In this document: one piece after another, positions 1 through 64,000 of the stretch
Numbering within the stretch: the first letter of the stretch is position 1
How the letters are laid out: each line of letters begins with the position of its first letter
Assembly (NCBI GenBank): GCA_000828975.1
Contig: AP014683.1
Coordinates: 1 to 64,000 of the forward strand
DNA from: Burkholderiales bacterium GJ-E10
Lineage (GTDB): Bacteria > Pseudomonadota > Gammaproteobacteria > Burkholderiales > Burkholderiaceae_F
Length of the DNA stretch: 64,000 nt
Direction of reading: 5' to 3'
Program-made: the position numbers and the translations under genes
Notes under the pieces: generated by a model
What the model saw: the letters and a program-made list of their open reading frames with translations, nothing else
What the model was told of the DNA's origin: nothing
Databases searched by the model: none

Positions 1-21
1 GCCATCGTCGGCATTTCGTGA

Positions 22-388
22 CACGACCCGAGACCTCGCCGTCTCGCGGCATTGCTCCCCCCGACGTTTCCTGCGACGTTTCCTGCGTTTCCCCGCCCTC
101 TTCGTTTCGTTCCCACATCAGATCCTCCTCATTTTTCGCGCACGCCGCTTTCGGCGCTGCGCATTTCGCGCGTGCGCAGTGCCGCACGCGTTGTGCCGGA
201 TTCATCAGCGTCAACGGCTTGCGCCCGTTCCGTTCCGCGCCTGTCTCGGATATGCGCCCTGCAAAACGCATTTCTGGGCTTGCCGCGGCGACCGTGCCTC
301 CGCATGCGCCGATGAATAGCCCGGCCCGCGATCGCGGCCGGGTTTCCCAAGCTCGTCAAATCGATCTGTTCTGATAGGAGAGATGTCC
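22..388. other. Non-coding stretch and leader upstream of the H1-like gene
   Basis: No convincing gene is seen here. The last part of the stretch carries a strong inverted repeat at 320-342 (arms CCCGGC and GCCGGG with an inner CGCG/CGCG pairing), followed by no T-run, so it looks like a leader hairpin rather than a terminator. It lies about 47 nt before the H1-like start codon. No clear -35/-10 pair was identified. Confidence 0.4.
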
Positions 389-922
389 ATGGCAACGAAG
401 AAAGCTGCGAAGAAGGCCGCGAAGAAGACGGCGGCGAAGAAGGTCGCCAAGAAGGTCGTGGCCAAGAAGGCCGTCGCGAAGAAGGTTGTCGCCAAGAAGA
501 CGGCGGCGAAGAAGGCGGCAAAGCGGGTCGTCGCGAAGAAGGCGGCGAAGAAGGTTGTCGCCAAGAAGACGGCGGCGAAGAAGGTCGCGAAGAAGGCGGC
601 CAAGAAGACCGTCGCCAAGAAAGCCACGGCCAAGAAAGTCACCGCAAAGAAGGTCACGGCCAAGAAGGCGGTGAAGACCACCACCAAGAAGGCCGAAAAA
701 AAGGGCGGCAAGAAGGAAAAGAAGGCCGCTAAAAAAAAAGTAACGACTAAGAAGGAAGCCGTCAAACCGGCCGCTGCGAAGAAGCGGGCTCCCGCCAAGC
801 GCAAGGCGGCGGTCAAGGAAGCGATTGCCCCGATGGAGTCGCTCCCGGGCGCGGCCGCGGAGGCCGCCATCGAAGCCGACGCCGGCGCGGCGTGGCCGTT
901 CCCGTCCGGGAGCCGGCCGTAA
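389..922 (+). CDS. Histone H1-like AK-rich nucleoid protein
   Basis: Encodes about 177 residues made almost wholly of Ala-Lys repeats of the KAAKK / VAKK type from residue 3 to about 145. A short non-repetitive, partly acidic C-terminal tail follows, containing the stretch EAAIEADAG. Such proteins in Betaproteobacteria (H1-like proteins of Bordetella and Ralstonia type) bind DNA without sequence specificity and act on nucleoid compaction. ATG at 389 was chosen over the in-frame ATG at 383 because GGAG at 377-380 then has 8 nt spacing. The gene stands alone and is closed by a strong terminator. The repeat makes the gene prone to length variation between strains. Confidence 0.85.
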
Positions 923-948
923 TCCGACGCAGTCGTTGTTCCGTACAA

Positions 949-978
949 ACGCCCCACCGGTCGTGGGGCGTTTTTTTT
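949..978 (+). terminator. Rho-independent terminator of the H1-like gene
   Basis: Perfect 9-bp stem (ACGCCCCAC with GTGGGGCGT) and a 5-nt loop, followed directly by eight T residues. It starts 27 nt after the H1-like stop codon and abuts the 3' end of the convergent kinase gene. Confidence 0.9.
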
Positions 979-1915
979 ACCAGGGGCGGTACCCGAACGC
1001 CTCGACGAACCGTTCCTCGATCTGCGCGCGGCTTGCTTCGTGCCGCTGCGCGCCGTGGTGCTCGATCTTGATCGCTCCCATGACCGAGGCGAGCCGTCCG
1101 GTTGTCTCCCAATCGAAACGCTGGGCTATGCCGTACAGAATGCCGGCCCGATAGGCATCCCCGCAGCCGGTCGGATCGGCGATGGTGCGGACCGGCGCCG
1201 CCGGAACCTGCACGATCTTGCCGCCGCTGTGGATCTCGGAACCCGCCGCGCCGCGGGTCACGATCAGGGCGTCCAGGTTGCGCGCGAGCGAGGCCAGCGG
1301 AACCCCGGTTTTGGTCTCCAGCAGCTTTCCTTCATAGTCGTTGACGGCGACATAGCGCGCCTGCTCGACGAAACGCAGCAGGTCCGGGCCGTCGAACAAC
1401 GGCATCGCCTGTCCCGGATCGAACAGGAACGGGATGCCGCGCTCCGCCAGGGCCTGGGCGTGCGCCAGCATGCCGTCCCGTCCGTCCGGTCCCACCAGCG
1501 CAAGATCGACGGCGTCGTCATCGGGAATCGGGTTGCGGTGGGAGTGCGACATTGCGCCCGGATGGAACGCGGTGATCTGGTTGTCGTCCAGGTCGGTCGT
1601 GATGAACGCCTGCGCGGTATGGGTGCCGTCGATCTGCAGCACGCGGCTGCGGTCGATCCCGAGGGTGTCGAGCCGGCGCAGGTAGTCGGCTCCGTCCTCT
1701 CCGATCGTTCCCAGCGGCGCCGGGTTGCCGCCGAGCTGCGCGAGGCTGTAGGCGATGTTTCCGGCGACGCCGCCGAATTCGCGGCGCAGCGTCGGGACCA
1801 GGAAGGAGACGTTCAGGATGTGGACCTGATCGGGGAGGATGTGGTCTTTGAACCGCCCCGAGAACACCATGATCGAGTCGTACGCGATCGACGCGCAGAT
1901 GAGGGTTTTTTTCAT
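977..1915 (-). CDS. PfkB-family carbohydrate/nucleoside kinase
   Basis: 312 residues, the usual length for PfkB/ribokinase-fold sugar or nucleoside kinases. The N-terminal substrate-side GG signature lies at about residues 48-49 (FGGVAGN). The C-terminal PfkB signature DPTGCGDAY is at about 247-255, with the catalytic base Asp at about 253. It would phosphorylate a sugar or nucleoside with ATP in the cytosol; the substrate cannot be fixed from sequence, though adenosine or ribose are family possibilities. ATG start at 1915. It is the last gene of the minus-strand run from aroQ and follows the DUF3426 gene by about 15 nt if that gene's natural stop at 1931 is used. Confidence 0.85.
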   Translation of the reverse strand: MKKTLICASIAYDSIMVFSGRFKDHILPDQVHILNVSFLVPTLRREFGGVAGNIAYSLAQLGGNPAPLGTIGEDGADYLRRLDTLGIDRSRVLQIDGTHTAQAFITTDLDDNQITAFHPGAMSHSHRNPIPDDDAVDLALVGPDGRDGMLAHAQALAERGIPFLFDPGQAMPLFDGPDLLRFVEQARYVAVNDYEGKLLETKTGVPLASLARNLDALIVTRGAAGSEIHSGGKIVQVPAAPVRTIADPTGCGDAYRAGILYGIAQRFDWETTGRLASVMGAIKIEHHGAQRHEASRAQIEERFVEAFGYRPW

Positions 1916-1930
1916 GACAGACGGGAGATT

Positions 1931-2753
1931 TCAGGGAAAAAACGGATAGGCGACGAATCCCGTGGCGCCGGGCCGGGGGCACGAAAAGGATGCGGATCGA
2001 CCGGTCCGCCCCGGGAGGCAGGTTATCGGGCGGCACGAGGGAATTGGACGTCGGGCCGTAGTCGCTCGGCGAGAACACCTTGCGCGCGATGGCGTGATCC
2101 TGCGCGTTCGTCAGGGTGAGTTCGATCGACGGCAGCGCCATCGCGAACGGCGCCCGGTTGCGGATCACCGCGTCGAACTCCATCGCGCTGGTGTTCGGGA
2201 TCGCCTGCAGGTCGCTGCTGACGATCGCGAGCAGGTCCGGCCGCATCGGCAGGGTTGCGCGGCACGCGAGCGGTGCGCACAGCGCATCCAGCGCCGGTCG
2301 CAGCGACGGCAGATTCGCCAGCAGATCGGCGCGGAACTGGATCGCGAGTTGCGCGAGAAGCGTGAGGGCGAGCAGGGTGCAGGCCGTGGCGAGCGTCGCG
2401 CGCACGGCCCCGCCGGTACGCCGCTTGTCGGCGCGCAGGAAATCCGGTTGCTCGGGTTCGGGGAAGTCGGGTTCCCCGGTGCGGTCGGCCGGGATATCGG
2501 TGGCGATGTCGCGCGGCATGGCAACCGGCGCCTCGGTCGACGGAGGAAGTCGCGGCTCGCGGTCGATCGACGCATCCCGCGGCGGTGGCGCGGGGGTGTC
2601 CGGGTGGTCATCCGCGAGGGCCTCGAGCCGGGAGCGGGCATCGAAGACGTGGCGACAATCGCCGCAGCGGACCAGACCGTCGTGCGAGCGCAACTGCTCT
2701 TCGCTGACGCGGAAGAGCGCATTGCAGTTCGGGCAGCGGGTGGCAAAGCTCAT
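1931..2753 (-). pseudogene. Zinc-ribbon DUF3426 membrane protein, apparent 3' frameshift
   Basis: The N-terminus has a zinc ribbon of two CxxC knuckles (RCPNC, RCGDC; residues 7-28), as in MJ0042/DUF3426 proteins. A Pro/Asp-rich linker, one transmembrane segment (about 125-147) and the periplasmic DUF3426 domain follow. As written, the frame misses a stop and runs on into the kinase gene. In the neighbouring frame the 3' end reads GATGFVAYPFFP and stops at 1931-1933, a typical ending for this family. The shift falls at a run of five G (1975-1979, plus strand); removing one base restores the expected tail. Either a real frameshift or a sequence error. The feature is given to the expected natural stop. 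Start ATG at 2753, 22 nt after prmA. Confidence 0.75.
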
Positions 2754-2775
2754 TTCGGCGCGGCACCCGCAGCGT

Positions 2776-3711
2776 TCACGGGTTGGGGTTCCGGAGAGGG
2801 TCGTCGGACGGCTTGGTTCCTGCGATCGCAACCCAGCCTTCATCCTGCGCAACGACCGCAAGCGTCATGCGGGGGTCCGCCCGCAGGAAGGTGTCGATGA
2901 TCGCCTGGGCCTGGCGTTCCAGGATTCCCGAGAGCAGGATCGTTCCGCCCGGGCGGACCCGGTGGGCCAGCATCGGCGCGAGCACCATGATCGGATTGGC
3001 GAGGATGTTCGCGATCACGAGATCGAAGCGGCGCTCCGGTTCTTCGGCAAACGCTTCCGGGGCGGTGTAACGGACCGTGACCCGGTTTTCCTGCGCGTTG
3101 TGGCGGGCGGTGGCGATCGCCGCCGGGTCGATGTCGACGCCGACCACCTCGGCCGCCCCCAGCGCGGCGGCGCAGATCGACAGGATGCCGGATCCGCAGC
3201 CATAGTCGAGGACGGACCGGCCGGTCGGCGGATTCCGTTCCATCCACTGCAGGCACAGGCGCGTCGTTGGATGCGCTCCGGTGCCGAATGCGGCGCCGGG
3301 GTCGATGCGGATGTTGATCGCCTGCGGGTCGGGCGGGGTGTGCCAGCTCGGGACGATCCAGATCCGTCCGACGGCGATCGGGGCGAACTGAGCCTGCGTT
3401 TGCCGGACCCAGTCACAGTCGTCGACCGTCTTGCATGCGATCGTCGCGGGCGGGGCGGCATCGAGGTCCCGCGCCGCGATGGCGAGCAGGTCCCCGATAT
3501 CGGCATCGCGGTCGACGAGCACGCTCACCCGGTTGTTGCGCCAGGCCGAATCGGGCGGCTCCTCGCCGGGTTCGCCGTACAGCGCCGATTCGTCCGGCGT
3601 ATCGCGATCGTCATCCTCCACCGACACCGACAGCGCACCGGCGGCAAGCAGGGCATCCGTCCAGGCGTCCAGCGCATCGGCCGGCAGGAGAATCTGGAAT
3701 TCCGCGAACAT
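2776..3711 (-). CDS. prmA: Ribosomal protein L11 methyltransferase
   Basis: 311 residues. An N-terminal substrate-recognition domain is followed by a class I SAM-dependent methyltransferase domain with FGTGAHPTT (about 142-150) and the SAM loop DYGCGSGIL (about 169-177). PrmA trimethylates several positions of L11 on the large ribosomal subunit. The product side has VIANILANP, matching the N-x-L/N-P catalytic region of the family. Start ATG at 3711, between accC upstream (25 nt) and the DUF3426 gene downstream. The accB-accC-prmA-DUF3426 order is common in Betaproteobacteria, suggesting one transcription unit. Confidence 0.95.
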   Translation of the reverse strand: MFAEFQILLPADALDAWTDALLAAGALSVSVEDDDRDTPDESALYGEPGEEPPDSAWRNNRVSVLVDRDADIGDLLAIAARDLDAAPPATIACKTVDDCDWVRQTQAQFAPIAVGRIWIVPSWHTPPDPQAINIRIDPGAAFGTGAHPTTRLCLQWMERNPPTGRSVLDYGCGSGILSICAAALGAAEVVGVDIDPAAIATARHNAQENRVTVRYTAPEAFAEEPERRFDLVIANILANPIMVLAPMLAHRVRPGGTILLSGILERQAQAIIDTFLRADPRMTLAVVAQDEGWVAIAGTKPSDDPLRNPNP

Positions 3712-3736
3712 GGTGGTGATCCCGACCTCGGTCGGC

Positions 3737-5095
3737 CTATCCCTGGTTGGCCTTCTTTTCCGCCAGGCGCTTTTCCAGGTAGTGGATGCTGGTTCCGCCC
3801 TGCACGAATTTTTCGTCCATCATCAATTCCCGGTGCAGGGGAATGTTCGTGCTGATGCCTTCGACGACGGCCTCCGACAGGGCGATCCGCATGCGGGCGA
3901 TCGCCTGGTCGCGGGTGTCGCCATAGCACAGCAGTTTTCCGATCATCGAATCGTAATTGGGCGGCACGACGTACCCCGCGTATGCATGCGAGTCCACCCG
4001 TACCCCCGGCCCGCCCGGCGTATGCCAGGCGGTGATCCGTCCGGGGCTGGGCGTGAATCGGTACGGATCCTCGGCGTTGATGCGGCATTCGATGGCATGA
4101 CCGCGTAGAACTACGTCGCGCTGCCGGATCGTCAGGCGCTCTCCCGCCGCGACCCGGATCTGCTGCTGCACGATGTCGATGCCGGTGACGAGTTCGGTCA
4201 CCGGATGTTCGACCTGGACCCGGGTGTTCATCTCGATGAAGTAGAACTCGCCGTTCTCATAGAGGAACTCGAAGGTGCCGGCGCCACGGTAGTCGATCTT
4301 GCGGCAGGCCTCGGCGCAACGATCGCCGATGCGCTCGATGAGCTTGCGCGGAATGCCGGGGGCCGGCGCCTCCTCCAGGATCTTCTGATGGCGGCGCTGC
4401 ATCGAACAGTCGCGCTCGCCCAGCCAGATCGCATTGCGGTGCTGGTCGGCGAGCACCTGGATTTCGATGTGGCGCGGGTTCTCGAGGAACTTCTCCATAT
4501 AGACATTCGGATTGCCGAATGCCGTCTGCGCCTCCTGCCGGGTCATGGTCACCGCGCTGAGCAGGGCGGCCTCCGTATGCACGACGCGCATGCCGCGCCC
4601 GCCGCCGCCTCCCGCAGCCTTGATGATGACCGGATAGCCGACGGCGCGGGCGACGCGGACGATCTCCCGCGGATCTTCCGGCAGGACGCCCTCGGACCCC
4701 GGTACGGTCGGCACGGCGGCGGAGATCATCGCGTGCTTGGCCGAAACCTTGTCGCCCATCAGCCGGATCGATTCCGGGCGCGGGCCGATGAACACGAAGC
4801 CGCTGCGCTCCACGCGCTCGGCGAAATCCGCGTTTTCGGACAGGAAACCGTATCCGGGATGGATGGCTTCCGCGTCGGTGACCTCGGCGGCGGCGATGAT
4901 CGCCGGCACATTGAGATAGCTTTCCTTCGAAGGCGCGGGGCCGATGCAGACCGACTCGTCGGCGAGCTTGACGTACTTGGCGTCGGCATCGACCTCCGAA
5001 TGCACGACGACGGTACGGATGCCCAGCTCGCGGCAGGCACGTTGAATCCGCAGCGCAATCTCGCCGCGGTTCGCGATCAGGATTTTTCCGAACAT
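3737..5095 (-). CDS. accC: Acetyl-CoA carboxylase biotin carboxylase subunit
   Basis: 452 residues, full length for AccC. It carries out ATP-dependent carboxylation of the biotin on AccB, the first half-reaction of malonyl-CoA synthesis. Visible are the N-terminal start [14 protein letters not shown], the glycine-rich ATP-grasp loop (GGGGRGMR, about 162-169) and the active-site stretch [14 protein letters not shown] in the second half. It follows accB by only 7 nt, so the two are co-transcribed and probably translationally linked. Confidence 0.97.
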
Positions 5096-5102
5096 GAGGG
5101 TG

Positions 5103-5552
5103 CTACGCGATGATGAAGAGCGGCTGGCCGTATTCGACTGCCTGTCCGTTGTCCACCAGGATCTCCCGGACCGTGCCGGCCACGTCCGCCTCGATCTCGT
5201 TGAGCAGTTTCATCGCCTCGATGATGCACAGGGTGTCGCCCGCCTTCACCGTCTGCCCGATCTCGACGAACGCCTTGGATTCGGGGTTGGGCGAGCGGTA
5301 GAAGGTGCCGACCATCGGCGATTTGACGACATGTCCCGACGGAGCCGCCGGCGGTTCCACCGCCGCCGGGGCGGCCACGGCCACCGGCGCGGCCGGCGCC
5401 GCCGGCATCGCCAGCGGCGCGGCGGCATGCATCGGTGCGCCCGCATATTTATTGACGATCCGTACTTTGTCCTCTCCCTCGGTGACCTCGATTTCCGCAA
5501 TGCCGGATTCGGATACGAGGTCGATCAGGGTCTTCAGTTTGCGCAGGTCCAT
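5103..5552 (-). CDS. accB: Acetyl-CoA carboxylase biotin carboxyl carrier protein
   Basis: 149 residues. A short N-terminal domain, an Ala/Pro-rich linker (about 40-72) and a C-terminal biotinyl domain are seen. The biotinylation motif [11 protein letters not shown] places the modified Lys at about residue 115. It carries carboxybiotin between AccC and the carboxyltransferase. Start ATG at 5552. A 104-bp gap to aroQ upstream holds an AT palindrome and may contain the accBC promoter. Confidence 0.96.
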
Positions 5553-5623
5553 GGTGCCTCACGAGTGGCGCCGCCCGTCGGACTGCAGGTCCGGCGTAGC
5601 GGTGCTAGGTTCGAGGATCGGGT

Positions 5624-5635
5624 ACATATATATGT
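5624..5635. promoter_or_regulatory. 12-bp AT-rich palindrome between aroQ and accB
   Basis: ACATATATATGT is a perfect palindrome in an otherwise very GC-rich region, about 70 bp upstream of the accB start. Its AT content could mark a -10 region or an operator for the accB-accC unit. No matching -35 was identified, so the role is only inferred. Confidence 0.3.
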
Positions 5636-5656
5636 GCAGGCGGTCGGCGTCCGCGA

Positions 5657-6106
5657 CTATGCGCCGCCGACGCGATGGTCCGCCGCGAATTCCAGAGCCA
5701 GCCGGTATCCTGCCGGGCCAAGGCCGACGATGGTGCCGATTGCCTTGTCCGACAGCAGGGAAACGTGGCGAAAGGGCTCGCGGCGGTGGATGTTGGAAAG
5801 GTGCACCTCGAGGAACGGGATCGCCGTCGCCGCCAGCGCATCCCGCAGGGCGATGCTGGTGTGGGTATAGGCGCCCGCGTTGATGACGATGAAATCCACG
5901 CCTTCGCCGCGCGCAGCGTGGATCCGGTCGATCAGCGCACCCTCGTGGTTGCTCTGAAAGCATTGCAGGGCAAGGCCTCGTTGCCGCGCCTGCGCCTGCA
6001 GTTCGTGCTCGATGTCCGCAAGCGTGGTCTCGCCGTAGATGGCCGTTTCGCGGGAACCGAGCAGATTCAGGTTCGGTCCGTTGATCACGAGAAGGTGGCT
6101 TGCCAT
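5657..6106 (-). CDS. aroQ: 3-dehydroquinate dehydratase, type II
   Basis: 149 residues, the usual type II length. It catalyses trans dehydration of 3-dehydroquinate to 3-dehydroshikimate in the shikimate pathway. Motifs are NGPNLNLLG near the N-terminus, the catalytic Tyr in the flexible loop (AIYGETT, about residue 24), NHEGALID and the substrate-binding [13 protein letters not shown]. It heads the minus-strand run toward accB. The upstream region is shared with an insertion sequence whose left end lies about 70 bp away. Confidence 0.95.
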
Positions 6107-6178
6107 TGAATTTTGAGCAGAACGCGGAAAATGGGCGACATTGTCGACAGAATCCGGGGTTTTGTCCAGACCGAGTCT

Positions 6179-6242
6179 TTTCCAACGAGGTGTGAGCCTG
6201 GAGCGGGGTCCGTGATTCCAGCGAGGTATGAGCCTGGAGGGG
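6179..6242 (+). repeat. Tandem terminal repeats at the IS left end
   Basis: Two direct copies of the terminal motif, at 6179-6203 and about 6215-6242, spaced 36 bp apart. Each has TTCCA, three bases, then AGGTRTGAGCCTGGAG. The inner copy matches the right end better (19 of 19) than the outer copy (one A/G change plus a C insertion). These are probably transposase-binding sites. Confidence 0.8.
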
Positions 6243-6309
6243 TTCTGTAGGAGGCGGTTGGCCGGCTGAGGGGCCGTCGCCCCCGGGAGGCGCGTCGATC
6301 ATCGAGGGC

Positions 6310-7569
6310 ATGGTGATCGACATGAACGAAACGCAGGTCCGTACCCTGGAGCAGGTGCGGCAGGTGCTCGATGGTACGGAGGCGCTGCAATTCGAGCGGC
6401 CCGAGGACGACGCCGGGCGCTACGCCTGGGTCGAATCGGTGTTGAAGCGGTTTGGCTATCGGCATCTCTCGCGGCCGGATCGGGGCACGGTACTGGCGTA
6501 CCTCCAGCGCTTGAGCGGCTACAGCCGCGCGCAGGTCACGCGCTTGGTGTCCCGGGCGGTGGCGGGCAAGCCGCTGGTCAAGCAATACCGCGCGCCGGAG
6601 CACGCCTTCGCACGCCGTTATACGGCCGCCGACATCGCACTGCTGGCCGAGGTCGACCGCGCGACCGGGACGCTCTCCGGACCGGCCACGGTCTGCATGC
6701 TGCGGCGCCAGCGCGACGTGTTCGGCGATGCGCGCTTCGTGCGCCTGGGGTCGATCTCGGTGGCGCACCTCTACAACCTGCGCGCCACGGATCGCTATCG
6801 CGCGCAGCGCGTCGTCACGACCAAGACCCGGCCGACCTCGGCCGTGACCATCGGCGTGCGCAAGGCGCCGGCGCCGCAGGGCCGTCCGGGATTCATCCGC
6901 ATCGACAGCGTCCACCAGGGCGATCAGGACGGCGTCAAGGGGCTCTACCACATCAATGCCGTCGACTGCGTCACGCAGTGGCAGGTGGTGGCCAGCGTAC
7001 AGACGATCTCCGAGAGCCATCTGCTGCCGGTGATCGAGCAGATGCTCGCGCAGTTCCCCTTCGCGCTCCTGGGATTCCATGCCGACAACGGCAGCGAGTA
7101 CGTCAATTACCAAGTGGCGAGAATGCTCGAGAAGTTGCGTATCGAATTTACGCGCTCGCGGCCCCGCCACAGCAACGACAATGGACTGGCCGAAACCAAG
7201 AACGGCGCCGTGGTGCGCAAGGTCTTCGGCTACGCGCACATCCCGCAGCGCTATGCGACCAAGTTCAACACATTCTGTGGCGAATACCTCAACCCGTACT
7301 TGAACTTCCACCGTCCGTGCCTGTTCGCCACGGAGGTGCTCGACCCCAAGAAGCCCGGGCGCATCAAGCGCATCTACCGTCCGCGCGACGCAATGACGCC
7401 CCTCGAAAAGCTCGCCAGCCTACCCAACGCGGAAAAGTGCCTACGCCCCGGAATCTCGTTGGAAGAACTGCACCAACTCGCCCGCGCGCTCAGCGACTTC
7501 GATGCCGCCCAGGAGCTTGCCCAGGCACGCCAGGCGCTCTTCAAGGGGGTCACTACCCGTGCTGCCTGA
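6310..7569 (+). CDS. Integrase-core DDE transposase
   Basis: 419 residues. An N-terminal helix-turn-helix type region (GYSRAQVTRLV, about 70-80) precedes an rve-type catalytic core. Candidate catalytic acids are Asp in RIDSVHQGD (about 199), Asp in HADNGSEY (about 259) and Glu in NGLAETKNG (about 295), giving D-D-35-E spacing. This type is annotated as an IS481-like or unclassified integrase catalytic-domain transposase; I cannot assign a named IS. ATG at 6310 was used; ATG at 6322 is an alternative. The gene is intact, so the element may still be mobile. Confidence 0.85.
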   Translation: MVIDMNETQVRTLEQVRQVLDGTEALQFERPEDDAGRYAWVESVLKRFGYRHLSRPDRGTVLAYLQRLSGYSRAQVTRLVSRAVAGKPLVKQYRAPEHAFARRYTAADIALLAEVDRATGTLSGPATVCMLRRQRDVFGDARFVRLGSISVAHLYNLRATDRYRAQRVVTTKTRPTSAVTIGVRKAPAPQGRPGFIRIDSVHQGDQDGVKGLYHINAVDCVTQWQVVASVQTISESHLLPVIEQMLAQFPFALLGFHADNGSEYVNYQVARMLEKLRIEFTRSRPRHSNDNGLAETKNGAVVRKVFGYAHIPQRYATKFNTFCGEYLNPYLNFHRPCLFATEVLDPKKPGRIKRIYRPRDAMTPLEKLASLPNAEKCLRPGISLEELHQLARALSDFDAAQELAQARQALFKGVTTRAA

Positions 7570-7753
7570 ACCCTCCGGAGACGCGGGGGGCCTGCCGCCC
7601 CCCGCACCCCCCAGCCGGCAGAAAAAGAAACGGAGAAACCACTCCGGAACCCGCCGTCTACACTCCTAACTTCTTCAAAACGAATCGACGCGCCTTACCC
7701 CACCAAGTCCGGCCCCTCCAGGCTCATACCTGAATTGGAAACGACTGACCGGA

Positions 7754-7759
7754 TAGAAT
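7754..7759 (+). promoter_or_regulatory. Possible -10 element for mpl next to the IS end
   Basis: TAGAAT lies 32 bp before the mpl GTG and 13 bp outside the IS right end. The matching -35 position would fall at about 7731-7736, inside the IS terminus, where no good consensus is seen. A hybrid promoter is possible but not shown. Confidence 0.3.
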
Positions 7760-7791
7760 TTCCCTTTTCATCGAACCGACTGGCGGTCGCC

Positions 7792-9216
7792 GTGCATCTG
7801 CACATCCTGGGAATCTGCGGTACGTTCATGGGCGGCGTCGCGCGTCTGGCCTTGGCTGCCGGACATCGGGTCACTGGTTGCGACCACGCGGTGTATCCGC
7901 CGATGAGCGACCAGTTGCGCGATGCGGGCGTGGACGTGATCGAAGGGTTCGGCGCCGAGCAGATGGCAATCGCGCCGGACGTGTTCGTCATCGGCAACGT
8001 CGTGGCCCGGGGCAATCCGCTGTTCGAGGCGATCCTGGAGGCCGATGCGCCGTTCGTCTCCGGTCCGGCATGGGTCCGGGAGAACATCCTGCGCGGCCGG
8101 CATGTGCTCGCCGTCGCCGGCACCCACGGCAAGACGACCACGTCCTCGCTGTGCGCCTGGATTCTGGATCAGGCGGGACGGGAGCCGGGATTCCTGATCG
8201 GCGGGGTTCCGGGCGGGTTCGGCATCTCCGCGCGCCTCGGGCGAATCGATGCGCCGTTCGTGATCGAGGCGGACGAATATGACAGCGCGCTATTCGACAA
8301 GCGCAGCAAGTTCGTCCATTACTTTCCCCGTACGGTGATTGCCAACAACCTCGAGTACGACCACGCCGACATCTTTCCCGATCTTGCGGCCATCGAGACC
8401 CAATTCCACCACCTGATGCGTTGCGTGCCGCGCGGCGGGCGGGCGATCGTCAATGGCCGCGATGCGGCGTTGGCCCGGGTCCTCGCGCGCGGTGCGTGGT
8501 GCGAGGTGGAGCGCTTCGGTCCCGCGGCGGACTGGGACTGGCGGGCGGCGGATGCCGGCGCGGGGCGCGGGGACGGCGAGGCCGAAGCGTTCGAAATTCT
8601 CCGCAGCGGCCGCAGCGTGGGCACGATCGCGTGGACGCTCGCGGGTGACCACAATCGCGACAATGCGGTGGCGGCGGTCGCGGCATGTGCCCATCTCGGG
8701 GTGGCGCCCGAGGCGGCCTGCCGGGCGCTGAGCGGCTTCCCGGGCGTCCGGCGGCGGCTGGAACTGCGCGGCGTGACCGACGGGGTTTCGGTGTACGACG
8801 ACTTCGCCCACCATCCTACGGCGATCGAAGCGACGCTCGCGGGGGTGCGGCGGCGGGCCGGCGCGAACCGGATCCTGGCCTTGCTCGAGCCGCGTTCCAA
8901 CACCATGCGGCTGGGGACCATGCGCGACCGTCTGGCCGCGAGCTTGCGGGATGCCGACCTCATCTTCTGCTTCGAGCCGCCGCAACTCGGCTGGGATCCG
9001 CGCACGGCGCTGGCGCCGTTGGGGGAACGGGCGCTGGTGTTCTCCGACCTCGACCGGCTGGTCGAGGCGGTGGTGCGGGCGGCGCATCCGGGCGATCAGG
9101 TGATCGCGATGAGCAACGGCGGCTTCGGGGGCGTCCATGGCAAGCTCCTCGCGGCGCTGGCCGTCGCCCACGGCGCGGGTGGCGACAACGGCGTCAAGGC
9201 GGGGTGCCGGCCGTGA
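7792..9216 (+). CDS. mpl: UDP-N-acetylmuramate:L-Ala-gamma-D-Glu-meso-DAP ligase
   Basis: 474 residues from the GTG at 7792, which gives the family start MHLHILGICGTFMGG; a longer TTG-started frame from 7735 would begin at the IS end and is less likely. Mpl re-uses the recycled murein tripeptide by joining it to UDP-MurNAc in the cytosol. It has the Mur ligase ATP loop GTHGKTTTS (about 110-118), the central domain with EADEYDSALFDKRSKF, and the C-terminal stretch YDDFAHHPTA. Its stop overlaps the rnb start by 4 nt (GTGA). Confidence 0.95.
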   Translation: MHLHILGICGTFMGGVARLALAAGHRVTGCDHAVYPPMSDQLRDAGVDVIEGFGAEQMAIAPDVFVIGNVVARGNPLFEAILEADAPFVSGPAWVRENILRGRHVLAVAGTHGKTTTSSLCAWILDQAGREPGFLIGGVPGGFGISARLGRIDAPFVIEADEYDSALFDKRSKFVHYFPRTVIANNLEYDHADIFPDLAAIETQFHHLMRCVPRGGRAIVNGRDAALARVLARGAWCEVERFGPAADWDWRAADAGAGRGDGEAEAFEILRSGRSVGTIAWTLAGDHNRDNAVAAVAACAHLGVAPEAACRALSGFPGVRRRLELRGVTDGVSVYDDFAHHPTAIEATLAGVRRRAGANRILALLEPRSNTMRLGTMRDRLAASLRDADLIFCFEPPQLGWDPRTALAPLGERALVFSDLDRLVEAVVRAAHPGDQVIAMSNGGFGGVHGKLLAALAVAHGAGGDNGVKAGCRP

Positions 9217-11183
9217 CGACCTCTCACGTAGTCTTCGAGGAAAGCGGCGAACTGAAGGCCGGTACGGTGCGCGCGGCGACCGACTCCTCGCTCCAGGTCG
9301 ACACGACCACCGGCAAGCGCGTGAAGGTCAAGGCAAATGCCGTGCTGCTGCGCTTCGACCGCCCGGCGGCGGACGAACTGCTGCGGTCCGCGCGCGCGGA
9401 AGCCGAAGGCATCGACGTCGATTTTCTCTGGGAGTGCGCGCCGCAGGAAGAGTTCGGCTTCGAGCGTCTCGCGCGGGACTATTACGGCCATGATCCGGCG
9501 GCGGTGGAAGCGGCGGCGGTCCTGATGCGCCTGCATGCCGCACCGATGTATTTCTATCGGAAGGGGCGCGGCGTCTTCCGGCCAGCGCCGCCCGAAACCC
9601 TGCGCGCGGCGCTGGCGGCGGTGGAGCGCCGACGCCAGCAGGAACTGCGACGGGAGCAGATGATCGAGCAGTTGCGCCGCGGGGAACTGCCCGAGGAAAT
9701 CGCCGCCTCGGCGATGAACCTTCTGTGCCGCCCGGACCGCAACGGCATCGAGTACAAGGCGCTCGAGGAGGCGGCCCACGTTCTGCAGATGAGCCCGCTG
9801 CGCCTGCTGCTGGCGCGCGGCGCCATCGCTTCGCCATACCAGTGGCATGTGCAGTCGTTCCTGGCGCGGACATTCCCCGGCGGCACGGGGTTCTCCGCCG
9901 ACCTGCCGGCGCCGTCGATGCGGTTCGAGGATCTTCCGCAATCGCCGGTGCCGGCGTTTTCGATCGACGACAGTTCCACCACCGAGATCGACGACGCGTT
10001 CTCGGTCCGGCGTACCGAGGCGGGGTGGCGCATCGGCATCCACATCGCCGCGCCCGCGCTGGAGATTGCGCGCGACCATCCGCTCGACGTGGTTGCGCGC
10101 GCCCGGATGTCCACGGTGTATGCCCCGGGGATGAAGATCACCATGCTGCCCGAGGCGTGGGTCGATGCATACTCTCTCGCGGAGGGTCGGACCGTGCCGG
10201 CGCTTTCGCTCTACCTCGACGTCGATCCCGAGACCTATGCGATCACGGCGGCGAACACGGTCGTCGATCGGATCACCGTGGCGGCCAATCTGCGCCACGA
10301 CCATCCGGAGCTGGCGTGGGACGAGGCGCAGGTGGCCGCGGGGGATGTGCCGGGGCCTTTCGGCGCCGATCTGGCGCTGCTGTGGCAACTCGCCAGCCGC
10401 TTGAAGGCCGGACGGGAGGCGGTCCGCGGCCGGCCGGAGCCGAAAGGGCGCGAGGAGGTATCGATCCAGCTCGATGGCGAGGGCGAGGCCGCGCGCGTGC
10501 GCTTGCAGACCCGGCGCCGGGATGCGCCGCTGGATCGGATCGTTGCCGAACTGATGATCGTCGCCAATTCGCAATGGGGCGCTTGGCTGGAGCAGCTTCG
10601 TTGGGTCGGGGTATACCGTTCGCAGTCGCTGGGCCGCGTGCGGATGTCCACGAGCCCGGCGCCCCACGAAGGGCTCGGCGTGGCGCGGTACGCGTGGTGT
10701 ACGTCGCCGCTGCGGCGCTATGTCGACATGCTCAACCAGCGGCAGCTGGTCGCTGCAGCCCTCGGGCGTGCGGCGCCCTATGGGCGCGGCGATTCCGATC
10801 TGTTTTCCGCCGTGTCCGCGTTCGATGCCGCGTATGGCGCATACGCAGATTTCCAGGAGCGGATGGAGCGCTACTGGAGCCTGCGCTGGTTGCAGCAGGA
10901 AGGCGTCCATCGCATCGAAGCCCGCGTGGCGCGCGAAGAGGTGCTGCGGGTGCAGGGGCTGCCGCTCACGCTGAAGCTCGCCGCGGCGGCCCAGTACGGG
11001 CGCGGGCAGCGCCTGGCGCTCGAGGTCGGGGCGATCGACTTCGTCGAACTGGTGCCCGAGCTGCGGGTCGTGCAGGTGCTGGCGGAAGAGCCGGCACAAG
11101 CCGCTGCCGAGGAAGAGGAGGTCGTCGAAGAGGAAGTCGTCGAGGCGCAGCGCGTTCCGCCCGCGGCGGACGCGCCGTCGTAG
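9213..11183 (+). CDS. rnb: RNase II/RNase R-family exoribonuclease (RNB domain)
   Basis: 656 residues from GTG 9213, which overlaps the mpl stop as GTGA. The frame is open further upstream inside mpl, but protein similarity starts here. Hydrolytic 3'-5' exoribonuclease. The RNB catalytic centre lies at about 249-263 (SIDDSSTTEIDDAFSV) with the metal-binding Asp cluster. MSTSPAPHEGLG and SPLRRYVDMLNQRQL mark the later part of the RNB domain. The tail after about residue 620 is Glu/Val-rich and low complexity. The mpl-rnb pairing suggests translational coupling. Confidence 0.9.
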   Translation: MTTSHVVFEESGELKAGTVRAATDSSLQVDTTTGKRVKVKANAVLLRFDRPAADELLRSARAEAEGIDVDFLWECAPQEEFGFERLARDYYGHDPAAVEAAAVLMRLHAAPMYFYRKGRGVFRPAPPETLRAALAAVERRRQQELRREQMIEQLRRGELPEEIAASAMNLLCRPDRNGIEYKALEEAAHVLQMSPLRLLLARGAIASPYQWHVQSFLARTFPGGTGFSADLPAPSMRFEDLPQSPVPAFSIDDSSTTEIDDAFSVRRTEAGWRIGIHIAAPALEIARDHPLDVVARARMSTVYAPGMKITMLPEAWVDAYSLAEGRTVPALSLYLDVDPETYAITAANTVVDRITVAANLRHDHPELAWDEAQVAAGDVPGPFGADLALLWQLASRLKAGREAVRGRPEPKGREEVSIQLDGEGEAARVRLQTRRRDAPLDRIVAELMIVANSQWGAWLEQLRWVGVYRSQSLGRVRMSTSPAPHEGLGVARYAWCTSPLRRYVDMLNQRQLVAAALGRAAPYGRGDSDLFSAVSAFDAAYGAYADFQERMERYWSLRWLQQEGVHRIEARVAREEVLRVQGLPLTLKLAAAAQYGRGQRLALEVGAIDFVELVPELRVVQVLAEEPAQAAAEEEEVVEEEVVEAQRVPPAADAPS

Positions 11184-11256
11184 GCGGCGGTTGCTTCGTT
11201 CGGTCGCGGGCGACCACCCCGTCCGCGTGCTCCGCCGTGCCCACTACAATCGCTGC

Positions 11257-12159
11257 GTGCTGACTCTTCCCCGCATCGAAAACCGCGTGCTGCTGGCCGC
11301 CCTGACGATCTCCGTCGGCGTGCATCTGGTCGTGCTCGCGGTGCGCTTCGTCAAGCCCGAACTGCTGCGCCACCCCGTGGCGATGCCGCCGCTGGAGGTC
11401 GTGCTGGTCAACGCGCGCAGCCAGCGCCGGCCCGAGCATGCGCAGGTGCTGGCGCAGGTCGACCTGAACGGCGGCGGCACCAATGCCCGCGGTCGGCGGA
11501 CGTCGCCGCTGCCGGCGTCCGCCGACAATTCCGAGGGCGATGCCCTGCAGGCGGCCCGGCAGACGATCGCCCGCCTCGAGGCCGAGCAGCGCGCGCTGCT
11601 CGCCACATACAAGAAGAACGAACGTCGCGCCCTGGTGCGCCTGCATCGGGCCGCGCGCCACCACGCGCCGGCGGCGCGCCGGACCCAGACCCGGTTGGCG
11701 CGCATGGAGGCGGCGATCGACAAGGAGATCTCCGATTACCAGGCGAGACCGCGGGTGCATTATCTGATGCCGAGCACGCGCGGGTCTCCGGACGCGCTGT
11801 ACTTCGCGCAGTGGCGGGCGCGGGTGGAAAAGGTCGGCAACGCCCATTACCCTGCTGCCGCACGCGGCAAAATCTACGGTACCCTGCAAATGACGGTGAT
11901 CATCGATCGCAGCGGACGACTGCTCGATGCGGTGATCGACCGGTCGTCCGGTTCGCCGGTCCTGGACAATGCAGCGAGGCGTATCGTTATGCTGGCGGCG
12001 CCGTTCCCGCCCCTGCCTCCCGGCATTGCCCGGAACGCGGACCGACTGGAGATTACGCGGAGCTGGATTTTTACCCATGATCAATTGCAAACCCAAACCC
12101 CGCGCGAAAATTCCGCAGCCGCACTGCAAGTGGGTGGTGCCGGTGGAATGCGCCATTGA
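11257..12159 (+). CDS. tonB: TonB-family energy transducer
   Basis: About 300 residues. One N-terminal transmembrane segment (about 10-30), a long coiled or low-complexity periplasmic region (AARQTIARLEAEQRAL and following, about 85-150), and a C-terminal TonB-like domain with YPAAARGKIYGTLQMTV and AARRIVMLAAPFPPLP. It would couple proton motive force from ExbB/ExbD to outer-membrane receptors; none of these partners are in the window. GTG 11257 gives a start 6 nt after a TACAAT hexamer, implying a leaderless mRNA; a TTG at 11191 is an alternative. It lies 3 nt upstream of aroE. Confidence 0.8.
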   Translation: MLTLPRIENRVLLAALTISVGVHLVVLAVRFVKPELLRHPVAMPPLEVVLVNARSQRRPEHAQVLAQVDLNGGGTNARGRRTSPLPASADNSEGDALQAARQTIARLEAEQRALLATYKKNERRALVRLHRAARHHAPAARRTQTRLARMEAAIDKEISDYQARPRVHYLMPSTRGSPDALYFAQWRARVEKVGNAHYPAAARGKIYGTLQMTVIIDRSGRLLDAVIDRSSGSPVLDNAARRIVMLAAPFPPLPPGIARNADRLEITRSWIFTHDQLQTQTPRENSAAALQVGGAGGMRH

Positions 12160-12162
12160 GCC

Positions 12163-12987
12163 ATGAACATCGAAGATCGCTATGCCGTCGTCGGCAACCC
12201 GGTTGTGCACAGCCGCTCGCCGGAAATCCATCGTTTGTTCGCGGAGCAGACGGGCCAGCATATGCGCTACGAGCGGATCGAGGCCCCGATGGACCGCTTC
12301 GAGGAAATCGCGCTGGGCTTGCGCGATCAGGGCTACCGCGGCCTGAACGTGACCATTCCGTTCAAGCTCGATGCCGCCAAGCTGGCCGACGATCTGAGCG
12401 CGCGGGCGCGGTTGGCGGGGGCGGTGAACACGCTGAAGTTTGACGACGACCGGATCTTGGGCGACAACACCGACGGCATCGGTTTCGTGCGGGATGTGCG
12501 GGAGCGCCTCGGCTTTTCGATTGCGGGCGCGGAGATCCTGATTCTCGGTGCCGGCGGCGGCGTGCGCGGACTGGTTGCCTCCCTGCTCGAAGAACGCCCG
12601 AAAGGGATTTCCGTGGCCAACCGCACGCACGGACGGGCACAGGAACTGGCGGAGGAGTTCGGCATCGAGGCCATCCACTACGACGAAGCGCCGGCGGAAC
12701 ATTTCGATCTGATCGTCAACGGGACGTCCACCAGCCTGAACCACGAGGCCCCGCCGATCGATCCCGAGACCTTCGACGACTGCACGCTTGCCTACGACCT
12801 CGTCTACGCCGCGGCGCCGACGCCGTTCCTGGAACTGGCCCGCTCCGGCGGGGCGCGGCAGGTGAGCGACGGACTCGGCATGCTGATCGAACAGGCGGCG
12901 GAGTCGTTTGCAATCTGGCGCGGCGTGCGGCCGCGCACGGAAAGCGTGTATCGCGAGATCCGCAAGCAACTCGATCGCGGGGCCTGA
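12163..12987 (+). CDS. aroE: Shikimate dehydrogenase (NADP+)
   Basis: 274 residues, full length. It reduces 3-dehydroshikimate to shikimate. The substrate-side motifs are SRSPEIH (about 17-23) and NVTIPFK with the catalytic Lys (about 62-68). The NADP-binding loop is GAGGGVRG (about 127-134), and NGTSTSL and DLVYAAAPTPFL follow. ATG start 3 nt after the TonB-like gene stop. With aroQ near the other end of this region, two shikimate enzymes are within 7 kb. Confidence 0.95.
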   Translation: MNIEDRYAVVGNPVVHSRSPEIHRLFAEQTGQHMRYERIEAPMDRFEEIALGLRDQGYRGLNVTIPFKLDAAKLADDLSARARLAGAVNTLKFDDDRILGDNTDGIGFVRDVRERLGFSIAGAEILILGAGGGVRGLVASLLEERPKGISVANRTHGRAQELAEEFGIEAIHYDEAPAEHFDLIVNGTSTSLNHEAPPIDPETFDDCTLAYDLVYAAAPTPFLELARSGGARQVSDGLGMLIEQAAESFAIWRGVRPRTESVYREIRKQLDRGA

Positions 12988-13160
12988 GCGCCCTCGCGCC
13001 GGCGCGCGTGCCGCGCCGGGTTCTCCCGCGGCCCCCGCCGCCGGCGTGGCGGGCCAAAGACTGTATACGGAAATCCTGAACGGAAGGAAAGGCCCGCCTT
13101 CCTACAATTCGGACTTTGCGGTCCGGGTTTCGGGCCGAATCGCTGCAGGAGTTTTCCTCG

Positions 13161-13748
13161 ATGGCAACCAATCCCTCCTCCTCCGTGTCCGCGCCGGCCC
13201 CGACGGAGCGGTACTCCGGCGTCGCAATCCACCTGCACTGGCTGATGGCGGCGGTGCTGCTGGTGGTGTTCCTGGTCGGCGTGTTCATGGGCGATCTGAA
13301 GATCTCCCCGACCCGGGTGCGCGTGTTCAACTGGCACAAGTGGATCGGAATCGTCGTGCTGGCATTGGCATCGATCCGCCTGCTCTGGCGCGCGACGCAC
13401 CGCGCGCCCGCGTTGCCGGCATCGATCGCGGACTGGCAGCGCAAGGTGACGGGCGCAACCCATGGTTTGCTGTACGCGCTGTTCTTCATCGTCCCGCTGC
13501 TGGGCTGGGCGATGAGTTCGGCAAAGGGGTTTCCGGTCGTGCTGTTCGGCAAGATTCCGCTGCCCGACTTCGTGCCGGTCGACAAGGCGTTGGGGAAGAC
13601 CCTGGAAGATGTCCACGCATTTTTTGCCTACACGCTGGCGAGCCTGGCCGGCCTGCACATCGTGGCGGCGCTGCACCACCGGTTCATGCTGCGTGATGGA
13701 ATCATGGAGCGCATGCTGCCGGCGCACGGGCGCCGCCGGGGTTCGTGA
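13161..13748 (+). CDS. Cytochrome b561-type di-haem membrane protein
   Basis: 195 residues with four hydrophobic segments and conserved His in the membrane helices (IHLHWLM, NWHKWIG, THGLLYA, LHIVAALHHRF), as in prokaryotic cytochrome b561. It is expected to move electrons between quinol and periplasmic partners. ATG 13161 has AGGAG 9 nt upstream. Its stop overlaps the next start (TGATG), pairing it with a YceI protein. b561-YceI pairs are a known arrangement, consistent with isoprenoid quinone binding by YceI, so they likely work together. Confidence 0.9.
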   Translation: MATNPSSSVSAPAPTERYSGVAIHLHWLMAAVLLVVFLVGVFMGDLKISPTRVRVFNWHKWIGIVVLALASIRLLWRATHRAPALPASIADWQRKVTGATHGLLYALFFIVPLLGWAMSSAKGFPVVLFGKIPLPDFVPVDKALGKTLEDVHAFFAYTLASLAGLHIVAALHHRFMLRDGIMERMLPAHGRRRGS

Positions 13749-14371
13749 TGTTGCGGCGGCGGGCGCTTGCGGCCCTGCTCTGCGCGGGCTGCTGCGCGGC
13801 GGCGAATCCGGCGGCAGTCGCCGCCGCGGAAGCCGGTGCGGCACCCGATGCTGCGCCGGTGCGGCTCATTCCCGGGGAAAGTGCGATCGGCTTCGTATCC
13901 CATGAAATGGGCGTTCCGGTGCACGGGTCGTTCCGGCGCTTCACCGCCGAGATCCATATCGATGCCGGGCACCCCGGCGACAGCCGGTTCGCAGTCGCGG
14001 TGGACCTGGCCAGCGTGCAGTTGCCGACCGATGACGGCACGACCGAGGCGGCGAAACCGGACTGGCTCGACACTGCGCAGCACCCGGTTGCCCGTTTCAC
14101 GTCCACCGCGGTCCGCGCCGAGGGCAACGGACACTACGCCATCGATGGCCGCCTGACGATCAAGGGGGCGGTGCGGACGGTGACCGTGCCGGTGACCTTG
14201 ACGCAGACGGGCGGCGGAGCGGACCGCGTCACCATGGCCTCGGGTGATCTCACGATCCAGCGGCTCGACTACGGCATCGGCATCGGCGACTGGGCGGACA
14301 CGTCCGTCGTGGCGAATCCGGTCGAGATCGATTTCCGGCTGGCGTTGAAAGGGGTCGCGGCGGTTCGGTGA
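13748..14371 (+). CDS. YceI-family periplasmic lipid-binding protein
   Basis: About 207 residues. A signal peptide (MLRRRALAALLCAGCCAAANPAAVAAA region, cleaved about residue 25-28) is followed by a YceI beta-barrel domain. Family landmarks include AIGFVSHEMGVPVHGSF, FTSTAVRA, IDGRLTIKGAVRTV and IGDWADTSVVANPVEI near the C-terminus. YceI proteins bind polyprenyl chains in the periplasm. ATG 13748 shares one base with the b561 stop; a GTG one codon upstream is an alternative. Confidence 0.9.
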   Translation: MLRRRALAALLCAGCCAAANPAAVAAAEAGAAPDAAPVRLIPGESAIGFVSHEMGVPVHGSFRRFTAEIHIDAGHPGDSRFAVAVDLASVQLPTDDGTTEAAKPDWLDTAQHPVARFTSTAVRAEGNGHYAIDGRLTIKGAVRTVTVPVTLTQTGGGADRVTMASGDLTIQRLDYGIGIGDWADTSVVANPVEIDFRLALKGVAAVR

Positions 14372-14437
14372 TCGTTCGCGCGGTGTGCCGCGGTTCGTCC
14401 GGCTGGGTATGCGCCGCTCCCGCGGCGTTGGGCTTCG

Positions 14438-14656
14438 TTATCGCTCCCGTCGCCCCGGATATTCTTCCTCGATGTTGTCCCGGTAATAGCTCGCCGGCGC
14501 TGAACTGGAAAGAAAGCGCCGGGCGATCTCCTCGCCGACGTTCCGGTGCCGGATGATCGCGCCGGAGTCGAATTCGACCTCGAGTTCCCGGCTCGCGCGG
14601 TCATAGCCGGCGGAGCGGATGCCGCCGCGACGGATCTGCCGGCGTTCCATCGTCAT
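14438..14656 (-). CDS. Small KTSC-domain protein
   Basis: 72 residues. Pattern GYD...[34 protein letters not shown] matches the KTSC fold, a short domain of unknown function often linked to Lys-tRNA synthetase-like or repair proteins. ATG 14656 overlaps the ubiD stop as ATGA, so its translation is probably coupled to ubiD. The role is unknown. Confidence 0.7.
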
Positions 14657-16173
14657 CGCTTTCCCAATCCCAGGCGGTCCCACAGCGCATCGACGCGCTG
14701 CCGGACGTCTTCCCGCATTTCGATTTTGCGGCCCCAGGGCCGGGCGGTCTCGCCGGGCATCTTGTTGGTGGCATCAAGCCCCATCTTGCCGCCAAGCCCC
14801 GAAACCGGGCTGGCGAAGTCGAGGTAGTCGATCGGCGTGTTGTCGATCAGCAGGGTGTCGCGCACCGGATCGGCTCGGGTCGTGATGGCCCAGATGACGT
14901 CCGTCCAGTTGCGCGCGTCGATGTCGTCGTCGACGACGATGACGAACTTGGTGTACATGAACTGGCGCAGGAAGCCCCACACGCCGAACATCACGCGCCG
15001 TGCGTGGCCGGGGTATTGCTTTCGGATCGATACGATGGCCATGCGGTAGCTGCAGCCCTCGGGCGGCAGGTAGAAGTCGACGATCTCCGGATAGCTGCGC
15101 TGGAGGATGGGGACGAACACCTCGTTGAATGCCGCCCCCAGGATGGCCGGTTCGTCGGGCGGGCGTCCGGTGTGGGTCGAGAGGTACAACGGATTGCGCC
15201 GCATGGTGATGCGCTGCACCGTGAATACGGGAAATCGCTCGGTTTCGTTGTAATAGCCGGTGTGGTCGCCGAACGGCCCCTCCACCGCGGTTTCGAACCC
15301 GCGGTTGTCGGCGCTGATCCCGCCGTCGGCGTTGGCGGGGTCGGGCAGGATGTGGCCTTCGAGGACGATCTCCGCGCGCGCCGGGACGTCCAGCGGCACG
15401 CCCAGGGCGGGTGCGATGTCCGTGCGCGCGCCGCGCAGCAGGCCGGCGAACTGATATTCGGAAAGGGTGTCGGGAACCGGGGTGACGGCGCCGAGGATGG
15501 TGGCGGGGTCGGCGCCCAGGGCAACGGCGATCGGGAATGGCTCGGTGCCGTGCGCGAGCCGATGGTCGCGGAAATCCAGCGCACCGCCCCGGTGCGAGAG
15601 CCAGCGCATGATGAGCTTGTTGCGGCCGATGCGTTGCTGACGGTAGATGCCGAGGTTCTGCCGCTTCTTGTGCGGCCCCCGGGTGATCGTCATCCCCCAG
15701 GTGATGAGCGGGCCGGCGTCGTCGGGCCAGCAGGTCTGGATCGGGAGCCGGGCGAGGTCGACGTCGGCGCCTTCCCAGACGACCTCCTGGCAGGCCGGGC
15801 TGCGCACACGGTGCGGCGCCATGTCCCAGAGGGCCGATTTCAGCATGGAGACCTTCGAGATGGCGTCGCGCAGGCCTTGCGGCGCTTCCGGCTCCTTGAG
15901 CGTCGCCAGCAGTTCGCCGATGTGGCGCAGTTCGCCGATCCCGTCGACGCCCATGGCTCGGGCGACGCGCGCGGTGGTGCCGAAGAGGTTGGCGACGACC
16001 GGCATGGCGGCGCCGGCCGGACGCTCGAAAATCACCGCCGGTCCTTGCGATTCGAGGAGGCGCTGACAGATTTCGGTGATCTCGAGGGCCGGCGATATCT
16101 CCTCTTTGATTCGAATAAGATCGCCGATCTTCTCCAATTTTGCAAGAAAATCACGAAGGTCGGAGTATTGCAT
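14653..16173 (-). CDS. ubiD: UbiD 4-hydroxy-3-polyprenylbenzoate decarboxylase
   Basis: About 506 residues from ATG 16173 ([10 protein letters not shown]), preferred over an upstream start at 16206 because family members begin here. It decarboxylates the polyprenylated 4-hydroxybenzoate intermediate in ubiquinone synthesis, using prenylated FMN made by UbiX (not in the window). Landmarks include [16 protein letters not shown], the Glu-rich [17 protein letters not shown] region and [16 protein letters not shown] near the C-terminus. It is followed by the overlapping KTSC gene. Confidence 0.95.
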
Positions 16174-16276
16174 CGCGTTCTGGGCCTCGGAAGATCGTCC
16201 TCGCACCGTGCGGGGCGGAGGCCCAATCCTAACGGCTTGACGCGATCGTCGGCGCCGCGGATCTCCATCTTCGGTA

Positions 16277-16304
16277 TTGACGCAAACGCGTTATGCCATA
16301 CAAT
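16277..16304 (+). promoter_or_regulatory. Sigma-70-type promoter for the transglycosylase leader
   Basis: TTGACG (16277-16282), 16 nt, then TACAAT (16299-16304). It is among the best sigma-70 matches in the window. Transcription would start near 16311, leaving an untranslated leader of about 280 nt before the transglycosylase ATG. Confidence 0.7.
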
Positions 16305-16310
16305 CCGGTC

Positions 16311-16590
16311 CATTCAAGTTTTTTCGTTGGGCGGCGGACGGCAGATCCGCCCCCGGGGCGTTGAGGGGCGCGTCCCGGCAGCGAAGAAACAAGGCACCCG
16401 ACATCGTTGTCGGGGTTCCGCCTGAGTTGTTACCGGACGCGGCGCAGGAAGCGCGGTCCGGTTCCGCGGTCGGCCCGCGATCTTGATCTTGTGTCGGGCC
16501 GCGATGGGTATCGAATGGAGCGTTGCTTCAGCCTGTGTCGACCGGTGGTCGGAGGCAAGGGGGCGCGCATTTTCGAGAGAGAGGTTGATC
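16311..16590 (+). ncRNA. Hairpin-rich 5' leader or independent small RNA
   Basis: No coding signal is seen in this 280-nt stretch. It holds three consecutive strong stems. The first is CCCGACA/TGTCGGG (16397-16414) with a TCGT loop. The second is ACCGGAC plus GCGC paired with GCGC plus GTCCGGT (16432-16462). The third is CGGCCCG/CGGGCCG (16471-16501). A good promoter lies just upstream and no T-run follows the stems, so a long regulatory leader of the transglycosylase gene is the simplest reading. It does not match a riboswitch class I can name. Confidence 0.45.
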
Positions 16591-17412
16591 ATGCTGGAAA
16601 CCAGCCTTGCCGAGGAAGTTGCGTTCCCCGAGGCGCTCCCGCGTCCCCAGGGGAAAGCGGGGATCCCGACGGCCAAGTCGGCGTTGGTGCGCAAATCGCT
16701 TGCCATGGTGTTGCAGGGGACGGGGTTGCTGTCCGTTGCCGCGCTGACGATCCTGTTCATCCTGTTTGCGGTGCCGGCGCTGCGCAGTGCGGTCGCGCCG
16801 GTGGTCGCGCAAGCCGCGGCGCCCGTGGTGGCGAAACTCGAGGGCGAGGCGCACGCCGCGGAACCGGTTGCGCCGCCGGCGGCATCGGCGAGCCTGAAGA
16901 TCGGCGAGCCGGTTTCCCTGGCGACGGCCGACGAGCGTGTCGCGCAATACCTGGCGCGGCGCTATCACATCGCCGACGGGGCGGTGCGGGTGCTGGTCGC
17001 CGCGGCGCGGTCGGCGGGGCTGCGGCATCAGGTCGATCCGCTGCTGATCCTGTCGGTGATGGCGGTGGAGTCCAGTCTGAACCCGTACGCGCAGAGCGCG
17101 GTCGGCGCCACCGGGCTCATGCAGGTCATGCCGGGCGCGCACCTGGCCGAGTTCCCTTCGCAAAACGCCCGCCGCGCCGCGCTCGACCCGATCCAGAACG
17201 TGCGGGCGGGAACGGCGATCCTCGCCGATTACATCCGTCGTGGCGGCTCGGTGCAGCGTGGCCTGCAGCTGTATGTCGGGGCGGGGAACCTGCCTGACGA
17301 TGGCGGGTATGCGAGCCACGTTCTGGCCGAGATGGCGCGATTGAAGCTTGCCGCGCAGGGGCGGATCGGCGCGGCCTTGAGCGAGGCGCAGCACGCCGAT
17401 CGGGGCGCTTGA
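16591..17412 (+). CDS. Membrane-anchored lytic transglycosylase (SLT fold)
   Basis: 273 residues. An N-terminal transmembrane segment at about 45-70 anchors a periplasmic SLT domain. The catalytic Glu is in VESSLNPYAQS (about 155-165), followed by GATGLMQVMP, the signature of family 1 lytic transglycosylases. It cleaves peptidoglycan glycan strands to anhydromuropeptides. Start ATG 16591 with AGAGAGG upstream; an open frame reaches 16483 but lacks family similarity. The gene is set between two RNA candidates, with its promoter about 290 bp upstream. Confidence 0.85.
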   Translation: MLETSLAEEVAFPEALPRPQGKAGIPTAKSALVRKSLAMVLQGTGLLSVAALTILFILFAVPALRSAVAPVVAQAAAPVVAKLEGEAHAAEPVAPPAASASLKIGEPVSLATADERVAQYLARRYHIADGAVRVLVAAARSAGLRHQVDPLLILSVMAVESSLNPYAQSAVGATGLMQVMPGAHLAEFPSQNARRAALDPIQNVRAGTAILADYIRRGGSVQRGLQLYVGAGNLPDDGGYASHVLAEMARLKLAAQGRIGAALSEAQHADRGA

Positions 17413-17442
17413 GGGCGTTGCGGGCAGGCTGCCGGGCAGGAC

Positions 17443-17475
17443 AAAAAAAAGAGCCCGTCCATCAAGCGGGGGCCC
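17443..17475 (-). terminator. Terminator of the minus-strand small RNA
   Basis: Read on the minus strand, a CCCG/CGGG stem with a 9-nt loop is followed by CTC and eight T residues (17443-17450). The stem is short but the U-tract is strong. No protein gene on the minus strand would need it. Confidence 0.6.
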
Positions 17476-17552
17476 GGATTCGGTTGAGGAGGGAGGAGAG
17501 GTACCGAGACGGGGGCCGCGAGCTCATGCTGCAGGACAGGCTCACACGAAAC
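17443..17552 (-). ncRNA. Candidate small RNA with an anti-Shine-Dalgarno loop
   Basis: A minus-strand unit with its own promoter (17559-17588) and a terminator with eight U residues (17443-17450), predicted at about 105-110 nt. An outer stem GGCCC/GGGCC (17513-17517 with 17471-17475) encloses an inner stem UCGGU/ACCGA (17503-17507 with 17480-17484). The inner stem displays an 18-nt loop that in RNA reads ACCUCUCCUCCCUCCUCA (17485-17502), complementary to Shine-Dalgarno sequences. No open frame of interest is seen. It lies between the transglycosylase (convergent) and maeB (divergent). It resembles, by analogy only, sRNAs that present CU-rich loops to mRNA ribosome-binding sites. Confidence 0.65.
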
Positions 17553-17558
17553 GCCTTT

Positions 17559-17588
17559 ACTATATCGTCCAGCCTTCGTCCAAGTCAA
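17559..17588 (-). promoter_or_regulatory. Sigma-70-type promoter of the small RNA
   Basis: On the minus strand TTGACT (17583-17588), 18 nt, then TATAGT (17559-17564). It is a near-consensus promoter with no downstream protein gene. It lies about 57 bp from the divergent maeB start, in a region with repeated CGTCCA and a GTCC-T-GGAC inverted repeat at about 17595-17603. Confidence 0.7.
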
Positions 17589-17644
17589 CTTTTTGTCCTG
17601 GACGGAAGTGCTTCAAATTACATCGGGTTTGCGCCCCATTTTTC

Positions 17645-19981
17645 ATGTCGACCACTCCGAATCCAGACCTCCGCAGCGCGGCGCTCGAATACCATGAATT
17701 CCCCCAGCCGGGAAAAATCGCCATCACGCCCACCAAGCAGTTGACGACCCAGCGCGATCTGGCGCTGGCCTATTCCCCCGGCGTCGCGGCGGCCTGCGAG
17801 GCCATCGTCGCGGATGCCGGCGCTGCCGCGCGCTACACCGCCCGGTCCAACCTGGTCGGCGTGATCACCAATGGCACCGCCGTCCTGGGGCTGGGCCCGA
17901 TCGGTCCATTGGCCGCCAAGCCGGTGATGGAGGGCAAGGCGGTCCTGTTCAAGAAGTTCGCGGGCATCGACGTGTTCGACATCGAAATCGATGAGCGCGA
18001 TCCGGATCGGCTGGTCGACATCATCGCCGCGCTCGAACCCACGTTCGGCGCGCTCAATCTCGAGGACATCAAGGCGCCCGAGTGCTTCCGCATCGAGCGG
18101 AAATTGCGCGAACGCCTGCACATCCCCGTGTTTCACGACGACCAGCACGGTACGGCGATCATCGTCGGCGCGGCGGTACTCAACGGCCTGAAACTGGTGG
18201 GGAAATCGCTGGCGCAGGTGAAACTGGTCTGCAGCGGCGCGGGCGCGGCGGCGCTGGCCTGCCTCGACCTGTTGGTGGAACTCGGCCTGCCCCGGGAAAA
18301 CATTTGGGTCGCGGACATCGAAGGCGTGGTGTACGCCGGCCGGACCGTGCTGATGGACGAAGAGAAGGTGCGATTCGCCCAGGTGACGGATGCCCGTCGC
18401 CTGGCGGACTGCATGCCCGACGCCGATGTATTCCTCGGCCTGTCCGCGGGCGGGGTATGCACCGGGGAGATGGTCTCCACGATGGCGCCGGACCCGCTCA
18501 TCCTGGCGTTGGCCAATCCGGTGCCGGAAATCCTGCCGGATCAGGTGCGTGCCGTGCGCAGCGACGCGATCATCGCGACGGGCCGCTCCGACTATCCGAA
18601 TCAGGTCAACAATGTCCTCTGCTTCCCGTTCATGTTCCGCGGCGCGCTCGACGTCGGGGCGACGGCGATCACGCGCGAGATGGAAATCGCGGCAGTGCAT
18701 GCCATCGCCGGCCTTGCGCAGGAGGAGCCGAGCGACGAGGTGGTCACGGCATACGGCGACGCCGATCTGCGCTTCGGCCGCGAATGCATCATTCCGAAGC
18801 CGTTCGACCCACGCCTGATGTTGCGGGTCGCCCCGGCGGTCGCGCTGGCGGCGATGCGAGGCGGCGTGGCGACGCGGCCGCTGGCCGATCTCGCGGCATA
18901 CCGCGCGCGGCTGCAGCAGTTCGTCTATCACTCCGGCACGTTCATGAAGCCCATCTTCGCGATCGCGAAGCAGGCCCATGCCGACGGGGCCGCGAATCGG
19001 GTGGTATTCGCCGAAGGGGAGGACGAGCGCGTCCTGCGCGCGGTGCAGGTCGTGGTCGACGAAGGCATCGCGCAGCCCGTGCTGATCGGCCGGCCGGCGG
19101 TCGTGGCGCAGCGACTGGAACGGTACGGCCTGCGGATGCGCGCGGGCGTCGACTTCGAACTCGTCAATCCGGAGTCGGATCCGCGGTATCGGCAGTACAG
19201 CGAGGAATACCACCGCATCGCGGGGCGTCGCGGGGTGACGCTGCAGACTGCGCGGATCGAGATGCGTCGCGCGCAGACCCTGATCGGCACGATGCTGATC
19301 CATCAGGGGGCGGCCGACGCGATGATCTGCGGTACCGCCGGGACGTACCGCCAGCACCTGCGCTACATCGATCAGGTGCTCGGCCTGCGACCGGGGGCGC
19401 GGGTCTACGGCGCCATGAACATCCTGGTGCTGCCCGGGCGACAGGTCGCCCTGGTGGACACGCACGTCAACGTCGATCCGAGCGCGGAGGAGATCGCCGA
19501 ACTCACCGTCGCCGCCGCCGCGGCCTTGCGGCGCCTGGGCATCATCCCGCGCGCTGCGCTGCTGTCGCACTCCAACTTCGGCAGCAGCGATGCGCCCACC
19601 GCGATCAAGATGCGCGAGGCGCTGGCCCGGATCCGGGAGCGTGCGCCCGAACTGGACGTCGACGGCGAGATGCATGCGGACTGCGCGGTCGACGGCGCCA
19701 TGCGCCGGAGCATTCTTGCGACGTCGACGCTGAAGGGGGATGCGAACCTGCTCGTGTGTCCGGGCATCGACGCGGCGAACATCGGCTACAACTTGCTCAA
19801 GACGATTTCGGGCAATAATGTCGCCATTGGTCCGATCCTGCTGGGCGCGGCGCGCCCGGTCCACATCCTGACGCCTTCGGCGACGGTGCGGCGCATCGTC
19901 AACATGACGGCGCTGGCGGTGGTGGACGCGAAGGCGCCGTGCGAAGCCGGTTCGGGTTCGCCACCATCCGGGGAAGCCTGA
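17645..19981 (+). CDS. maeB: NADP-dependent malic enzyme with phosphotransacetylase-like domain
   Basis: 778 residues. The N-terminal malic enzyme half (about 1-430) has [22 protein letters not shown] and [13 protein letters not shown] for NAD(P) binding. The C-terminal phosphotransacetylase-like half (about 440-778) has [13 protein letters not shown]-type sequence and [15 protein letters not shown]. MaeB oxidatively decarboxylates malate to pyruvate, making NADPH; the PTA-like part is usually regulatory. ATG 17645 has no good Shine-Dalgarno sequence. It is divergent from the small RNA and 9 nt upstream of the patatin gene. Confidence 0.95.
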
Positions 19982-19990
19982 ACCCGCGTT

Positions 19991-21205
19991 TTGGACGCCA
20001 CTCCCGCCCGTCTTCGGCAACGCACGTCGCCCGCCGCGCTCGTCCTGATGGGCGGCGGCGCGCGCGCCGCCTATCAGGTCGGCGTGCTGCGGGGCGTTGC
20101 CGCGCTCCTGCGCGGGGTCCGGAACGGCAACCCGTTCCCGATCCTGTGCGGCGCGTCGGCGGGCGCGATCAATGCCGCGGCCCTGGCGTCCGGCGCCCAC
20201 GATTTCCACGATTCCGTCGCACGACTCGGGCGCGTCTGGGAAAACTTCCATGCCGGCCAGGTGTATCGCTCCGACCTCGTCGGCGTCGCGCGCACCGGTG
20301 CGCCGTGGATGTCCCTGCTCTCGGTGGGATGGCTCGTCGGCAAGTACTGGCGCGCGCGCCCGCGCTCGCTCCTCGACAATGAGCCGTTGCGCAAGCTGCT
20401 GCGGGAGATGCTCGACATCGGCGGCATCGAACGGGCCTTGCAGAGCGGGCATCTGCGCGCACTCGCGGTCGGCGCGTCGAGCTACAGCTCGGGTCGCCAC
20501 GTGACGTTCTATCAGGCGCTGGCGGAGCAGGAACTGCCGCGGAGCCTGCATCGGATCTCGGTCCGCACGCGGATCGGCATCTCGCACCTGCTGGCGTCGG
20601 CGGCGATTCCCATCGTGTTTCCGGCGGTGCCCCTGGACATCGACGGCGCGCTGGGCGGCGGTATCGAATATTTCGGCGACGGCTCGATGCAGCAGATTTC
20701 GCCGACCAGTCCGGCGATCCATTTCGGCGCCGAGCGGCTGCTCGTGATCGGGGTCGGCCAGAACGGCGGGTCCGGGTGGGGCGCCGAGCCGGCACCGACC
20801 CGTTCCTACCCGTCGCTGGCGCAGGTCGCCGGACATGCCTTGTCGACGATCTTTTTCGACGCCCTCGCGTACGACGTCGAACAGCTCGACCGCATGAACG
20901 AACTGGTGGAGACGATGAGTCCGAATCAGCGTCGCGCGGCCGGACTGCGGCCGGTGGAAATGTTGATGATCGCGCCCAGCGTCCCGATCGACGAGATTGC
21001 GATGAACTCGATCCGCCACCTGCCCAAGCCGGTACGGAGCCTGCTCGAGTCGATCGGCGCGGACCGCGCCGACGGCGCGGCGCTGGCGAGCTACCTGTTG
21101 TTCGAGGCGCCGTATACCCGGGCGCTGATCGACCTCGGGCTGCGCGACGCGATGGCGAAGAAGGACGCGCTGATGGCGTTCTTCACCGAGCGGGTGCCCG
21201 GCTGA
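19991..21205 (+). CDS. Patatin-like phospholipase
   Basis: 404 residues from a TTG start, the only start that covers the first motif. A patatin domain has the oxyanion loop GGGARAAYQVGVL (about 20-32), the nucleophile motif GASAG (about 54-58) and the catalytic Asp in FGDGS. The Ser-Asp dyad hydrolyses acyl-lipids. The C-terminal region (about 280-400) is family-specific and helical. It follows maeB by 9 nt and ends 36 nt before the convergent rsmE. No secretion signal is seen, so a cytosolic or membrane-surface role is likely. Confidence 0.85.
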   Translation: MDATPARLRQRTSPAALVLMGGGARAAYQVGVLRGVAALLRGVRNGNPFPILCGASAGAINAAALASGAHDFHDSVARLGRVWENFHAGQVYRSDLVGVARTGAPWMSLLSVGWLVGKYWRARPRSLLDNEPLRKLLREMLDIGGIERALQSGHLRALAVGASSYSSGRHVTFYQALAEQELPRSLHRISVRTRIGISHLLASAAIPIVFPAVPLDIDGALGGGIEYFGDGSMQQISPTSPAIHFGAERLLVIGVGQNGGSGWGAEPAPTRSYPSLAQVAGHALSTIFFDALAYDVEQLDRMNELVETMSPNQRRAAGLRPVEMLMIAPSVPIDEIAMNSIRHLPKPVRSLLESIGADRADGAALASYLLFEAPYTRALIDLGLRDAMAKKDALMAFFTERVPG

Positions 21206-21241
21206 TCTTCGCGGTTCCCCCGCAACGGGCGCGGGGAAGGG

Positions 21242-21988
21242 TTACGAATATTCCCCTCCCAGCGCCAGCAGCGCCGACACGACCGCGATTCCCGCCGTCT
21301 CCGTCCGCAGCACGCGCGGTCCGAGCCGCAGGCGCCGGTATCCCAGGCGTTCGGCAAGCGCGGTCTCTTCCTCCGTGAAACCGCCTTCGGGGCCGATCGC
21401 GCAGCTGACCGTCGCGATCGGCGCCGCGCCCAGTCCCGCCGTGCCGTCGGGGTCGAGGATCCAGCGGCATTGCGCGTCCGCCGCGGCCCGCAGAGCCGCC
21501 TCCAGGCTTGCGGCCGGGGCGACTTCCGGGATGCGGTTGCGCCCGCACTGCGCGCAGGCCGCCCAGGCGATTTCGCGCCACCGCTCGGCGCGTCGCTCCT
21601 GCCGTGCGCCGTCGAGCCGGACCACCGATCGCTGCGCGGGGGCGAGCAGGATGCGCCGGACGCCCAGTTCCACCGCCTTTTCGATCGTCCACTCGAGCTT
21701 TTCCTGCGCGGCGAGCGCCTGGATCAGCGTGATCTCGACGCGCGCCTCCCGGTCGACCGCTCCGGCGCTCAGGATGCGGACGGCCAGCGGGCCCGAATGC
21801 CGTCTGCTCTCGACCACCGCCTCGAGGCGGGCGCCGTACTCCTGCCCGGCCCCGTCGAACAGGACGAAGGGCTCATCGGTCCCGAGGCGCAGGACCCGTG
21901 CATGGCGGGAGGCGCCGTCGGACAACGTGACGACATCACCCGGCACGTAGGTGCCGGGTGCGATCGGGAGTCGGTGGGGGCGGAGCAT
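21242..21988 (-). CDS. rsmE: 16S rRNA m3U1498 methyltransferase
   Basis: 248 residues from ATG 21988 (MLRPHRLPIA). The N-terminal PUA-like domain is followed by a SPOUT methyltransferase fold. The knot motifs GPEGGFTEEE and LGPRVLRTETA near the C-terminus are diagnostic of RsmE, which methylates U1498 of 16S rRNA. Middle landmarks KLEWTIEKAVELGV and ERWREIAWAACAQCGR agree. An open frame continues upstream to 22126 without similarity. Confidence 0.95.
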   Translation of the reverse strand: MLRPHRLPIAPGTYVPGDVVTLSDGASRHARVLRLGTDEPFVLFDGAGQEYGARLEAVVESRRHSGPLAVRILSAGAVDREARVEITLIQALAAQEKLEWTIEKAVELGVRRILLAPAQRSVVRLDGARQERRAERWREIAWAACAQCGRNRIPEVAPAASLEAALRAAADAQCRWILDPDGTAGLGAAPIATVSCAIGPEGGFTEEETALAERLGYRRLRLGPRVLRTETAGIAVVSALLALGGEYS

Positions 21989-22167
21989 GGCGCATAGCCT
22001 ACCCGCTCCCCGTCGCACTGTTGCGCGGACCGCAAAACCTCCCGTATCCCGCGGAGTTCCGTGTCGGACGGCCCGGCGGTCGACGCTTCTGCTGGTAAAC
22101 TCCCCGCCTTTCTTTTCGATTCCCAATCGCGGAAACCACGCGCAGGATATGGGGGGGGACAGGAGCT

Positions 22168-23181
22168 ATGACCATCAATATCGCCATCAACGGATACGGC
22201 CGCATCGGGCGCAACGTTCTGCGCGCCTTCTACGAAAGTGGCAAGAAGCATGACGTGCGCATCGTTGCGATCAACGATCTCGGCAATGCGAAGATCAATG
22301 CGCATCTGACCCGCCACGACACCGCGCACGGCGCGTTCCCGGGAACCGTGGCTGTCGATGGCGACTCGCTCGTCGTCAACGGCGATCGCATCAAGGTGCT
22401 TTCCAGCCGCGATCCGGCCCAGCTGCCGTGGGGCGAACTGGGCGTCGACGTCGTGCTCGAGTGCACCGGCTTCTTCTGCACCAAGGAAAAGGCCTCTTCG
22501 CACCTGCGCGGCGGCGCGAAGAAGGTCGTCATCTCCGCGCCCGGCGGCAGCGACGTCGATGCCACGATCGTCTATGGCGTCAACCATCAGACGCTCAAGG
22601 CGTCGGACACCGTGATCTCCAACGCCTCGTGCACCACCAACTGCCTGGCTCCGCTGGTCAAGCCGCTGCACGAGAAGATCGGCCTGGTCAACGGCCTGAT
22701 GACGACGATCCACTCGTACACCAACGATCAGGTTCTCACCGACGTGTACCACGAGGATCTGCGCCGTGCCCGGTCCGCCACCCAGTCGATGATCCCGACC
22801 AAGACGGGCGCCGCCGCTGCGGTCGGCCTCGTGCTGCCGGAACTCAACGGCCGCCTGGACGGTTTCGCGATCCGCGTCCCGACCATCAACGTGTCGATCG
22901 TCGACCTGTCGTTCATCGCGGCGCGCGACACCACGGTCGAGGAAGTCAACAAGATCCTCAAGGACGCCTCGGAAGGGGCCCTGCGCGGCATTCTCGGATA
23001 CAACGAGGAACCGCTCGTGTCGGTCGACTTCAACCACAATGCGCACTCGTCGATCTTCGATGCCACGCTCACCAAGGTCTCGGGACGCCTGGTCAAGGTG
23101 AGCAGCTGGTACGACAACGAGTGGGGCTTCAGCAACCGCATGCTCGACACCACCGTCGCGCTGATGAAGGCCTCGGCCTGA
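22168..23181 (+). CDS. gapA: Glyceraldehyde-3-phosphate dehydrogenase, type I
   Basis: 337 residues. N-terminal NAD-binding [14 protein letters not shown] and the active-site [12 protein letters not shown] with the catalytic Cys (about 154). It converts glyceraldehyde 3-phosphate to 1,3-bisphosphoglycerate. ATG 22168 has AGGAG 4-5 nt upstream. It heads a same-strand run of central metabolism genes. A TAAACT hexamer at 22096-22101 could be part of its promoter. Confidence 0.97.
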
Positions 23182-23290
23182 CGCCCACGTCCCATGCCCC
23201 GCATTCCCGCGCCCGGAAGGGTGCGGGAACGTGCGGTGGGACCGTTGCTGCACGTTCACCGAAACGTCAAAAGGATCCTTCTTTTCCGCC

Positions 23291-24493
23291 ATGAACGTCT
23301 TGACTCTCGAATCGCTCTGCAAGCAGGGTGCACTGAACGGCAAACGGGTGTTCATCCGCTCGGACCTCAATGTCCCGCAGGATGACGCCGGAAACATCAC
23401 CGAGGACACGCGCGTCCGTGCGTCGATCCCCGCGGTGCGGATGGCCCTGGACGCCGGCGCGGCCGTGATGGTCACGTCCCACCTCGGCCGCCCGACGGAA
23501 GGCACGCTGACCCCCGCCGACTCGCTGGCGCCGATCGCCGTGCGCATGGCGGAGCTGCTCGGCCGCCCGGTGCGCCTGGTCGCGAATTGGGTCGACGGCG
23601 TGACGGTCGCTCCGGGTGAGGTCGTGCTGCTGGAGAACTGCCGCGTCAACAAGGGCGAAAAGAAGGACAGCGAAGAGCTGGCCCGCAAGATGGCGGCGCT
23701 GTGCGACGTGTATGTCAACGACGCGTTCGGCACCGCCCACCGCGCCGAGGCCACGACCCACGGCATCGCACGCTTCGCGCCGGTCGCCTGCGCCGGCCCG
23801 CTGCTTGCCGCGGAAATCGAGGCTTTGGGACGTGCGCTGGGCGAGCCCAAGCGGCCGCTGGTGGCGATCGTCGCCGGCTCGAAGGTTTCCACCAAGCTCA
23901 CCATCCTGAACAACCTGGCGCAGAAGGTCGACCGGCTCATCGTCGGCGGCGGCATCGCCAACACCTTTCTGCTGGCCGCAGGCCTGCCGATCGGCAAGTC
24001 GCTGGCCGAGCCCGATCTCGTCCCCGAGTGCCGCAAGGTCATCGAAACCCTGCAGCGCAAGGGCGCGACCCTGCCACTGCCGGTCGACGTCACGGTCGCC
24101 CAGCGCTTTGCGGCAGATGCGCCGGCGCAGGTGCGGGCCGCGAGCGCGGTCGGAGCCGATGACCTGATCCTGGACGTCGGCCCGCAGACCTCGGCCCAGT
24201 TGACGAAGATCGTGCAGGAAGCCGGAACGATCATCTGGAACGGCCCGCTGGGCGTGTTCGAGTTCGATGCGTTTGCGCAAGGAACGGAAGAATTGGCCAA
24301 GGCAATCGCCGCGGCGACGTCCGCGGGAGCCTTTTCGATTGCCGGCGGAGGGGATACGCTGGCGGCGATCGCCAAATACCGGATTGCGGACAAGGTGAGC
24401 TACATCTCCACCGGAGGCGGGGCATTCCTGGAATTCCTGGAAGGAAAGCCTCTGCCGGCGGTGGCCGTGCTGCAAGAGCGCGCGGCAGGCTGA
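23291..24493 (+). CDS. pgk: Phosphoglycerate kinase
   Basis: 400 residues from ATG 23291. [10 protein letters not shown] near the N-terminus, SHLGRPTEG (about 58-66) and the C-terminal nucleotide site GGGDTLAAI show a complete Pgk. It transfers phosphate from 1,3-bisphosphoglycerate to ADP. The 109-bp gap to gapA shows no gene. In related genomes pyruvate kinase often follows pgk; here fba comes directly. Confidence 0.97.
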
Positions 24494-24523
24494 TTTCCCA
24501 AAAAAGTCGATAGGAGACATCAA

Positions 24524-25588
24524 ATGGCCTTGATTTCTTTGCGTCAGATGCTCGACCACGCTGCGGAGCACACCTACGGGGTGCCGGCGTTCAACGTCAA
24601 CAACCTGGAGCAGGTCCAGGCGATCATGGAAGCCGCCGCCGAAGTCGACGCGCCGGTCATCATGCAAGCCTCCGCCGGTGCGCGGAAATACGCGGGCGAG
24701 CACTTCCTGCGCCACCTGATCGAGGCGGCGGTCGAGTCGTACCCGAACATCCCGATCGTGATGCACCAGGACCACGGCCAATCGCCGGCGGTCTGTGAAG
24801 GCGCGATGAGCCTGGGCTTCTCGTCGGTGATGATGGACGGCTCGCTCAAGGAAGACGGCAAGACCGTCGCCGATTACGAATACAACTGGCAGGTCACGAA
24901 GAAGGTCGTCGACGAAGCGCACGCCAAGGGCGTGAGCGTCGAAGGCGAACTCGGCTGCCTGGGGTCGCTGGAGACCATGGAAGGCGACAAGGAAGACGGC
25001 CACGGCGCGGAAGGCAAGATGACCCGCGACATGCTGCTGACCGACCCGAATCAGGCGGCCGATTTCGTGCAGCGCACCCAGCTCGACGCCCTGGCGATCG
25101 CCATCGGCACCTCGCACGGCGCCTACAAGTTCTCGCGCAAGCCGACCGGCGACATCCTGGCGATCAGCCGCATCAAGGAAATCCACGCCCGCATTCCCAA
25201 TACGCACCTGGTGATGCACGGCTCGTCGAGCGTTCCGCAGGACCTGCTGGAAATCATCCGCCAGTTCGGCGGACAGATGAAGGAAACCTACGGCGTCCCG
25301 GTCGAAGAGATCCAGGAGGCGATCAAGCATGGCGTGCGCAAGGTCAACATCGACACCGACATCCGCCTGGCGATGACTGCCGCGACGCGCAAGTTCCTGG
25401 CCGAAAACCCCTCGAAGTTCGACCCCCGCGAGTTCCTGAAGCCCTCGCGCGAAGCCGCCAAGAACCTGTGCAAGCAGCGCTACATCGAATTCGGCTGCGC
25501 CGGAATGGCCTCGAAGATCGTTCCGGTGCCGCTCGAAAAGATGGCCCTGCGCTATCGCGCCGGAGACCTGGCGCAACAGGTGCGCTAA
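24524..25588 (+). CDS. fba: Fructose-bisphosphate aldolase, class II
   Basis: 354 residues. Zinc-dependent aldolase with [10 protein letters not shown] (zinc His, about 80-88), [23 protein letters not shown] and MHGSSSVPQ. It cleaves fructose 1,6-bisphosphate into two triose phosphates. Shine-Dalgarno TAGGAG lies about 7 nt before the ATG. It follows pgk by 30 nt, fitting one glycolytic/gluconeogenic transcription unit. Confidence 0.97.
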
Positions 25589-25616
25589 GGAAACGCGGAA
25601 GCGGCCGGGGTTTCCT

Positions 25617-26033
25617 GTGACGGGAGAGACCCCGCTGCCCGGCGGAGATGGCCGGGCGTTGAAGGGCAAGCGCGGGCTGCGGCGGGTATGGAACGCCATC
25701 GGTTACTCGATCGAGGGCCTGCGTTTTGCCTGGCATGGCGAGGATGCGTTCCGCCAGGAATGCATCCTCGCGGCGTTTCTGGTTCCGGTCGCGGTCCTTC
25801 TGCCGGTATCCTTCGTGGAACGCATTCTCCTCGTTGCATCGGTGGTCCTCGTGCTCATCGTCGAGATCCTGAACTCGGCGATCGAGGCGGCCATCGACCG
25901 CCAAGGCTATGAAATCAATCCGCTTGCAAAGCGCGCCAAGGACCTCGGCAGTTCCGCGGTGCTCCTTGCCTTGTTGCTGAGCGGCGGAACCTGGGCTGCG
26001 GTCCTGTGGCACCGATTCGGAGGCAAGCTGTGA
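25617..26033 (+). CDS. dgkA: Diacylglycerol kinase
   Basis: 138 residues from a GTG start. The DgkA trimer-forming membrane fold shows three hydrophobic helices and the family signature [13 protein letters not shown] (about 82-94). [15 protein letters not shown] contains the amphipathic and active-site region. It phosphorylates diacylglycerol in the inner membrane. The first ~25 residues ([15 protein letters not shown]) extend beyond the E. coli form. Its position between fba and purC is unusual for the pgk-fba-pur block. The stop overlaps purC (TGATG). Confidence 0.9.
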
Positions 26034-26935
26034 TGCATCCCGACCCCCAAACCCCGATGCTGGAATCACGCATCCGTTCCCTGCCGCTGTTGCATCGGGG
26101 GAAGGTGCGCGACACCTACGCCGTCGGCGAAGACCGGCTCCTGATCGTGACGACCGACCGCATTTCCGCGTTCGACGTCGTGATGGACGAACCCATACCG
26201 GGCAAGGGCGCGGTCCTCAACGCGATGTCGAATTTCTGGTTCGCGCTCCTGGCAGACCTCGGCCCCAATCACCTCCTCGACATTGCGCCCGAGAGCGTCG
26301 TGCGGCCCGAGGAACGGGACCAGGTCGCCGGACGCGCCGTCGTCGCACGCCGGCTGATTCCGCTGCCGGTGGAAGCGGTCGTTCGCGGCTACCTCATCGG
26401 CTCGGGATGGAATGATTACTGCGACTCCGGCGCGGTGTGCGGCATCGCGCTGCCCGCCGGCCTGCAGCAGGCGCAGCAGCTTCCCGAGCCGATCTTTACT
26501 CCCGCGCACAAGGCGCCCGTCGGCGAGCACGACGAAAATATCTCGTTCGCACAGGTCTGCGAGCGGATCGGCGCGCCGCTCGCCGAGCGCATGCGCGATT
26601 TCTCTCTGCAGTTGTACCGTCGCGCCACCGAACATGCGGCGGCGCGGGGAATCATCATCGCCGACACGAAGTTCGAGTTCGGGCTGGACCATGACGGTAC
26701 CCTGCGGCTGATGGACGAGGTGCTGACGCCGGACTCGTCGCGATTCTGGCCTGCCGACCAGTACCGCACCGGAATCTCGCCGCCCAGCTTCGACAAGCAG
26801 TTCCTGCGCGACTGGCTGCAGACGCAGCCGTGGAGCAAGACGCCGCCGCCGCCCGCCTTGCCGCGGGAAATCGTGGAAAAGACTGCAGCGCGCTATCGCG
26901 AGGCGCTGGATCGCCTGACGGGAGAACTCGCATGA
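26033..26935 (+). CDS. purC: Phosphoribosylaminoimidazole-succinocarboxamide synthase
   Basis: 300 residues. SAICAR synthetase fold with [23 protein letters not shown] and DTKFEFG. It joins CAIR and aspartate in purine synthesis. ATG 26033 overlaps the dgkA stop and has GGAGG 9 nt upstream; an internal ATG at 26057 is a weaker alternative. Its own stop overlaps the purE start (ATGA). Confidence 0.96.
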
Positions 26936-27438
26936 TGGATCACGCACCGCGCATCGCCCGCGTCGGCGTCGTCATGGGATCGCAGTCCGACTGGGAAACG
27001 ATGAAGCACGCCTGCGCGCTGCTCGGCGAGTTCGCCGTGCCGTACGAGGCGCGCGTGGTGTCGGCGCACCGGATGCCCGACGACCTGTTCGCCTACGCCG
27101 ACGCGGCGGCCGGACGGGGCCTGCGCGCGATCATCGCCGGCGCCGGCGGGGCAGCGCATCTGCCGGGCATGCTCGCCGCCAAGACCACGGTTCCCGTGCT
27201 GGGCGTACCGGTTGCCACCCGTCACCTCGGCGGCAAGGACAGCCTGCTCTCGATCGTGCAGATGCCGCGCGGCATTCCCGTGGCCACCTTCGCCATCGGC
27301 GAAGCCGGCGCCGCCAATGCGGCCTTGTTCGCCATCGCCATGCTGGCGCTCGACGATGCCGATCTCGCCGCGCGCCTGGCGGCCTTCCGCTCCGCCCAGA
27401 CGCAAAAGGCGCGGGACATGACGCTGCCGCCGGAGTAG
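26932..27438 (+). CDS. purE: N5-carboxyaminoimidazole ribonucleotide mutase
   Basis: 168 residues, class I PurE. It shows [36 protein letters not shown] and the loop [12 protein letters not shown]. It converts N5-CAIR to CAIR. ATG 26932 overlaps the purC stop; a second ATG follows at once. It precedes purK by 5 nt, and PurE and PurK act in succession. Confidence 0.96.
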
Positions 27439-27443
27439 CGGGT

Positions 27444-28661
27444 GTGAGCGGTCTGTTTTCCCCTCTCTCTCCCGCGGGGCGGGAGCGCCAAGCGGGGGGC
27501 CGGGTGCAGCACTGCCCTCCGGGGTCCTGGCTCGGCGTGCTGGGCGGCGGCCAGTTGGGCCGCATGTTCTGCATGGCCGCGCAGGCGATGGGGTATCGCG
27601 TCTGCGTGCTCGATCCCATGCCGGACGGGCCGGCGGGATCGGTCGCGGACCGCCAGATCGTCGCTGCGTACGACGACCCCCAGGCGCTCGATGCGCTCGC
27701 GTCCCTGTGCGCCGCCGTCACCACCGAATTCGAGAACGTTCCCGCCCAAAGCCTGGAGCGCTTGGCGCGGCGCTGCATCGTGCGTCCCGCCGCCTCCGCG
27801 GTATCCGTTGCGCAGGACCGGATCGCCGAAAAGGCGTTTCTGCAATCCTGCGGCGTGCCGGTGGGAGCCTATGCGGCGATCGCCACGGCCTCGGATGCGG
27901 CGGCGCCGGCTCCGGAACTCTTTCCGGCGATCTGCAAGACCGCACGCATGGGCTACGACGGCAAGGGGCAGATCACCGTCGCTGCGCCGCAGGACTTGCC
28001 GCAGGCCTGGCGGGCGCTGGGCGGAGTGCCCTGCGTCGTCGAGCAGCGGATCGATCTGCGGCGTGAACTTTCCGTCGTCCTGGCGCGCGGCCACGACGGC
28101 GCCGTCGCGGTCTTCGCGGTCCAGGAAAACGAGCATCGCGGCGGCATTCTCGCCGTGTCGATCGCGCCGGCGCGCATCCCGGCCGAAACGGCGGACCGCG
28201 CCCGCGAGATCGCGACCCAGGTTGCCGAAGGCCTGCAATACACCGGTGTGCTCTGCGTCGAACTCTTCGAGCGGACGGACGGCACCCTGCTCGTCAACGA
28301 AATCGCACCCCGCCCGCACAACAGCGGCCACGCCACCATCGACGCCTGCATCAACAGCCAGTTCGACCAGCAGGTGCGCAGCCTGGCCGGTTTGCCCCTG
28401 GGGGATCCGACGGCGATGCGGCCGTCCGTGATGTGCAACCTGCTCGGTGACGTCTGGTTCGGCCCCGACGGCGCCCCGCGCACGCCACCGTTCGACGCCG
28501 TGCTCGCGATTCCCGGCGCGCGCCTGCATCTCTACGGCAAGACCGAAGCGCGGCCCGGCCGCAAGATGGGACACGTCACGGTGCTGGGCGCGAGCGTCGA
28601 CGAGGCCCTCGCTCGCGCGCGCCTGGTTGCCGAGATCCTCGGCCTGGAAGCGCCGCGTTGA
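27444..28661 (+). CDS. purK: N5-carboxyaminoimidazole ribonucleotide synthase
   Basis: 405 residues from GTG 27444. ATP-grasp enzyme with LGVLGGGQLGRMFCMAA (about 30-46), TTEFENVP, KTARMGYDGKGQ and NEIAPRPHNSGH. It carboxylates AIR with ATP and bicarbonate. The first ~28 residues precede the usual start and include SPLSPAGRERQAGG, encoded by a GC-rich hairpin repeat (27469-27485). The stop overlaps a TTG start of the next gene. Confidence 0.95.
   Translation: MSGLFSPLSPAGRERQAGGRVQHCPPGSWLGVLGGGQLGRMFCMAAQAMGYRVCVLDPMPDGPAGSVADRQIVAAYDDPQALDALASLCAAVTTEFENVPAQSLERLARRCIVRPAASAVSVAQDRIAEKAFLQSCGVPVGAYAAIATASDAAAPAPELFPAICKTARMGYDGKGQITVAAPQDLPQAWRALGGVPCVVEQRIDLRRELSVVLARGHDGAVAVFAVQENEHRGGILAVSIAPARIPAETADRAREIATQVAEGLQYTGVLCVELFERTDGTLLVNEIAPRPHNSGHATIDACINSQFDQQVRSLAGLPLGDPTAMRPSVMCNLLGDVWFGPDGAPRTPPFDAVLAIPGARLHLYGKTEARPGRKMGHVTVLGASVDEALARARLVAEILGLEAPR
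27469..27485. repeat. REP-like hairpin inside the 5' end of purK
   Basis: CTCCCGC, GGG, GCGGGAG: a perfect 7-bp stem preceded by a CCCTCTCT tract. It looks like the short palindromic repeats usually found between genes, here translated into the N-terminal extension of PurK. Confidence 0.55.
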
Positions 28662-29752
28662 CCGGAGAGCCCGTCGGATTGCCCGGCGTGCAGGGCATCC
28701 TGGACGAACCCGCGCCCATCGACGGCGCGCAGATCGCCCGCGCGGTCGATGCCTTGCTGCACGGCGGCCTGGTCGCGTTCCCGACCGAAACCGTCTACGG
28801 CCTTGGCGCCGATGCCGCGCAAGCCGATGCCGTGGCGCGGATCTTCGACGTCAAGGGCCGGCCCCGCGGCCATCCGCTGATCGTCCATGTCGCCGGCATC
28901 GCAGCGGCCCAGGCCTGGGCCCGCGATGTCCCGCAGCATGCACGCGTTCTCATGGAACGGTTCTGGCCGGGCCCCCTCACGCTGATCCTGCCGCGGTCGG
29001 CGCGCGCTTCGGATGCGGTCACCGGGGGGCAGGACAGCGTCGGCCTGCGGGTGCCCGCGAACCCTTGGGCCCTGGCGTTGATTCACGGCCTGTGCGCCGG
29101 CAGGAACGATCCGGCGGCGGCGATCGCCGCGCCCAGCGCCAATCGCTTCGGCCGGATCAGCCCCACCCGCGCCGCGCACGTGCGCGCCGACCTCGGCGAA
29201 AAACCTCTGGGCGCGGTCGACGTCATCCTCGACGGCGGCGCCAGCACCGTGGGCATCGAATCGACCATCGTCGATTGCACCGGCGGGACCCTGCGCGTGC
29301 TGCGCCCCGGGTTCCTCCGCGCCGACGAGATCGCCGCCGCGGTCGCGGCGACCGGCGTGGCGGTCACCGTGGCATCCGACGACGAGGAGGCGCCCCGCGC
29401 CTCCGGCCGCCTGAAGGGCCACTACGCCCCGCGCAAGCCGCTCGAACTCGTCGCGCCCGAGGATCTCGGCCGGCGCATCGCCGCGCTGCGCCCGACCCGC
29501 CTCGCCGTGCTGGCGCCCGAAGCGGCCATGGCCGGCACCGGCCCCGCGCTCGCGCCCGACCTGGCGATGCGCCTGCCGGCGTCCGATGACGCCGATGCCT
29601 ACGCGCGCACGTTGTACGACCACCTCCGGGAGATGGACGCCAGCGGTGCCGACCGCCTGCTCGTCGCCGTGCCGCCGTCCGGCGCGCAGTGGGATGCGAT
29701 CCACGACCGGCTGCGCCGCGCGCAGGCCGGAAGCGACGCCGGCGCCGACTGA
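28658..29752 (+). CDS. tsaC: Threonylcarbamoyl-AMP synthase (Sua5/YwlC type)
   Basis: 364 residues, the long Sua5 form. The N-terminal YrdC domain has FPTETVYGLGADA, FDVKGRP and APSANRFGRISPT. The C-terminal Sua5 domain begins after about residue 235 (SGRLKGHYAPRKP). It makes threonylcarbamoyl-AMP for t6A37 tRNA modification. The TTG start at 28658 overlaps the purK stop (TTGA). Last gene of the pgk-to-tsaC run. Confidence 0.92.
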   Translation: MTGEPVGLPGVQGILDEPAPIDGAQIARAVDALLHGGLVAFPTETVYGLGADAAQADAVARIFDVKGRPRGHPLIVHVAGIAAAQAWARDVPQHARVLMERFWPGPLTLILPRSARASDAVTGGQDSVGLRVPANPWALALIHGLCAGRNDPAAAIAAPSANRFGRISPTRAAHVRADLGEKPLGAVDVILDGGASTVGIESTIVDCTGGTLRVLRPGFLRADEIAAAVAATGVAVTVASDDEEAPRASGRLKGHYAPRKPLELVAPEDLGRRIAALRPTRLAVLAPEAAMAGTGPALAPDLAMRLPASDDADAYARTLYDHLREMDASGADRLLVAVPPSGAQWDAIHDRLRRAQAGSDAGAD

Positions 29753-29800
29753 GGGGCGCCCCCGCAGGGCGGCGGTTCTCCTGCAGGTCCGGCGCGCGCC

Positions 29801-30385
29801 TCAGAGCGGCGTCTGCGTCAGCGCGTTGCGCAGTGCCAGTCCGCCGAGGATCACGAAGAGCAGACAGGCGACGGCATGCACCGCCTTGGCGGGCAGCCGG
29901 TCCGCAAACCGATGCCCGAGGGTGATGACCGGCACGTTGGCGAGCAGCATGCCGAGGGTCGTTCCCCCGACGACGGCAAACAGCGCATGGAAACGGGCTG
30001 CGAGTGCGATCGTCGCAACCTGGGTCTTGTCTCCCATCTCGGCGAGAAAGAATGCCATGGCGGTCGTCCCGAAGACGCCGAAACCGCTCCGGGGCGTCGC
30101 GACCTCGTCTTCCTCGAGCCGGTCGGGAACGAGGATCCACCCGGCCATGAAAAGGAAGGACGCAACGATGGCCCAGTCGAGGATGGCCGGGTTCAACATC
30201 CGCGACAGCCAGAGGCCGATCGCCCCCGCTCCGGTGTGATTGGCAAGGGTCGCCGCGAGCACGCCCAGGACGATCGGCGTCGGCTTGCGGTAGCGCGCCG
30301 CCAGGATCAGGGAAAGCAACTGGGTCTTGTCGCCGATTTCCGCCAGGGCGACGACGCTGGTCGAGACGAGAAAGGCCTGCAGCAA
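29801..30385 (-). CDS. GDT1/UPF0016 family Mn2+ or Ca2+ exporter
   Basis: 194 residues with six hydrophobic segments in two repeats. Each repeat carries the family motif E-x-G-D-K-T (ALAEIGDKTQLL, about 14-25; FLAEMGDKTQVA, about 112-123). GDT1/MneA-type proteins move divalent cations, in bacteria mainly Mn2+ export. It is last in the yqjD-yqjE-yqjK-like run. I found no yybP-ykoY manganese riboswitch in the 49-nt gap upstream. Confidence 0.9.
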   Translation of the reverse strand: MLQAFLVSTSVVALAEIGDKTQLLSLILAARYRKPTPIVLGVLAATLANHTGAGAIGLWLSRMLNPAILDWAIVASFLFMAGWILVPDRLEEDEVATPRSGFGVFGTTAMAFFLAEMGDKTQVATIALAARFHALFAVVGGTTLGMLLANVPVITLGHRFADRLPAKAVHAVACLLFVILGGLALRNALTQTPL

Positions 30386-30434
30386 AAGACTTCTCCGGGG
30401 CTCCGATGGACCCGACGCGCAGGCCGCATCGGAA

Positions 30435-30668
30435 TCATCGGTCGTGGTTTTGCGCGCCGCGCCAGCGCTTCACCAGGAGCTTGATCATCCCGGTCAGCAA
30501 TGCGCCGCGCATCGCTTGGCGGGATAGCTGATGCATCGCGCAATCGAACAGCGCCCGCTCCGGATGCGCCTCCAATCGGTCGAGGCGCGTTTCGATGTTG
30601 GCGCGTTGCAATCGTGCCGACAGAACCAGCAAATCGCGACGCCGCTCCAGCAGCTCAAGTTTGCTCAT
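30435..30668 (-). CDS. yqjK: YqjK-like small protein
   Basis: 77 residues, starting MSKLELLERRRDLL, with a C-terminal hydrophobic patch (MRGALLTGMIKLLVKRW). Size and position after yqjE match YqjK-like proteins. It overlaps yqjE by 14 nt. Function is not known. Confidence 0.7.
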   Translation of the reverse strand: MSKLELLERRRDLLVLSARLQRANIETRLDRLEAHPERALFDCAMHQLSRQAMRGALLTGMIKLLVKRWRGAQNHDR

Positions 30669-31050
30669 CAGGGTGCTTCTTGTCCAGCGCCTGTTCGTCG
30701 CCCTTGAGAATGGTGAGCGTCGCGTGCAGGAACGGCTTGCGCCCGGCGCTGTCCGAACGCAGCCACAACAGTGCCCCTGCGCCGCAAATCAGGAATGCGA
30801 GAGAAAAGAAGCCCAGCAGGAATCTGCGCAGTTCTGCCGGCACCGCGAGCACGATCCAGACCGCCCCCAGCAACAGACCAAAGAGCACGAAATTCAGCGC
30901 CATTCCCGCGATCAGCAGATCGCGGATCGCGCGGGTGCCGGTCTCCTGGATTTCGACGGCGAGAAGCTCCATCCGGGTCCGTACGGCCCGGATGGACGTC
31001 GCCACGATACCGCGCGCCCGGCCCACCAGCTTGCCCGGATCGCCCGCCAT
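30655..31050 (-). CDS. yqjE: YqjE/phage-holin-family membrane protein
   Basis: 131 residues with two adjacent transmembrane segments (about 45-70 and 77-100) and the family-like beginning RARGIVATSIRAVRTRMELLAVEIQE cut here at family level. It belongs to the YqjE (holin superfamily III-like) group, encoded with YqjD and YqjK; these are stress-linked inner-membrane proteins. The stop overlaps yqjK. Confidence 0.8.
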   Translation of the reverse strand: MAGDPGKLVGRARGIVATSIRAVRTRMELLAVEIQETGTRAIRDLLIAGMALNFVLFGLLLGAVWIVLAVPAELRRFLLGFFSLAFLICGAGALLWLRSDSAGRKPFLHATLTILKGDEQALDKKHPDEQT

Positions 31051-31060
31051 CGCGGGCGCT

Positions 31061-31387
31061 CTAGCGGCGGCCGATCAGATAGCCGAGCAGGCCGCCGATC
31101 ACCGCGCTGACCCCGACCGCCTGCCATGGATTCTGGTGAACGTATTCGTCCGTCGCGCTGGCCGCCGCCTTTGCGCTGCCGACCGCGCTCGCCTGAAACT
31201 CGTTCAGCCGCCCGCGCGCCTGGTTCAGCGATTCCTGCACGCGGCCCTTCATTTCCTTGATCCTGGCGTCCCCGTCGCTGCCCAGTGCTGCAAGCAGTTC
31301 CTCGGCATCCGCGACGACGTTGCGGAAGTCCTGCGCAAGCGCTTCGGCGGCTTTCGCCGAACTTTGTGTGCCGGCATCGATGGCCAT
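31061..31387 (-). CDS. yqjD: YqjD/ElaB-type DUF883 ribosome-associated membrane protein
   Basis: 108 residues. A long amphipathic helix (about 10-75) leads into YVHQNPWQAVGVSAVIGGLLGYLIGRR split across a tail-anchor segment at the C-terminus. DUF883 proteins of E. coli (YqjD, ElaB) attach stationary-phase ribosomes to the membrane. ATG 31387 has GGAG 6 nt upstream. First gene of the yqjD-yqjE-yqjK-gdt1 run. Confidence 0.9.
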   Translation of the reverse strand: MAIDAGTQSSAKAAEALAQDFRNVVADAEELLAALGSDGDARIKEMKGRVQESLNQARGRLNEFQASAVGSAKAAASATDEYVHQNPWQAVGVSAVIGGLLGYLIGRR

Positions 31388-31615
31388 GGTGATCTCCATT
31401 TGTTCCAGTTCAACCGCGGTTCCGCACCGGGAAACGCCGTCCCGCAAAGATCGTACCGCCGGAGCAGAGGGCGCCTTCCCGAGACTGCACGCTCAAGATA
31501 CTTCGTGCGGTGGGTGCGCGCAAGCTCCCGCGATCAACGCTTCGACGCACGCGGTGCGGCATCGCGAGGTGTCATGATCCAATCCCCGCCGCGGCGCGCC
31601 CTGGCGCCGCCCTGC

Positions 31616-31621
31616 TACAGT
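31616..31621 (+). promoter_or_regulatory. Extended -10 element for the ABC-F gene
   Basis: TGCTACAGT is an extended -10 (TG-n-TACAGT). The hexamer ends 5 nt before the ATG at 31627, so the mRNA would have almost no leader. No -35 match is seen. Confidence 0.4.
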
Positions 31622-31626
31622 ACGGC

Positions 31627-33489
31627 ATGACCCTGCTGACCCTGCTGGAAGGCGAACTTGCCTTCGGCATGACTCCTTTGCTGGACCGCGCGCACTTTGT
31701 TTTGCAGGAGGGCGAGCGGGTCGGGCTGATCGGCCGCAACGGCACCGGCAAGTCCTCTCTTCTGGCGGCGTTCGACGGCCGCCTTGCCCTCGATGACGGC
31801 GAGGTGCGCCGGCGCGAAGGCCTGCGCGTGGTGTACGTCGAGCAGGAGCCGGTGCTGCCGCCGGCGTCGACCTTCCTGGAATCCTTGTCCCAGCGGGCCG
31901 GCTGGGATGCCATGCAGGACGAACGCGAAGGGTGGCGACTGCGCGCGCGCCTGACCGAGGCCCTGCATCGCTTCGGGCTCGACGAGAGTGCCGATCCGGC
32001 GCGGGCCTCGGGCGGTGAACGCAAGCGCGCCGCGCTGGCGCTGGCCTTCGCGCTCGAACCCGAGCTGCTGATGCTCGACGAGCCGACCAACCATCTCGAC
32101 GTGAGCGCGATCGAGCAGCTCGAAGACTTCCTCATCGAAGAACAGCGGGCAAGCCGGGCGGCCATCGTCATCACCCATGACCGACGCTTTCTCGATCGCG
32201 TCGCTACGCGCATCGTCGAACTCGATCGCGGCCAGTTGCGGTCGTTCCCCGGGAACTTTTCCGCCTACGAGGAACGCAAGGCCGAACAACTCGCGGCCGA
32301 AGACGTCGTGCGGCGCAAATTCGACCGCTTCTGGGCGCAGGAAGAGGTGTGGATCCGCAAAGGCGTCGAGGCCCGCCGCACGCGCAACGAGGGCCGCGTA
32401 CGGCGACTGGAGCGTCTCCGCGTCGAGCGCAGCGAGCGGCGCGAGCGCCTGGGCTCGGTGCGCCTGCAGATCGACGCCGGCAACCGTTCGGGCAAGCTGG
32501 TGGCGGAGCTCGAGCGGGCAGGAAAGGATTTCGATGGCCGGCGGATCGTCGACGACCTGACCCTGCGGGTGATGCGCGGCGATCGCCTGGCCCTCGTCGG
32601 CCCCAACGGCGCGGGCAAGAGCACCTTGATCCAGATGCTGCTGGGCAAACTGGCGCCCGACCGCGGCACGGTACGCCTAGGCACCCAGCTGGAGATCGCC
32701 TATTTCGATCAGCTGCGCGAGCAGCTCGATCCCGAGCGCACGGTCGTCGAGACGATTTCGCCGGGGTCGGAATGGATCGAGATCGGCGCGACGCGCAAGC
32801 ACGTCATGAGCTACCTGGGCGACTTCCTGTTCTCGCCGCGCCGGGCCGATGCGCCGGTTCGCACGCTCTCCGGCGGCGAACGCAATCGTCTGCTGCTGGC
32901 GCGCCTGTTCGCGCGGCCCGCCAATCTGCTGGTGCTCGACGAACCCACCAACGATCTGGACATGGAGTCGCTGGAACTGCTCGAGTCCACCCTGGCGGAG
33001 TACGCCGGGACGCTGCTGTTCGTATCCCACGATCGCGCGTTCGTCGACAACGTCGCGACCCAGACCCTGGTGGCGATGGGCGACGGCACCTGGCGGGAAT
33101 TTCCCGGCGGGTATTCGGACGCTGCCGCGCAAGGGGCATTCCGGGCGTCCGGGCAGCCTGCGGCGCCGGATGTCGCTCCCGCCCCGGCCCCGCCCCGGCC
33201 GGGCAAGCCCGCGCGCGCGACCCGACGGGAGCCGCAGGACAAGCTGAGCTTCAAGGAGCAGCGGGAACTGGAGGCGGCGCCGGAGAAGATCGAAACCCTG
33301 GAAGCGGAGCTGGCCGAGATCCACGCGCGCAGCGGCAGCCCGGAGTACTACCGGACCGGCGCGGAACAGATGCGTGCCGACCGCGAGCGTTGCGAGCAGA
33401 TCGAGCGCGAACTCGCCCGGTGGTTCGAGCGCTGGTCGGATCTGGAGGCGCGCGCGCAGCGCGCGTCGATGCCCGGCTCCAGCGCCTGA
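31627..33489 (+). CDS. uup: ABC-F family ATPase (Uup-like)
   Basis: 620 residues with two ABC domains in one chain. Walker A motifs are GRNGTGKSS (about 37-45) and GPNGAGKST (about 327-335). Signature motifs are ASGGERKRAALA and LSGGERNRLLLARL, with Walker B LLMLDEPTNHLD and LLVLDEPTNDLD. The C-terminal domain (about 555-620) is charged and coiled-coil, as in Uup, which binds DNA or ribosomes. ABC-F proteins act on the ribosome and carry no membrane part. Convergent with the TusE-like gene. Confidence 0.9.
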   Translation: MTLLTLLEGELAFGMTPLLDRAHFVLQEGERVGLIGRNGTGKSSLLAAFDGRLALDDGEVRRREGLRVVYVEQEPVLPPASTFLESLSQRAGWDAMQDEREGWRLRARLTEALHRFGLDESADPARASGGERKRAALALAFALEPELLMLDEPTNHLDVSAIEQLEDFLIEEQRASRAAIVITHDRRFLDRVATRIVELDRGQLRSFPGNFSAYEERKAEQLAAEDVVRRKFDRFWAQEEVWIRKGVEARRTRNEGRVRRLERLRVERSERRERLGSVRLQIDAGNRSGKLVAELERAGKDFDGRRIVDDLTLRVMRGDRLALVGPNGAGKSTLIQMLLGKLAPDRGTVRLGTQLEIAYFDQLREQLDPERTVVETISPGSEWIEIGATRKHVMSYLGDFLFSPRRADAPVRTLSGGERNRLLLARLFARPANLLVLDEPTNDLDMESLELLESTLAEYAGTLLFVSHDRAFVDNVATQTLVAMGDGTWREFPGGYSDAAAQGAFRASGQPAAPDVAPAPAPPRPGKPARATRREPQDKLSFKEQRELEAAPEKIETLEAELAEIHARSGSPEYYRTGAEQMRADRERCEQIERELARWFERWSDLEARAQRASMPGSSA

Positions 33490-33561
33490 ATCGGTCCCGG
33501 CCTGCCGGAATGGCGCGTGCGGAACGGCGCATGGCTGTGCCGCTCCGCCCCCGTCCGGTGC

Positions 33562-33930
33562 TCAGGAAACGCTTCCGAAGCTCGGGTCCGTCGCGAGATA
33601 CGGCGCCTTGAGGCCGGCGAGGCGGCAGCCTTGGGCGACGGGACCGCCCGGGAAGAGCTGGTACAGCATCCGGATTCCGCCGTTGGGGTGAAATTGCTCG
33701 TCGAGCGCGTCGTGCAGTTCACGCATGTTGACGGGCTGGTCTTCATGCCGGGCGAAATAGGATTGCAAACTCCGGATCGCCTTCCAGTGGTCGTCGGTGA
33801 GCGCCAATCCTTCCGCCTTGGCCAGCGCCTCGGCCTGGCTTGGCGACCAGTGGAAGGGCGCATGGGGGAATGCCGCGGCAACATCGCGATCCCGGGTTGC
33901 GCCCATGATCTCTGCAGTGGTGGGCATCAT
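33562..33930 (-). CDS. TusE/DsrC-family protein lacking the penultimate Cys
   Basis: 122 residues. DsrC/TusE fold with FHWSPSQAEALAKAEGLAL, DDHWKAIRSLQSYF and NGGIRMLYQLFPGGPV. In the family, the flexible C-terminal arm ends in a GCV-type Cys used for sulfur transfer. Here the arm reads VAQGCRLAGLKAP and then ends SFGSVS. The only Cys (about 102) is at the CysB position and CysA is absent. A role in tRNA thiolation is therefore doubtful; a regulatory or alternative relay role is possible. Confidence 0.8.
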   Translation of the reverse strand: MMPTTAEIMGATRDRDVAAAFPHAPFHWSPSQAEALAKAEGLALTDDHWKAIRSLQSYFARHEDQPVNMRELHDALDEQFHPNGGIRMLYQLFPGGPVAQGCRLAGLKAPYLATDPSFGSVS

Positions 33931-34013
33931 GTTCGATCCTCCATCGGTCGGAGTGGATGAAGCATGCTCCCGCAGGTATAGGCCGCGCCGTCCCGGCCGT
34001 CAAGGTGCCGGCG

Positions 34014-34394
34014 TCAAGACCACGTTGCCGCCGCCGGTTCCCGGTGGTCCTTGCGGGGTGCAGCCGCCAACGGCGTTCCGGTGTGCCGGTTCCGCATCGT
34101 GTCCAAGCGGATCTGCCGGGAAACATTGTGCGGGAAGCGTGGATTCAGCACGCCCAAGGCCAGGGCCACCAGGATCGCGACGATGACCGTTTGCAGCGCG
34201 AAGACGACGGCAATCCCGCACAGTTCCGCGGCAACGCGCAACGTCTTTCCGGATCGGGACAATCGTGTCCATCGGCCATAAAGCCGGAAAGCCGGTTTGC
34301 GCAACGCCACGACCTCGCTGACGCCAAGGAACAGCGACAACACGACCCCGGCCATTACGGCTACGTATAGTTCTGGTTGTCCCATCCCGCCCAT
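34014..34394 (-). CDS. Hypothetical two-helix membrane protein
   Basis: About 126 residues with two transmembrane segments (YVAVMAGVVLSLFLG and VFALQTVIVAILVALALGVL, at about 10-30 and 58-82) separated by a basic loop. No family recognised. Three in-frame ATGs (34436, 34394, 34385) make the start uncertain. It is divergent from the pterin dehydratase gene. Confidence 0.45.
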   Translation of the reverse strand: MGGMGQPELYVAVMAGVVLSLFLGVSEVVALRKPAFRLYGRWTRLSRSGKTLRVAAELCGIAVVFALQTVIVAILVALALGVLNPRFPHNVSRQIRLDTMRNRHTGTPLAAAPRKDHREPAAATWS

Positions 34395-34616
34395 CCGGCA
34401 TGGTTTCGGCTTGCGACCGCGCGACCTGACCTCCATCGTGACAGTAGTCGCCGCTGGCAGTCGATGTCAACGACCGGGGCTGGTTGGCCGATCAATCGCC
34501 GGTTGGCGAGCACCCGAACGTCGCGAAAAAATGGACTAGCATGATCGGCAATCCCGGTACGGCGGCGCGCCCGCCGGGCACGAGCCCGCATCCGGCAAAA
34601 CGAACGAGGTGCTGCG

Positions 34617-34955
34617 ATGAGTGAACTGACGGAACGCAAATGCAAGCCCTGCGAGGGCGGCGTCGTACCGATGGAGCGCGAGGCGGCCGAGGCGCTGACC
34701 CGTGGCCTTGCGCCCGGCTGGGGCCTCTCGGAAGACGGGATTTCCCTGCGGCGCGAATTCCGCTTCCGGGACTTCTACCGCACCATGAGCTTCGTCAACG
34801 CCCTCGCGCACATCGCCAACATCGAGGACCATCATCCGGATCTCGAGATCGGCTACAACTATTGCCGCGTGCGCTACACGACGCACGCCATCCGGGGTCT
34901 GTCCGAGAACGATTTCATCTGCGCCGCGAAGATCGACCTCATCCCGCTCGGCTGA
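34617..34955 (+). CDS. phhB: 4a-hydroxytetrahydrobiopterin dehydratase
   Basis: 112 residues, normal length. PCD/DCoH fold with FRDFYRTMSFVNALAHIAN, EDHHPDLEIGYNYCRV and the trailing THAIRGLSENDF. It dehydrates the 4a-carbinolamine of pterin after aromatic hydroxylation. No phenylalanine hydroxylase is in the window, so its partner is elsewhere or it serves molybdopterin or pterin recycling. Confidence 0.93.
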   Translation: MSELTERKCKPCEGGVVPMEREAAEALTRGLAPGWGLSEDGISLRREFRFRDFYRTMSFVNALAHIANIEDHHPDLEIGYNYCRVRYTTHAIRGLSENDFICAAKIDLIPLG

Positions 34956-35047
34956 GCGTCCGCCGCCGAGAACCGGGATGCCGCATCTGCCATGAAAATT
35001 GCACCGTCGGACAACGGACTCCCATGGACATGACCCATCGGCCAAGT

Positions 35048-35064
35048 CCGGACACCCCGTCCGG
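35048..35064. promoter_or_regulatory. Inverted repeat upstream of the HTH-ferredoxin-reductase gene
   Basis: CCGGAC, ACCCC, GTCCGG: perfect 6-bp arms around 5 bp, 79 bp before the ATG. It could be an operator, including for autoregulation by the gene's own HTH part, or the end of the preceding transcript. No T-run follows. Confidence 0.35.
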
Positions 35065-35142
35065 CGATCGTCCAACGCTGCCTTGCAGCGCATAGCGCAA
35101 ACGCGAAGCCCCTACCAAGCGAGAACGTCGGGTTCCGAATCG

Positions 35143-36600
35143 ATGCGTACCCTGCCCTTGTCCCGTGTCGCGCAGATGCTCGCGGTTTCCCGTGGGCACC
35201 TGCAGCATCTCACGCGCGAAGGTTTGCTGCGTTCGCAGGACGGCATGGTGGATATCGAAGATTTGCAGCGGCTGTTTCCGCAGTTCGACCCGGTCGCAAG
35301 CGGCGCGCTCGAACACGTCGAACAGATCAAGCGCAACGCGTTCGGCCGTCGCGTGCGCGAGTACGTGCTACCCTCGCAGGAGGTGCTGGCACAACGTGCC
35401 GTAGCGCTCGAGGAAGAGCTTGCAGGTCTGCGCCGGACGGTAGCCGGCTACGAGCAACTCGTAACCACGCTCGACGGCGGCTTGCAGCGGCTCGCCGCGG
35501 ATCCTGGGTCCCGTGCATTGCGCCAGCAGTTGCAGCAGGGGCTCGCTGCGGTCGGCGGCGCGGATCGAGCGGCGGCCTCGTTTTCCTGCCGGGACGGAAT
35601 CCTGGGTTTCATGGCCTCCCAAGTCACAATGCATCCGAGCGGGCACCAGTTCGTGGTGGAAGGAAACGACACGATCCTGGAATCCGGCCTGAGAGCGGGA
35701 CTGGCTTTGAATTACGGCTGCGGCAACGGCAGCTGCGGTTTGTGTCGGGCGCGGCTGGTTTCGGGCGAGCCACTGCGGATCCGGCATTCAGACTATCCGA
35801 TGTCGGCTGCAGAGCGATCCCAGGGGTACCTGCTGACCTGCTGCCACACCGCCGCAAGCGACCTGGTAATCGAGACGATCGAGGGCACTGGTGCTTCCGA
35901 CATTCCCGAACAGCAGCTGGTTGCCCGGATCAAGGCGTTGCGGCCGCTGGGCAGTGACGTGCTCGAAGTGCACCTGCAGTTTCCGCGCTCCAGCCGCCTG
36001 CGCTTTCTTGCCGGGCAGCAGGCCGCACTGGGTATCGCGGCGCCAGGCGGCGATTTGCAGGGACGGTATCCGATCGCAAGCTGTCCGTGTGACGAACGCA
36101 ATCTGCGCTTTCACCTCGCGCGCGATGCGGCGGATCCGTTCGCCCAATACGCGTTCGGAGGCGCGATGCGCGTCAATGCCGAGGTTGGCGTTCGGGGCCC
36201 GTACGGAGACTTCGTGCTTGGCGATCCGCCGTCGCCGGACCTCGTATTCATCGCACACGATACCGGGTTTGCGCTGGTCCGCGGGATGATCGAGCAAGCG
36301 CTGGCCTTGGACGTCCCGAAACTGACATTGGCCTGGCTGGCAACGCGTGCTTCGGGCCACTATGCCGAAAACCTGGTCCTTGCCTGGCAGGATGCCTTCG
36401 AACAATTCCGGTATTTCGAGGCGGTCGACCCCGACCCTGCGCCGGGAGCAGCAAGGCTGCTCGCGCCGCTGCTGGCGGAGGCGTGGCGGCAATCGTCGGA
36501 GTACTTCATCGCCGGGTCGGATGAATTCGCGGACTACACCAAGACGGAGCTGGCGCGTGCCGGCGTTGCAGGGGATCGGGTGCACATTTTCCGGCGCTGA
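35143..36600 (+). CDS. HTH / [2Fe-2S] ferredoxin / FAD-NAD reductase fusion protein
   Basis: 485 residues from ATG 35143. Residues about 4-45 look like a MerR/excisionase-type helix-turn-helix (LSRVAQMLAVSRGHLQHLTREGLL). A coiled coil runs at about 85-135. A plant-type [2Fe-2S] domain (about 157-245) has Cys 193, 198 and 201 (CGNGSCGLC) and a fourth near 233. A ferredoxin-reductase module follows, with the FAD motif GRYPIAS (about 303-309) and a C-terminal NAD-binding part. The FAD motif is RYPIAS rather than the usual RxYS. It could be a redox-responsive DNA-binding flavoprotein or a reductase with a protein-binding N-terminus. No partner oxygenase is adjacent. Confidence 0.7.
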   Translation: MRTLPLSRVAQMLAVSRGHLQHLTREGLLRSQDGMVDIEDLQRLFPQFDPVASGALEHVEQIKRNAFGRRVREYVLPSQEVLAQRAVALEEELAGLRRTVAGYEQLVTTLDGGLQRLAADPGSRALRQQLQQGLAAVGGADRAAASFSCRDGILGFMASQVTMHPSGHQFVVEGNDTILESGLRAGLALNYGCGNGSCGLCRARLVSGEPLRIRHSDYPMSAAERSQGYLLTCCHTAASDLVIETIEGTGASDIPEQQLVARIKALRPLGSDVLEVHLQFPRSSRLRFLAGQQAALGIAAPGGDLQGRYPIASCPCDERNLRFHLARDAADPFAQYAFGGAMRVNAEVGVRGPYGDFVLGDPPSPDLVFIAHDTGFALVRGMIEQALALDVPKLTLAWLATRASGHYAENLVLAWQDAFEQFRYFEAVDPDPAPGAARLLAPLLAEAWRQSSEYFIAGSDEFADYTKTELARAGVAGDRVHIFRR

Positions 36601-36927
36601 TTTGGTCACCGTCTCGACGCTTGATCTCGTTTCCCCCGGTGCCAACAGACACGGGCATTGAAGGAGGGATGAACCGCCCCGATTTTTCCGGAGACCGGGA
36701 GTTTTGACGGATCCTGGTCGCGGCGATTCGCGGTGGAGGCCGAAAGTCCCCTTCGCGACGCGAGATTCCGGTCCCGGTAAGCCATGAGCGTCGGCACCGG
36801 GTCGATCGGTTGAGCTTGCGTGCGTCGGGTCCGCCGCGGTCTAATTCCATGGTCAAACCGACATTGGCGCGCCGCGGGGGGTGCTCGCGGCTAATAACAT
36901 CTCACCAACTGTTCAAGGAACGAGAAG
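36601..36927. other. Non-coding region before the cold-shock gene
   Basis: No gene is seen. The final part is probably a cspA-type untranslated leader, which in this family is often long and structured. I could not fix a promoter: TTGAGC at 36810 and TCTAAT at 36840 are too far apart to pair. Confidence 0.4.
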
Positions 36928-37131
36928 ATGGCTACTGGTACCGTCAAGTGGTTCAACGACGCAAAGGGGTTTGGATTCATTACGCCTGACGATGGCAGCA
37001 AGGATCTGTTCGCGCACTTCTCCGAGATCAAAGGCGGCGGCTTCAAGTCGCTGAGCGAGGGGCAGCGCGTGCAGTTCGTCGTCAAGCAGGGCGCAAAGGG
37101 CCCGCAAGCAACCGAAATCGAGATCATCTGA
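36928..37131 (+). CDS. cspA: Cold-shock protein, CspA family
   Basis: 67 residues. The RNP1-like motif [10 protein letters not shown] (about 14-23) and RNP2-like LFAHFSEI (about 31-38) define a single cold-shock domain, an RNA/DNA chaperone. Shine-Dalgarno AACGAGAAG lies just before the ATG. This type ([18 protein letters not shown] start) is common in Betaproteobacteria and may be constitutive or cold-induced. Confidence 0.95.
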
Positions 37132-37237
37132 TCATCCGACACCCTCAGGAGTGTGCGAGCGGCCACGGACTTGCCTTCCTCAGGGGGTGGGATCGTCGCG
37201 GCACCGATCTCGAACCGGATGAAGTGACCCAGTGTCG

Positions 37238-37726
37238 ATGATGAGCGAAGCCGCCGCAGCGCTCTCCAAGGACGGCCCTTCCATCTGGGTCGATGCCGAT
37301 GCCTGCCCCGGGCTGCTGCGCGATGTACTGTTCCGTGCCGCCGAGCGGACCCGGACCCGCCTGACGATGGTGGCCAACAAGGCCTTGCGCACGCCGCCCT
37401 CGCAGTTCGTTCGCGCCTTACAGGTGGCGCGCGGCTTCGATGTCGCCGACGATGCGATCGTTGCCGCGCTCGCCCCAGGCGACCTAGTCGTCACCAACGA
37501 CATTCCGCTCGCCGCGCAGGCGATCGCGCGCGGGGCCAGGGTGCTCGACATGCGCGGTTCCTGGGTCGACGACAACACGATCGGCGATCGGCTCGCCACG
37601 CGCGACCTGCTTGCGGAACTGCGCGATTTGGGTCAGGCGAGCGGCGGCCCCGCACCGCTGTCGCAAGCGGATCGCCAGGCCTTCGCAAACCGGCTCGACC
37701 AGTTTCTGACGGCGGCACGTCGCTGA
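37238..37726 (+). CDS. yaiI: YaiI/YqxD-family DUF188 protein
   Basis: About 162 residues. NYN/PIN-like DUF188 domain with IWVDADACP (about 15-23), VVTNDIPLAAQAIARGA and a C-terminal DRQAFANRLDQFL. The acidic residues suggest nuclease-type metal binding, but the role is unproven. Start ATG 37238 or the next ATG; a GTG two codons upstream is also in frame. It marks the core boundary before the accessory region. Confidence 0.88.
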   Translation: MMSEAAAALSKDGPSIWVDADACPGLLRDVLFRAAERTRTRLTMVANKALRTPPSQFVRALQVARGFDVADDAIVAALAPGDLVVTNDIPLAAQAIARGARVLDMRGSWVDDNTIGDRLATRDLLAELRDLGQASGGPAPLSQADRQAFANRLDQFLTAARR

Positions 37727-37957
37727 GTCGACGTCACGAAGGAATGGCGCATGGACAAACCATGCGGCGCCACATGGCCCTTGCGAAGGTCTGCGTGCAA
37801 GGGATCCCGCAGCCCCGACGAGCTACCGATGCCGGCCGTCGCCGATTGCCCAAAATTTCGGCACTCTGAACCGGTCGCCCGTGGGTTCATCCGATCGGCC
37901 AACTGCGGTCATTTGCCCTTCGAGGTGAAGAGCAACAAACCGGTCATCGGGGCGCGA

Positions 37958-37987
37958 TTGACGTGATGCATATCATATATGCATAAT
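37958..37987 (+). promoter_or_regulatory. brnTA promoter with embedded palindromic operator
   Basis: TTGACG (37958-37963), 18 nt, CATAAT (37982-37987). The spacer holds the inverted repeat ATGCATAT, CAT, ATATGCAT (37966-37984), overlapping the -10. BrnA of other bacteria binds its own promoter, so this is a likely operator for the antitoxin or BrnTA complex. The -10 ends 8 nt before the brnT ATG, so a leaderless or near-leaderless transcript is likely. Confidence 0.6.
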
Positions 37988-37995
37988 GACACCCA

Positions 37996-38265
37996 ATGAG
38001 CGAGATCGAGTTCGACCCCGAGAAAGCGGCCGCGAACCTACGGAAGCATAGGGTTTCATTCGCTCATGCGGAACAGGTGCTGCGCGACCCCAACGCAATG
38101 ACGATCGAAGATCCCGATGCAGAGGGCGAGCAGCGATTCGTAACGTTGGGACTGGACGCGCTCGGTCGGTTGCTGGTTGTCGTCCACACCCCACGGGGCG
38201 CAAAGACTCGCGTCATTTCTGCTCGGAAAGCAAGCCGTAGCGAATCGGAGCAATATCATGCGTAA
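37996..38265 (+). CDS. brnT: BrnT-family ribonuclease toxin
   Basis: 89 residues. BrnT/COG2929 fold with FDPEKAAANLRKHRVSFAHA near the N-terminus, split here to family level, DPDAEGEQRFVTLG, and the RVISARKASRSESEQY tail with the conserved Arg and Glu/Tyr. BrnT is a RelE-like ribonuclease that halts translation and is neutralised by BrnA. Overlaps brnA by 8 nt, the standard order for this type II module. Confidence 0.9.
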   Translation: MSEIEFDPEKAAANLRKHRVSFAHAEQVLRDPNAMTIEDPDAEGEQRFVTLGLDALGRLLVVVHTPRGAKTRVISARKASRSESEQYHA

Positions 38266-38527
38266 GGAATACGATTTCTCGAAAGCCAAGCGGGGCGCCG
38301 TTCTGGCCTCGGCAGGAAAGACCCGCATCACGATCATGCTCGACGACGACATCATCGAACATTTTCGGCGGCTCGCGGACCTCAAAGGGACCGGCTACCA
38401 AACCATGATCAACACGGCGTTGCGCCATGCCATGGCAGCCGAGGCTCCGGCAAAAAAGACGGAAGCTCCAGTGACCGCATCGGTGTTGCGTCGAATTCTG
38501 CGTGAAGAGTTGCGTGAAACAATCTGA
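38258..38527 (+). CDS. brnA: BrnA-family antitoxin
   Basis: 89 residues from ATG 38258. A basic start (MRKEYDFSKAKRGAV) is followed by a ribbon-helix-helix domain (KTRITIMLDDDIIEHFRRLAD; YQTMINTALRHAM), typical BrnA. It neutralises BrnT and represses the operon. The C-terminal tail to residue 89 is longer than in minimal BrnA and may hold the toxin-binding extension. Confidence 0.88.
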   Translation: MRKEYDFSKAKRGAVLASAGKTRITIMLDDDIIEHFRRLADLKGTGYQTMINTALRHAMAAEAPAKKTEAPVTASVLRRILREELRETI

Positions 38528-38681
38528 TCGGCCTGCCGTCGAGGTAAACCATGAACCGGACATCCCCGGCAGGCGGTTTTGGGTCGACTGCGTGATCTGG
38601 TGGGCGTCGGCTTTGCGGAGATGGAAATTGTGCTGTTGTCGCGCCCGGAACCGAGCGCGACAATGCCGAACTTCGGACCAA

Positions 38682-39305
38682 TCAAATCTCCGTTTGCTCC
38701 GCCAATTCCAGCGCGTCGTCGACGTCGATGCCGAGGTACCGAACTGTCGACTCGATCTTGGAGTGCCCGAGAAGTAATTGAACGGCCCGCAGGTTTTTCG
38801 TGCGCCGGTATATCAACGAAGCCTTGGTCCGCCGCATCGAATGCGTACCGTAACCCGTCGCATCAAGGCCGATAGCGCGCACCCAACTATGCAGCATGCG
38901 GCCGTACTGTCGGGTGCCGATATGAGGCGAGTCATGGTTCCGGCTCGGGAAGAGATAATCGCCAGTCTCCAGTCCCGCATGGCGAATCCACGTTTGCACT
39001 TCGTCACGAGTCGCGGCGGTGATCTCGAATTGCACGGGCCTTTGCGTTTTCCGCTGCAAGACAATTGCACGGGATGCAATCCGATCTCCCTGCTGGACGT
39101 CCCGAACCCGAAGGGCGGTCAAGTCGCAGGCCCTCAGCTTGCTGTCGATCCCGAGATCGAAAAGTGCGAGATCGCGAGCGCGATGCTCCATCTGCAAATG
39201 CTCGCGGATTCCCCAGATTTCCTTGGGCTTGAACGGCGCCTTCTGGCCGACGAGTTTTCCCTTGTTCCAGGGTTCGCGACGCTTGCCTTCGTTTTTCGAT
39301 TCCAT
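38682..39305 (-). CDS. Tyrosine recombinase, catalytic domain only
   Basis: 207 residues from ATG 39305, which has AGGAG upstream. The catalytic set is visible: Arg in RACDLTALRV, His-x-x-Arg in THSMRRTKASL, His in LLGHSKIESTVRYLG and the Tyr nucleophile in the same stretch. The N-terminal DNA-binding core domain of larger integrases is missing, which is the usual form of small stand-alone phage-integrase-family proteins. It lies between two toxin-antitoxin modules and could have mobilised them. No att site was recognised. Confidence 0.85.
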   Translation of the reverse strand: MESKNEGKRREPWNKGKLVGQKAPFKPKEIWGIREHLQMEHRARDLALFDLGIDSKLRACDLTALRVRDVQQGDRIASRAIVLQRKTQRPVQFEITAATRDEVQTWIRHAGLETGDYLFPSRNHDSPHIGTRQYGRMLHSWVRAIGLDATGYGTHSMRRTKASLIYRRTKNLRAVQLLLGHSKIESTVRYLGIDVDDALELAEQTEI

Positions 39306-39481
39306 GTTGATCTCCTTCATGACGTGGAGGAGTGGCAGCAACACGCCGCCACCCGTGTGTTTGGCCAAGGACCCTCCTCGGCTTGCTACACGGTTTATTT
39401 CATGGAACCGGAGCCAGCATACCTCTGCAGAGGCGTCGAAGTCCTTCGAGATGGGAGACGGGTGGTTCGTTTCGACGAAAC

Positions 39482-39510
39482 TTGCGCACCGGACGTTTTC
39501 GCCCGATAAT
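39482..39510 (+). promoter_or_regulatory. Possible hicAB promoter
   Basis: TTGCGC (39482-39487), 17 nt, GATAAT (39505-39510). The -10 ends 6 nt before the hicA ATG, suggesting a leaderless hicA transcript. Confidence 0.4.
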
Positions 39511-39516
39511 CACGGC

Positions 39517-39729
39517 ATGACGGGAAACGAATTCATCCGGAAGATAAAGGCCCTGGGAAAGCAGCGAGGTCTGCCAGTGGCGCTTGATGCTTCCCGTGGG
39601 AAGGGAAGTCACCAAACGCTTTACTTCGGTACCGCCTTCACAATCGTGCGGAACCCGAAGGACGAGTTGAAAACCGGCACGCTGCACGCGATGTGCACGC
39701 AGCTCGGAATCAAGGCATCCGATTTGTAA
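39517..39729 (+). CDS. hicA: HicA-family mRNA interferase toxin
   Basis: 70 residues. HicA double-stranded-RNA-binding fold with the catalytic His in SRGKGSHQTLYF (about 32) and a C-terminal LGIKASDL. It cleaves mRNA to arrest growth. It precedes hicB by 10 nt, toxin first as usual for HicAB. Confidence 0.88.
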   Translation: MTGNEFIRKIKALGKQRGLPVALDASRGKGSHQTLYFGTAFTIVRNPKDELKTGTLHAMCTQLGIKASDL

Positions 39730-39739
39730 GGAGGATTTT

Positions 39740-40171
39740 ATGGAACGGTTCGAATACGCGGTGAAGTTGGCGACAGCCGAAGAAGGCGGGTTCGTGGTCA
39801 CCTGTCGCGACCTCCCCCAATTGGTGACCCAGGGTGAAGACGAAGCGGACGCGCTAAAGGAAGCGGTGGACGCAATGGACGAGGTTTTTGCTGCCTATAT
39901 GCTGCAAGGCATGACGTTCCCGGCACCAACCAAGGCAAAACGCGGGGAACGTCTGGTTGCCCCTCCAGCGGAAACTGTTGCCAAAGCTGCCTTGTATGTG
40001 GCGATGCGCGAAGCGGGCATTACCAAGGTACAGCTCGCAAAGAAGCTGGGCGTGGACGAGAAGGAAGTTCGGCGCCTGCTCGATCCTCACTACGGCTCGA
40101 AGTTGCCGCGAATCGCCCAAGCCATCGATGCACTTGGACATCGGTTGGTCATCGGGCTCGAGACCGCTTGA
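39740..40171 (+). CDS. hicB: HicB-family antitoxin
   Basis: 143 residues. The N-terminal HicB pseudo-RNase-H fold (EEGGFVVTCRDLPQLVTQG, with DALKEAVDAMDEVFAAYM) binds toxin. The C-terminal helix-turn-helix (GITKVQLAKKLGVDEKEVRRLLDP) binds DNA, so it is the HTH-type HicB. A GGAGG-like signal (AAGGAGG) sits just upstream of the ATG. Confidence 0.88.
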   Translation: MERFEYAVKLATAEEGGFVVTCRDLPQLVTQGEDEADALKEAVDAMDEVFAAYMLQGMTFPAPTKAKRGERLVAPPAETVAKAALYVAMREAGITKVQLAKKLGVDEKEVRRLLDPHYGSKLPRIAQAIDALGHRLVIGLETA

Positions 40172-40442
40172 GGAAAGAGGCCAGCCGGCTCCATGCGCTG
40201 GGCTCTCATCCACATTTTGAAATGGCAGCGCTATGGGTCCGAACATTTGATATGGTCAGGGCACGGTTGATGCGGGATGTCGGTTGCAGACGGATCCCAA
40301 TTTCTTGATTTATCAACGAAAATTAGACTACCAGAATCCGGTCGCTGACGAGCGCTACCGACCGGCCACTTCCGGTCCCTCGCCAACAGCCGCCTTGCGG
40401 AAACGAAGCGCCTTGCGCTCTTCGCCGTGTGCAATGGCTTCG

Positions 40443-41426
40443 TCAAATCAGCCCATTCTCCCGAAACAGCAGCGCACCGAGCTCCGATTTGTCGCGGATA
40501 GCAAGTTTCTTGAAAATGTTCTGGATGTAGTTCCGGCAAGTGACGGGAGAGATCCCGAGATCATGAGCAATGTCCTTGTACGACTTTCCTAGCCCATAGC
40601 GTCGGGCGACATCCATTTCGCGTTTGCTAAGTTGCGCGAGGCAGCATTTCCGGCTTGCCTGCAGGAAGAGTTGCTCTCCCAAACGTTCGGCGCATACCCG
40701 GATCGCCCTCCCCACGTATCCGGAAGCGCCCGGTACGGAAAGCGATGCAAGCAGGGGTTCCGGCAGTACCGCCCCATTCCAGCCAGGCCACTCTTCCGCC
40801 AGCAGTACTCCGAAATAGCGCCCCGCGTAATGCAAAACGCCATTCGTCGATGCGATCGCCCGGGCGGAACGCTCCGCGGCCGGGTCCCCCGCACGTTCGA
40901 CGTGGATCGCGCGGTTGACCGCGAGCGCTTCGACGAGATGCGGCATCAAGCGCTCCAGGAGCGCCAGCTCACATTGGTCGAAATGGTTCTCCCGCTTCGC
41001 GCGGAACAGGCTGATTGCCGATTGCAAGGGAGGTGCTGTTGTCGGAACCAGGATGCCCAGCGTGTTCGCATGCCGGTACCGTCGGGTGTAGTCGCGGATT
41101 TCGCCGAATTTGCGTTCCGCGAACACCTCCTCGGTATCGATCGTATGCGCCCGGCCCGGGTGGCCCACCACGGCGTGCATCATCTTGTCCAGGCGATTGA
41201 CGGATTCCCAGTCGAGAACAATGTCAGCCGGCTCGTTGATGAGATGCACGCTGTGGGTGATTGCTCCTTTCCCGACGAGCTCCACCATCGCCCAGCGGCT
41301 GGAGTCGAAGGGAATGAAGGACCGCAGGAGCCCCATTGCGAAATCCTCGAAGTCCCGGGGCTTCATCTCGCGCGAAGCACGGTAGATCTCGATCAGCGTC
41401 CGCGACAGGCGATCGGTGAACTCCAT
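40443..41426 (-). CDS. LuxR-type transcriptional regulator
   Basis: 327 residues from ATG 41426. The C-terminal LuxR HTH (about 262-320) reads LSKREMDVARRYGLGKSYKDIAHDLGISPVTCRNYIQNIFKKL in conserved form. The N-terminal ~250 residues have no recognised domain; it is not a clear autoinducer-binding or receiver domain. It is downstream of two tandem hydrolase genes on the same strand, with 8 nt between, so it likely belongs to their operon and may sense their substrate or product. Confidence 0.8.
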   Translation of the reverse strand: MEFTDRLSRTLIEIYRASREMKPRDFEDFAMGLLRSFIPFDSSRWAMVELVGKGAITHSVHLINEPADIVLDWESVNRLDKMMHAVVGHPGRAHTIDTEEVFAERKFGEIRDYTRRYRHANTLGILVPTTAPPLQSAISLFRAKRENHFDQCELALLERLMPHLVEALAVNRAIHVERAGDPAAERSARAIASTNGVLHYAGRYFGVLLAEEWPGWNGAVLPEPLLASLSVPGASGYVGRAIRVCAERLGEQLFLQASRKCCLAQLSKREMDVARRYGLGKSYKDIAHDLGISPVTCRNYIQNIFKKLAIRDKSELGALLFRENGLI

Positions 41427-41434
41427 GGCATCCT

Positions 41435-42265
41435 CTATCGGCTCCGGCGCGTTGCCGATTCGCTGTTCACCAGCGGATCGGCTGGCCAAAAGAGCCAGCA
41501 TTCCGGTCCGGCCTCGAGGTGGACGTAGTGGCCGGTGTCGACCCGTTCCGAAGACGCAGCGGGAAACACCGAGCACCAATTGCGGGTGTCCCCCTCGAGG
41601 GACAGCACCGGATCGTGCGTTCCCAGGATCAGGCGCACTTCGCCGCGGTAACGGGACTCCGCCGCCTTGGGCGGGTTGCGCAAGGATTCGTCCATCAGGG
41701 CAAGAAACATCTCAAAATCCACGGGAACGGATTGCTGCACGCGCAGGAACCATTCCCGGACCTCGAAGGAATTCGGGCCGAAGTAGATTGCGGGAAACGA
41801 CGGGTCGGCGGCAGCCGCCAGGATCATTTCCCGCAACGCAACCAGGTTGCGCATTTCTCGCGCGCGTCGAATCGAGTCTTCCAGGGCTGCATTGCGACTC
41901 GTCCTCGCGATGGTCTCGCCGAGACGGATCGCTCCCTCCACCGGGTCGAACGGGCAGCCAAGCAGCGTGAGGCGGGAAATCCGTTCGGGAAAAGAATCGG
42001 CAAGCACGCGGGCCGCTTGCGCGCCGAACGAATGCCCGATGACGTGCACCGGACCGTCGGAAGCCATTCGTTCCAACTCCGCGGCGGCTGCATCAGCCAA
42101 GGCATTCAGGCTGCCCACCCGCGGCTGGTCCCACCAGTGCACGGGCAAGGAGTCCCGGTACCAAAGGCGCTCGAGCGCGGAACCGCGGCCGAGCCCGCGC
42201 AGAAAGAGTGCATCCAGCGCATTGACTGCAGATCCGGAACCCTGCGCGAGATTCGCGGCGCTCAT
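41435..42265 (-). CDS. Alpha/beta hydrolase, copy 1 (altered oxyanion motif)
   Basis: 276 residues. Alpha/beta hydrolase fold with WWDQP (about 43-47), the nucleophile elbow GHSFGAQ (about 76-82), Asp in LGTHDP and His in VDTGHYVHLEA. In copy 2 the N-terminal strand ends FLHGGPG; here it reads FLRGLGRG, losing the His-Gly oxyanion motif, so activity may be weak or changed. Copies 1 and 2 are paralogues sharing the WWDQP, FPER.SRLTLLSCPFD and IYFGP patterns. Its ATG overlaps the stop of copy 2 by 4 nt. Confidence 0.75.
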   Translation of the reverse strand: MSAANLAQGSGSAVNALDALFLRGLGRGSALERLWYRDSLPVHWWDQPRVGSLNALADAAAAELERMASDGPVHVIGHSFGAQAARVLADSFPERISRLTLLGCPFDPVEGAIRLGETIARTSRNAALEDSIRRAREMRNLVALREMILAAAADPSFPAIYFGPNSFEVREWFLRVQQSVPVDFEMFLALMDESLRNPPKAAESRYRGEVRLILGTHDPVLSLEGDTRNWCSVFPAASSERVDTGHYVHLEAGPECWLFWPADPLVNSESATRRSR

Positions 42266-43077
42266 GGTTCCTGCCCGGCTTCGCGGGCATCACCGAACCA
42301 GAGCCCGGGTTCGGCCTCGAACTGCACGAAATGGCCTGTATCGACCCAACGCACCGACAACTGCGGAAAGACCCGCCGCCATCGGTCGAGGTCTTCTTCG
42401 GGAGCCAGTGCAACGTCATGCCGGCCCAACACCAAGCGCACGCTTCCGCGATAGGCAGACGGATCCACCCGGGGCGACTTGCCGACGAATTCCGCCATGA
42501 CGAAGCAATACGTGTCGAAGTCGAAGGAGAAATGCTGCGGCGCCGCCTCCAGAAAGCGCTCGCGCGCGGCCTGCGAACCGGGTCCGAAGTAGACCGTGGC
42601 AAACAAGGGGTCCGCTACGGCGGCCTGGACCATTGCCCGAAACGCATCCGGGTCTGCGCTTCGCTCGGCGCGATCCGTGGCCAGCGCCAATTCGCCGTTT
42701 CGGAGCGCCGCCGCGCTTCGGCAAACGCGAACGGCTCCCAGCGCCGTGTCGAACGGACAGCTCAGGAGGGTAAGACGGGAAATCCGTTCGGGACAGGCAT
42801 CGGCCAGGGCACGGGCGATCGATCCCGCGAAGGAATGGGCGACCAGATGCACCGGCCGAGCAAAGGATTCCAACTCAGCTGCGGCGGCGTCGACCAGTTC
42901 GGAAAAGCGCTGTGCCGCAGGCTGGTCCCACCAATAGATCGGCAGGCGGTCCTGATACCAGTGGCGTTCCATGGCCGCAGTCAGGCCGGGACCGCCGTGC
43001 AGGAATAGCGCACTATGGCAGTCGCCACGACCGCCGCCCAATGCAAGCGCCCCCTCCCCTGTTCCGTCCATGGCCAC
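42262..43077 (-). CDS. Alpha/beta hydrolase, copy 2
   Basis: 271 residues. It has FLHGGPG (oxyanion), WWDQP (about 49-53), nucleophile elbow AHSFAGS, Asp in LGRHDVAL and His in VDTGHFVQFEA, so a full triad is present. It is a tandem paralogue of copy 1 and first gene of a three-gene operon ending with the LuxR regulator. Substrate unknown; the family includes esterases, haloalkane dehalogenases and proline iminopeptidases. The WWDQP motif resembles proline iminopeptidase-like members. Confidence 0.78.
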   Translation of the reverse strand: MAMDGTGEGALALGGGRGDCHSALFLHGGPGLTAAMERHWYQDRLPIYWWDQPAAQRFSELVDAAAAELESFARPVHLVAHSFAGSIARALADACPERISRLTLLSCPFDTALGAVRVCRSAAALRNGELALATDRAERSADPDAFRAMVQAAVADPLFATVYFGPGSQAARERFLEAAPQHFSFDFDTYCFVMAEFVGKSPRVDPSAYRGSVRLVLGRHDVALAPEEDLDRWRRVFPQLSVRWVDTGHFVQFEAEPGLWFGDAREAGQEP

Positions 43078-43384
43078 GGCCTAGTACTTCTCTTTCTTTA
43101 GGAACCTCGCCATTCTGAGGGCAGCGACGCGAAATGTCGATGAAGATGCTTTTAGTCAATTACACACCAAGTGCGAACCAAAGTGTCGAGTTCGCTACAA
43201 ACTTCCCAGGCTGTCCGTCCCAGCATGACCGGCGTATGTCGGAAGATGGTGTTTCCCAATCGGGGGCGTGAACCGTCGGAGCACCGTCCGCATCCGCCTC
43301 CGATTAGATGCATTTGCATCATTGCGCCCTGCCACCCCCGCCCCATAAGATCAAAACGCGGAGGGGCGGCGAAGGAGGGAGAAA
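43078..43384. other. Divergent intergenic region with a GATGCA inverted repeat
   Basis: No convincing gene. It contains GATGCA, TT, TGCATC at 43307-43320, a possible operator between the hydrolase operon and the secreted-protein gene. GGAGGG at 43375-43380 is the Shine-Dalgarno of the next gene. Confidence 0.35.
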
Positions 43385-43538
43385 ATGAAAAGACAAGCAA
43401 CGATTGTTCTGTTCGCAACGATCGCGTTCTCGTATACCGATAACGCCTTTGCGGATTCGAGCGCGGCGTGCAATGCATACATGAATGCGGCAGCAATGCA
43501 GATGTCCGGGCTTGTTAGCGGCTGCGTAGAACCGCGGA
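43385..43538 (+). pseudogene. Small secreted protein gene, cut by the IS21 element (5' part)
   Basis: Starts with GAAGGAGGG and an ATG at 43385. Encodes a signal peptide (MKRQATIVLFATIAFSYTDNAFA) trimmed here to its features: basic n-region, hydrophobic core and AFA cleavage site at about 23. A Cys-containing mature start (SSAACNAYMNAAAMQ) follows. It runs into the IS21 left end after about 51 residues, so the natural 3' end is lost. The right flank of the IS carries a second Cys-rich fragment that could be its other half, but the two are not in the same phase. Confidence 0.6.
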
Positions 43539-43670
43539 TATTTGCCGCGGTTTGCTGCTGGGGCTGGTTTGCGCCGGGCGCGGTTGGTCGGTATCGCTGA
43601 ACGGCCGGTGGAGCGCTGGCTCTATAACGCCGATCCCGGGGTGGTGCCACCACGGCGATCCGCGGCGGAT

Positions 43671-43919
43671 TCAGAAGGGTTCGAGCAGGTCGGCGGGGAA
43701 CAGATCGAGTTGCACGCCGTCGGGTTTGGCGACGGCGGCGGGTTGGTCCTTGCGATGGCGGCGCCGGTAGTACCGCTTGATCTTGCGGTGGTAGCGCTCG
43801 GCGACGAGGTCACCCAGGGCGTAGAGCAGATCGACGAGTTGCGCGCAGGCTTCGCTGCTGGGTTCGTCGCCGGAGTCTGGCGACGGCCAGGGGAGTTGGT
43901 CGAATCGGGGGCCGGTCAC
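43671..43919 (-). CDS. Small accessory protein of the IS21 element
   Basis: 82 residues from GTG 43919, which overlaps the istB stop as GTGA. Helical middle part (AQLVDLLYALGDLVAERYHRKIKRYYRRRH) with a basic patch, and an acidic end (LDLFPADLLEPF). Small proteins of this kind occur after istB in some IS21 elements; function unknown. Confidence 0.55.
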   Translation of the reverse strand: MTGPRFDQLPWPSPDSGDEPSSEACAQLVDLLYALGDLVAERYHRKIKRYYRRRHRKDQPAAVAKPDGVQLDLFPADLLEPF

Positions 43920-44674
43920 GATTTGCGCTTGCGCCGCGCGGCGGCGCGTCGTTCGTTTCGTTCCTGGGCTTCCTTGAGGCGGTAGGACTCGCCTTCGAGG
44001 GCGATGATCTCGGCGTTGTGGATGAGCCGGTCGATCAGGGAGACGACGCAGGCGGCGTTGGGGAAGACCTCGTGCCACTGGGAGAACGGTTTGTTCGTCG
44101 TGATGACGGTGCTCTTTTTCTTGTAACGGCGGTTGGTCAACTCGAAGAGCAGATCGGCGTGGCGGTTGGAGTAGGACAGATAGCCGACCTCGTCGATGAC
44201 CAGCAGATCGAATCCAGCGTAGTAGCGCAGCCTGCGCTGGAGGGCCGAGTCGCTGTCGATGCCGGCGAGTTCACCGAGCAGTTGCCCGGCGGTGATGAAC
44301 AGGACCGTGTGGCCGGCGAGCAGGGCCTGGTGGGCGATGTTCTGGGCGATGGTGGACTTGCCGATTCCGTTGGGTCCGACCAGCACAGCGTTGGTCGCCT
44401 CGGCCATGAACTGCAGATCCATGAGTTCCGCGACGGCGGCGCGGTCGCAGCGGGTGGGCCAGGCCCAGTCGAAGTCGGCCAGGGGTTTGAAGGCGCCGAT
44501 GCTGGCGCGGCGAAGCCGGCGCTCCATGCTGCGGCGGGCGCGCTCGGTTTCCTCCCATTCGATGAATTGCGCCACCCACTCCGCAGCGCCGATCTCGGAC
44601 CAGTGGGCGAGGATTCCGTTCAAGCGCAGCTGAGCGGCGCGCTCACGCAGGTTCGCATTCGGGTTCGTCGTCAT
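43916..44674 (-). CDS. istB: IstB helper ATPase of IS21 element
   Basis: 252 residues from ATG 44674. AAA+ ATPase with Walker A GPNGIGKST (about 108-116), Walker B LLVIDEVGYLSYS and sensor ITTNKPFSQW. IstB helps the transposase choose and activate target DNA. Overlaps istA by 32 nt. The Walker A has Ile in place of the more common Thr or Val before GKS. Confidence 0.93.
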   Translation of the reverse strand: MTTNPNANLRERAAQLRLNGILAHWSEIGAAEWVAQFIEWEETERARRSMERRLRRASIGAFKPLADFDWAWPTRCDRAAVAELMDLQFMAEATNAVLVGPNGIGKSTIAQNIAHQALLAGHTVLFITAGQLLGELAGIDSDSALQRRLRYYAGFDLLVIDEVGYLSYSNRHADLLFELTNRRYKKKSTVITTNKPFSQWHEVFPNAACVVSLIDRLIHNAEIIALEGESYRLKEAQERNERRAAARRKRKS

Positions 44675-46160
44675 CGGGGCGTTCCGTGAGTTGGTCGTAG
44701 GAATCGAGCCGGTGCGGCCGCACGGCGACGTCGCGGCTGCGCAGGTGCTCGGGCAGGTGAACGGGGGTGGGCGGCGGCTCGCCGCGGGCGTGGCGCCGGG
44801 CGTCGAGCGCCAGACGCACCGCATTGGGGTGCGGAACGCCGCGCGCGAGCGCGTCGCAGACGGCCTGGTCGAGCTCCTGCGCCGGGTAGCGCTGCAGCAG
44901 GGCCATGAGCCCGCGGGTCACCGCTCCGAGGTTGTAGCCGTGGGCGGCGGCCTGCACGAGCAGGTCCTTCACCGCCGGAACGCAGGCAACGAGCGCGTCG
45001 GTCGTACGGTGCTGGCGGGCGCTGCGCTTGGCGTTCTCCAGCGCCCGGATATGGCCAGGATCCTCGATTTGCTGGCCGCGGTCGTAGCTGCGCGGGTGGG
45101 AGGCGATGACCTTGGCGCCGTCCATGATGCGCACCACGGATGTTGTGGCCAAGACGGTCAGACTGCGGCGCACGTACTCGGCCGGGACCGAGTAGTCGTT
45201 GGTGTCGAACCGGGCGTAGGGAGTCTTGCCGATGTTGACTTCGATGCGCTCGGCCACCGGGAAGTCGTCCTCGGGCAGCGGCACAAGCAAGGGTTGCTCC
45301 TGAGCGAAGGCGTCGCGCACGCGGACCGTTCGGTCCTCGGGACAGGGCCGCTCCATGGCTTGGCCGTCGCACCAGGCTTGGGCTTGGGCGTTGAGATCGT
45401 CGATGTCGGCGAACTGCCGCGCGGCGAAGAAGGCCTCCCGTACGTAGCGGATCGCGCGCTCCACGCGCCCCTTCTCGTTGCCGCGGGCCACCGCCACCGG
45501 GCGGGGCTCGAAGCGGTAATGGGCCGCGAACGCAAGCAACGTCGGGTGGAAGCGGATCGCGTCGCCGTGGCGCTCCAGCACCGCGCTCTTGAGGTTGTCG
45601 TAGAGCAGCACCCTGGGGCAACCGTTCCAAGCATGGAACGCCTGCAGGTGCCCGTCGAGGAAGATGGCTTGCCGCGCGTCGAGATAGAACCGCAGGAAGA
45701 TCCGGCGCGAGTAGGACAGCACCATCACGAAGCCCATCAGCGGCCGCTGCGCCTGGCCCACCTGGAGGTGCCCGAAGTGTGCCCAGTCGACTTGTCCTTG
45801 TTCGCCCTGCAGGGTGCGAAGACGCAGGTACGCCTCGGCCGCTTTCCTCGGCCGAAGCAGCGCGACACGGTGCCGGAAGTGGCTCGAGCTTCCGCGGTAG
45901 CCGCGCTCCCGAACCATCTGGAAGAGCCGTGCCGCAGTGAGCGTCGGGAAGCGCGTCAGGGTATCGGCGATGAATGGCACGAACGCATCGACTTGCGAAA
46001 CGCGTGGCCTCCGGTTGATCCGCGGCACGCCCGCCTGCGTCAACACGCGCTCCACCGTGCTGTGATGCACGTGCAACTGCTCCGCGATCGTGTTGATCCG
46101 CCACTTCTCGACGTGGTAGTAGCGCAGAATCTGCGCCTCAAGTTCGCGATCGATGCCCAT
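44643..46160 (-). CDS. istA: IstA transposase of IS21 element
   Basis: 505 residues from ATG 46160 (MGIDRELEAQ). An N-terminal HTH (WRINTIAEQLHVHHSTVERVL) precedes an rve-type DDE catalytic domain, with Asp in DWAHFG and DNLKSAVL and Glu in the GRVERAIRYVREAFF region. A C-terminal beta-domain follows. It has overlaps at both ends (upstream passenger gene by 23 nt, istB by 32 nt). The frame is open upstream but without similarity. Confidence 0.93.
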   Translation of the reverse strand: MGIDRELEAQILRYYHVEKWRINTIAEQLHVHHSTVERVLTQAGVPRINRRPRVSQVDAFVPFIADTLTRFPTLTAARLFQMVRERGYRGSSSHFRHRVALLRPRKAAEAYLRLRTLQGEQGQVDWAHFGHLQVGQAQRPLMGFVMVLSYSRRIFLRFYLDARQAIFLDGHLQAFHAWNGCPRVLLYDNLKSAVLERHGDAIRFHPTLLAFAAHYRFEPRPVAVARGNEKGRVERAIRYVREAFFAARQFADIDDLNAQAQAWCDGQAMERPCPEDRTVRVRDAFAQEQPLLVPLPEDDFPVAERIEVNIGKTPYARFDTNDYSVPAEYVRRSLTVLATTSVVRIMDGAKVIASHPRSYDRGQQIEDPGHIRALENAKRSARQHRTTDALVACVPAVKDLLVQAAAHGYNLGAVTRGLMALLQRYPAQELDQAVCDALARGVPHPNAVRLALDARRHARGEPPPTPVHLPEHLRSRDVAVRPHRLDSYDQLTERPDDDEPECEPA

Positions 46161-46563
46161 GCAAGCCGCCCGGTATCCAGGAACCCGCCGGACGGCCTCG
46201 GCCCACGAAGTCCTGCCGCACCCACGGCGCGCAGCGCGCGCCGCAGAAGCAACATCGAACCCCGTCGGCCGCGACTTCCGGCGCAACGGCGGGCAGTAGA
46301 TCATCCGAGGCGGTGGCGGCGAAACCCTGATGCGTCACTTCCTTGCGCCGCAGCCGGTACCGCTGCGACCGGGCCGCGTGCCGGAACCGCCCGGCACGGC
46401 TCGTCTGGTACCGGCGACCCGCCGCGCGCAGCGATGCCTGCCTGGCCTGTCGTGAACACTCCCGACCGCAGTAAATCTGCCCGCGGTCGCAGCGCCGGCA
46501 GACCACCACCTGCGCGCGGCAGCGGGCGCAAAGAAACATCCGACCAGTTTCCTGTTCCGGCAT
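46138..46563 (-). CDS. Zinc-finger passenger protein upstream of istA
   Basis: 141 residues from ATG 46563. Two treble-clef-like Cys clusters are seen: CARCRAQVVVCRRC with CGRECSRQARQASL (about 12-36), and CCFCGARC near the C-terminus. An Arg-rich segment (RAAGRRYQTSRAGRFRHAARS) lies between. Such proteins accompany some IS21 elements in Proteobacteria; their role in transposition is not established. Its 3' end overlaps the istA start by 23 nt. Confidence 0.65.
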   Translation of the reverse strand: MPEQETGRMFLCARCRAQVVVCRRCDRGQIYCGRECSRQARQASLRAAGRRYQTSRAGRFRHAARSQRYRLRRKEVTHQGFAATASDDLLPAVAPEVAADGVRCCFCGARCAPWVRQDFVGRGRPAGSWIPGGLHGHRSRT

Positions 46564-46947
46564 CGGCGCTTCGGCTCCCCAACCGAAGCGCGGTAGACGC
46601 CGCGCGCAGCCAGTGCAATACTGTGCTCGCACGCGTGCTTCCGGTACGCAGTGTCGGGCGCGGCGGCGGAGCGTGCTTGGCGGTATGAACCGTCGCCGCG
46701 CTTGCGTTTCTTCGGTGTGCCGATTATCCGAGCATCGCCCGGAATCCCCCGTTCTCAAGCAAACGCCGGCTTCGCCATCCCGCCGGTCGTTCACAACGCG
46801 TCTTCGTTACGCACCCCGCTTGCGAAGCAGGCATCGGGGAGGCGCCCTGCGGGCGCCAAAACCGGAAAAGAAAAAACCGAAAACCCCCTCCCGCCTACTG
46901 CATCCGGGAACCCAGGGCAATACCTCGACAAAACTCCGCGGCAAATA

Positions 46948-47345
46948 GTCGCGGTTTCTCGCAGCCATTCACAGGGCTTACCGCGCAAGCGGCCAACCTA
47001 ACGGGAATGGGCGCGTGCAGGGCCCTGCAACAACAGCACAACATTACCCTGAACCTGTTGAACCAGATCGGTGGCGTCTGTTCGCCGGTGGTGGTGAATA
47101 GCGTGCGACAGCAGGAACAGTCGCAGCAGGGATATCTCAGCAACCCGCAGGGTGTGTGCGCACTCAATCCCGGAATGACATACAAGCCGCTGCCGCCGAC
47201 CTACGTGCCTAGCCCGCAAACATCCGCATATCGAAATCAGCTGCACTCACTGCCGAATCCGCAAACGCTCAGCAGCGAGCAAATTCGCCGGGAATATCCA
47301 TCTTCCCCACCGGTCAGCGGCCCTTGCTGCGGGGGCGTGCGGTAA
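46948..47345 (+). pseudogene. Cys-rich secreted-protein fragment right of the IS21 element
   Basis: An open frame without its own start runs in from the IS end (SRGFSQPFTGLTAQAANLTG...) and includes MGACRALQQQHNITLNLLNQ and a Cys/Pro-rich tail ending SGPCCGGVR. ATG 47007 is the first usable start, but no Shine-Dalgarno is seen. It is probably the remnant of a gene disrupted by the insertion, perhaps the one beginning at 43385. Several Cys residues suit a periplasmic protein. Confidence 0.5.
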
Positions 47346-47425
47346 ATCCCCGGAACGGAAGCCGGTTCCCCATCAAAGCTTCACTTAAATAGTGGTGCCG
47401 GACAAGCATAAAAAAGGAGGGAGCC

Positions 47426-48562
47426 ATGAAAGTCAATCGCAGTTTCGAGAGCGTCTTTATGCGGTGGTGGATTCCGCTTGCTCTCCTGGTCAACACGTCG
47501 ACGATCGCGCACGCCCAGGAAACGTCCAAATGGATTGCCGACACGCGAACCGGTTGCAAGGTGTGGAACGACTCTCCAAATTTGCGACTGACCATCCAAT
47601 GGACCGGAAGCTGCAACGAGAAACACCTCGCAACGGGGAACGGAGTTCTTCGACGGTTCAAGGATGGAAGCGCTGAAGAAAAATACGAAGGAGAAATGAA
47701 AAACGGCAAGCAAGAGGGGTGGGGGACATACAACTATGCCGACGGTTGTTCCTATGACGGCGAGTGGAAGGACGGCAGCCCGGATGGACGAGGGACGATG
47801 CACTATTCCAACGGTGATTCCTATAGCGGCGACTGGAACGACGGACAATGGGACGGGCGGGGGACTATGCACTTTGCCAACGGCGGATTCTACGAAAGCG
47901 AGTGGAAAGACGGCGAACAACTAGAAGAAACGGCTACGCATGACGCGAGAAATAAGGTCACGACGCAAGCAGCACGAGCAGAAGAAGAACAAGAAAAAGA
48001 AGTGTCGGAAGCTGCCAAGGCCGCAGAGCAGGAGCGAATCAACAACTTGATCGCCAAGGGGAAACCGGCGCAGATTTACATTGCCGCCATGGATTTCGTG
48101 TCTGCGGGAAAAACGGACGTTGCGGAAAAACTATACAAAGTATTGATCGACAAGTATCCGGACAGCCCGTACACATTGCGGGCAATCGACGACCGGAATG
48201 CGGCGCGTCAGGCGGCGCGGCAGCGCGAAGAACAACAGGCTCAGGAGCAAGCCCAGGAACAGGCGCGTGCGCAGGCAGAAGCTCAGGCGCAGACCCAAGC
48301 TCAGGCCATGGCGCAGGCCCAAGCCCAGCAGGTCGCCGCGAACCGCAATCGGTGTTTGCAAGCGTGTTCTGCGATGCAGGAACAGTGTCTATCTCAAGTC
48401 GGAGCACAGAGCAACAGTGCGCAGATTTCGATGTTCGGTGCTGCAATCAGTGGAAATTATAACGGTGCGTTGCAAAACATGGCCAACGGGATGTCCAATG
48501 AGAGTGCGGGAAAGTCGCAATGCGCAAGCGGCTTTGGCGCCTGCACGGCAAGTTGCGATTAA
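47426..48562 (+). CDS. Secreted MORN-repeat protein
   Basis: 378 residues. A signal peptide of about 32 residues (core IPLALLVNTST, cleavage near AHA-QE) is followed by three MORN repeats (about 92-160), each with the pattern Y.G.W.DG...G.G....NG. A Gln/Ala-rich low-complexity stretch (about 270-300, QAQEQAQEQARAQAEAQ) and a C-terminal Cys cluster (CLQACSAMQEQC and CASGFGACTASC) follow. The composition is less GC-rich than the flanking core. Strong Shine-Dalgarno AAAGGAGGG. Function unknown; MORN repeats bind lipids or proteins. Confidence 0.75.
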   Translation: MKVNRSFESVFMRWWIPLALLVNTSTIAHAQETSKWIADTRTGCKVWNDSPNLRLTIQWTGSCNEKHLATGNGVLRRFKDGSAEEKYEGEMKNGKQEGWGTYNYADGCSYDGEWKDGSPDGRGTMHYSNGDSYSGDWNDGQWDGRGTMHFANGGFYESEWKDGEQLEETATHDARNKVTTQAARAEEEQEKEVSEAAKAAEQERINNLIAKGKPAQIYIAAMDFVSAGKTDVAEKLYKVLIDKYPDSPYTLRAIDDRNAARQAARQREEQQAQEQAQEQARAQAEAQAQTQAQAMAQAQAQQVAANRNRCLQACSAMQEQCLSQVGAQSNSAQISMFGAAISGNYNGALQNMANGMSNESAGKSQCASGFGACTASCD

Positions 48563-48660
48563 CTTACCGCACCCCGCTGTCGGCTTTTTCCTTTGATTTT
48601 CGGCGAGCCAGATTTTGGCCATGGTCTACGGCTGAAGTGACCGACAAATGGAGAATTGAA

Positions 48661-49545
48661 GTGACTCGAAAAATAATTGCTGCGGCGTGCGGGGCGCTTT
48701 TTGTCACAGGATGTGGCGTGTTTAATCAGCCAGGAGTCAAGGAAGTGGAAATTCCCATGTACGAGGAACCAGATAAGTCGCAAGACACCGCTACACCAAC
48801 GGTCAAGGTGGTTGCTTGGACGGCTGACTCGAGCATGGCGATCGTCGACCAGAGAGGACAGACTTGCCTCTCTTCCGCGGCTGTATATGCGAATCGACAA
48901 AACAATACGCAGGTATCCATGGCTGAGCCGAATCCCATCGGCACTAGCACTGGCACCGGCGGCAGTGTCGGTGCTTCGAATGCAAATTCGACCACCGCGC
49001 AACTGATAGGCAACAAGGACTCTGCTTCCACATTTATTGACCTAGCACTGTCAGACCTCTGCCTTATCGTATTGAATCAGACACATAACAAGGTGAAGGA
49101 CAGCGGGTTTACCTCAGAGCAGTTAGAAACGCTAATTCAAAGTGCATACGCAGCCTCTGTTGAGATTGCGCAGGCGCAGAATCTGGTGCCAACGATTTCA
49201 TCCGATCCTAAAATCACAGCAGGGGATCCACCATCGAAAATTCAGGTGACTTCTAAAGGCGATACTTTAGCTGTATCGTTTCTGGCGCCGAAGACAGCCG
49301 GGGTTATAGGCTATGTCGCAACCGCAACGAACGCGGACGCGAAAAGCACGGAAAAACCGATAAGCAACATGGGGCAATCGGCTGATGAGGAAATTACTCT
49401 TAAGTGTTCCGCCAAGCAATTCTACAATGTGAGCGTAGCCGCGCTCTATGCTAGCGGCACTACAGTTAATGCAAAGATTGGTAGCTTTCGCGATCCGATC
49501 GCCTGCACGCAGGGGCCGCTAGATAATGGTTTGAAGAGGAAGTAA
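48661..49545 (+). CDS. Putative lipoprotein
   Basis: 294 residues from GTG 48661 (GGAG 8 nt upstream). The lipobox FVTGCG places the lipidated Cys at about residue 18. The mature part is Ser/Thr/Asn-rich with no recognised domain; a Fibronectin-III-like segment is possible near the C-terminus (KIQVTSKGDTLAVSFLAPK). Base composition is low-GC for this window. It follows the MORN protein by 98 nt and shares its accessory character. Confidence 0.6.
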   Translation: MTRKIIAAACGALFVTGCGVFNQPGVKEVEIPMYEEPDKSQDTATPTVKVVAWTADSSMAIVDQRGQTCLSSAAVYANRQNNTQVSMAEPNPIGTSTGTGGSVGASNANSTTAQLIGNKDSASTFIDLALSDLCLIVLNQTHNKVKDSGFTSEQLETLIQSAYAASVEIAQAQNLVPTISSDPKITAGDPPSKIQVTSKGDTLAVSFLAPKTAGVIGYVATATNADAKSTEKPISNMGQSADEEITLKCSAKQFYNVSVAALYASGTTVNAKIGSFRDPIACTQGPLDNGLKRK

Positions 49546-49942
49546 TCTTCGCGTTTCCCGCTTCTACTATTTGATAGCAGTGAGCAGAGACATTTTGTCG
49601 CCCGAGGGCCCGAGGATTGGATGCCTCAGCACTAATGTTAAGGCAACTCGATTTTTTCGCGAGAGGGATAGAACGGTGAGTGCGACGTCGTCGCAGCGGA
49701 CGGAGGCGATAAGATTTCACCCCCCGCCGAGTCTTTGTAACGGTCGCTTGGTGAGTATGATCGCGGCGACCGCTTTTCGGCATTGGAAAATCGAATGCGA
49801 AATGCCGCTATGGGTCGTCACCAGCCCCTCCCGATTCCCAATCCGCTGCCACAAACCGGACTTTCCATCCGACGGGGAAACCGGTCTCCACCGGCGAGGG
49901 CATCGCGACCCCGACGCGCTTGTCGCACGCCGGAATGCCGGC
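49546..49942. other. Gene-free stretch at the accessory-core boundary
   Basis: No convincing gene or repeat was seen here. Several short open frames have no start signal or similarity. GC content rises toward the SemiSWEET gene. Confidence 0.35.
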
Positions 49943-50200
49943 TTATGGCCCGAACCGCAGCCGCATCCAGAGGATGAAGACCGCCAGGCTCAGCGTGATC
50001 GCGTTGGCGACGATCACCGGCCATGCGCCGATGGCGATGCCGTAGATCAGCCAGAAGGCGATGCCGACGGTGAACAGGGTGTACATCCCGAGCGACACGC
50101 CGTTCGCCCGGCGCGTCTTCCAGGTCAGGTGCGCTTGCGGGACGAAGGACACCGTGGTCAGGGTCGCCGCCACGGTTCCGAGCAGGTCGGGGATTTGCAT
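49943..50200 (-). CDS. SemiSWEET-family sugar transporter
   Basis: 85 residues, one triple-helix bundle. The PQ motif (TTVSFVPQAHLTWK, about 15-28) and three hydrophobic helices define bacterial SemiSWEETs, which work as homodimers to move sugars through the inner membrane. ATG 50200; an upstream in-frame ATG gives an unsupported extension. Confidence 0.9.
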   Translation of the reverse strand: MQIPDLLGTVAATLTTVSFVPQAHLTWKTRRANGVSLGMYTLFTVGIAFWLIYGIAIGAWPVIVANAITLSLAVFILWMRLRFGP

Positions 50201-50243
50201 TGCCGGAAAGGATACCGGGTCGGCGCCCCATCCGGCCGGGGGG

Positions 50244-50654
50244 TCACTCCCGCATGAATTCGAGCATCTTTTCGCGGATGTCGTCGGGAATGGGCGTGGA
50301 TTTGTGGGTGTTCTGGTCGACACAGACGGCGATGCGGTTCATGCGCGCGCGCTGCTCGCCGTCCTTCTCGACGCCCATCGTGAACCGCACCGAACTGCGT
50401 CCGACGTGGGAAAGGGTCAGCCAGAAGTCGACCGTTTCGCCCATCCGGCAGGGCTTGGTGAACGTCGTCTCCAGACGGACCGTCGGCAGGGCCATGCGCC
50501 GCTCCATCAGGAACTGGTCGTAGCGGACTTCGATCGCTTCGTAGAACCAGTCTTCCACCAGCGCGTTGAATAGGTGAAAGTAGTTCGGATAGAACACCTG
50601 TCCCGTCGGATCGCAGTGGGTCAACCGGATCAGGTATGGCTTGATGAACGTCAT
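50244..50654 (-). CDS. Hotdog-fold acyl-CoA thioesterase (4HBT family)
   Basis: 136 residues. The family motif HCDPTGQVFYPNYF has the catalytic Asp at about 15. Hotdog fold of the 4-hydroxybenzoyl-CoA/YbgC type. It is likely an acyl-CoA thioesterase of unknown substrate. Not clearly linked to its neighbours. Confidence 0.85.
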   Translation of the reverse strand: MTFIKPYLIRLTHCDPTGQVFYPNYFHLFNALVEDWFYEAIEVRYDQFLMERRMALPTVRLETTFTKPCRMGETVDFWLTLSHVGRSSVRFTMGVEKDGEQRARMNRIAVCVDQNTHKSTPIPDDIREKMLEFMRE

Positions 50655-50779
50655 GGCGCGCCCCGTCGGGGGATTGGTCTTGCGCCGATTGTCTCTGCCG
50701 GGCCGTCGGGGTGAAGTGCGAAATACCGGGGCCGAAACGGCCTAAACGCGCGTTTTCCGTTCGAAGCCCCGGCCCCGGG

Positions 50780-52573
50780 TCAGGAGGCGCCCGACCCCGT
50801 CGGCGGGTTCGCCCGCCGCACCTGTTCGATGATCGCCTGCGTGTTGAGCGGCGCAGTGGTCCGCATCCGCAGTCCCGCGGTCGCGTCCTTCTCGAAGCGC
50901 ATCCGCAGCGCGATCGTCGTTCCGCGCCCGGGCTCGGTGTCGATCCGCAACTGGGCGCCGATCTTCTGGGCACGGTTGCGCATGTTGAGCAGGCCGCGCC
51001 CGGCATTGCGGTCGGGGGCGATGCCTTGTCCGTTGTCGGTGACCCGGATGTCGAGCCAGCCGGTGTCGGGCTTCTCGCCGGGGGTTGCGGCCAGCGTCAC
51101 CCGGACTGCCCGCGCATGGCTGTGCTTGAGCGCATTGGTGAGCGCCTCCTGCACGATGCGCAGCAAGGGCAGTACCATGTCCGGGTGAAGCGGGATTTCG
51201 GCGGGGAGCGTCCGCGCATCCCAGGAGAGCGCCACTCCTGCGGCGCGGAAGCGCGGCTCCATGCGGAAGCGCAGATTGCCCAGGGCCGCCGCCATGTCGA
51301 CGTCCTCGGCCGCGAGGGCGTCGATGGCCAGCCGCATATCGTCGATCGACTCGCGCAGGATCTGCGCGAACTGCTCCGGGCTGACGCCGCCGCGCTCGAC
51401 CAGCATGAGCGAGGACATCAACTGCGAACCGAGGCCGTCGTGCATGTCCTGCATGATGCGCTGCCGCTCGTGCGACTGGGCCTGCAGGCGTTCGCTCTCC
51501 CGCAGGCGTTCGTAGTTGCGCTTGAGCAGTTGTTCCCGTTCGCGGACCCGGTTCTCGAGATCCTCCTTTGCCGATTCCGCGTCGTGGGCGGACTGGACGA
51601 AGCTGCGGATCGCCACGGCCGCCCAGGCGCCGAGCGCGATCGGCGCCGCGAGGTTGACGAGCGCCGCATCGCCGATCGACGGGAAGTCGAGCAGATTCTC
51701 GAACCACAGCAGGCCGGTTCCGGCGGCGATCGCTGCCGCCAGTTCCCATTCGATCCGTCGCGGAACCGGATGCCGCCAGCGCAGCAGCGCGATCGCCGCG
51801 ACGGCGACAAACCCTGCATAGCCGCCCGCATAGGCGGCTTCGGCCGCGGCCTGGGCGCTCGCCGGCATCACTTCGATCACGCGGGCCGCGGCATGCACGA
51901 GCCAGAATCCGCTGGCCAGCGCGAGCAGGGGCGATACCTTGTCGCGTCGTTGCGTCCAGATCGTGAACGCGACGACCGCCGCGAACAGCGCCGTCGCGGC
52001 GCCGATCCAGTTCCACGTCGTGGCGAAAAATTCGGCGCGGGTGTAGCGGTCCCAGAGCGGGTCCAGCGGCCCGACGGTGATGCCGGCGAGGGCGTGCGCG
52101 CCCGGTCCGTACCGGGTGCGGATCTGCAACTGGTTGTCGCCGGCGATCAGGTCGGACGGCGCCACCGCGAAGAGCCAGGGGCGGTGCCATGCGACGTGGC
52201 GCATCGCGGTCTCGGCCGGCACCGCGCCGACGAAATGGCCATTCACGAAGACCGTTCCGCCTTCGCTCGACCCGGAAATCAGGACGGCCCAGGTTCCGGT
52301 GGGCACCTGCGTCAGGATGAACCCCCCCTGCATGGACACCGCGCGCAGCCCGCTCTGTGCGCCCGAAGTCCAGTGCATGGGCAGGGTGAAGGGAATCCCG
52401 CTCCCGGGTGCGGCGCGGCCCGCGGCCGCATCGGAGAAGAACCAGCGTATGCGGTGTATCGCCTGCGGTTCCGCCGATGCGGTCGGGAGCCAGCCCGCCG
52501 CGGCAAGCAGCGCGACGAATGCAATCGCGATCCGCCGCAAGCGCGCGGGCCGGGACGACGGGGACGGAATCAA
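50780..52573 (-). CDS. NarL-system type sensor histidine kinase (HisKA_3)
   Basis: 597 residues from TTG 52573, overlapping the regulator stop as TTGA. An N-terminal signal or first helix, a periplasmic beta-domain to about residue 190 and a hydrophobic 7TM-like region at about 195-320 lead into a coiled coil. The HisKA_3 box ERQRIMQDMHDGLGSQL has the phospho-His at about 378. The HATPase part has TNALKHSHA and DNGQGI. The periplasmic part resembles 7TMR-DISM-like sensors, ligand unknown. It pairs with the adjacent regulator. Confidence 0.85.
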   Translation of the reverse strand: MIPSPSSRPARLRRIAIAFVALLAAAGWLPTASAEPQAIHRIRWFFSDAAAGRAAPGSGIPFTLPMHWTSGAQSGLRAVSMQGGFILTQVPTGTWAVLISGSSEGGTVFVNGHFVGAVPAETAMRHVAWHRPWLFAVAPSDLIAGDNQLQIRTRYGPGAHALAGITVGPLDPLWDRYTRAEFFATTWNWIGAATALFAAVVAFTIWTQRRDKVSPLLALASGFWLVHAAARVIEVMPASAQAAAEAAYAGGYAGFVAVAAIALLRWRHPVPRRIEWELAAAIAAGTGLLWFENLLDFPSIGDAALVNLAAPIALGAWAAVAIRSFVQSAHDAESAKEDLENRVREREQLLKRNYERLRESERLQAQSHERQRIMQDMHDGLGSQLMSSLMLVERGGVSPEQFAQILRESIDDMRLAIDALAAEDVDMAAALGNLRFRMEPRFRAAGVALSWDARTLPAEIPLHPDMVLPLLRIVQEALTNALKHSHARAVRVTLAATPGEKPDTGWLDIRVTDNGQGIAPDRNAGRGLLNMRNRAQKIGAQLRIDTEPGRGTTIALRMRFEKDATAGLRMRTTAPLNTQAIIEQVRRANPPTGSGAS

Positions 52574-53262
52574 GAGCGCAGCAGCCCCATCTGGCTCGCT
52601 TCGTACACGGCTTCGCCCCGCGAATGCACCGCGAGCTTGCGGTAGATCTTCTTGATGTGGGCCGTCACGGTATGGGGCGAGATGCCGAGGATCTCGCCGA
52701 TCTCGTTGAAGCTCATGCCCTTGGCCAGCAACTGCAGGATTTCGGTTTCGCGCCCGGAGAGCGGGTTGCTTTCGGTGTTGGACGCGCGGGACACGGTGCC
52801 GACGGCGCCGACGCTGCCGGCCGCGCCCATGCGCGAGCGGATCGCCCGCAGCACGCTGCGGGCCACGACGGGGCTGACCGGAGATCCGCCGGCGCGCAGC
52901 AGGCGGATGCAAGAGATCACGTCTGCCGGCGTGGAGTCCTTGAGGATGTATCCGGTCGCACCCGCTTCGATCGACGAGACGACGTGCTGCTCGTCCCCGA
53001 ACACCGTGACGACCATGATGTCGACGTCGGGCTTCTTCTGGCTCACGTTGCGGATCAGGTCGATTCCGGTGCCGTCCGGCAGCCCCAGGTCGATCAGCAT
53101 GACGTCGAAGTGTTCGCGGTCGATGAGCGCCTGGGCGTCGCGCTTGTTCGCGGCCACCCCGGCGAGCCGCATCGTGGGCTCGCTTTCGATGATCTGGGCG
53201 AACCGCCGACGGAACTCCGGTTCGTCTTCGATGATGATGATCGAGATGGGATCGGTGCTCAT
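52570..53262 (-). CDS. NarL/FixJ-type response regulator
   Basis: 230 residues from ATG 53262. The receiver domain has IIEDEPEF, the phospho-acceptor Asp in MLIDLGLPDG (about 58), and Lys in GYILKDSTPAD. The C-terminal LuxR HTH (about 168-225) reads SGRETEILQLLAKGMSFNEIGEILGIS in pattern. Encoded just upstream of its histidine kinase with a 4-nt overlap. The target genes cannot be told. Confidence 0.93.
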   Translation of the reverse strand: MSTDPISIIIIEDEPEFRRRFAQIIESEPTMRLAGVAANKRDAQALIDREHFDVMLIDLGLPDGTGIDLIRNVSQKKPDVDIMVVTVFGDEQHVVSSIEAGATGYILKDSTPADVISCIRLLRAGGSPVSPVVARSVLRAIRSRMGAAGSVGAVGTVSRASNTESNPLSGRETEILQLLAKGMSFNEIGEILGISPHTVTAHIKKIYRKLAVHSRGEAVYEASQMGLLRS

Positions 53263-53324
53263 GGGGATCGACGGATTCCGGCGATGGTCAAGCGGGAAAT
53301 TTTCCTCATATCCGGCCGGGTTGT

Positions 53325-53963
53325 CTATGGCGCAAGACGCGTTCGCGTCCAATCGGACCCGGCGCGGGCAAAGAGCAGCCGGTCATGGAGGCGGGACGGC
53401 CGGCCCTGCCAGAACTCGATCGCGTCCGGAACCAGCCGGTAGCCGCCCCAGTGCGGCGGGCGCGGCGGCGGCGATTGTTCGGTGAAGCGTTCGCGCAGTT
53501 GCGCGAACTGGGCTTCCAGACAGGTTCGGTCGGGAATCGGGCTGCTTTGCTGCGATACCCAGGCGCCGATCCGCGCATCGAGCGGGCGCTGGGCGAAATA
53601 TTCGTCGGACGCTGCCGCCGGCAGCTCTTCCACGACGCCGTCGATCCGCACCTGCCGTTCCAGCGCCGCCCAGAAGAAGAGGGCGCTGGCCTGCCGGTTC
53701 GCGCGCAGTTCGCGGCCCTTGCGGCTCTCGAAATTGGTGAAAAAGGTGAACCCTTGTTCTGCGAAGTCCTTGCACAGCACGATGCGCACCGCCGGACGCC
53801 CCTGCGCGTCGGCCGTCGCCAGCGCCATCGCATTGGGCTCGCGGCCGCCGGAGTCGACGGCTTCGCGGAACCAGCGCGCGAACAGCGCGAGCGGGTCCAT
53901 CCCCGCTTCGTCTTCGGTCAGGGAAAAACGCTCGTATTCGGTGCGAAGATTGGCATTCGTCAT
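53325..53963 (-). CDS. pdxH: Pyridoxamine 5'-phosphate oxidase
   Basis: 212 residues from ATG 53963. FMN-binding split-barrel with MALATADAQGRPAVRIVLCK, FFTNFESRKGREL, ALFFWAALERQVRI and the C-terminal PPHWGGYRLVPDAIEFWQGR. It oxidises PNP or PMP to PLP. Divergent from tcdA with 17 nt between starts, around a 16-nt motif also found near aroQ. Confidence 0.95.
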   Translation of the reverse strand: MTNANLRTEYERFSLTEDEAGMDPLALFARWFREAVDSGGREPNAMALATADAQGRPAVRIVLCKDFAEQGFTFFTNFESRKGRELRANRQASALFFWAALERQVRIDGVVEELPAAASDEYFAQRPLDARIGAWVSQQSSPIPDRTCLEAQFAQLRERFTEQSPPPRPPHWGGYRLVPDAIEFWQGRPSRLHDRLLFARAGSDWTRTRLAP

Positions 53964-53977
53964 GCGGAGCGTTTTGA

Positions 53978-53993
53978 AAAATGGGTGACATTG
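53978..53993. repeat. AAAATGGGYGACATTG motif, second copy (pdxH/tcdA)
   Basis: AAAATGGGTGACATTG matches 15 of 16 bases with the motif at 6128-6143 upstream of aroQ. Here it covers the tcdA start codon and lies 15 bp before the pdxH start. Whether it is an operator or chance is unknown. Confidence 0.3.
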
Positions 53994-54811
53994 CGTCGGA
54001 ATCGCCATTGTACGAGTCCGATTCGTCCGGGGGGGAGTCGTCGGCATCATCCGAACGGCGGTTTGGCGGGATCGCGCGTCTCTATGGCGACGAGGCGTGC
54101 CTGCGGTTCGCCGGGGTACGGGTGGCGGTGGTGGGCATCGGCGGCGTGGGGAGCTGGGCCGCGGAAGCGCTGGCGCGCTCCGGGGTGCGGCGGCTGACGT
54201 TGATCGACCTCGACCATGTCGCGGAGAGCAACACCAACCGGCAGATCCACGCCCTCGACGGGACGTACGGCAAACCCAAGGTGCAGGCGATGGCCGACCG
54301 GATCCGCGCCATCGATCCGGCGGCGGAGACGGTCGCGATCGAGGAGTTTCTCGATGCCGGCAATGCCGATGCCCTGCTGCGCGGCGTCGATTGGGTGATC
54401 GATTGCACCGATGCGGTCCGCGCCAAGGCGGCCTTGATCGCCTGCGCGCGCGACCGCGGGATCGGCGCCGTCTCCTGCGGCGCGGCCGGCGGGCGGCGCG
54501 ATCCGGGACGCCTCCGGGTCGCCGATCTGTCGGCCGCGGCCGGCGACCCCTTGCTGGCCAAGCTGCGCCATCGCCTGCGTCGCGAACATGGGTATCCGGC
54601 GGCGGGATTGCGGGGCCGCGCCGGGCGCTTCGGGGTCGCCGCGGTGTATTCCGACGAGCCGGTGCGGTACCCGGACGCGTCCTGCGCCCCGGGCGGCGCC
54701 CAGCCGGGGAGTCCGCTGGCCTGCGGCGGCTACGGTTCGGTGGTGACGGTGACCGCGGCGATGGGGCTGCTGGCGGCGGCGCGGGTGCTGGAAGGCATTG
54801 CCGGCGATTGA
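53981..54811 (+). CDS. tcdA: tRNA threonylcarbamoyladenosine dehydratase
   Basis: 276 residues. E1-like fold with VVGIGGVGSWAAEALARSG (about 49-67), DLDHVAESNTNRQ and DCTDAVRAKAAL. It converts t6A37 to the cyclic ct6A in tRNA. The window also has tsaC, which acts earlier in the same modification. Start ATG 53981. Confidence 0.93.
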   Translation: MGDIASESPLYESDSSGGESSASSERRFGGIARLYGDEACLRFAGVRVAVVGIGGVGSWAAEALARSGVRRLTLIDLDHVAESNTNRQIHALDGTYGKPKVQAMADRIRAIDPAAETVAIEEFLDAGNADALLRGVDWVIDCTDAVRAKAALIACARDRGIGAVSCGAAGGRRDPGRLRVADLSAAAGDPLLAKLRHRLRREHGYPAAGLRGRAGRFGVAAVYSDEPVRYPDASCAPGGAQPGSPLACGGYGSVVTVTAAMGLLAAARVLEGIAGD

Positions 54812-54825
54812 CGGGGAATGGACTC

Positions 54826-54839
54826 ATCCTGCGCAGGAT
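54826..54839. promoter_or_regulatory. 14-bp palindrome upstream of the Usp gene
   Basis: ATCCTGCGCAGGAT is a perfect palindrome 72 bp before the uspA-like start. It could be an operator; no known regulator consensus is matched. Confidence 0.35.
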
Positions 54840-54911
54840 CCATGTCCGTCGGGGCGGTTTTTGCTACGCTGTTCGGGAACAGGCCGAACTCAACCAAGAA
54901 AGGACCATGCG

Positions 54912-55346
54912 ATGTTTCAGAAAATCCTGGTTCCCACCGACGGCTCCGAACTGTCCGCGCGCGCCATCGCCGGAGCGGTCGAACTGGCGGCCAAGCTGGG
55001 CGCGTCGATCGTCGGCGTGACGGCGGTCGAGCCCTACGCCTACGCCACCCTGTCCGAGTACCGTCCCGAAACCATCGTCGAGTATGAGGAGCGCGCCAAT
55101 CTGGCTGCGCGCGAGCGTCTCGACGTGCTGGAGGCGGCGGCGCGCAAGGGCGGCGTGCCGGTCGAGACGGTGGTGGCGCGCAGCTTTTCGCCGTTCGAGG
55201 CGATCATCGAGACCGCCAAGGAGCGCGGTTGCGACGCGATCTTCATGGCGTCGCATGGGCGCCGCGGCCTGAGTGCGGTGTTGCTCGGCAGCGAGACCCA
55301 GAAGGTGCTCACGCACAGCCAGATCCCGGTGATCGTGTACCGCTGA
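54912..55346 (+). CDS. Universal stress protein, UspA family
   Basis: 144 residues from ATG 54912. KILVPTDGSELSARAI at the N-terminus and the ATP-binding GxxG-x9-GS motif (GRRGLSAVLLGSETQKVL) near the end indicate an ATP-binding Usp. Its stop overlaps the hemerythrin ATG (TGATG). The pair suggests a response to low oxygen or nitric oxide stress. Confidence 0.92.
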   Translation: MFQKILVPTDGSELSARAIAGAVELAAKLGASIVGVTAVEPYAYATLSEYRPETIVEYEERANLAARERLDVLEAAARKGGVPVETVVARSFSPFEAIIETAKERGCDAIFMASHGRRGLSAVLLGSETQKVLTHSQIPVIVYR

Positions 55347-55789
55347 TGACCGAAGCGACAGCGATTGCCGCAGCCGGCCCGGAATCATCGGGCGCCCGGA
55401 TCGAACTCGGCCATGCGCCGATGGACGCGATCCACCGCGAGTTTTACGACTGCATGGATGCGCTGCGCGGGCCGGGCGATCGTGCGCAGTCCCTGCTCGC
55501 CCTGCATGAGCATCTGCTGCGCCACTTCGCGCAGGAGGAGCACTGGATGCGCGAGACCGCCTTTCCGGCCTGCGCCTGCCATACCCGGGAACATGAGATG
55601 GCGCTCGACGTGGTGGCGGAGGTTCGTCGGCGGCACGATGCCGGCGACGCCGAGATCGCTGATCGCCTGGCGGAGGAACTGCCGCAATGGTTTGCGGTCC
55701 ATGCCGCGGCGATGGATGCGGGTCTGGCGGAGTACCTGCGCACGGGGGGCGGGAGTTCGGCCGCCGCCCACGCCTGCGCCGCGACCTGA
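55346..55789 (+). CDS. Hemerythrin-like metal-binding protein
   Basis: 147 residues. Candidate di-iron ligands are His30, His60 and Glu64 (RHFAQEEHWM), His83 (HTREHEMAL) and His119 with Asp124 (HAAAMDAGL), the usual H-HxxxE-H-HxxxxD arrangement of hemerythrin domains. It would bind O2 or NO. Translationally coupled to the Usp gene upstream. Its C-terminal tail is Ala/Gly-rich. Confidence 0.85.
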   Translation: MTEATAIAAAGPESSGARIELGHAPMDAIHREFYDCMDALRGPGDRAQSLLALHEHLLRHFAQEEHWMRETAFPACACHTREHEMALDVVAEVRRRHDAGDAEIADRLAEELPQWFAVHAAAMDAGLAEYLRTGGGSSAAAHACAAT

Positions 55790-56327
55790 GGCGCGGCGCA
55801 GGCGTGGGCGTGCGATTGCGGCGATGACGCCGGCACCACGCAGGCGAGCGGTGGCTGCACTCCGCCAGGGCCGCCTACGCGGTGGTCGCTCCTACGGGGC
55901 GACTGCGCTGCGCTGCGCAGTCCGCGGGCGCACGGCCGAACTCGCGGCGCGGCCTGCGGCCGCTCTGCTCAAACATGCGGCCGTATGTCAGAAGTGGAGG
56001 CGCGCGATTGCGCGCCGCCCGCGGCCTTGTGCTGCTCGCCACCGCGTCGTATGGCGGCCCTGGCGGAGTGCAGCCACCGCTCGCAGCCAGCACCTCGACC
56101 GGGCAAACACTTCGTCGGTTGCCGATTCTACGGCCCGGTGCAGGGCGCCCGGATCTCGTTCATGACCTCGTGCGCGACACCATTCCCGGTCCAATGCGCA
56201 TCCCCAAGAGAACGCCAAAAACTGACCTGTCTGCGCCGCTTCAATCGGCAGACGTTGCGCCACAGATCCTGCAGAAGATCATCCGCACCAATCCCCACTT
56301 CAGTTCGAAACAGAGCGAAGCACTACA
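55790..56327. other. Gene-free stretch with a long inverted-repeat element
   Basis: No convincing gene. It contains an element bounded by 32-bp perfect inverted repeats (see separate entry) and, further on, GTCTGC...GCAGAC at about 56229-56253. A short open frame ends at 56331 without a family match. Confidence 0.5.
55844..56084. repeat. 241-bp element with 32-bp perfect terminal inverted repeats
   Basis: Arms 55844-55875 and 56053-56084 are exact reverse complements over 32 bp. Just inside, TACGCGGTGG and its partner pair after a 3-nt gap. The inner part is palindrome-rich (GCGGCCTGCGGCCGC; GGCGCGCGATTGCGCGCC). No transposase and no clear target duplication are seen. A MITE or a large hairpin is possible. 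Confidence 0.6.
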
Positions 56328-58153
56328 CTAGATCGGCCGGGTCGCGGCGATCAGCCACCGCCGTGCCGCACCGCCCACCAGCGGTTCGAGGCGCCGGCGC
56401 ACGGTGGCGTGGTAGGTGTCGAGCCACGCGATCTCGTCGGCCCGCAGCAGGCCGCGGTCGATGCAGCGCCGGTCGATCGGGCAGAGCGTGAGCGTTTCGA
56501 ACTGCAGGAATTCGCCGAAGGCCCCGTCTTCGCGTTGCGGTGCGGGGATCGTCGCCAGCAGGTTCTCGATCCGCACCCCCCATTTGCCGGGCCGGTAGAC
56601 CGCGGGCTCGTTGGAGGTGATCATCCCGATCTCCATCGCCGTGTGCGGCTCGGGCGGGGCGCTCGGGGAGATCGACTGCGGCCCCTCGTGGACGTTGAGG
56701 AAGTAGCCCACGCCGTGGCCGGTGCCGTGGCCGTAATCCAGCCCATGCGCCCATAGCGGCGCGCGCGCGAGACTGTCGAGCAGGGGGGCGCGGTGCCCGT
56801 GCGGGAAGCGCGCAGTCGAGAGCTGGATCATCCCCTTGAGCACCAGCGTGAAATCGCGCCGCTGTTCCGGCGTCGGCCGGCCGATGGCGACGACCCGGGT
56901 GATGTCGGTCGTTCCGCCTTCGTACTGTCCACCGGAGTCGATGAGCAGCAGGCCTTCGCCGCAGACGGTGCCGTCACAGATCACGGCATGGGTCTGCGCG
57001 GTCGCCCGATAGTGGGGCGAGGCGCCGTTGGCGTTGAATCCGGCGATGGTTTCGAAACTGAGCGATACGAAGCCGGGCCGGCGCGCGCGTTCCGCCGAAA
57101 GCCGTTCATCGATCGTGCATTCGGTGATGCGTTCGCGCCGCGCGAGGGCAGCGTCCAGCCAGGCGAAGAATTCGCAGAGCGCCGCGCCGTCCTGCTCCAT
57201 GGCGGCGCGCACGTGCCACAGTTCTTCCGTCGACTTGCGCGACTTGAGCAGCACCGACGGGTTGATCTGCTCGATGATGCGCGCGCCCTGGGGAAGCGCG
57301 CGCGCCATCGCCGCCGTCACCCGGCGGGGATCGAGGAGCACCGCTTCGCCGGGACCGACGGCGGCAAGCGCCGACCGCGCCCGGGCGTATTCGGCGAGTT
57401 CGACGCCGTCGGCCCGCAGCCGCTGTTCCAGGGCGGCATCGATCTTGCCGGGGCCGAGAAACAGGGTCGCGCCATCGCGCTCGATGAGGGCGTGGGCGAG
57501 GAACACCGGATTGAACGGGATGTCCGATCCGCGGAGGTTGAACAGCCAGGCGATGTCGTCCAGACTGGAAATCCAGTGGCGGTCGGCGCCGCAGGACTGC
57601 ATCCGTTCGCGGATCAGCGCGAGCTTGTGCGCGCGGCTGCGCGACTCGAATCGCGCATCGCGCTCGTGCACTCCGTCGGGAGGAAGCGGCGGACGGTCGG
57701 GCCAGATTTCGTCGGCCAGATCGAGGTCGGTGCGCAACCGCGCATTGCGTGTCTGCAGCGCCGTCTCGATCGCACGGGCGAGCGCGAGGCCGATGGTCAT
57801 GCCGTCGACGCCGACCGCGGAGCCCTCGGCCACGTGCGCGCAGAGCCAGTCCGTCAGCGGGGCGCCGGTGCTGCCCGCCGCCTTGACGGTCTCGATGCCG
57901 GTGCCGGCAAGCTGGCGTTCGGCGTCGACCCAGTACCGGCTGTCGACCAGCAGGGCGGCATGATCCTCCGTGACCACCAGGGTGCCGGCCGAACCGGTGA
58001 ACCCGCTGAGCCATTGTCGCGTCTGCCAATGTGCGGGCAGGTACTCGGACAGGTGCGGGTCGGACGACAGGACGATCCAGGCCGACAGGCCATGGGCGCG
58101 CAATCGGGCGCGGAGCGCGTCGATCCGCGCGGGGATGGTGTCTTGGGATTGCA

Positions 58154-58154
<1 letters not shown>
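56328..58154 (-). CDS. pepP: Xaa-Pro aminopeptidase (M24B, long form)
   Basis: 608 residues from ATG 58154; GTG 58157 is one codon upstream. Two creatinase-like N-terminal domains precede the pita-bread M24B domain. Metal ligands are in LLIDSGGQYEGGTTDITR (two Asp), GTGHGVGYFLNVHEG (His), ITSNEPAVY (Glu) and a late Glu. It removes N-terminal residues before proline. ATG 58154 overlaps the glnS stop by one base (TGATG). The 600-residue form is usual for eukaryote-like AMPP in some Proteobacteria. Confidence 0.9.
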
Positions 58155-60196
<2,042 letters not shown>

Positions 60197-60373
60197 TTCG
60201 GATCCTCCGGCATCGCGCGCCGGTTGCGGCACCATGCGCCGTCATCCGTCGTTGATCCCACGCATCTTACTTCGCGCGCCGGCTCTTGACGGGGCGGTTG
60301 GCGTGCGATTACTCTGGAATCGATCGGGCAGCGGTTCTGCCCGCGTACGCCTTGCCGCGGGAGGGTATCCGGA

Positions 60374-61258
60374 ATGTGGCCCTATCCCAATCGAATCGCA
60401 CACCGCGGCGGCGGCGTTTTGGCACCCGAAAACACGATCGCGGCCTTGAATGCCGCCCTCGGGTACGGCTACCACGCGGCGGAAGTCGATGCCGCGCTGT
60501 CGCGCGACGAAGTGCCGGTGCTGCTGCACGACGCATCCCTTGAGCGGACGACCGACGGCAACGGCTGCGTGTGCGATTACAGCGTCGACGAATTGACTTG
60601 GTTCGATGCGGGAGAGCGGTTTGCGCCCGAGTTCCTGGGCGAGCCGATTCCCACGCTGGAGCAGGCCCTGCGCGCCTGTGCGCATTGGGGGATCTGGCTC
60701 AATGTCGAGATCAAGCCGGTCCCGGGATTCGAAAAGCAGACCGGAACGGCGGTCGCGCGGACCGTTGCCCGGTTTTGCGCAAAGAACGCCATTGCCGGCG
60801 ATCGTGTCCCGCTGCTGTCGTCGTTTTCCGTCGTCGCACTCGAGGCGGCCCGGCGGGCGGCGCCGCATCTGCCGCGCGGATATCTGGTTTCCCGCATCGG
60901 GCCGAAATGGCGCCGGACGCTGGAGCATTGCGGCTGCGCGAGCCTGCACTGCGAATACCATGCGCTCGACGAGGCCACCGCGCACGCGGTGAAGGATGCC
61001 GGCTTCGGCCTGCTTTGCTATACCGTCGACGATCCGGCGCGGGTGCGAACCCTGGAATCCTGGGGGGTGGACGCGGTGGTCGTGGACCGCATCGATCTGA
61101 TTCCCCCCGACGAGGCGGCGCGCGGGAATGCCGCTGCCCTGGAGCCGGCGGTCAGTGCGCCGCCGGTCAGTGAGCCTCTTTGGACACGCTCGACCCGAGA
61201 ACCGCCCGCAGACGATCCGAATCGAGAATCCGCAGGTGTTTCTGTTCTACCTCGATGA
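60374..61258 (+). CDS. ugpQ: Glycerophosphodiester phosphodiesterase
   Basis: 294 residues. GDPD TIM-barrel with IAHRGGGVLAPENT (about 8-21), EVDAALSRDEVPVLLHD (about 37-53), NVEIKP and the trailing YTVDDPARVRTLESWGVDAVVVDR in pattern. It hydrolyses glycerophosphodiesters to glycerol 3-phosphate. No signal peptide, so cytosolic. Its last ~30 residues (APPVSEPLWTRSTREPP onward) run antisense into the end of fnr and lack similarity; the natural stop may have been lost. Confidence 0.9.
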   Translation: MWPYPNRIAHRGGGVLAPENTIAALNAALGYGYHAAEVDAALSRDEVPVLLHDASLERTTDGNGCVCDYSVDELTWFDAGERFAPEFLGEPIPTLEQALRACAHWGIWLNVEIKPVPGFEKQTGTAVARTVARFCAKNAIAGDRVPLLSSFSVVALEAARRAAPHLPRGYLVSRIGPKWRRTLEHCGCASLHCEYHALDEATAHAVKDAGFGLLCYTVDDPARVRTLESWGVDAVVVDRIDLIPPDEAARGNAAALEPAVSAPPVSEPLWTRSTREPPADDPNRESAGVSVLPR

Positions 61259-61910
61259 GGCCATCCTGCGCGAAGTGGGAGAGTGCCCGGCTGACGGTCT
61301 CGAGTTTCAACCCGAGGAAGCTGCCGATTTCCGCCCGCGTCATGCGCAGCACGAACTCCGTGCGGGAATAGCCGCGGGCTTCGAAACGTTGCGATAGGTT
61401 GAGCAGGAACGCGGCCAGCCGCTCTTCCGCCCGCATGCTGCCCAACAGCAGCATGACGCCGTGCTCGCGCACGATCTCGCGGCTCATCACCTTGCGCAGA
61501 TTGTTCTGCAGGGAAGGCACCGCGGCCGCGATTTCTTCGAGCCGCTCGTACGGGAGGACGCAGACTTCCGTGTCCTCGAGCGCAACGGTGTCGCAGGTGT
61601 GGGCCTCGGCGGAGATCCCGTCGAGACCGACCACTTCGCCCGCCATGTGAAACCCGGTCACCTGTTCGTGGCCGTCGGGCGACATGAGCGTGCTCTTGAG
61701 AAATCCCAGTCGCACCGCATACAGCGATTCGAACCGATCGCCGGCGCGGAAGAGGGACTCGCCGCGGCGGATCTTGCGGCGCGTGGCCACGATCTGCTCG
61801 ACCTGCCCCAGTTCGGTTCCGGAGAGCCCGACCGGAAGGCAGAGTTCGCGCAGGTTGCAGTTCGAGCATGCGACGCGCAGGCTCGCCAGACACGTGGATG
61901 GGACAGCCAT
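61167..61910 (-). CDS. fnr: FNR-type oxygen-sensing regulator
   Basis: 247 residues. Crp/Fnr fold. The [4Fe-4S] ligands are Cys 15, 18 and 24 (ACSNCNLRELC) and Cys 106 (AHTCDTV), matching the E. coli FNR pattern. The HTH near the C-terminus contains the recognition element RAEIGSFLGLKLETVSRALS with E--SR. It activates or represses genes under low oxygen. Divergent from hemN with an FNR box between. Its 3' end overlaps the convergent ugpQ by 92 bp. Confidence 0.93.
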   Translation of the reverse strand: MAVPSTCLASLRVACSNCNLRELCLPVGLSGTELGQVEQIVATRRKIRRGESLFRAGDRFESLYAVRLGFLKSTLMSPDGHEQVTGFHMAGEVVGLDGISAEAHTCDTVALEDTEVCVLPYERLEEIAAAVPSLQNNLRKVMSREIVREHGVMLLLGSMRAEERLAAFLLNLSQRFEARGYSRTEFVLRMTRAEIGSFLGLKLETVSRALSHFAQDGLIEVEQKHLRILDSDRLRAVLGSSVSKEAH

Positions 61911-61987
61911 CTTTTCGGATTCCTTGATGGAGGACTTGCATCCTGTGCAACCGCGTCCCCAAGCCTCGCATCCAACATTGGGGACGG

Positions 61988-62001
61988 TTGACGGCGATCA
62001 A
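61988..62001. promoter_or_regulatory. FNR box between fnr and hemN
   Basis: TTGAC, GGCG, ATCAA matches the FNR consensus TTGAT-N4-ATCAA at 9 of 10 defined bases. It lies about 80 bp from each of the two start codons. It fits FNR control of the oxygen-independent haem gene hemN and possibly autoregulation. Confidence 0.75.
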
Positions 62002-62054
62002 AACGCATCGCCGCATGGCTGACATATTACCCGTCCTGAACGAGAACAAATAAT

Positions 62055-62067
62055 CCATGTCATCGAC

Positions 62068-62071
<4 letters not shown>
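62055..62071 (+). promoter_or_regulatory. Hairpin covering the hemN start codon
   Basis: CCATGTC, ATC, GACATGG: perfect 7-bp arms. The ATG at 62068 is inside the 3' arm, so the folded mRNA would hide the start. No Shine-Dalgarno is seen. Confidence 0.45.

Positions 62072-64000
<1,929 letters not shown>

Follow-up and report, generated by a model that had tools for sequence, protein, structure and literature searches.

A small RNA gene of about 110 nt, almost certainly a real feature, was found on the minus strand of the Burkholderiales strain GJ-E10, an iron-oxidising chemolithoautotroph isolated from an acidic river (PMC4319606), at positions 17552 to 17443 of the window, that is, the whole 64,000-nt stretch of DNA that was analysed (G000:C1:1-64000, where G000 is the genome of the window, a single contig of 3,276,549 bases). 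The RNA belongs to a conserved family and is predicted to fold into a rod with one C/U-rich loop, and its promoter is preceded by a dyad that also occurs upstream of the gene of a MerR/B12-binding regulator of the CarH/LitR type. Taken as a whole, the reading favoured here, with some confidence, is that of a trans-acting C/U-loop riboregulator that would block Shine-Dalgarno sites and would be under LitR/CarH-type (light/B12) control. The preliminary description of this DNA had proposed a small RNA with an anti-Shine-Dalgarno loop, a reading that the conserved C/U loop and the covarying stems support, while the dyad upstream of the small RNA promoter and the CarH/LitR-like regulator sharing it are new. 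The features of the locus are the following:

16483..17412, plus strand: transglycosylase-like ORF, read in the window
17443..17552, minus strand: small RNA gene, about 110 nt, its 5′ end placed according to the -10 box
17443..17450, minus strand: U8 tail of the terminator, from the sequence
17451..17460, minus strand: 3′ arm GGACGGGCUC of the closing/terminator helix, from fold and covariation
17485..17502, minus strand: apical loop ACCUCUCCUCCCUCCUCA, 18 nt, complementary to GGAGG-type Shine-Dalgarno sequences
17534..17543, minus strand: 5′ arm GAGCCUGUCC of the closing helix, from fold and covariation
17559..17588, minus strand: sigma70-type promoter TTGACT-N18-TATAGT, 10 of 12 consensus positions
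17645..19981, plus strand: maeB (NADP-malic enzyme type), the divergent neighbour of the small RNA gene in all 17 loci

To begin with, the near-consensus promoter and the eight-U terminator tail that had been read on the minus strand were both recovered (17588..17559 and 17450..17443, respectively). In particular, the promoter was the sole promoter-like site detected between positions 16500 and 18500, with a mean of 0.1 in shuffled sequences, while the terminator scan alone was no better than chance (one found vs. 1.1 in shuffles). The two neighbours previously mentioned, a transglycosylase and maeB, were also present as plus-strand ORFs, their names being given by eye from the protein sequence. 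Furthermore, an open frame of 1133 codons was observed on the minus strand (17618-21019), opposite maeB and the next gene, and was taken as a high-G+C artefact.

In the predicted fold, the 5′ end of the RNA (GAGCCUGUCC) pairs with its 3′ end (GGACGGGCUC) in a closing helix of ten pairs that doubles as the terminator stem, so that the RNA would form a single long rod closed by its own terminator. Inside this helix lie the stems GGCCC/GGGCC and UCGGU/ACCGA and the 18-nt loop ACCUCUCCUCCCUCCUCA, all of which had been proposed earlier, although the main end-to-end helix had been overlooked. As a single sequence, the fold was moderately unusual (z of -2.4 for the 110 nt, equalled by 4 of 200 shuffles, and of -0.4 to -0.6 for shorter pieces), and the small RNA stands above chance because of the comparison between genomes and the covariation.

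An initial BLASTN search found matches in 9 of 41 genomes (G000 and 40 relatives), of which eight were true copies and one (L009) was dropped as a chance hit. The covariance model R1, built on the eight true copies, was searched against 67 genomes of the family at an E-value of 0.01, resulting in matches in 18 of them; a short, terminator-like match in G058 (L027) was dropped. Thus, a total of 17 of the 67 genomes, representing 7 of 18 genera, had full-length matches (E-values from 7e-33 to 2e-12), one per genome, and in all 17 loci the small RNA adjoined maeB divergently according to tblastn, while it appeared in none of the 44 family genomes without a maeB match. A second model, R2, built on all 17 copies, was searched against 399 genomes of the order and gave five matches, all previously known and none outside the family; since few candidates were scored per genome, diverged copies may have been missed in this search. 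Conservation at this junction, for which a covariance search in other Betaproteobacteria had been suggested as a check, thus held inside one family, while no match appeared outside it among the 399 genomes. Moreover, the loop-core pattern CGGTNCCTCTCCTCCCTCC appeared at 20 loci in the genome contigs, 10 of which fitted R2 at E-values of 3e-20 or better, the other 10 being taken as chance. A degenerate copy of 19.3 bits that had lost the C/U loop was observed upstream of maeB in G014 (L085, 2220-2329), where the maeB match ends at a run of N. Another five short matches, from genomes with the small RNA (L028-L032), were not counted, as they were terminators of another C/U-rich RNA. This second RNA, at another locus in five genomes of the genus (about 1501-1541 in L028-L032, from G001-G005), carries ..CUCCUGUCUCCUCC.. 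followed by a GAGCCUGGUC/GACCAGGCUC terminator, and scored weakly as RF02278 at two places (G003 and G004).

The predicted rod fold is supported by compensatory changes. In the alignment fitted to the R1 structure (A4), 95.1% of 425 cells were paired, and double changes were found in 12 of 25 pairs, compared to 5.1 in shuffles and 0 to 5 in slid versions; the MAFFT alignment (A3) gave double changes in 9 of 25 pairs. Moreover, the identity between genera (110 sequence pairs) was 88% in the loop, 77% in the stems, 43% in other unpaired positions and 34% in the leader (the first ten bases). The loop is thus more conserved than the helices presenting it, as expected of a pairing site, and the preservation of loop and stems among relatives, on which the preliminary description had staked its case, was observed. 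The C/U loop was most often 22 nt long (ten copies), a form with an additional UCCC unit; the other copies had loops of 18 nt (three), 20 nt (two), 17 nt (one) or 23 nt (one).

Upstream of the small RNA promoter, a 15-bp dyad with the consensus TTTGWCCWRGACAAA ends a short distance ahead of the -35 TTGAC. The sites found in the window are the following:

17592..17606, unstranded: dyad TCCGTCCAGGACAAA (minus) / TTTGTCCTGGACGGA (plus), predicted operator with the top matrix score in the 64-kb window
17575..17589, unstranded: second, weaker dyad-like site GTTGACTTGGACGAA, which overlaps the -35 box and was ranked eighth by the matrix in the window

The dyad appeared with three mismatches or fewer in 16 of the 17 promoters, the remaining one (L017) being degenerate with four mismatches to the consensus, whereas among 1000 stretches of 110 nt drawn at random from the same loci, the sites themselves included, 19 matched TTTGWCCWRGACAAA equally well. 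Its position was fixed relative to the -35 box of the small RNA, while the distance to maeB varied. A next-best dyad-like site of the GTTGACTTGGACGAA type was listed in 4 of the 17 loci, and the copy at 17575..17589 is a possible further part of the operator. In eight genomes, TTTGWCCWRGACAAA with one mismatch gave 16 rows vs. 5 for the reversed control, an excess that came mainly from G000 and G008 (10 rows vs. 0): G000 had six rows (four distinct places) vs. none, G008 had four vs. none, and G012 had none vs. two. The exact sequence TTTGTCCNNGACAAA, searched in 24 genomes, was found at 11 places in eight genomes, all eight having the MerR/B12-binding regulator gene; seven of these places were at the regulator gene, two at the small RNA and two elsewhere, and none appeared in the five genomes without the regulator. 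One-mismatch dyads were also present in genomes lacking the regulator, such as G021 (13 rows vs. 4 in the control). Furthermore, a matrix was built from the best sites of 16 of 17 regions upstream of the regulator (12 distinct), leaving out L126, whose best site had five mismatches, and L137, in which the regulator starts in a run of N. This matrix ranked the small RNA promoter site first in the 64-kb window (17.1, the next being 12.3) and first in 16 of the 17 loci, and third in L017; however, the test is partly circular, as the consensus used to choose the sites came from the small RNA promoters, and the genome-wide dyad searches with controls are the cleaner evidence. Dyads were also observed at other genes. 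A perfect one lies upstream of a minus-strand GGDEF-like gene (diguanylate cyclase type, by eye; L109 1501-1515, G000:C1:1510789), and one-mismatch dyads lie upstream of another MerR-type regulator, distinct from the first (L161 338-352, G060), and of a PAS/GAF histidine kinase (L162 1548-1562, G000:C1:972647; L155 in G001; L156 in G005), the flanks of the latter being 84-85% identical in the three genomes.

The regulator gene carries the dyad upstream at several places. In G000, the dyad at position 2729628 overlaps the start of the MerR-type gene, located at G000:C1:2729632-2730588, and it also precedes the MerR/B12-binding gene in G023 (L113) and G008 (L115), where the contig ends after 20 codons. 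The protein found at L119/L120 has the combination of MerR helix-turn-helix and B12-binding domains seen in CarH/LitR proteins, with MerR_1 (PF13411) and B12-binding_2 (PF02607) above the Pfam cut-off, while the B12-binding match (PF02310; E-value of 1.3e-5) scored 25.4, below its cut-off of 32.1. Its best NCBIfam match was CarH (NF052513), with 115.3 bits compared to a cut-off of 400, and its best PDB match was also CarH (5c8d, 3e-26); the protein is a relative of CarH outside the named NF052513 equivalog. W131, E141, H142 and H177 are key residues for AdoCbl (coenzyme B12), and GxxW, EH, GxxH and GxxxP are signatures of the light response (PMC11796333). In an alignment with TtCarH, whose numbering is used, equivalents of these four residues appeared in all 18 regulators (17 usable alignment rows plus L133), and W-x9-EH and the cobalt-ligand histidine were thus kept in 18 of 18. 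However, the glycine of GxxH was found in none of the 18 and that of GxxW was kept in 14 and absent in four, for which reasons, together with the second B12-binding domain being below the Pfam cut-off, B12 binding by the regulator is uncertain, AdoCbl binding being plausible from the residues kept.

The regulator was present in 18 of the 67 genomes at an E-value of 1e-20, plus a fragment in G008. It accompanied the small RNA in all 17 genomes having the latter (in G008 as the fragment), and appeared in only 2 of the other 50, although such co-occurrence is inflated by the relatedness of the genomes. The two exceptions were G016, without the RNA, and G014, with the degenerate copy. Conversely, G019, G022, G058 and G062 had maeB and no regulator match, and all four lacked the small RNA. 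Regarding the regulator neighbours, Pfam identified folE2 (L120, G000), glutathione peroxidase (GSHPx) and a flavin amine oxidoreductase (L129), a short-chain dehydrogenase (SDR; L136, in a genome without the small RNA) and a photolyase-related protein (L130 and L133), each from one or two Pfam-tested loci, with similar frames seen elsewhere by eye. In Pseudomonas, the light-inducible LitR regulon comprises phrB, an FAD oxidoreductase, cryB and folE, one repressor of the regulon has a site overlapping the -35 box, and class II LitR has a LOV partner and does not bind B12 itself (PMC9758184). Because the regulator neighbours and the operator resemble that regulon, the small RNA was read as belonging to a regulon for light or photo-oxidative stress, a link that we infer from the kinship of the regulator and its neighbours. 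Control of the small RNA by the CarH/LitR-like protein is probable given the shared dyad, whereas for light or B12 as the signal the chances are roughly even at best.

Possible targets were sought as GGAGGGAG followed by ATG at a distance of 2 to 12 nt. In the GJ-E10 genome, GGAGGGAG before ATG appeared 20 times, compared to once for the reversed pattern, but only 10 of the 20 sites led frames of at least 60 codons. The search in nine genomes gave 69 rows, and 68 loci (L164-L231, in which some sites are represented more than once) were read for frames, among which no convincing target common to different genera was found. Shared target proteins were limited to L166/L185 and L183/L202, within genus g1, and L186/L214, with 34% identity between g12 and g1, while L227/L228 were two places in G023. 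The best candidate in GJ-E10 was motB (named by eye; L207, G000:C1:2594868), with the leader GGAGGAGGGAG and a loop duplex of -29.4; this candidate was confined to part of genus g1, as G002, G005 and G006 showed lower complementarity, while G003, although in that genus, and the other genera had none. The target prediction with the loop, proposed beforehand as a check, thus yielded a candidate and none conserved across genera. The complement of the loop with up to two mismatches gave 16 rows in five genomes vs. 14 in the reversed control. As a target, maeB was rejected, since its duplex energy equalled that of random sequence (-7.8 vs. a random mean of -7.6, comparing its 60-nt start region with random windows of 40 nt).

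From these observations, a mechanism can be proposed. The CarH/LitR-like regulator would bind the dyad, centred about 47 bp before the start, and block the small RNA promoter in the dark or when loaded with coenzyme B12, and light or loss of the cofactor would release it, allowing the RNA to be made. The stable rod would then hold the C/U loop open, and the loop would pair with GGAGG ribosome-binding sites in several mRNAs, whose translation would thereby be blocked. Such anti-Shine-Dalgarno action is likely. Hfq-dependent sRNAs end in a U-tract, like the U8 here, and Hfq, which is encoded in the GJ-E10 genome, would probably take part. The full proposal, namely that a C/U-loop sRNA stands under the direct control of a B12/light-sensing repressor of the CarH/LitR type and serves as the post-transcriptional arm of a light or photo-oxidative response, is advanced tentatively. 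If true, light would switch on one RNA damping the translation of many GGAGG-led mRNAs, in bacteria not known as phototrophs.

Other explanations were weighed. It would be possible, albeit unlikely, that the C/U-loop riboregulator has its dyad bound by a different factor and responds to a metabolic signal (malate/pyruvate), for which the adjacency to maeB would be the clue: the 17 loci beside maeB and the 44 genomes lacking both fit this explanation, and analogous C/U-loop sRNAs are described as regulating carbon metabolism (NmsR, PMC5362039; ncS27, PMC5688073). However, the dyad holds its spacing to the -35 box while the distance to maeB changes, it also lies upstream of the regulator gene, and the four genomes with maeB and without the regulator all lack the small RNA. 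That the conserved RNA targets a protein or acts as an sRNA sponge, instead of pairing antisense with mRNAs, would agree with its rod shape, with the strong conservation of the loop and with the absence of a conserved target in the searches; this is improbable, given that the loop consists of CUCC repeats as in S17, which pairs near ribosome-binding sites (PMC11722255), and that the excess of GGAGGGAG-ATG sites over the reversed pattern indicates that partners exist, even with only half of them leading frames of sufficient length.

A small protein encoded at the locus is the least probable of the explanations considered, as no start and frame was common to the 17 copies and a 4-nt difference in loop length, present between many of the copies, breaks the frame, despite the 21-codon ATG frame of the window copy. 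Only slightly less remote is that the small RNA is a diverged member of RF02278 (the double-hairpin or 'toxic' sRNAs, such as ncS27 and S17). The two have in common CUCC repeats that could pair with ribosome-binding sites, and a weak match was indeed obtained in the window, but at 14.6 bits compared to a cut-off of 50, with 12 positions flagged as non-standard pairs, and the RNA forms a closed rod and not two hairpins. Furthermore, G000 had no RF02278 match of its own, G008 had a full copy (59.3 bits) elsewhere than the present sRNA, other genomes with the small RNA carried weaker RF02278 matches, and no intermediate sequences were noticed among the matches in the 67 family genomes. The C/U-loop riboregulator under CarH/LitR-type control thus continues to be the preferred reading. 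In the open-licence PMC literature, no publication linking a regulator of the CarH/LitR type to a small RNA appeared among the matches listed, and nothing was found on an sRNA at maeB in Betaproteobacteria. The analysis suggests a connection, open to testing, of riboregulation with a regulator of the B12/light-sensor type, and, as GJ-E10 is an isolated strain, a comparison of the expression of the small RNA in light and dark should be feasible.

Regarding known RNA families, none in Rfam (release 15) reached its gathering cut-off in any of the 17 small RNA loci, in agreement with the earlier statement that no named family was known here, so a conserved family with a single-loop design, absent from Rfam 15 at gathering score, is added to the anti-Shine-Dalgarno sRNAs. 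The suhB/mmgR sRNA belongs to Alphaproteobacteria; its model (RF00519) resembles the present RNA in the UCCUCCCU element and the terminator and differs in having two hairpins, and identity with it was rejected at 18.7 bits, below the cut-off of 41. RF02278 (ncS03/05/27/62 of B. cenocepacia, with S17 of B. pertussis as a relative) shares unpaired C/U repeats able to cover ribosome-binding sites, as in the conserved loop here, a U-tract terminator and its occurrence in Betaproteobacteria; however, it has two consecutive short hairpins and several copies per Burkholderia genome, while the present sRNA is a single rod, supported by covariation, with one full-length match per genome beside maeB. 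Within this group, S17 represses by pairing near ribosome-binding sites with its CUCC repeats (PMC11722255), and ncS27, an sRNA of the C/U-loop type, regulates carbon metabolism (PMC5688073). The alpha-r14/cuckoo RNAs (NfeR1) also have an ultraconserved anti-Shine-Dalgarno motif in unpaired regions and variable stems (PMC10746234), but they are alphaproteobacterial, with other promoters and three hairpins; in contrast to several hairpins each with CCUCCUCCC, the present RNA has a single loop (ACCUCUCCUCCCUCCUCA in the window copy), and homology between them was compared via Rfam.

The CcsR RNAs carry a C/U motif. CcsR1-4 of Alphaproteobacteria serve the photo-oxidative stress response and would be a functional parallel to the present sRNA in this respect (PMC7074977). 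The NmsR siblings of Neisseria share anti-Shine-Dalgarno motifs and act on central metabolism, although they are a tandem pair with a series of stem-loops under stringent-response control (PMC5362039). As for the promoters controlled by CarH/LitR, the likeness lies in a MerR-type regulator with B12-binding domains, an operator at the -35 box and folE and photolyase genes in the regulon, whereas the targets named there are protein genes and the one here is a small RNA, and the Pseudomonas operator is TGTACA-N12-TGTACA compared to TTTGTC-N3-GACAAA here (PMC9758184). Overall, it is proposed that the small RNA acts in the manner of the double-hairpin, alpha-r14/cuckoo and NmsR RNAs, no Rfam family having matched it at gathering score.
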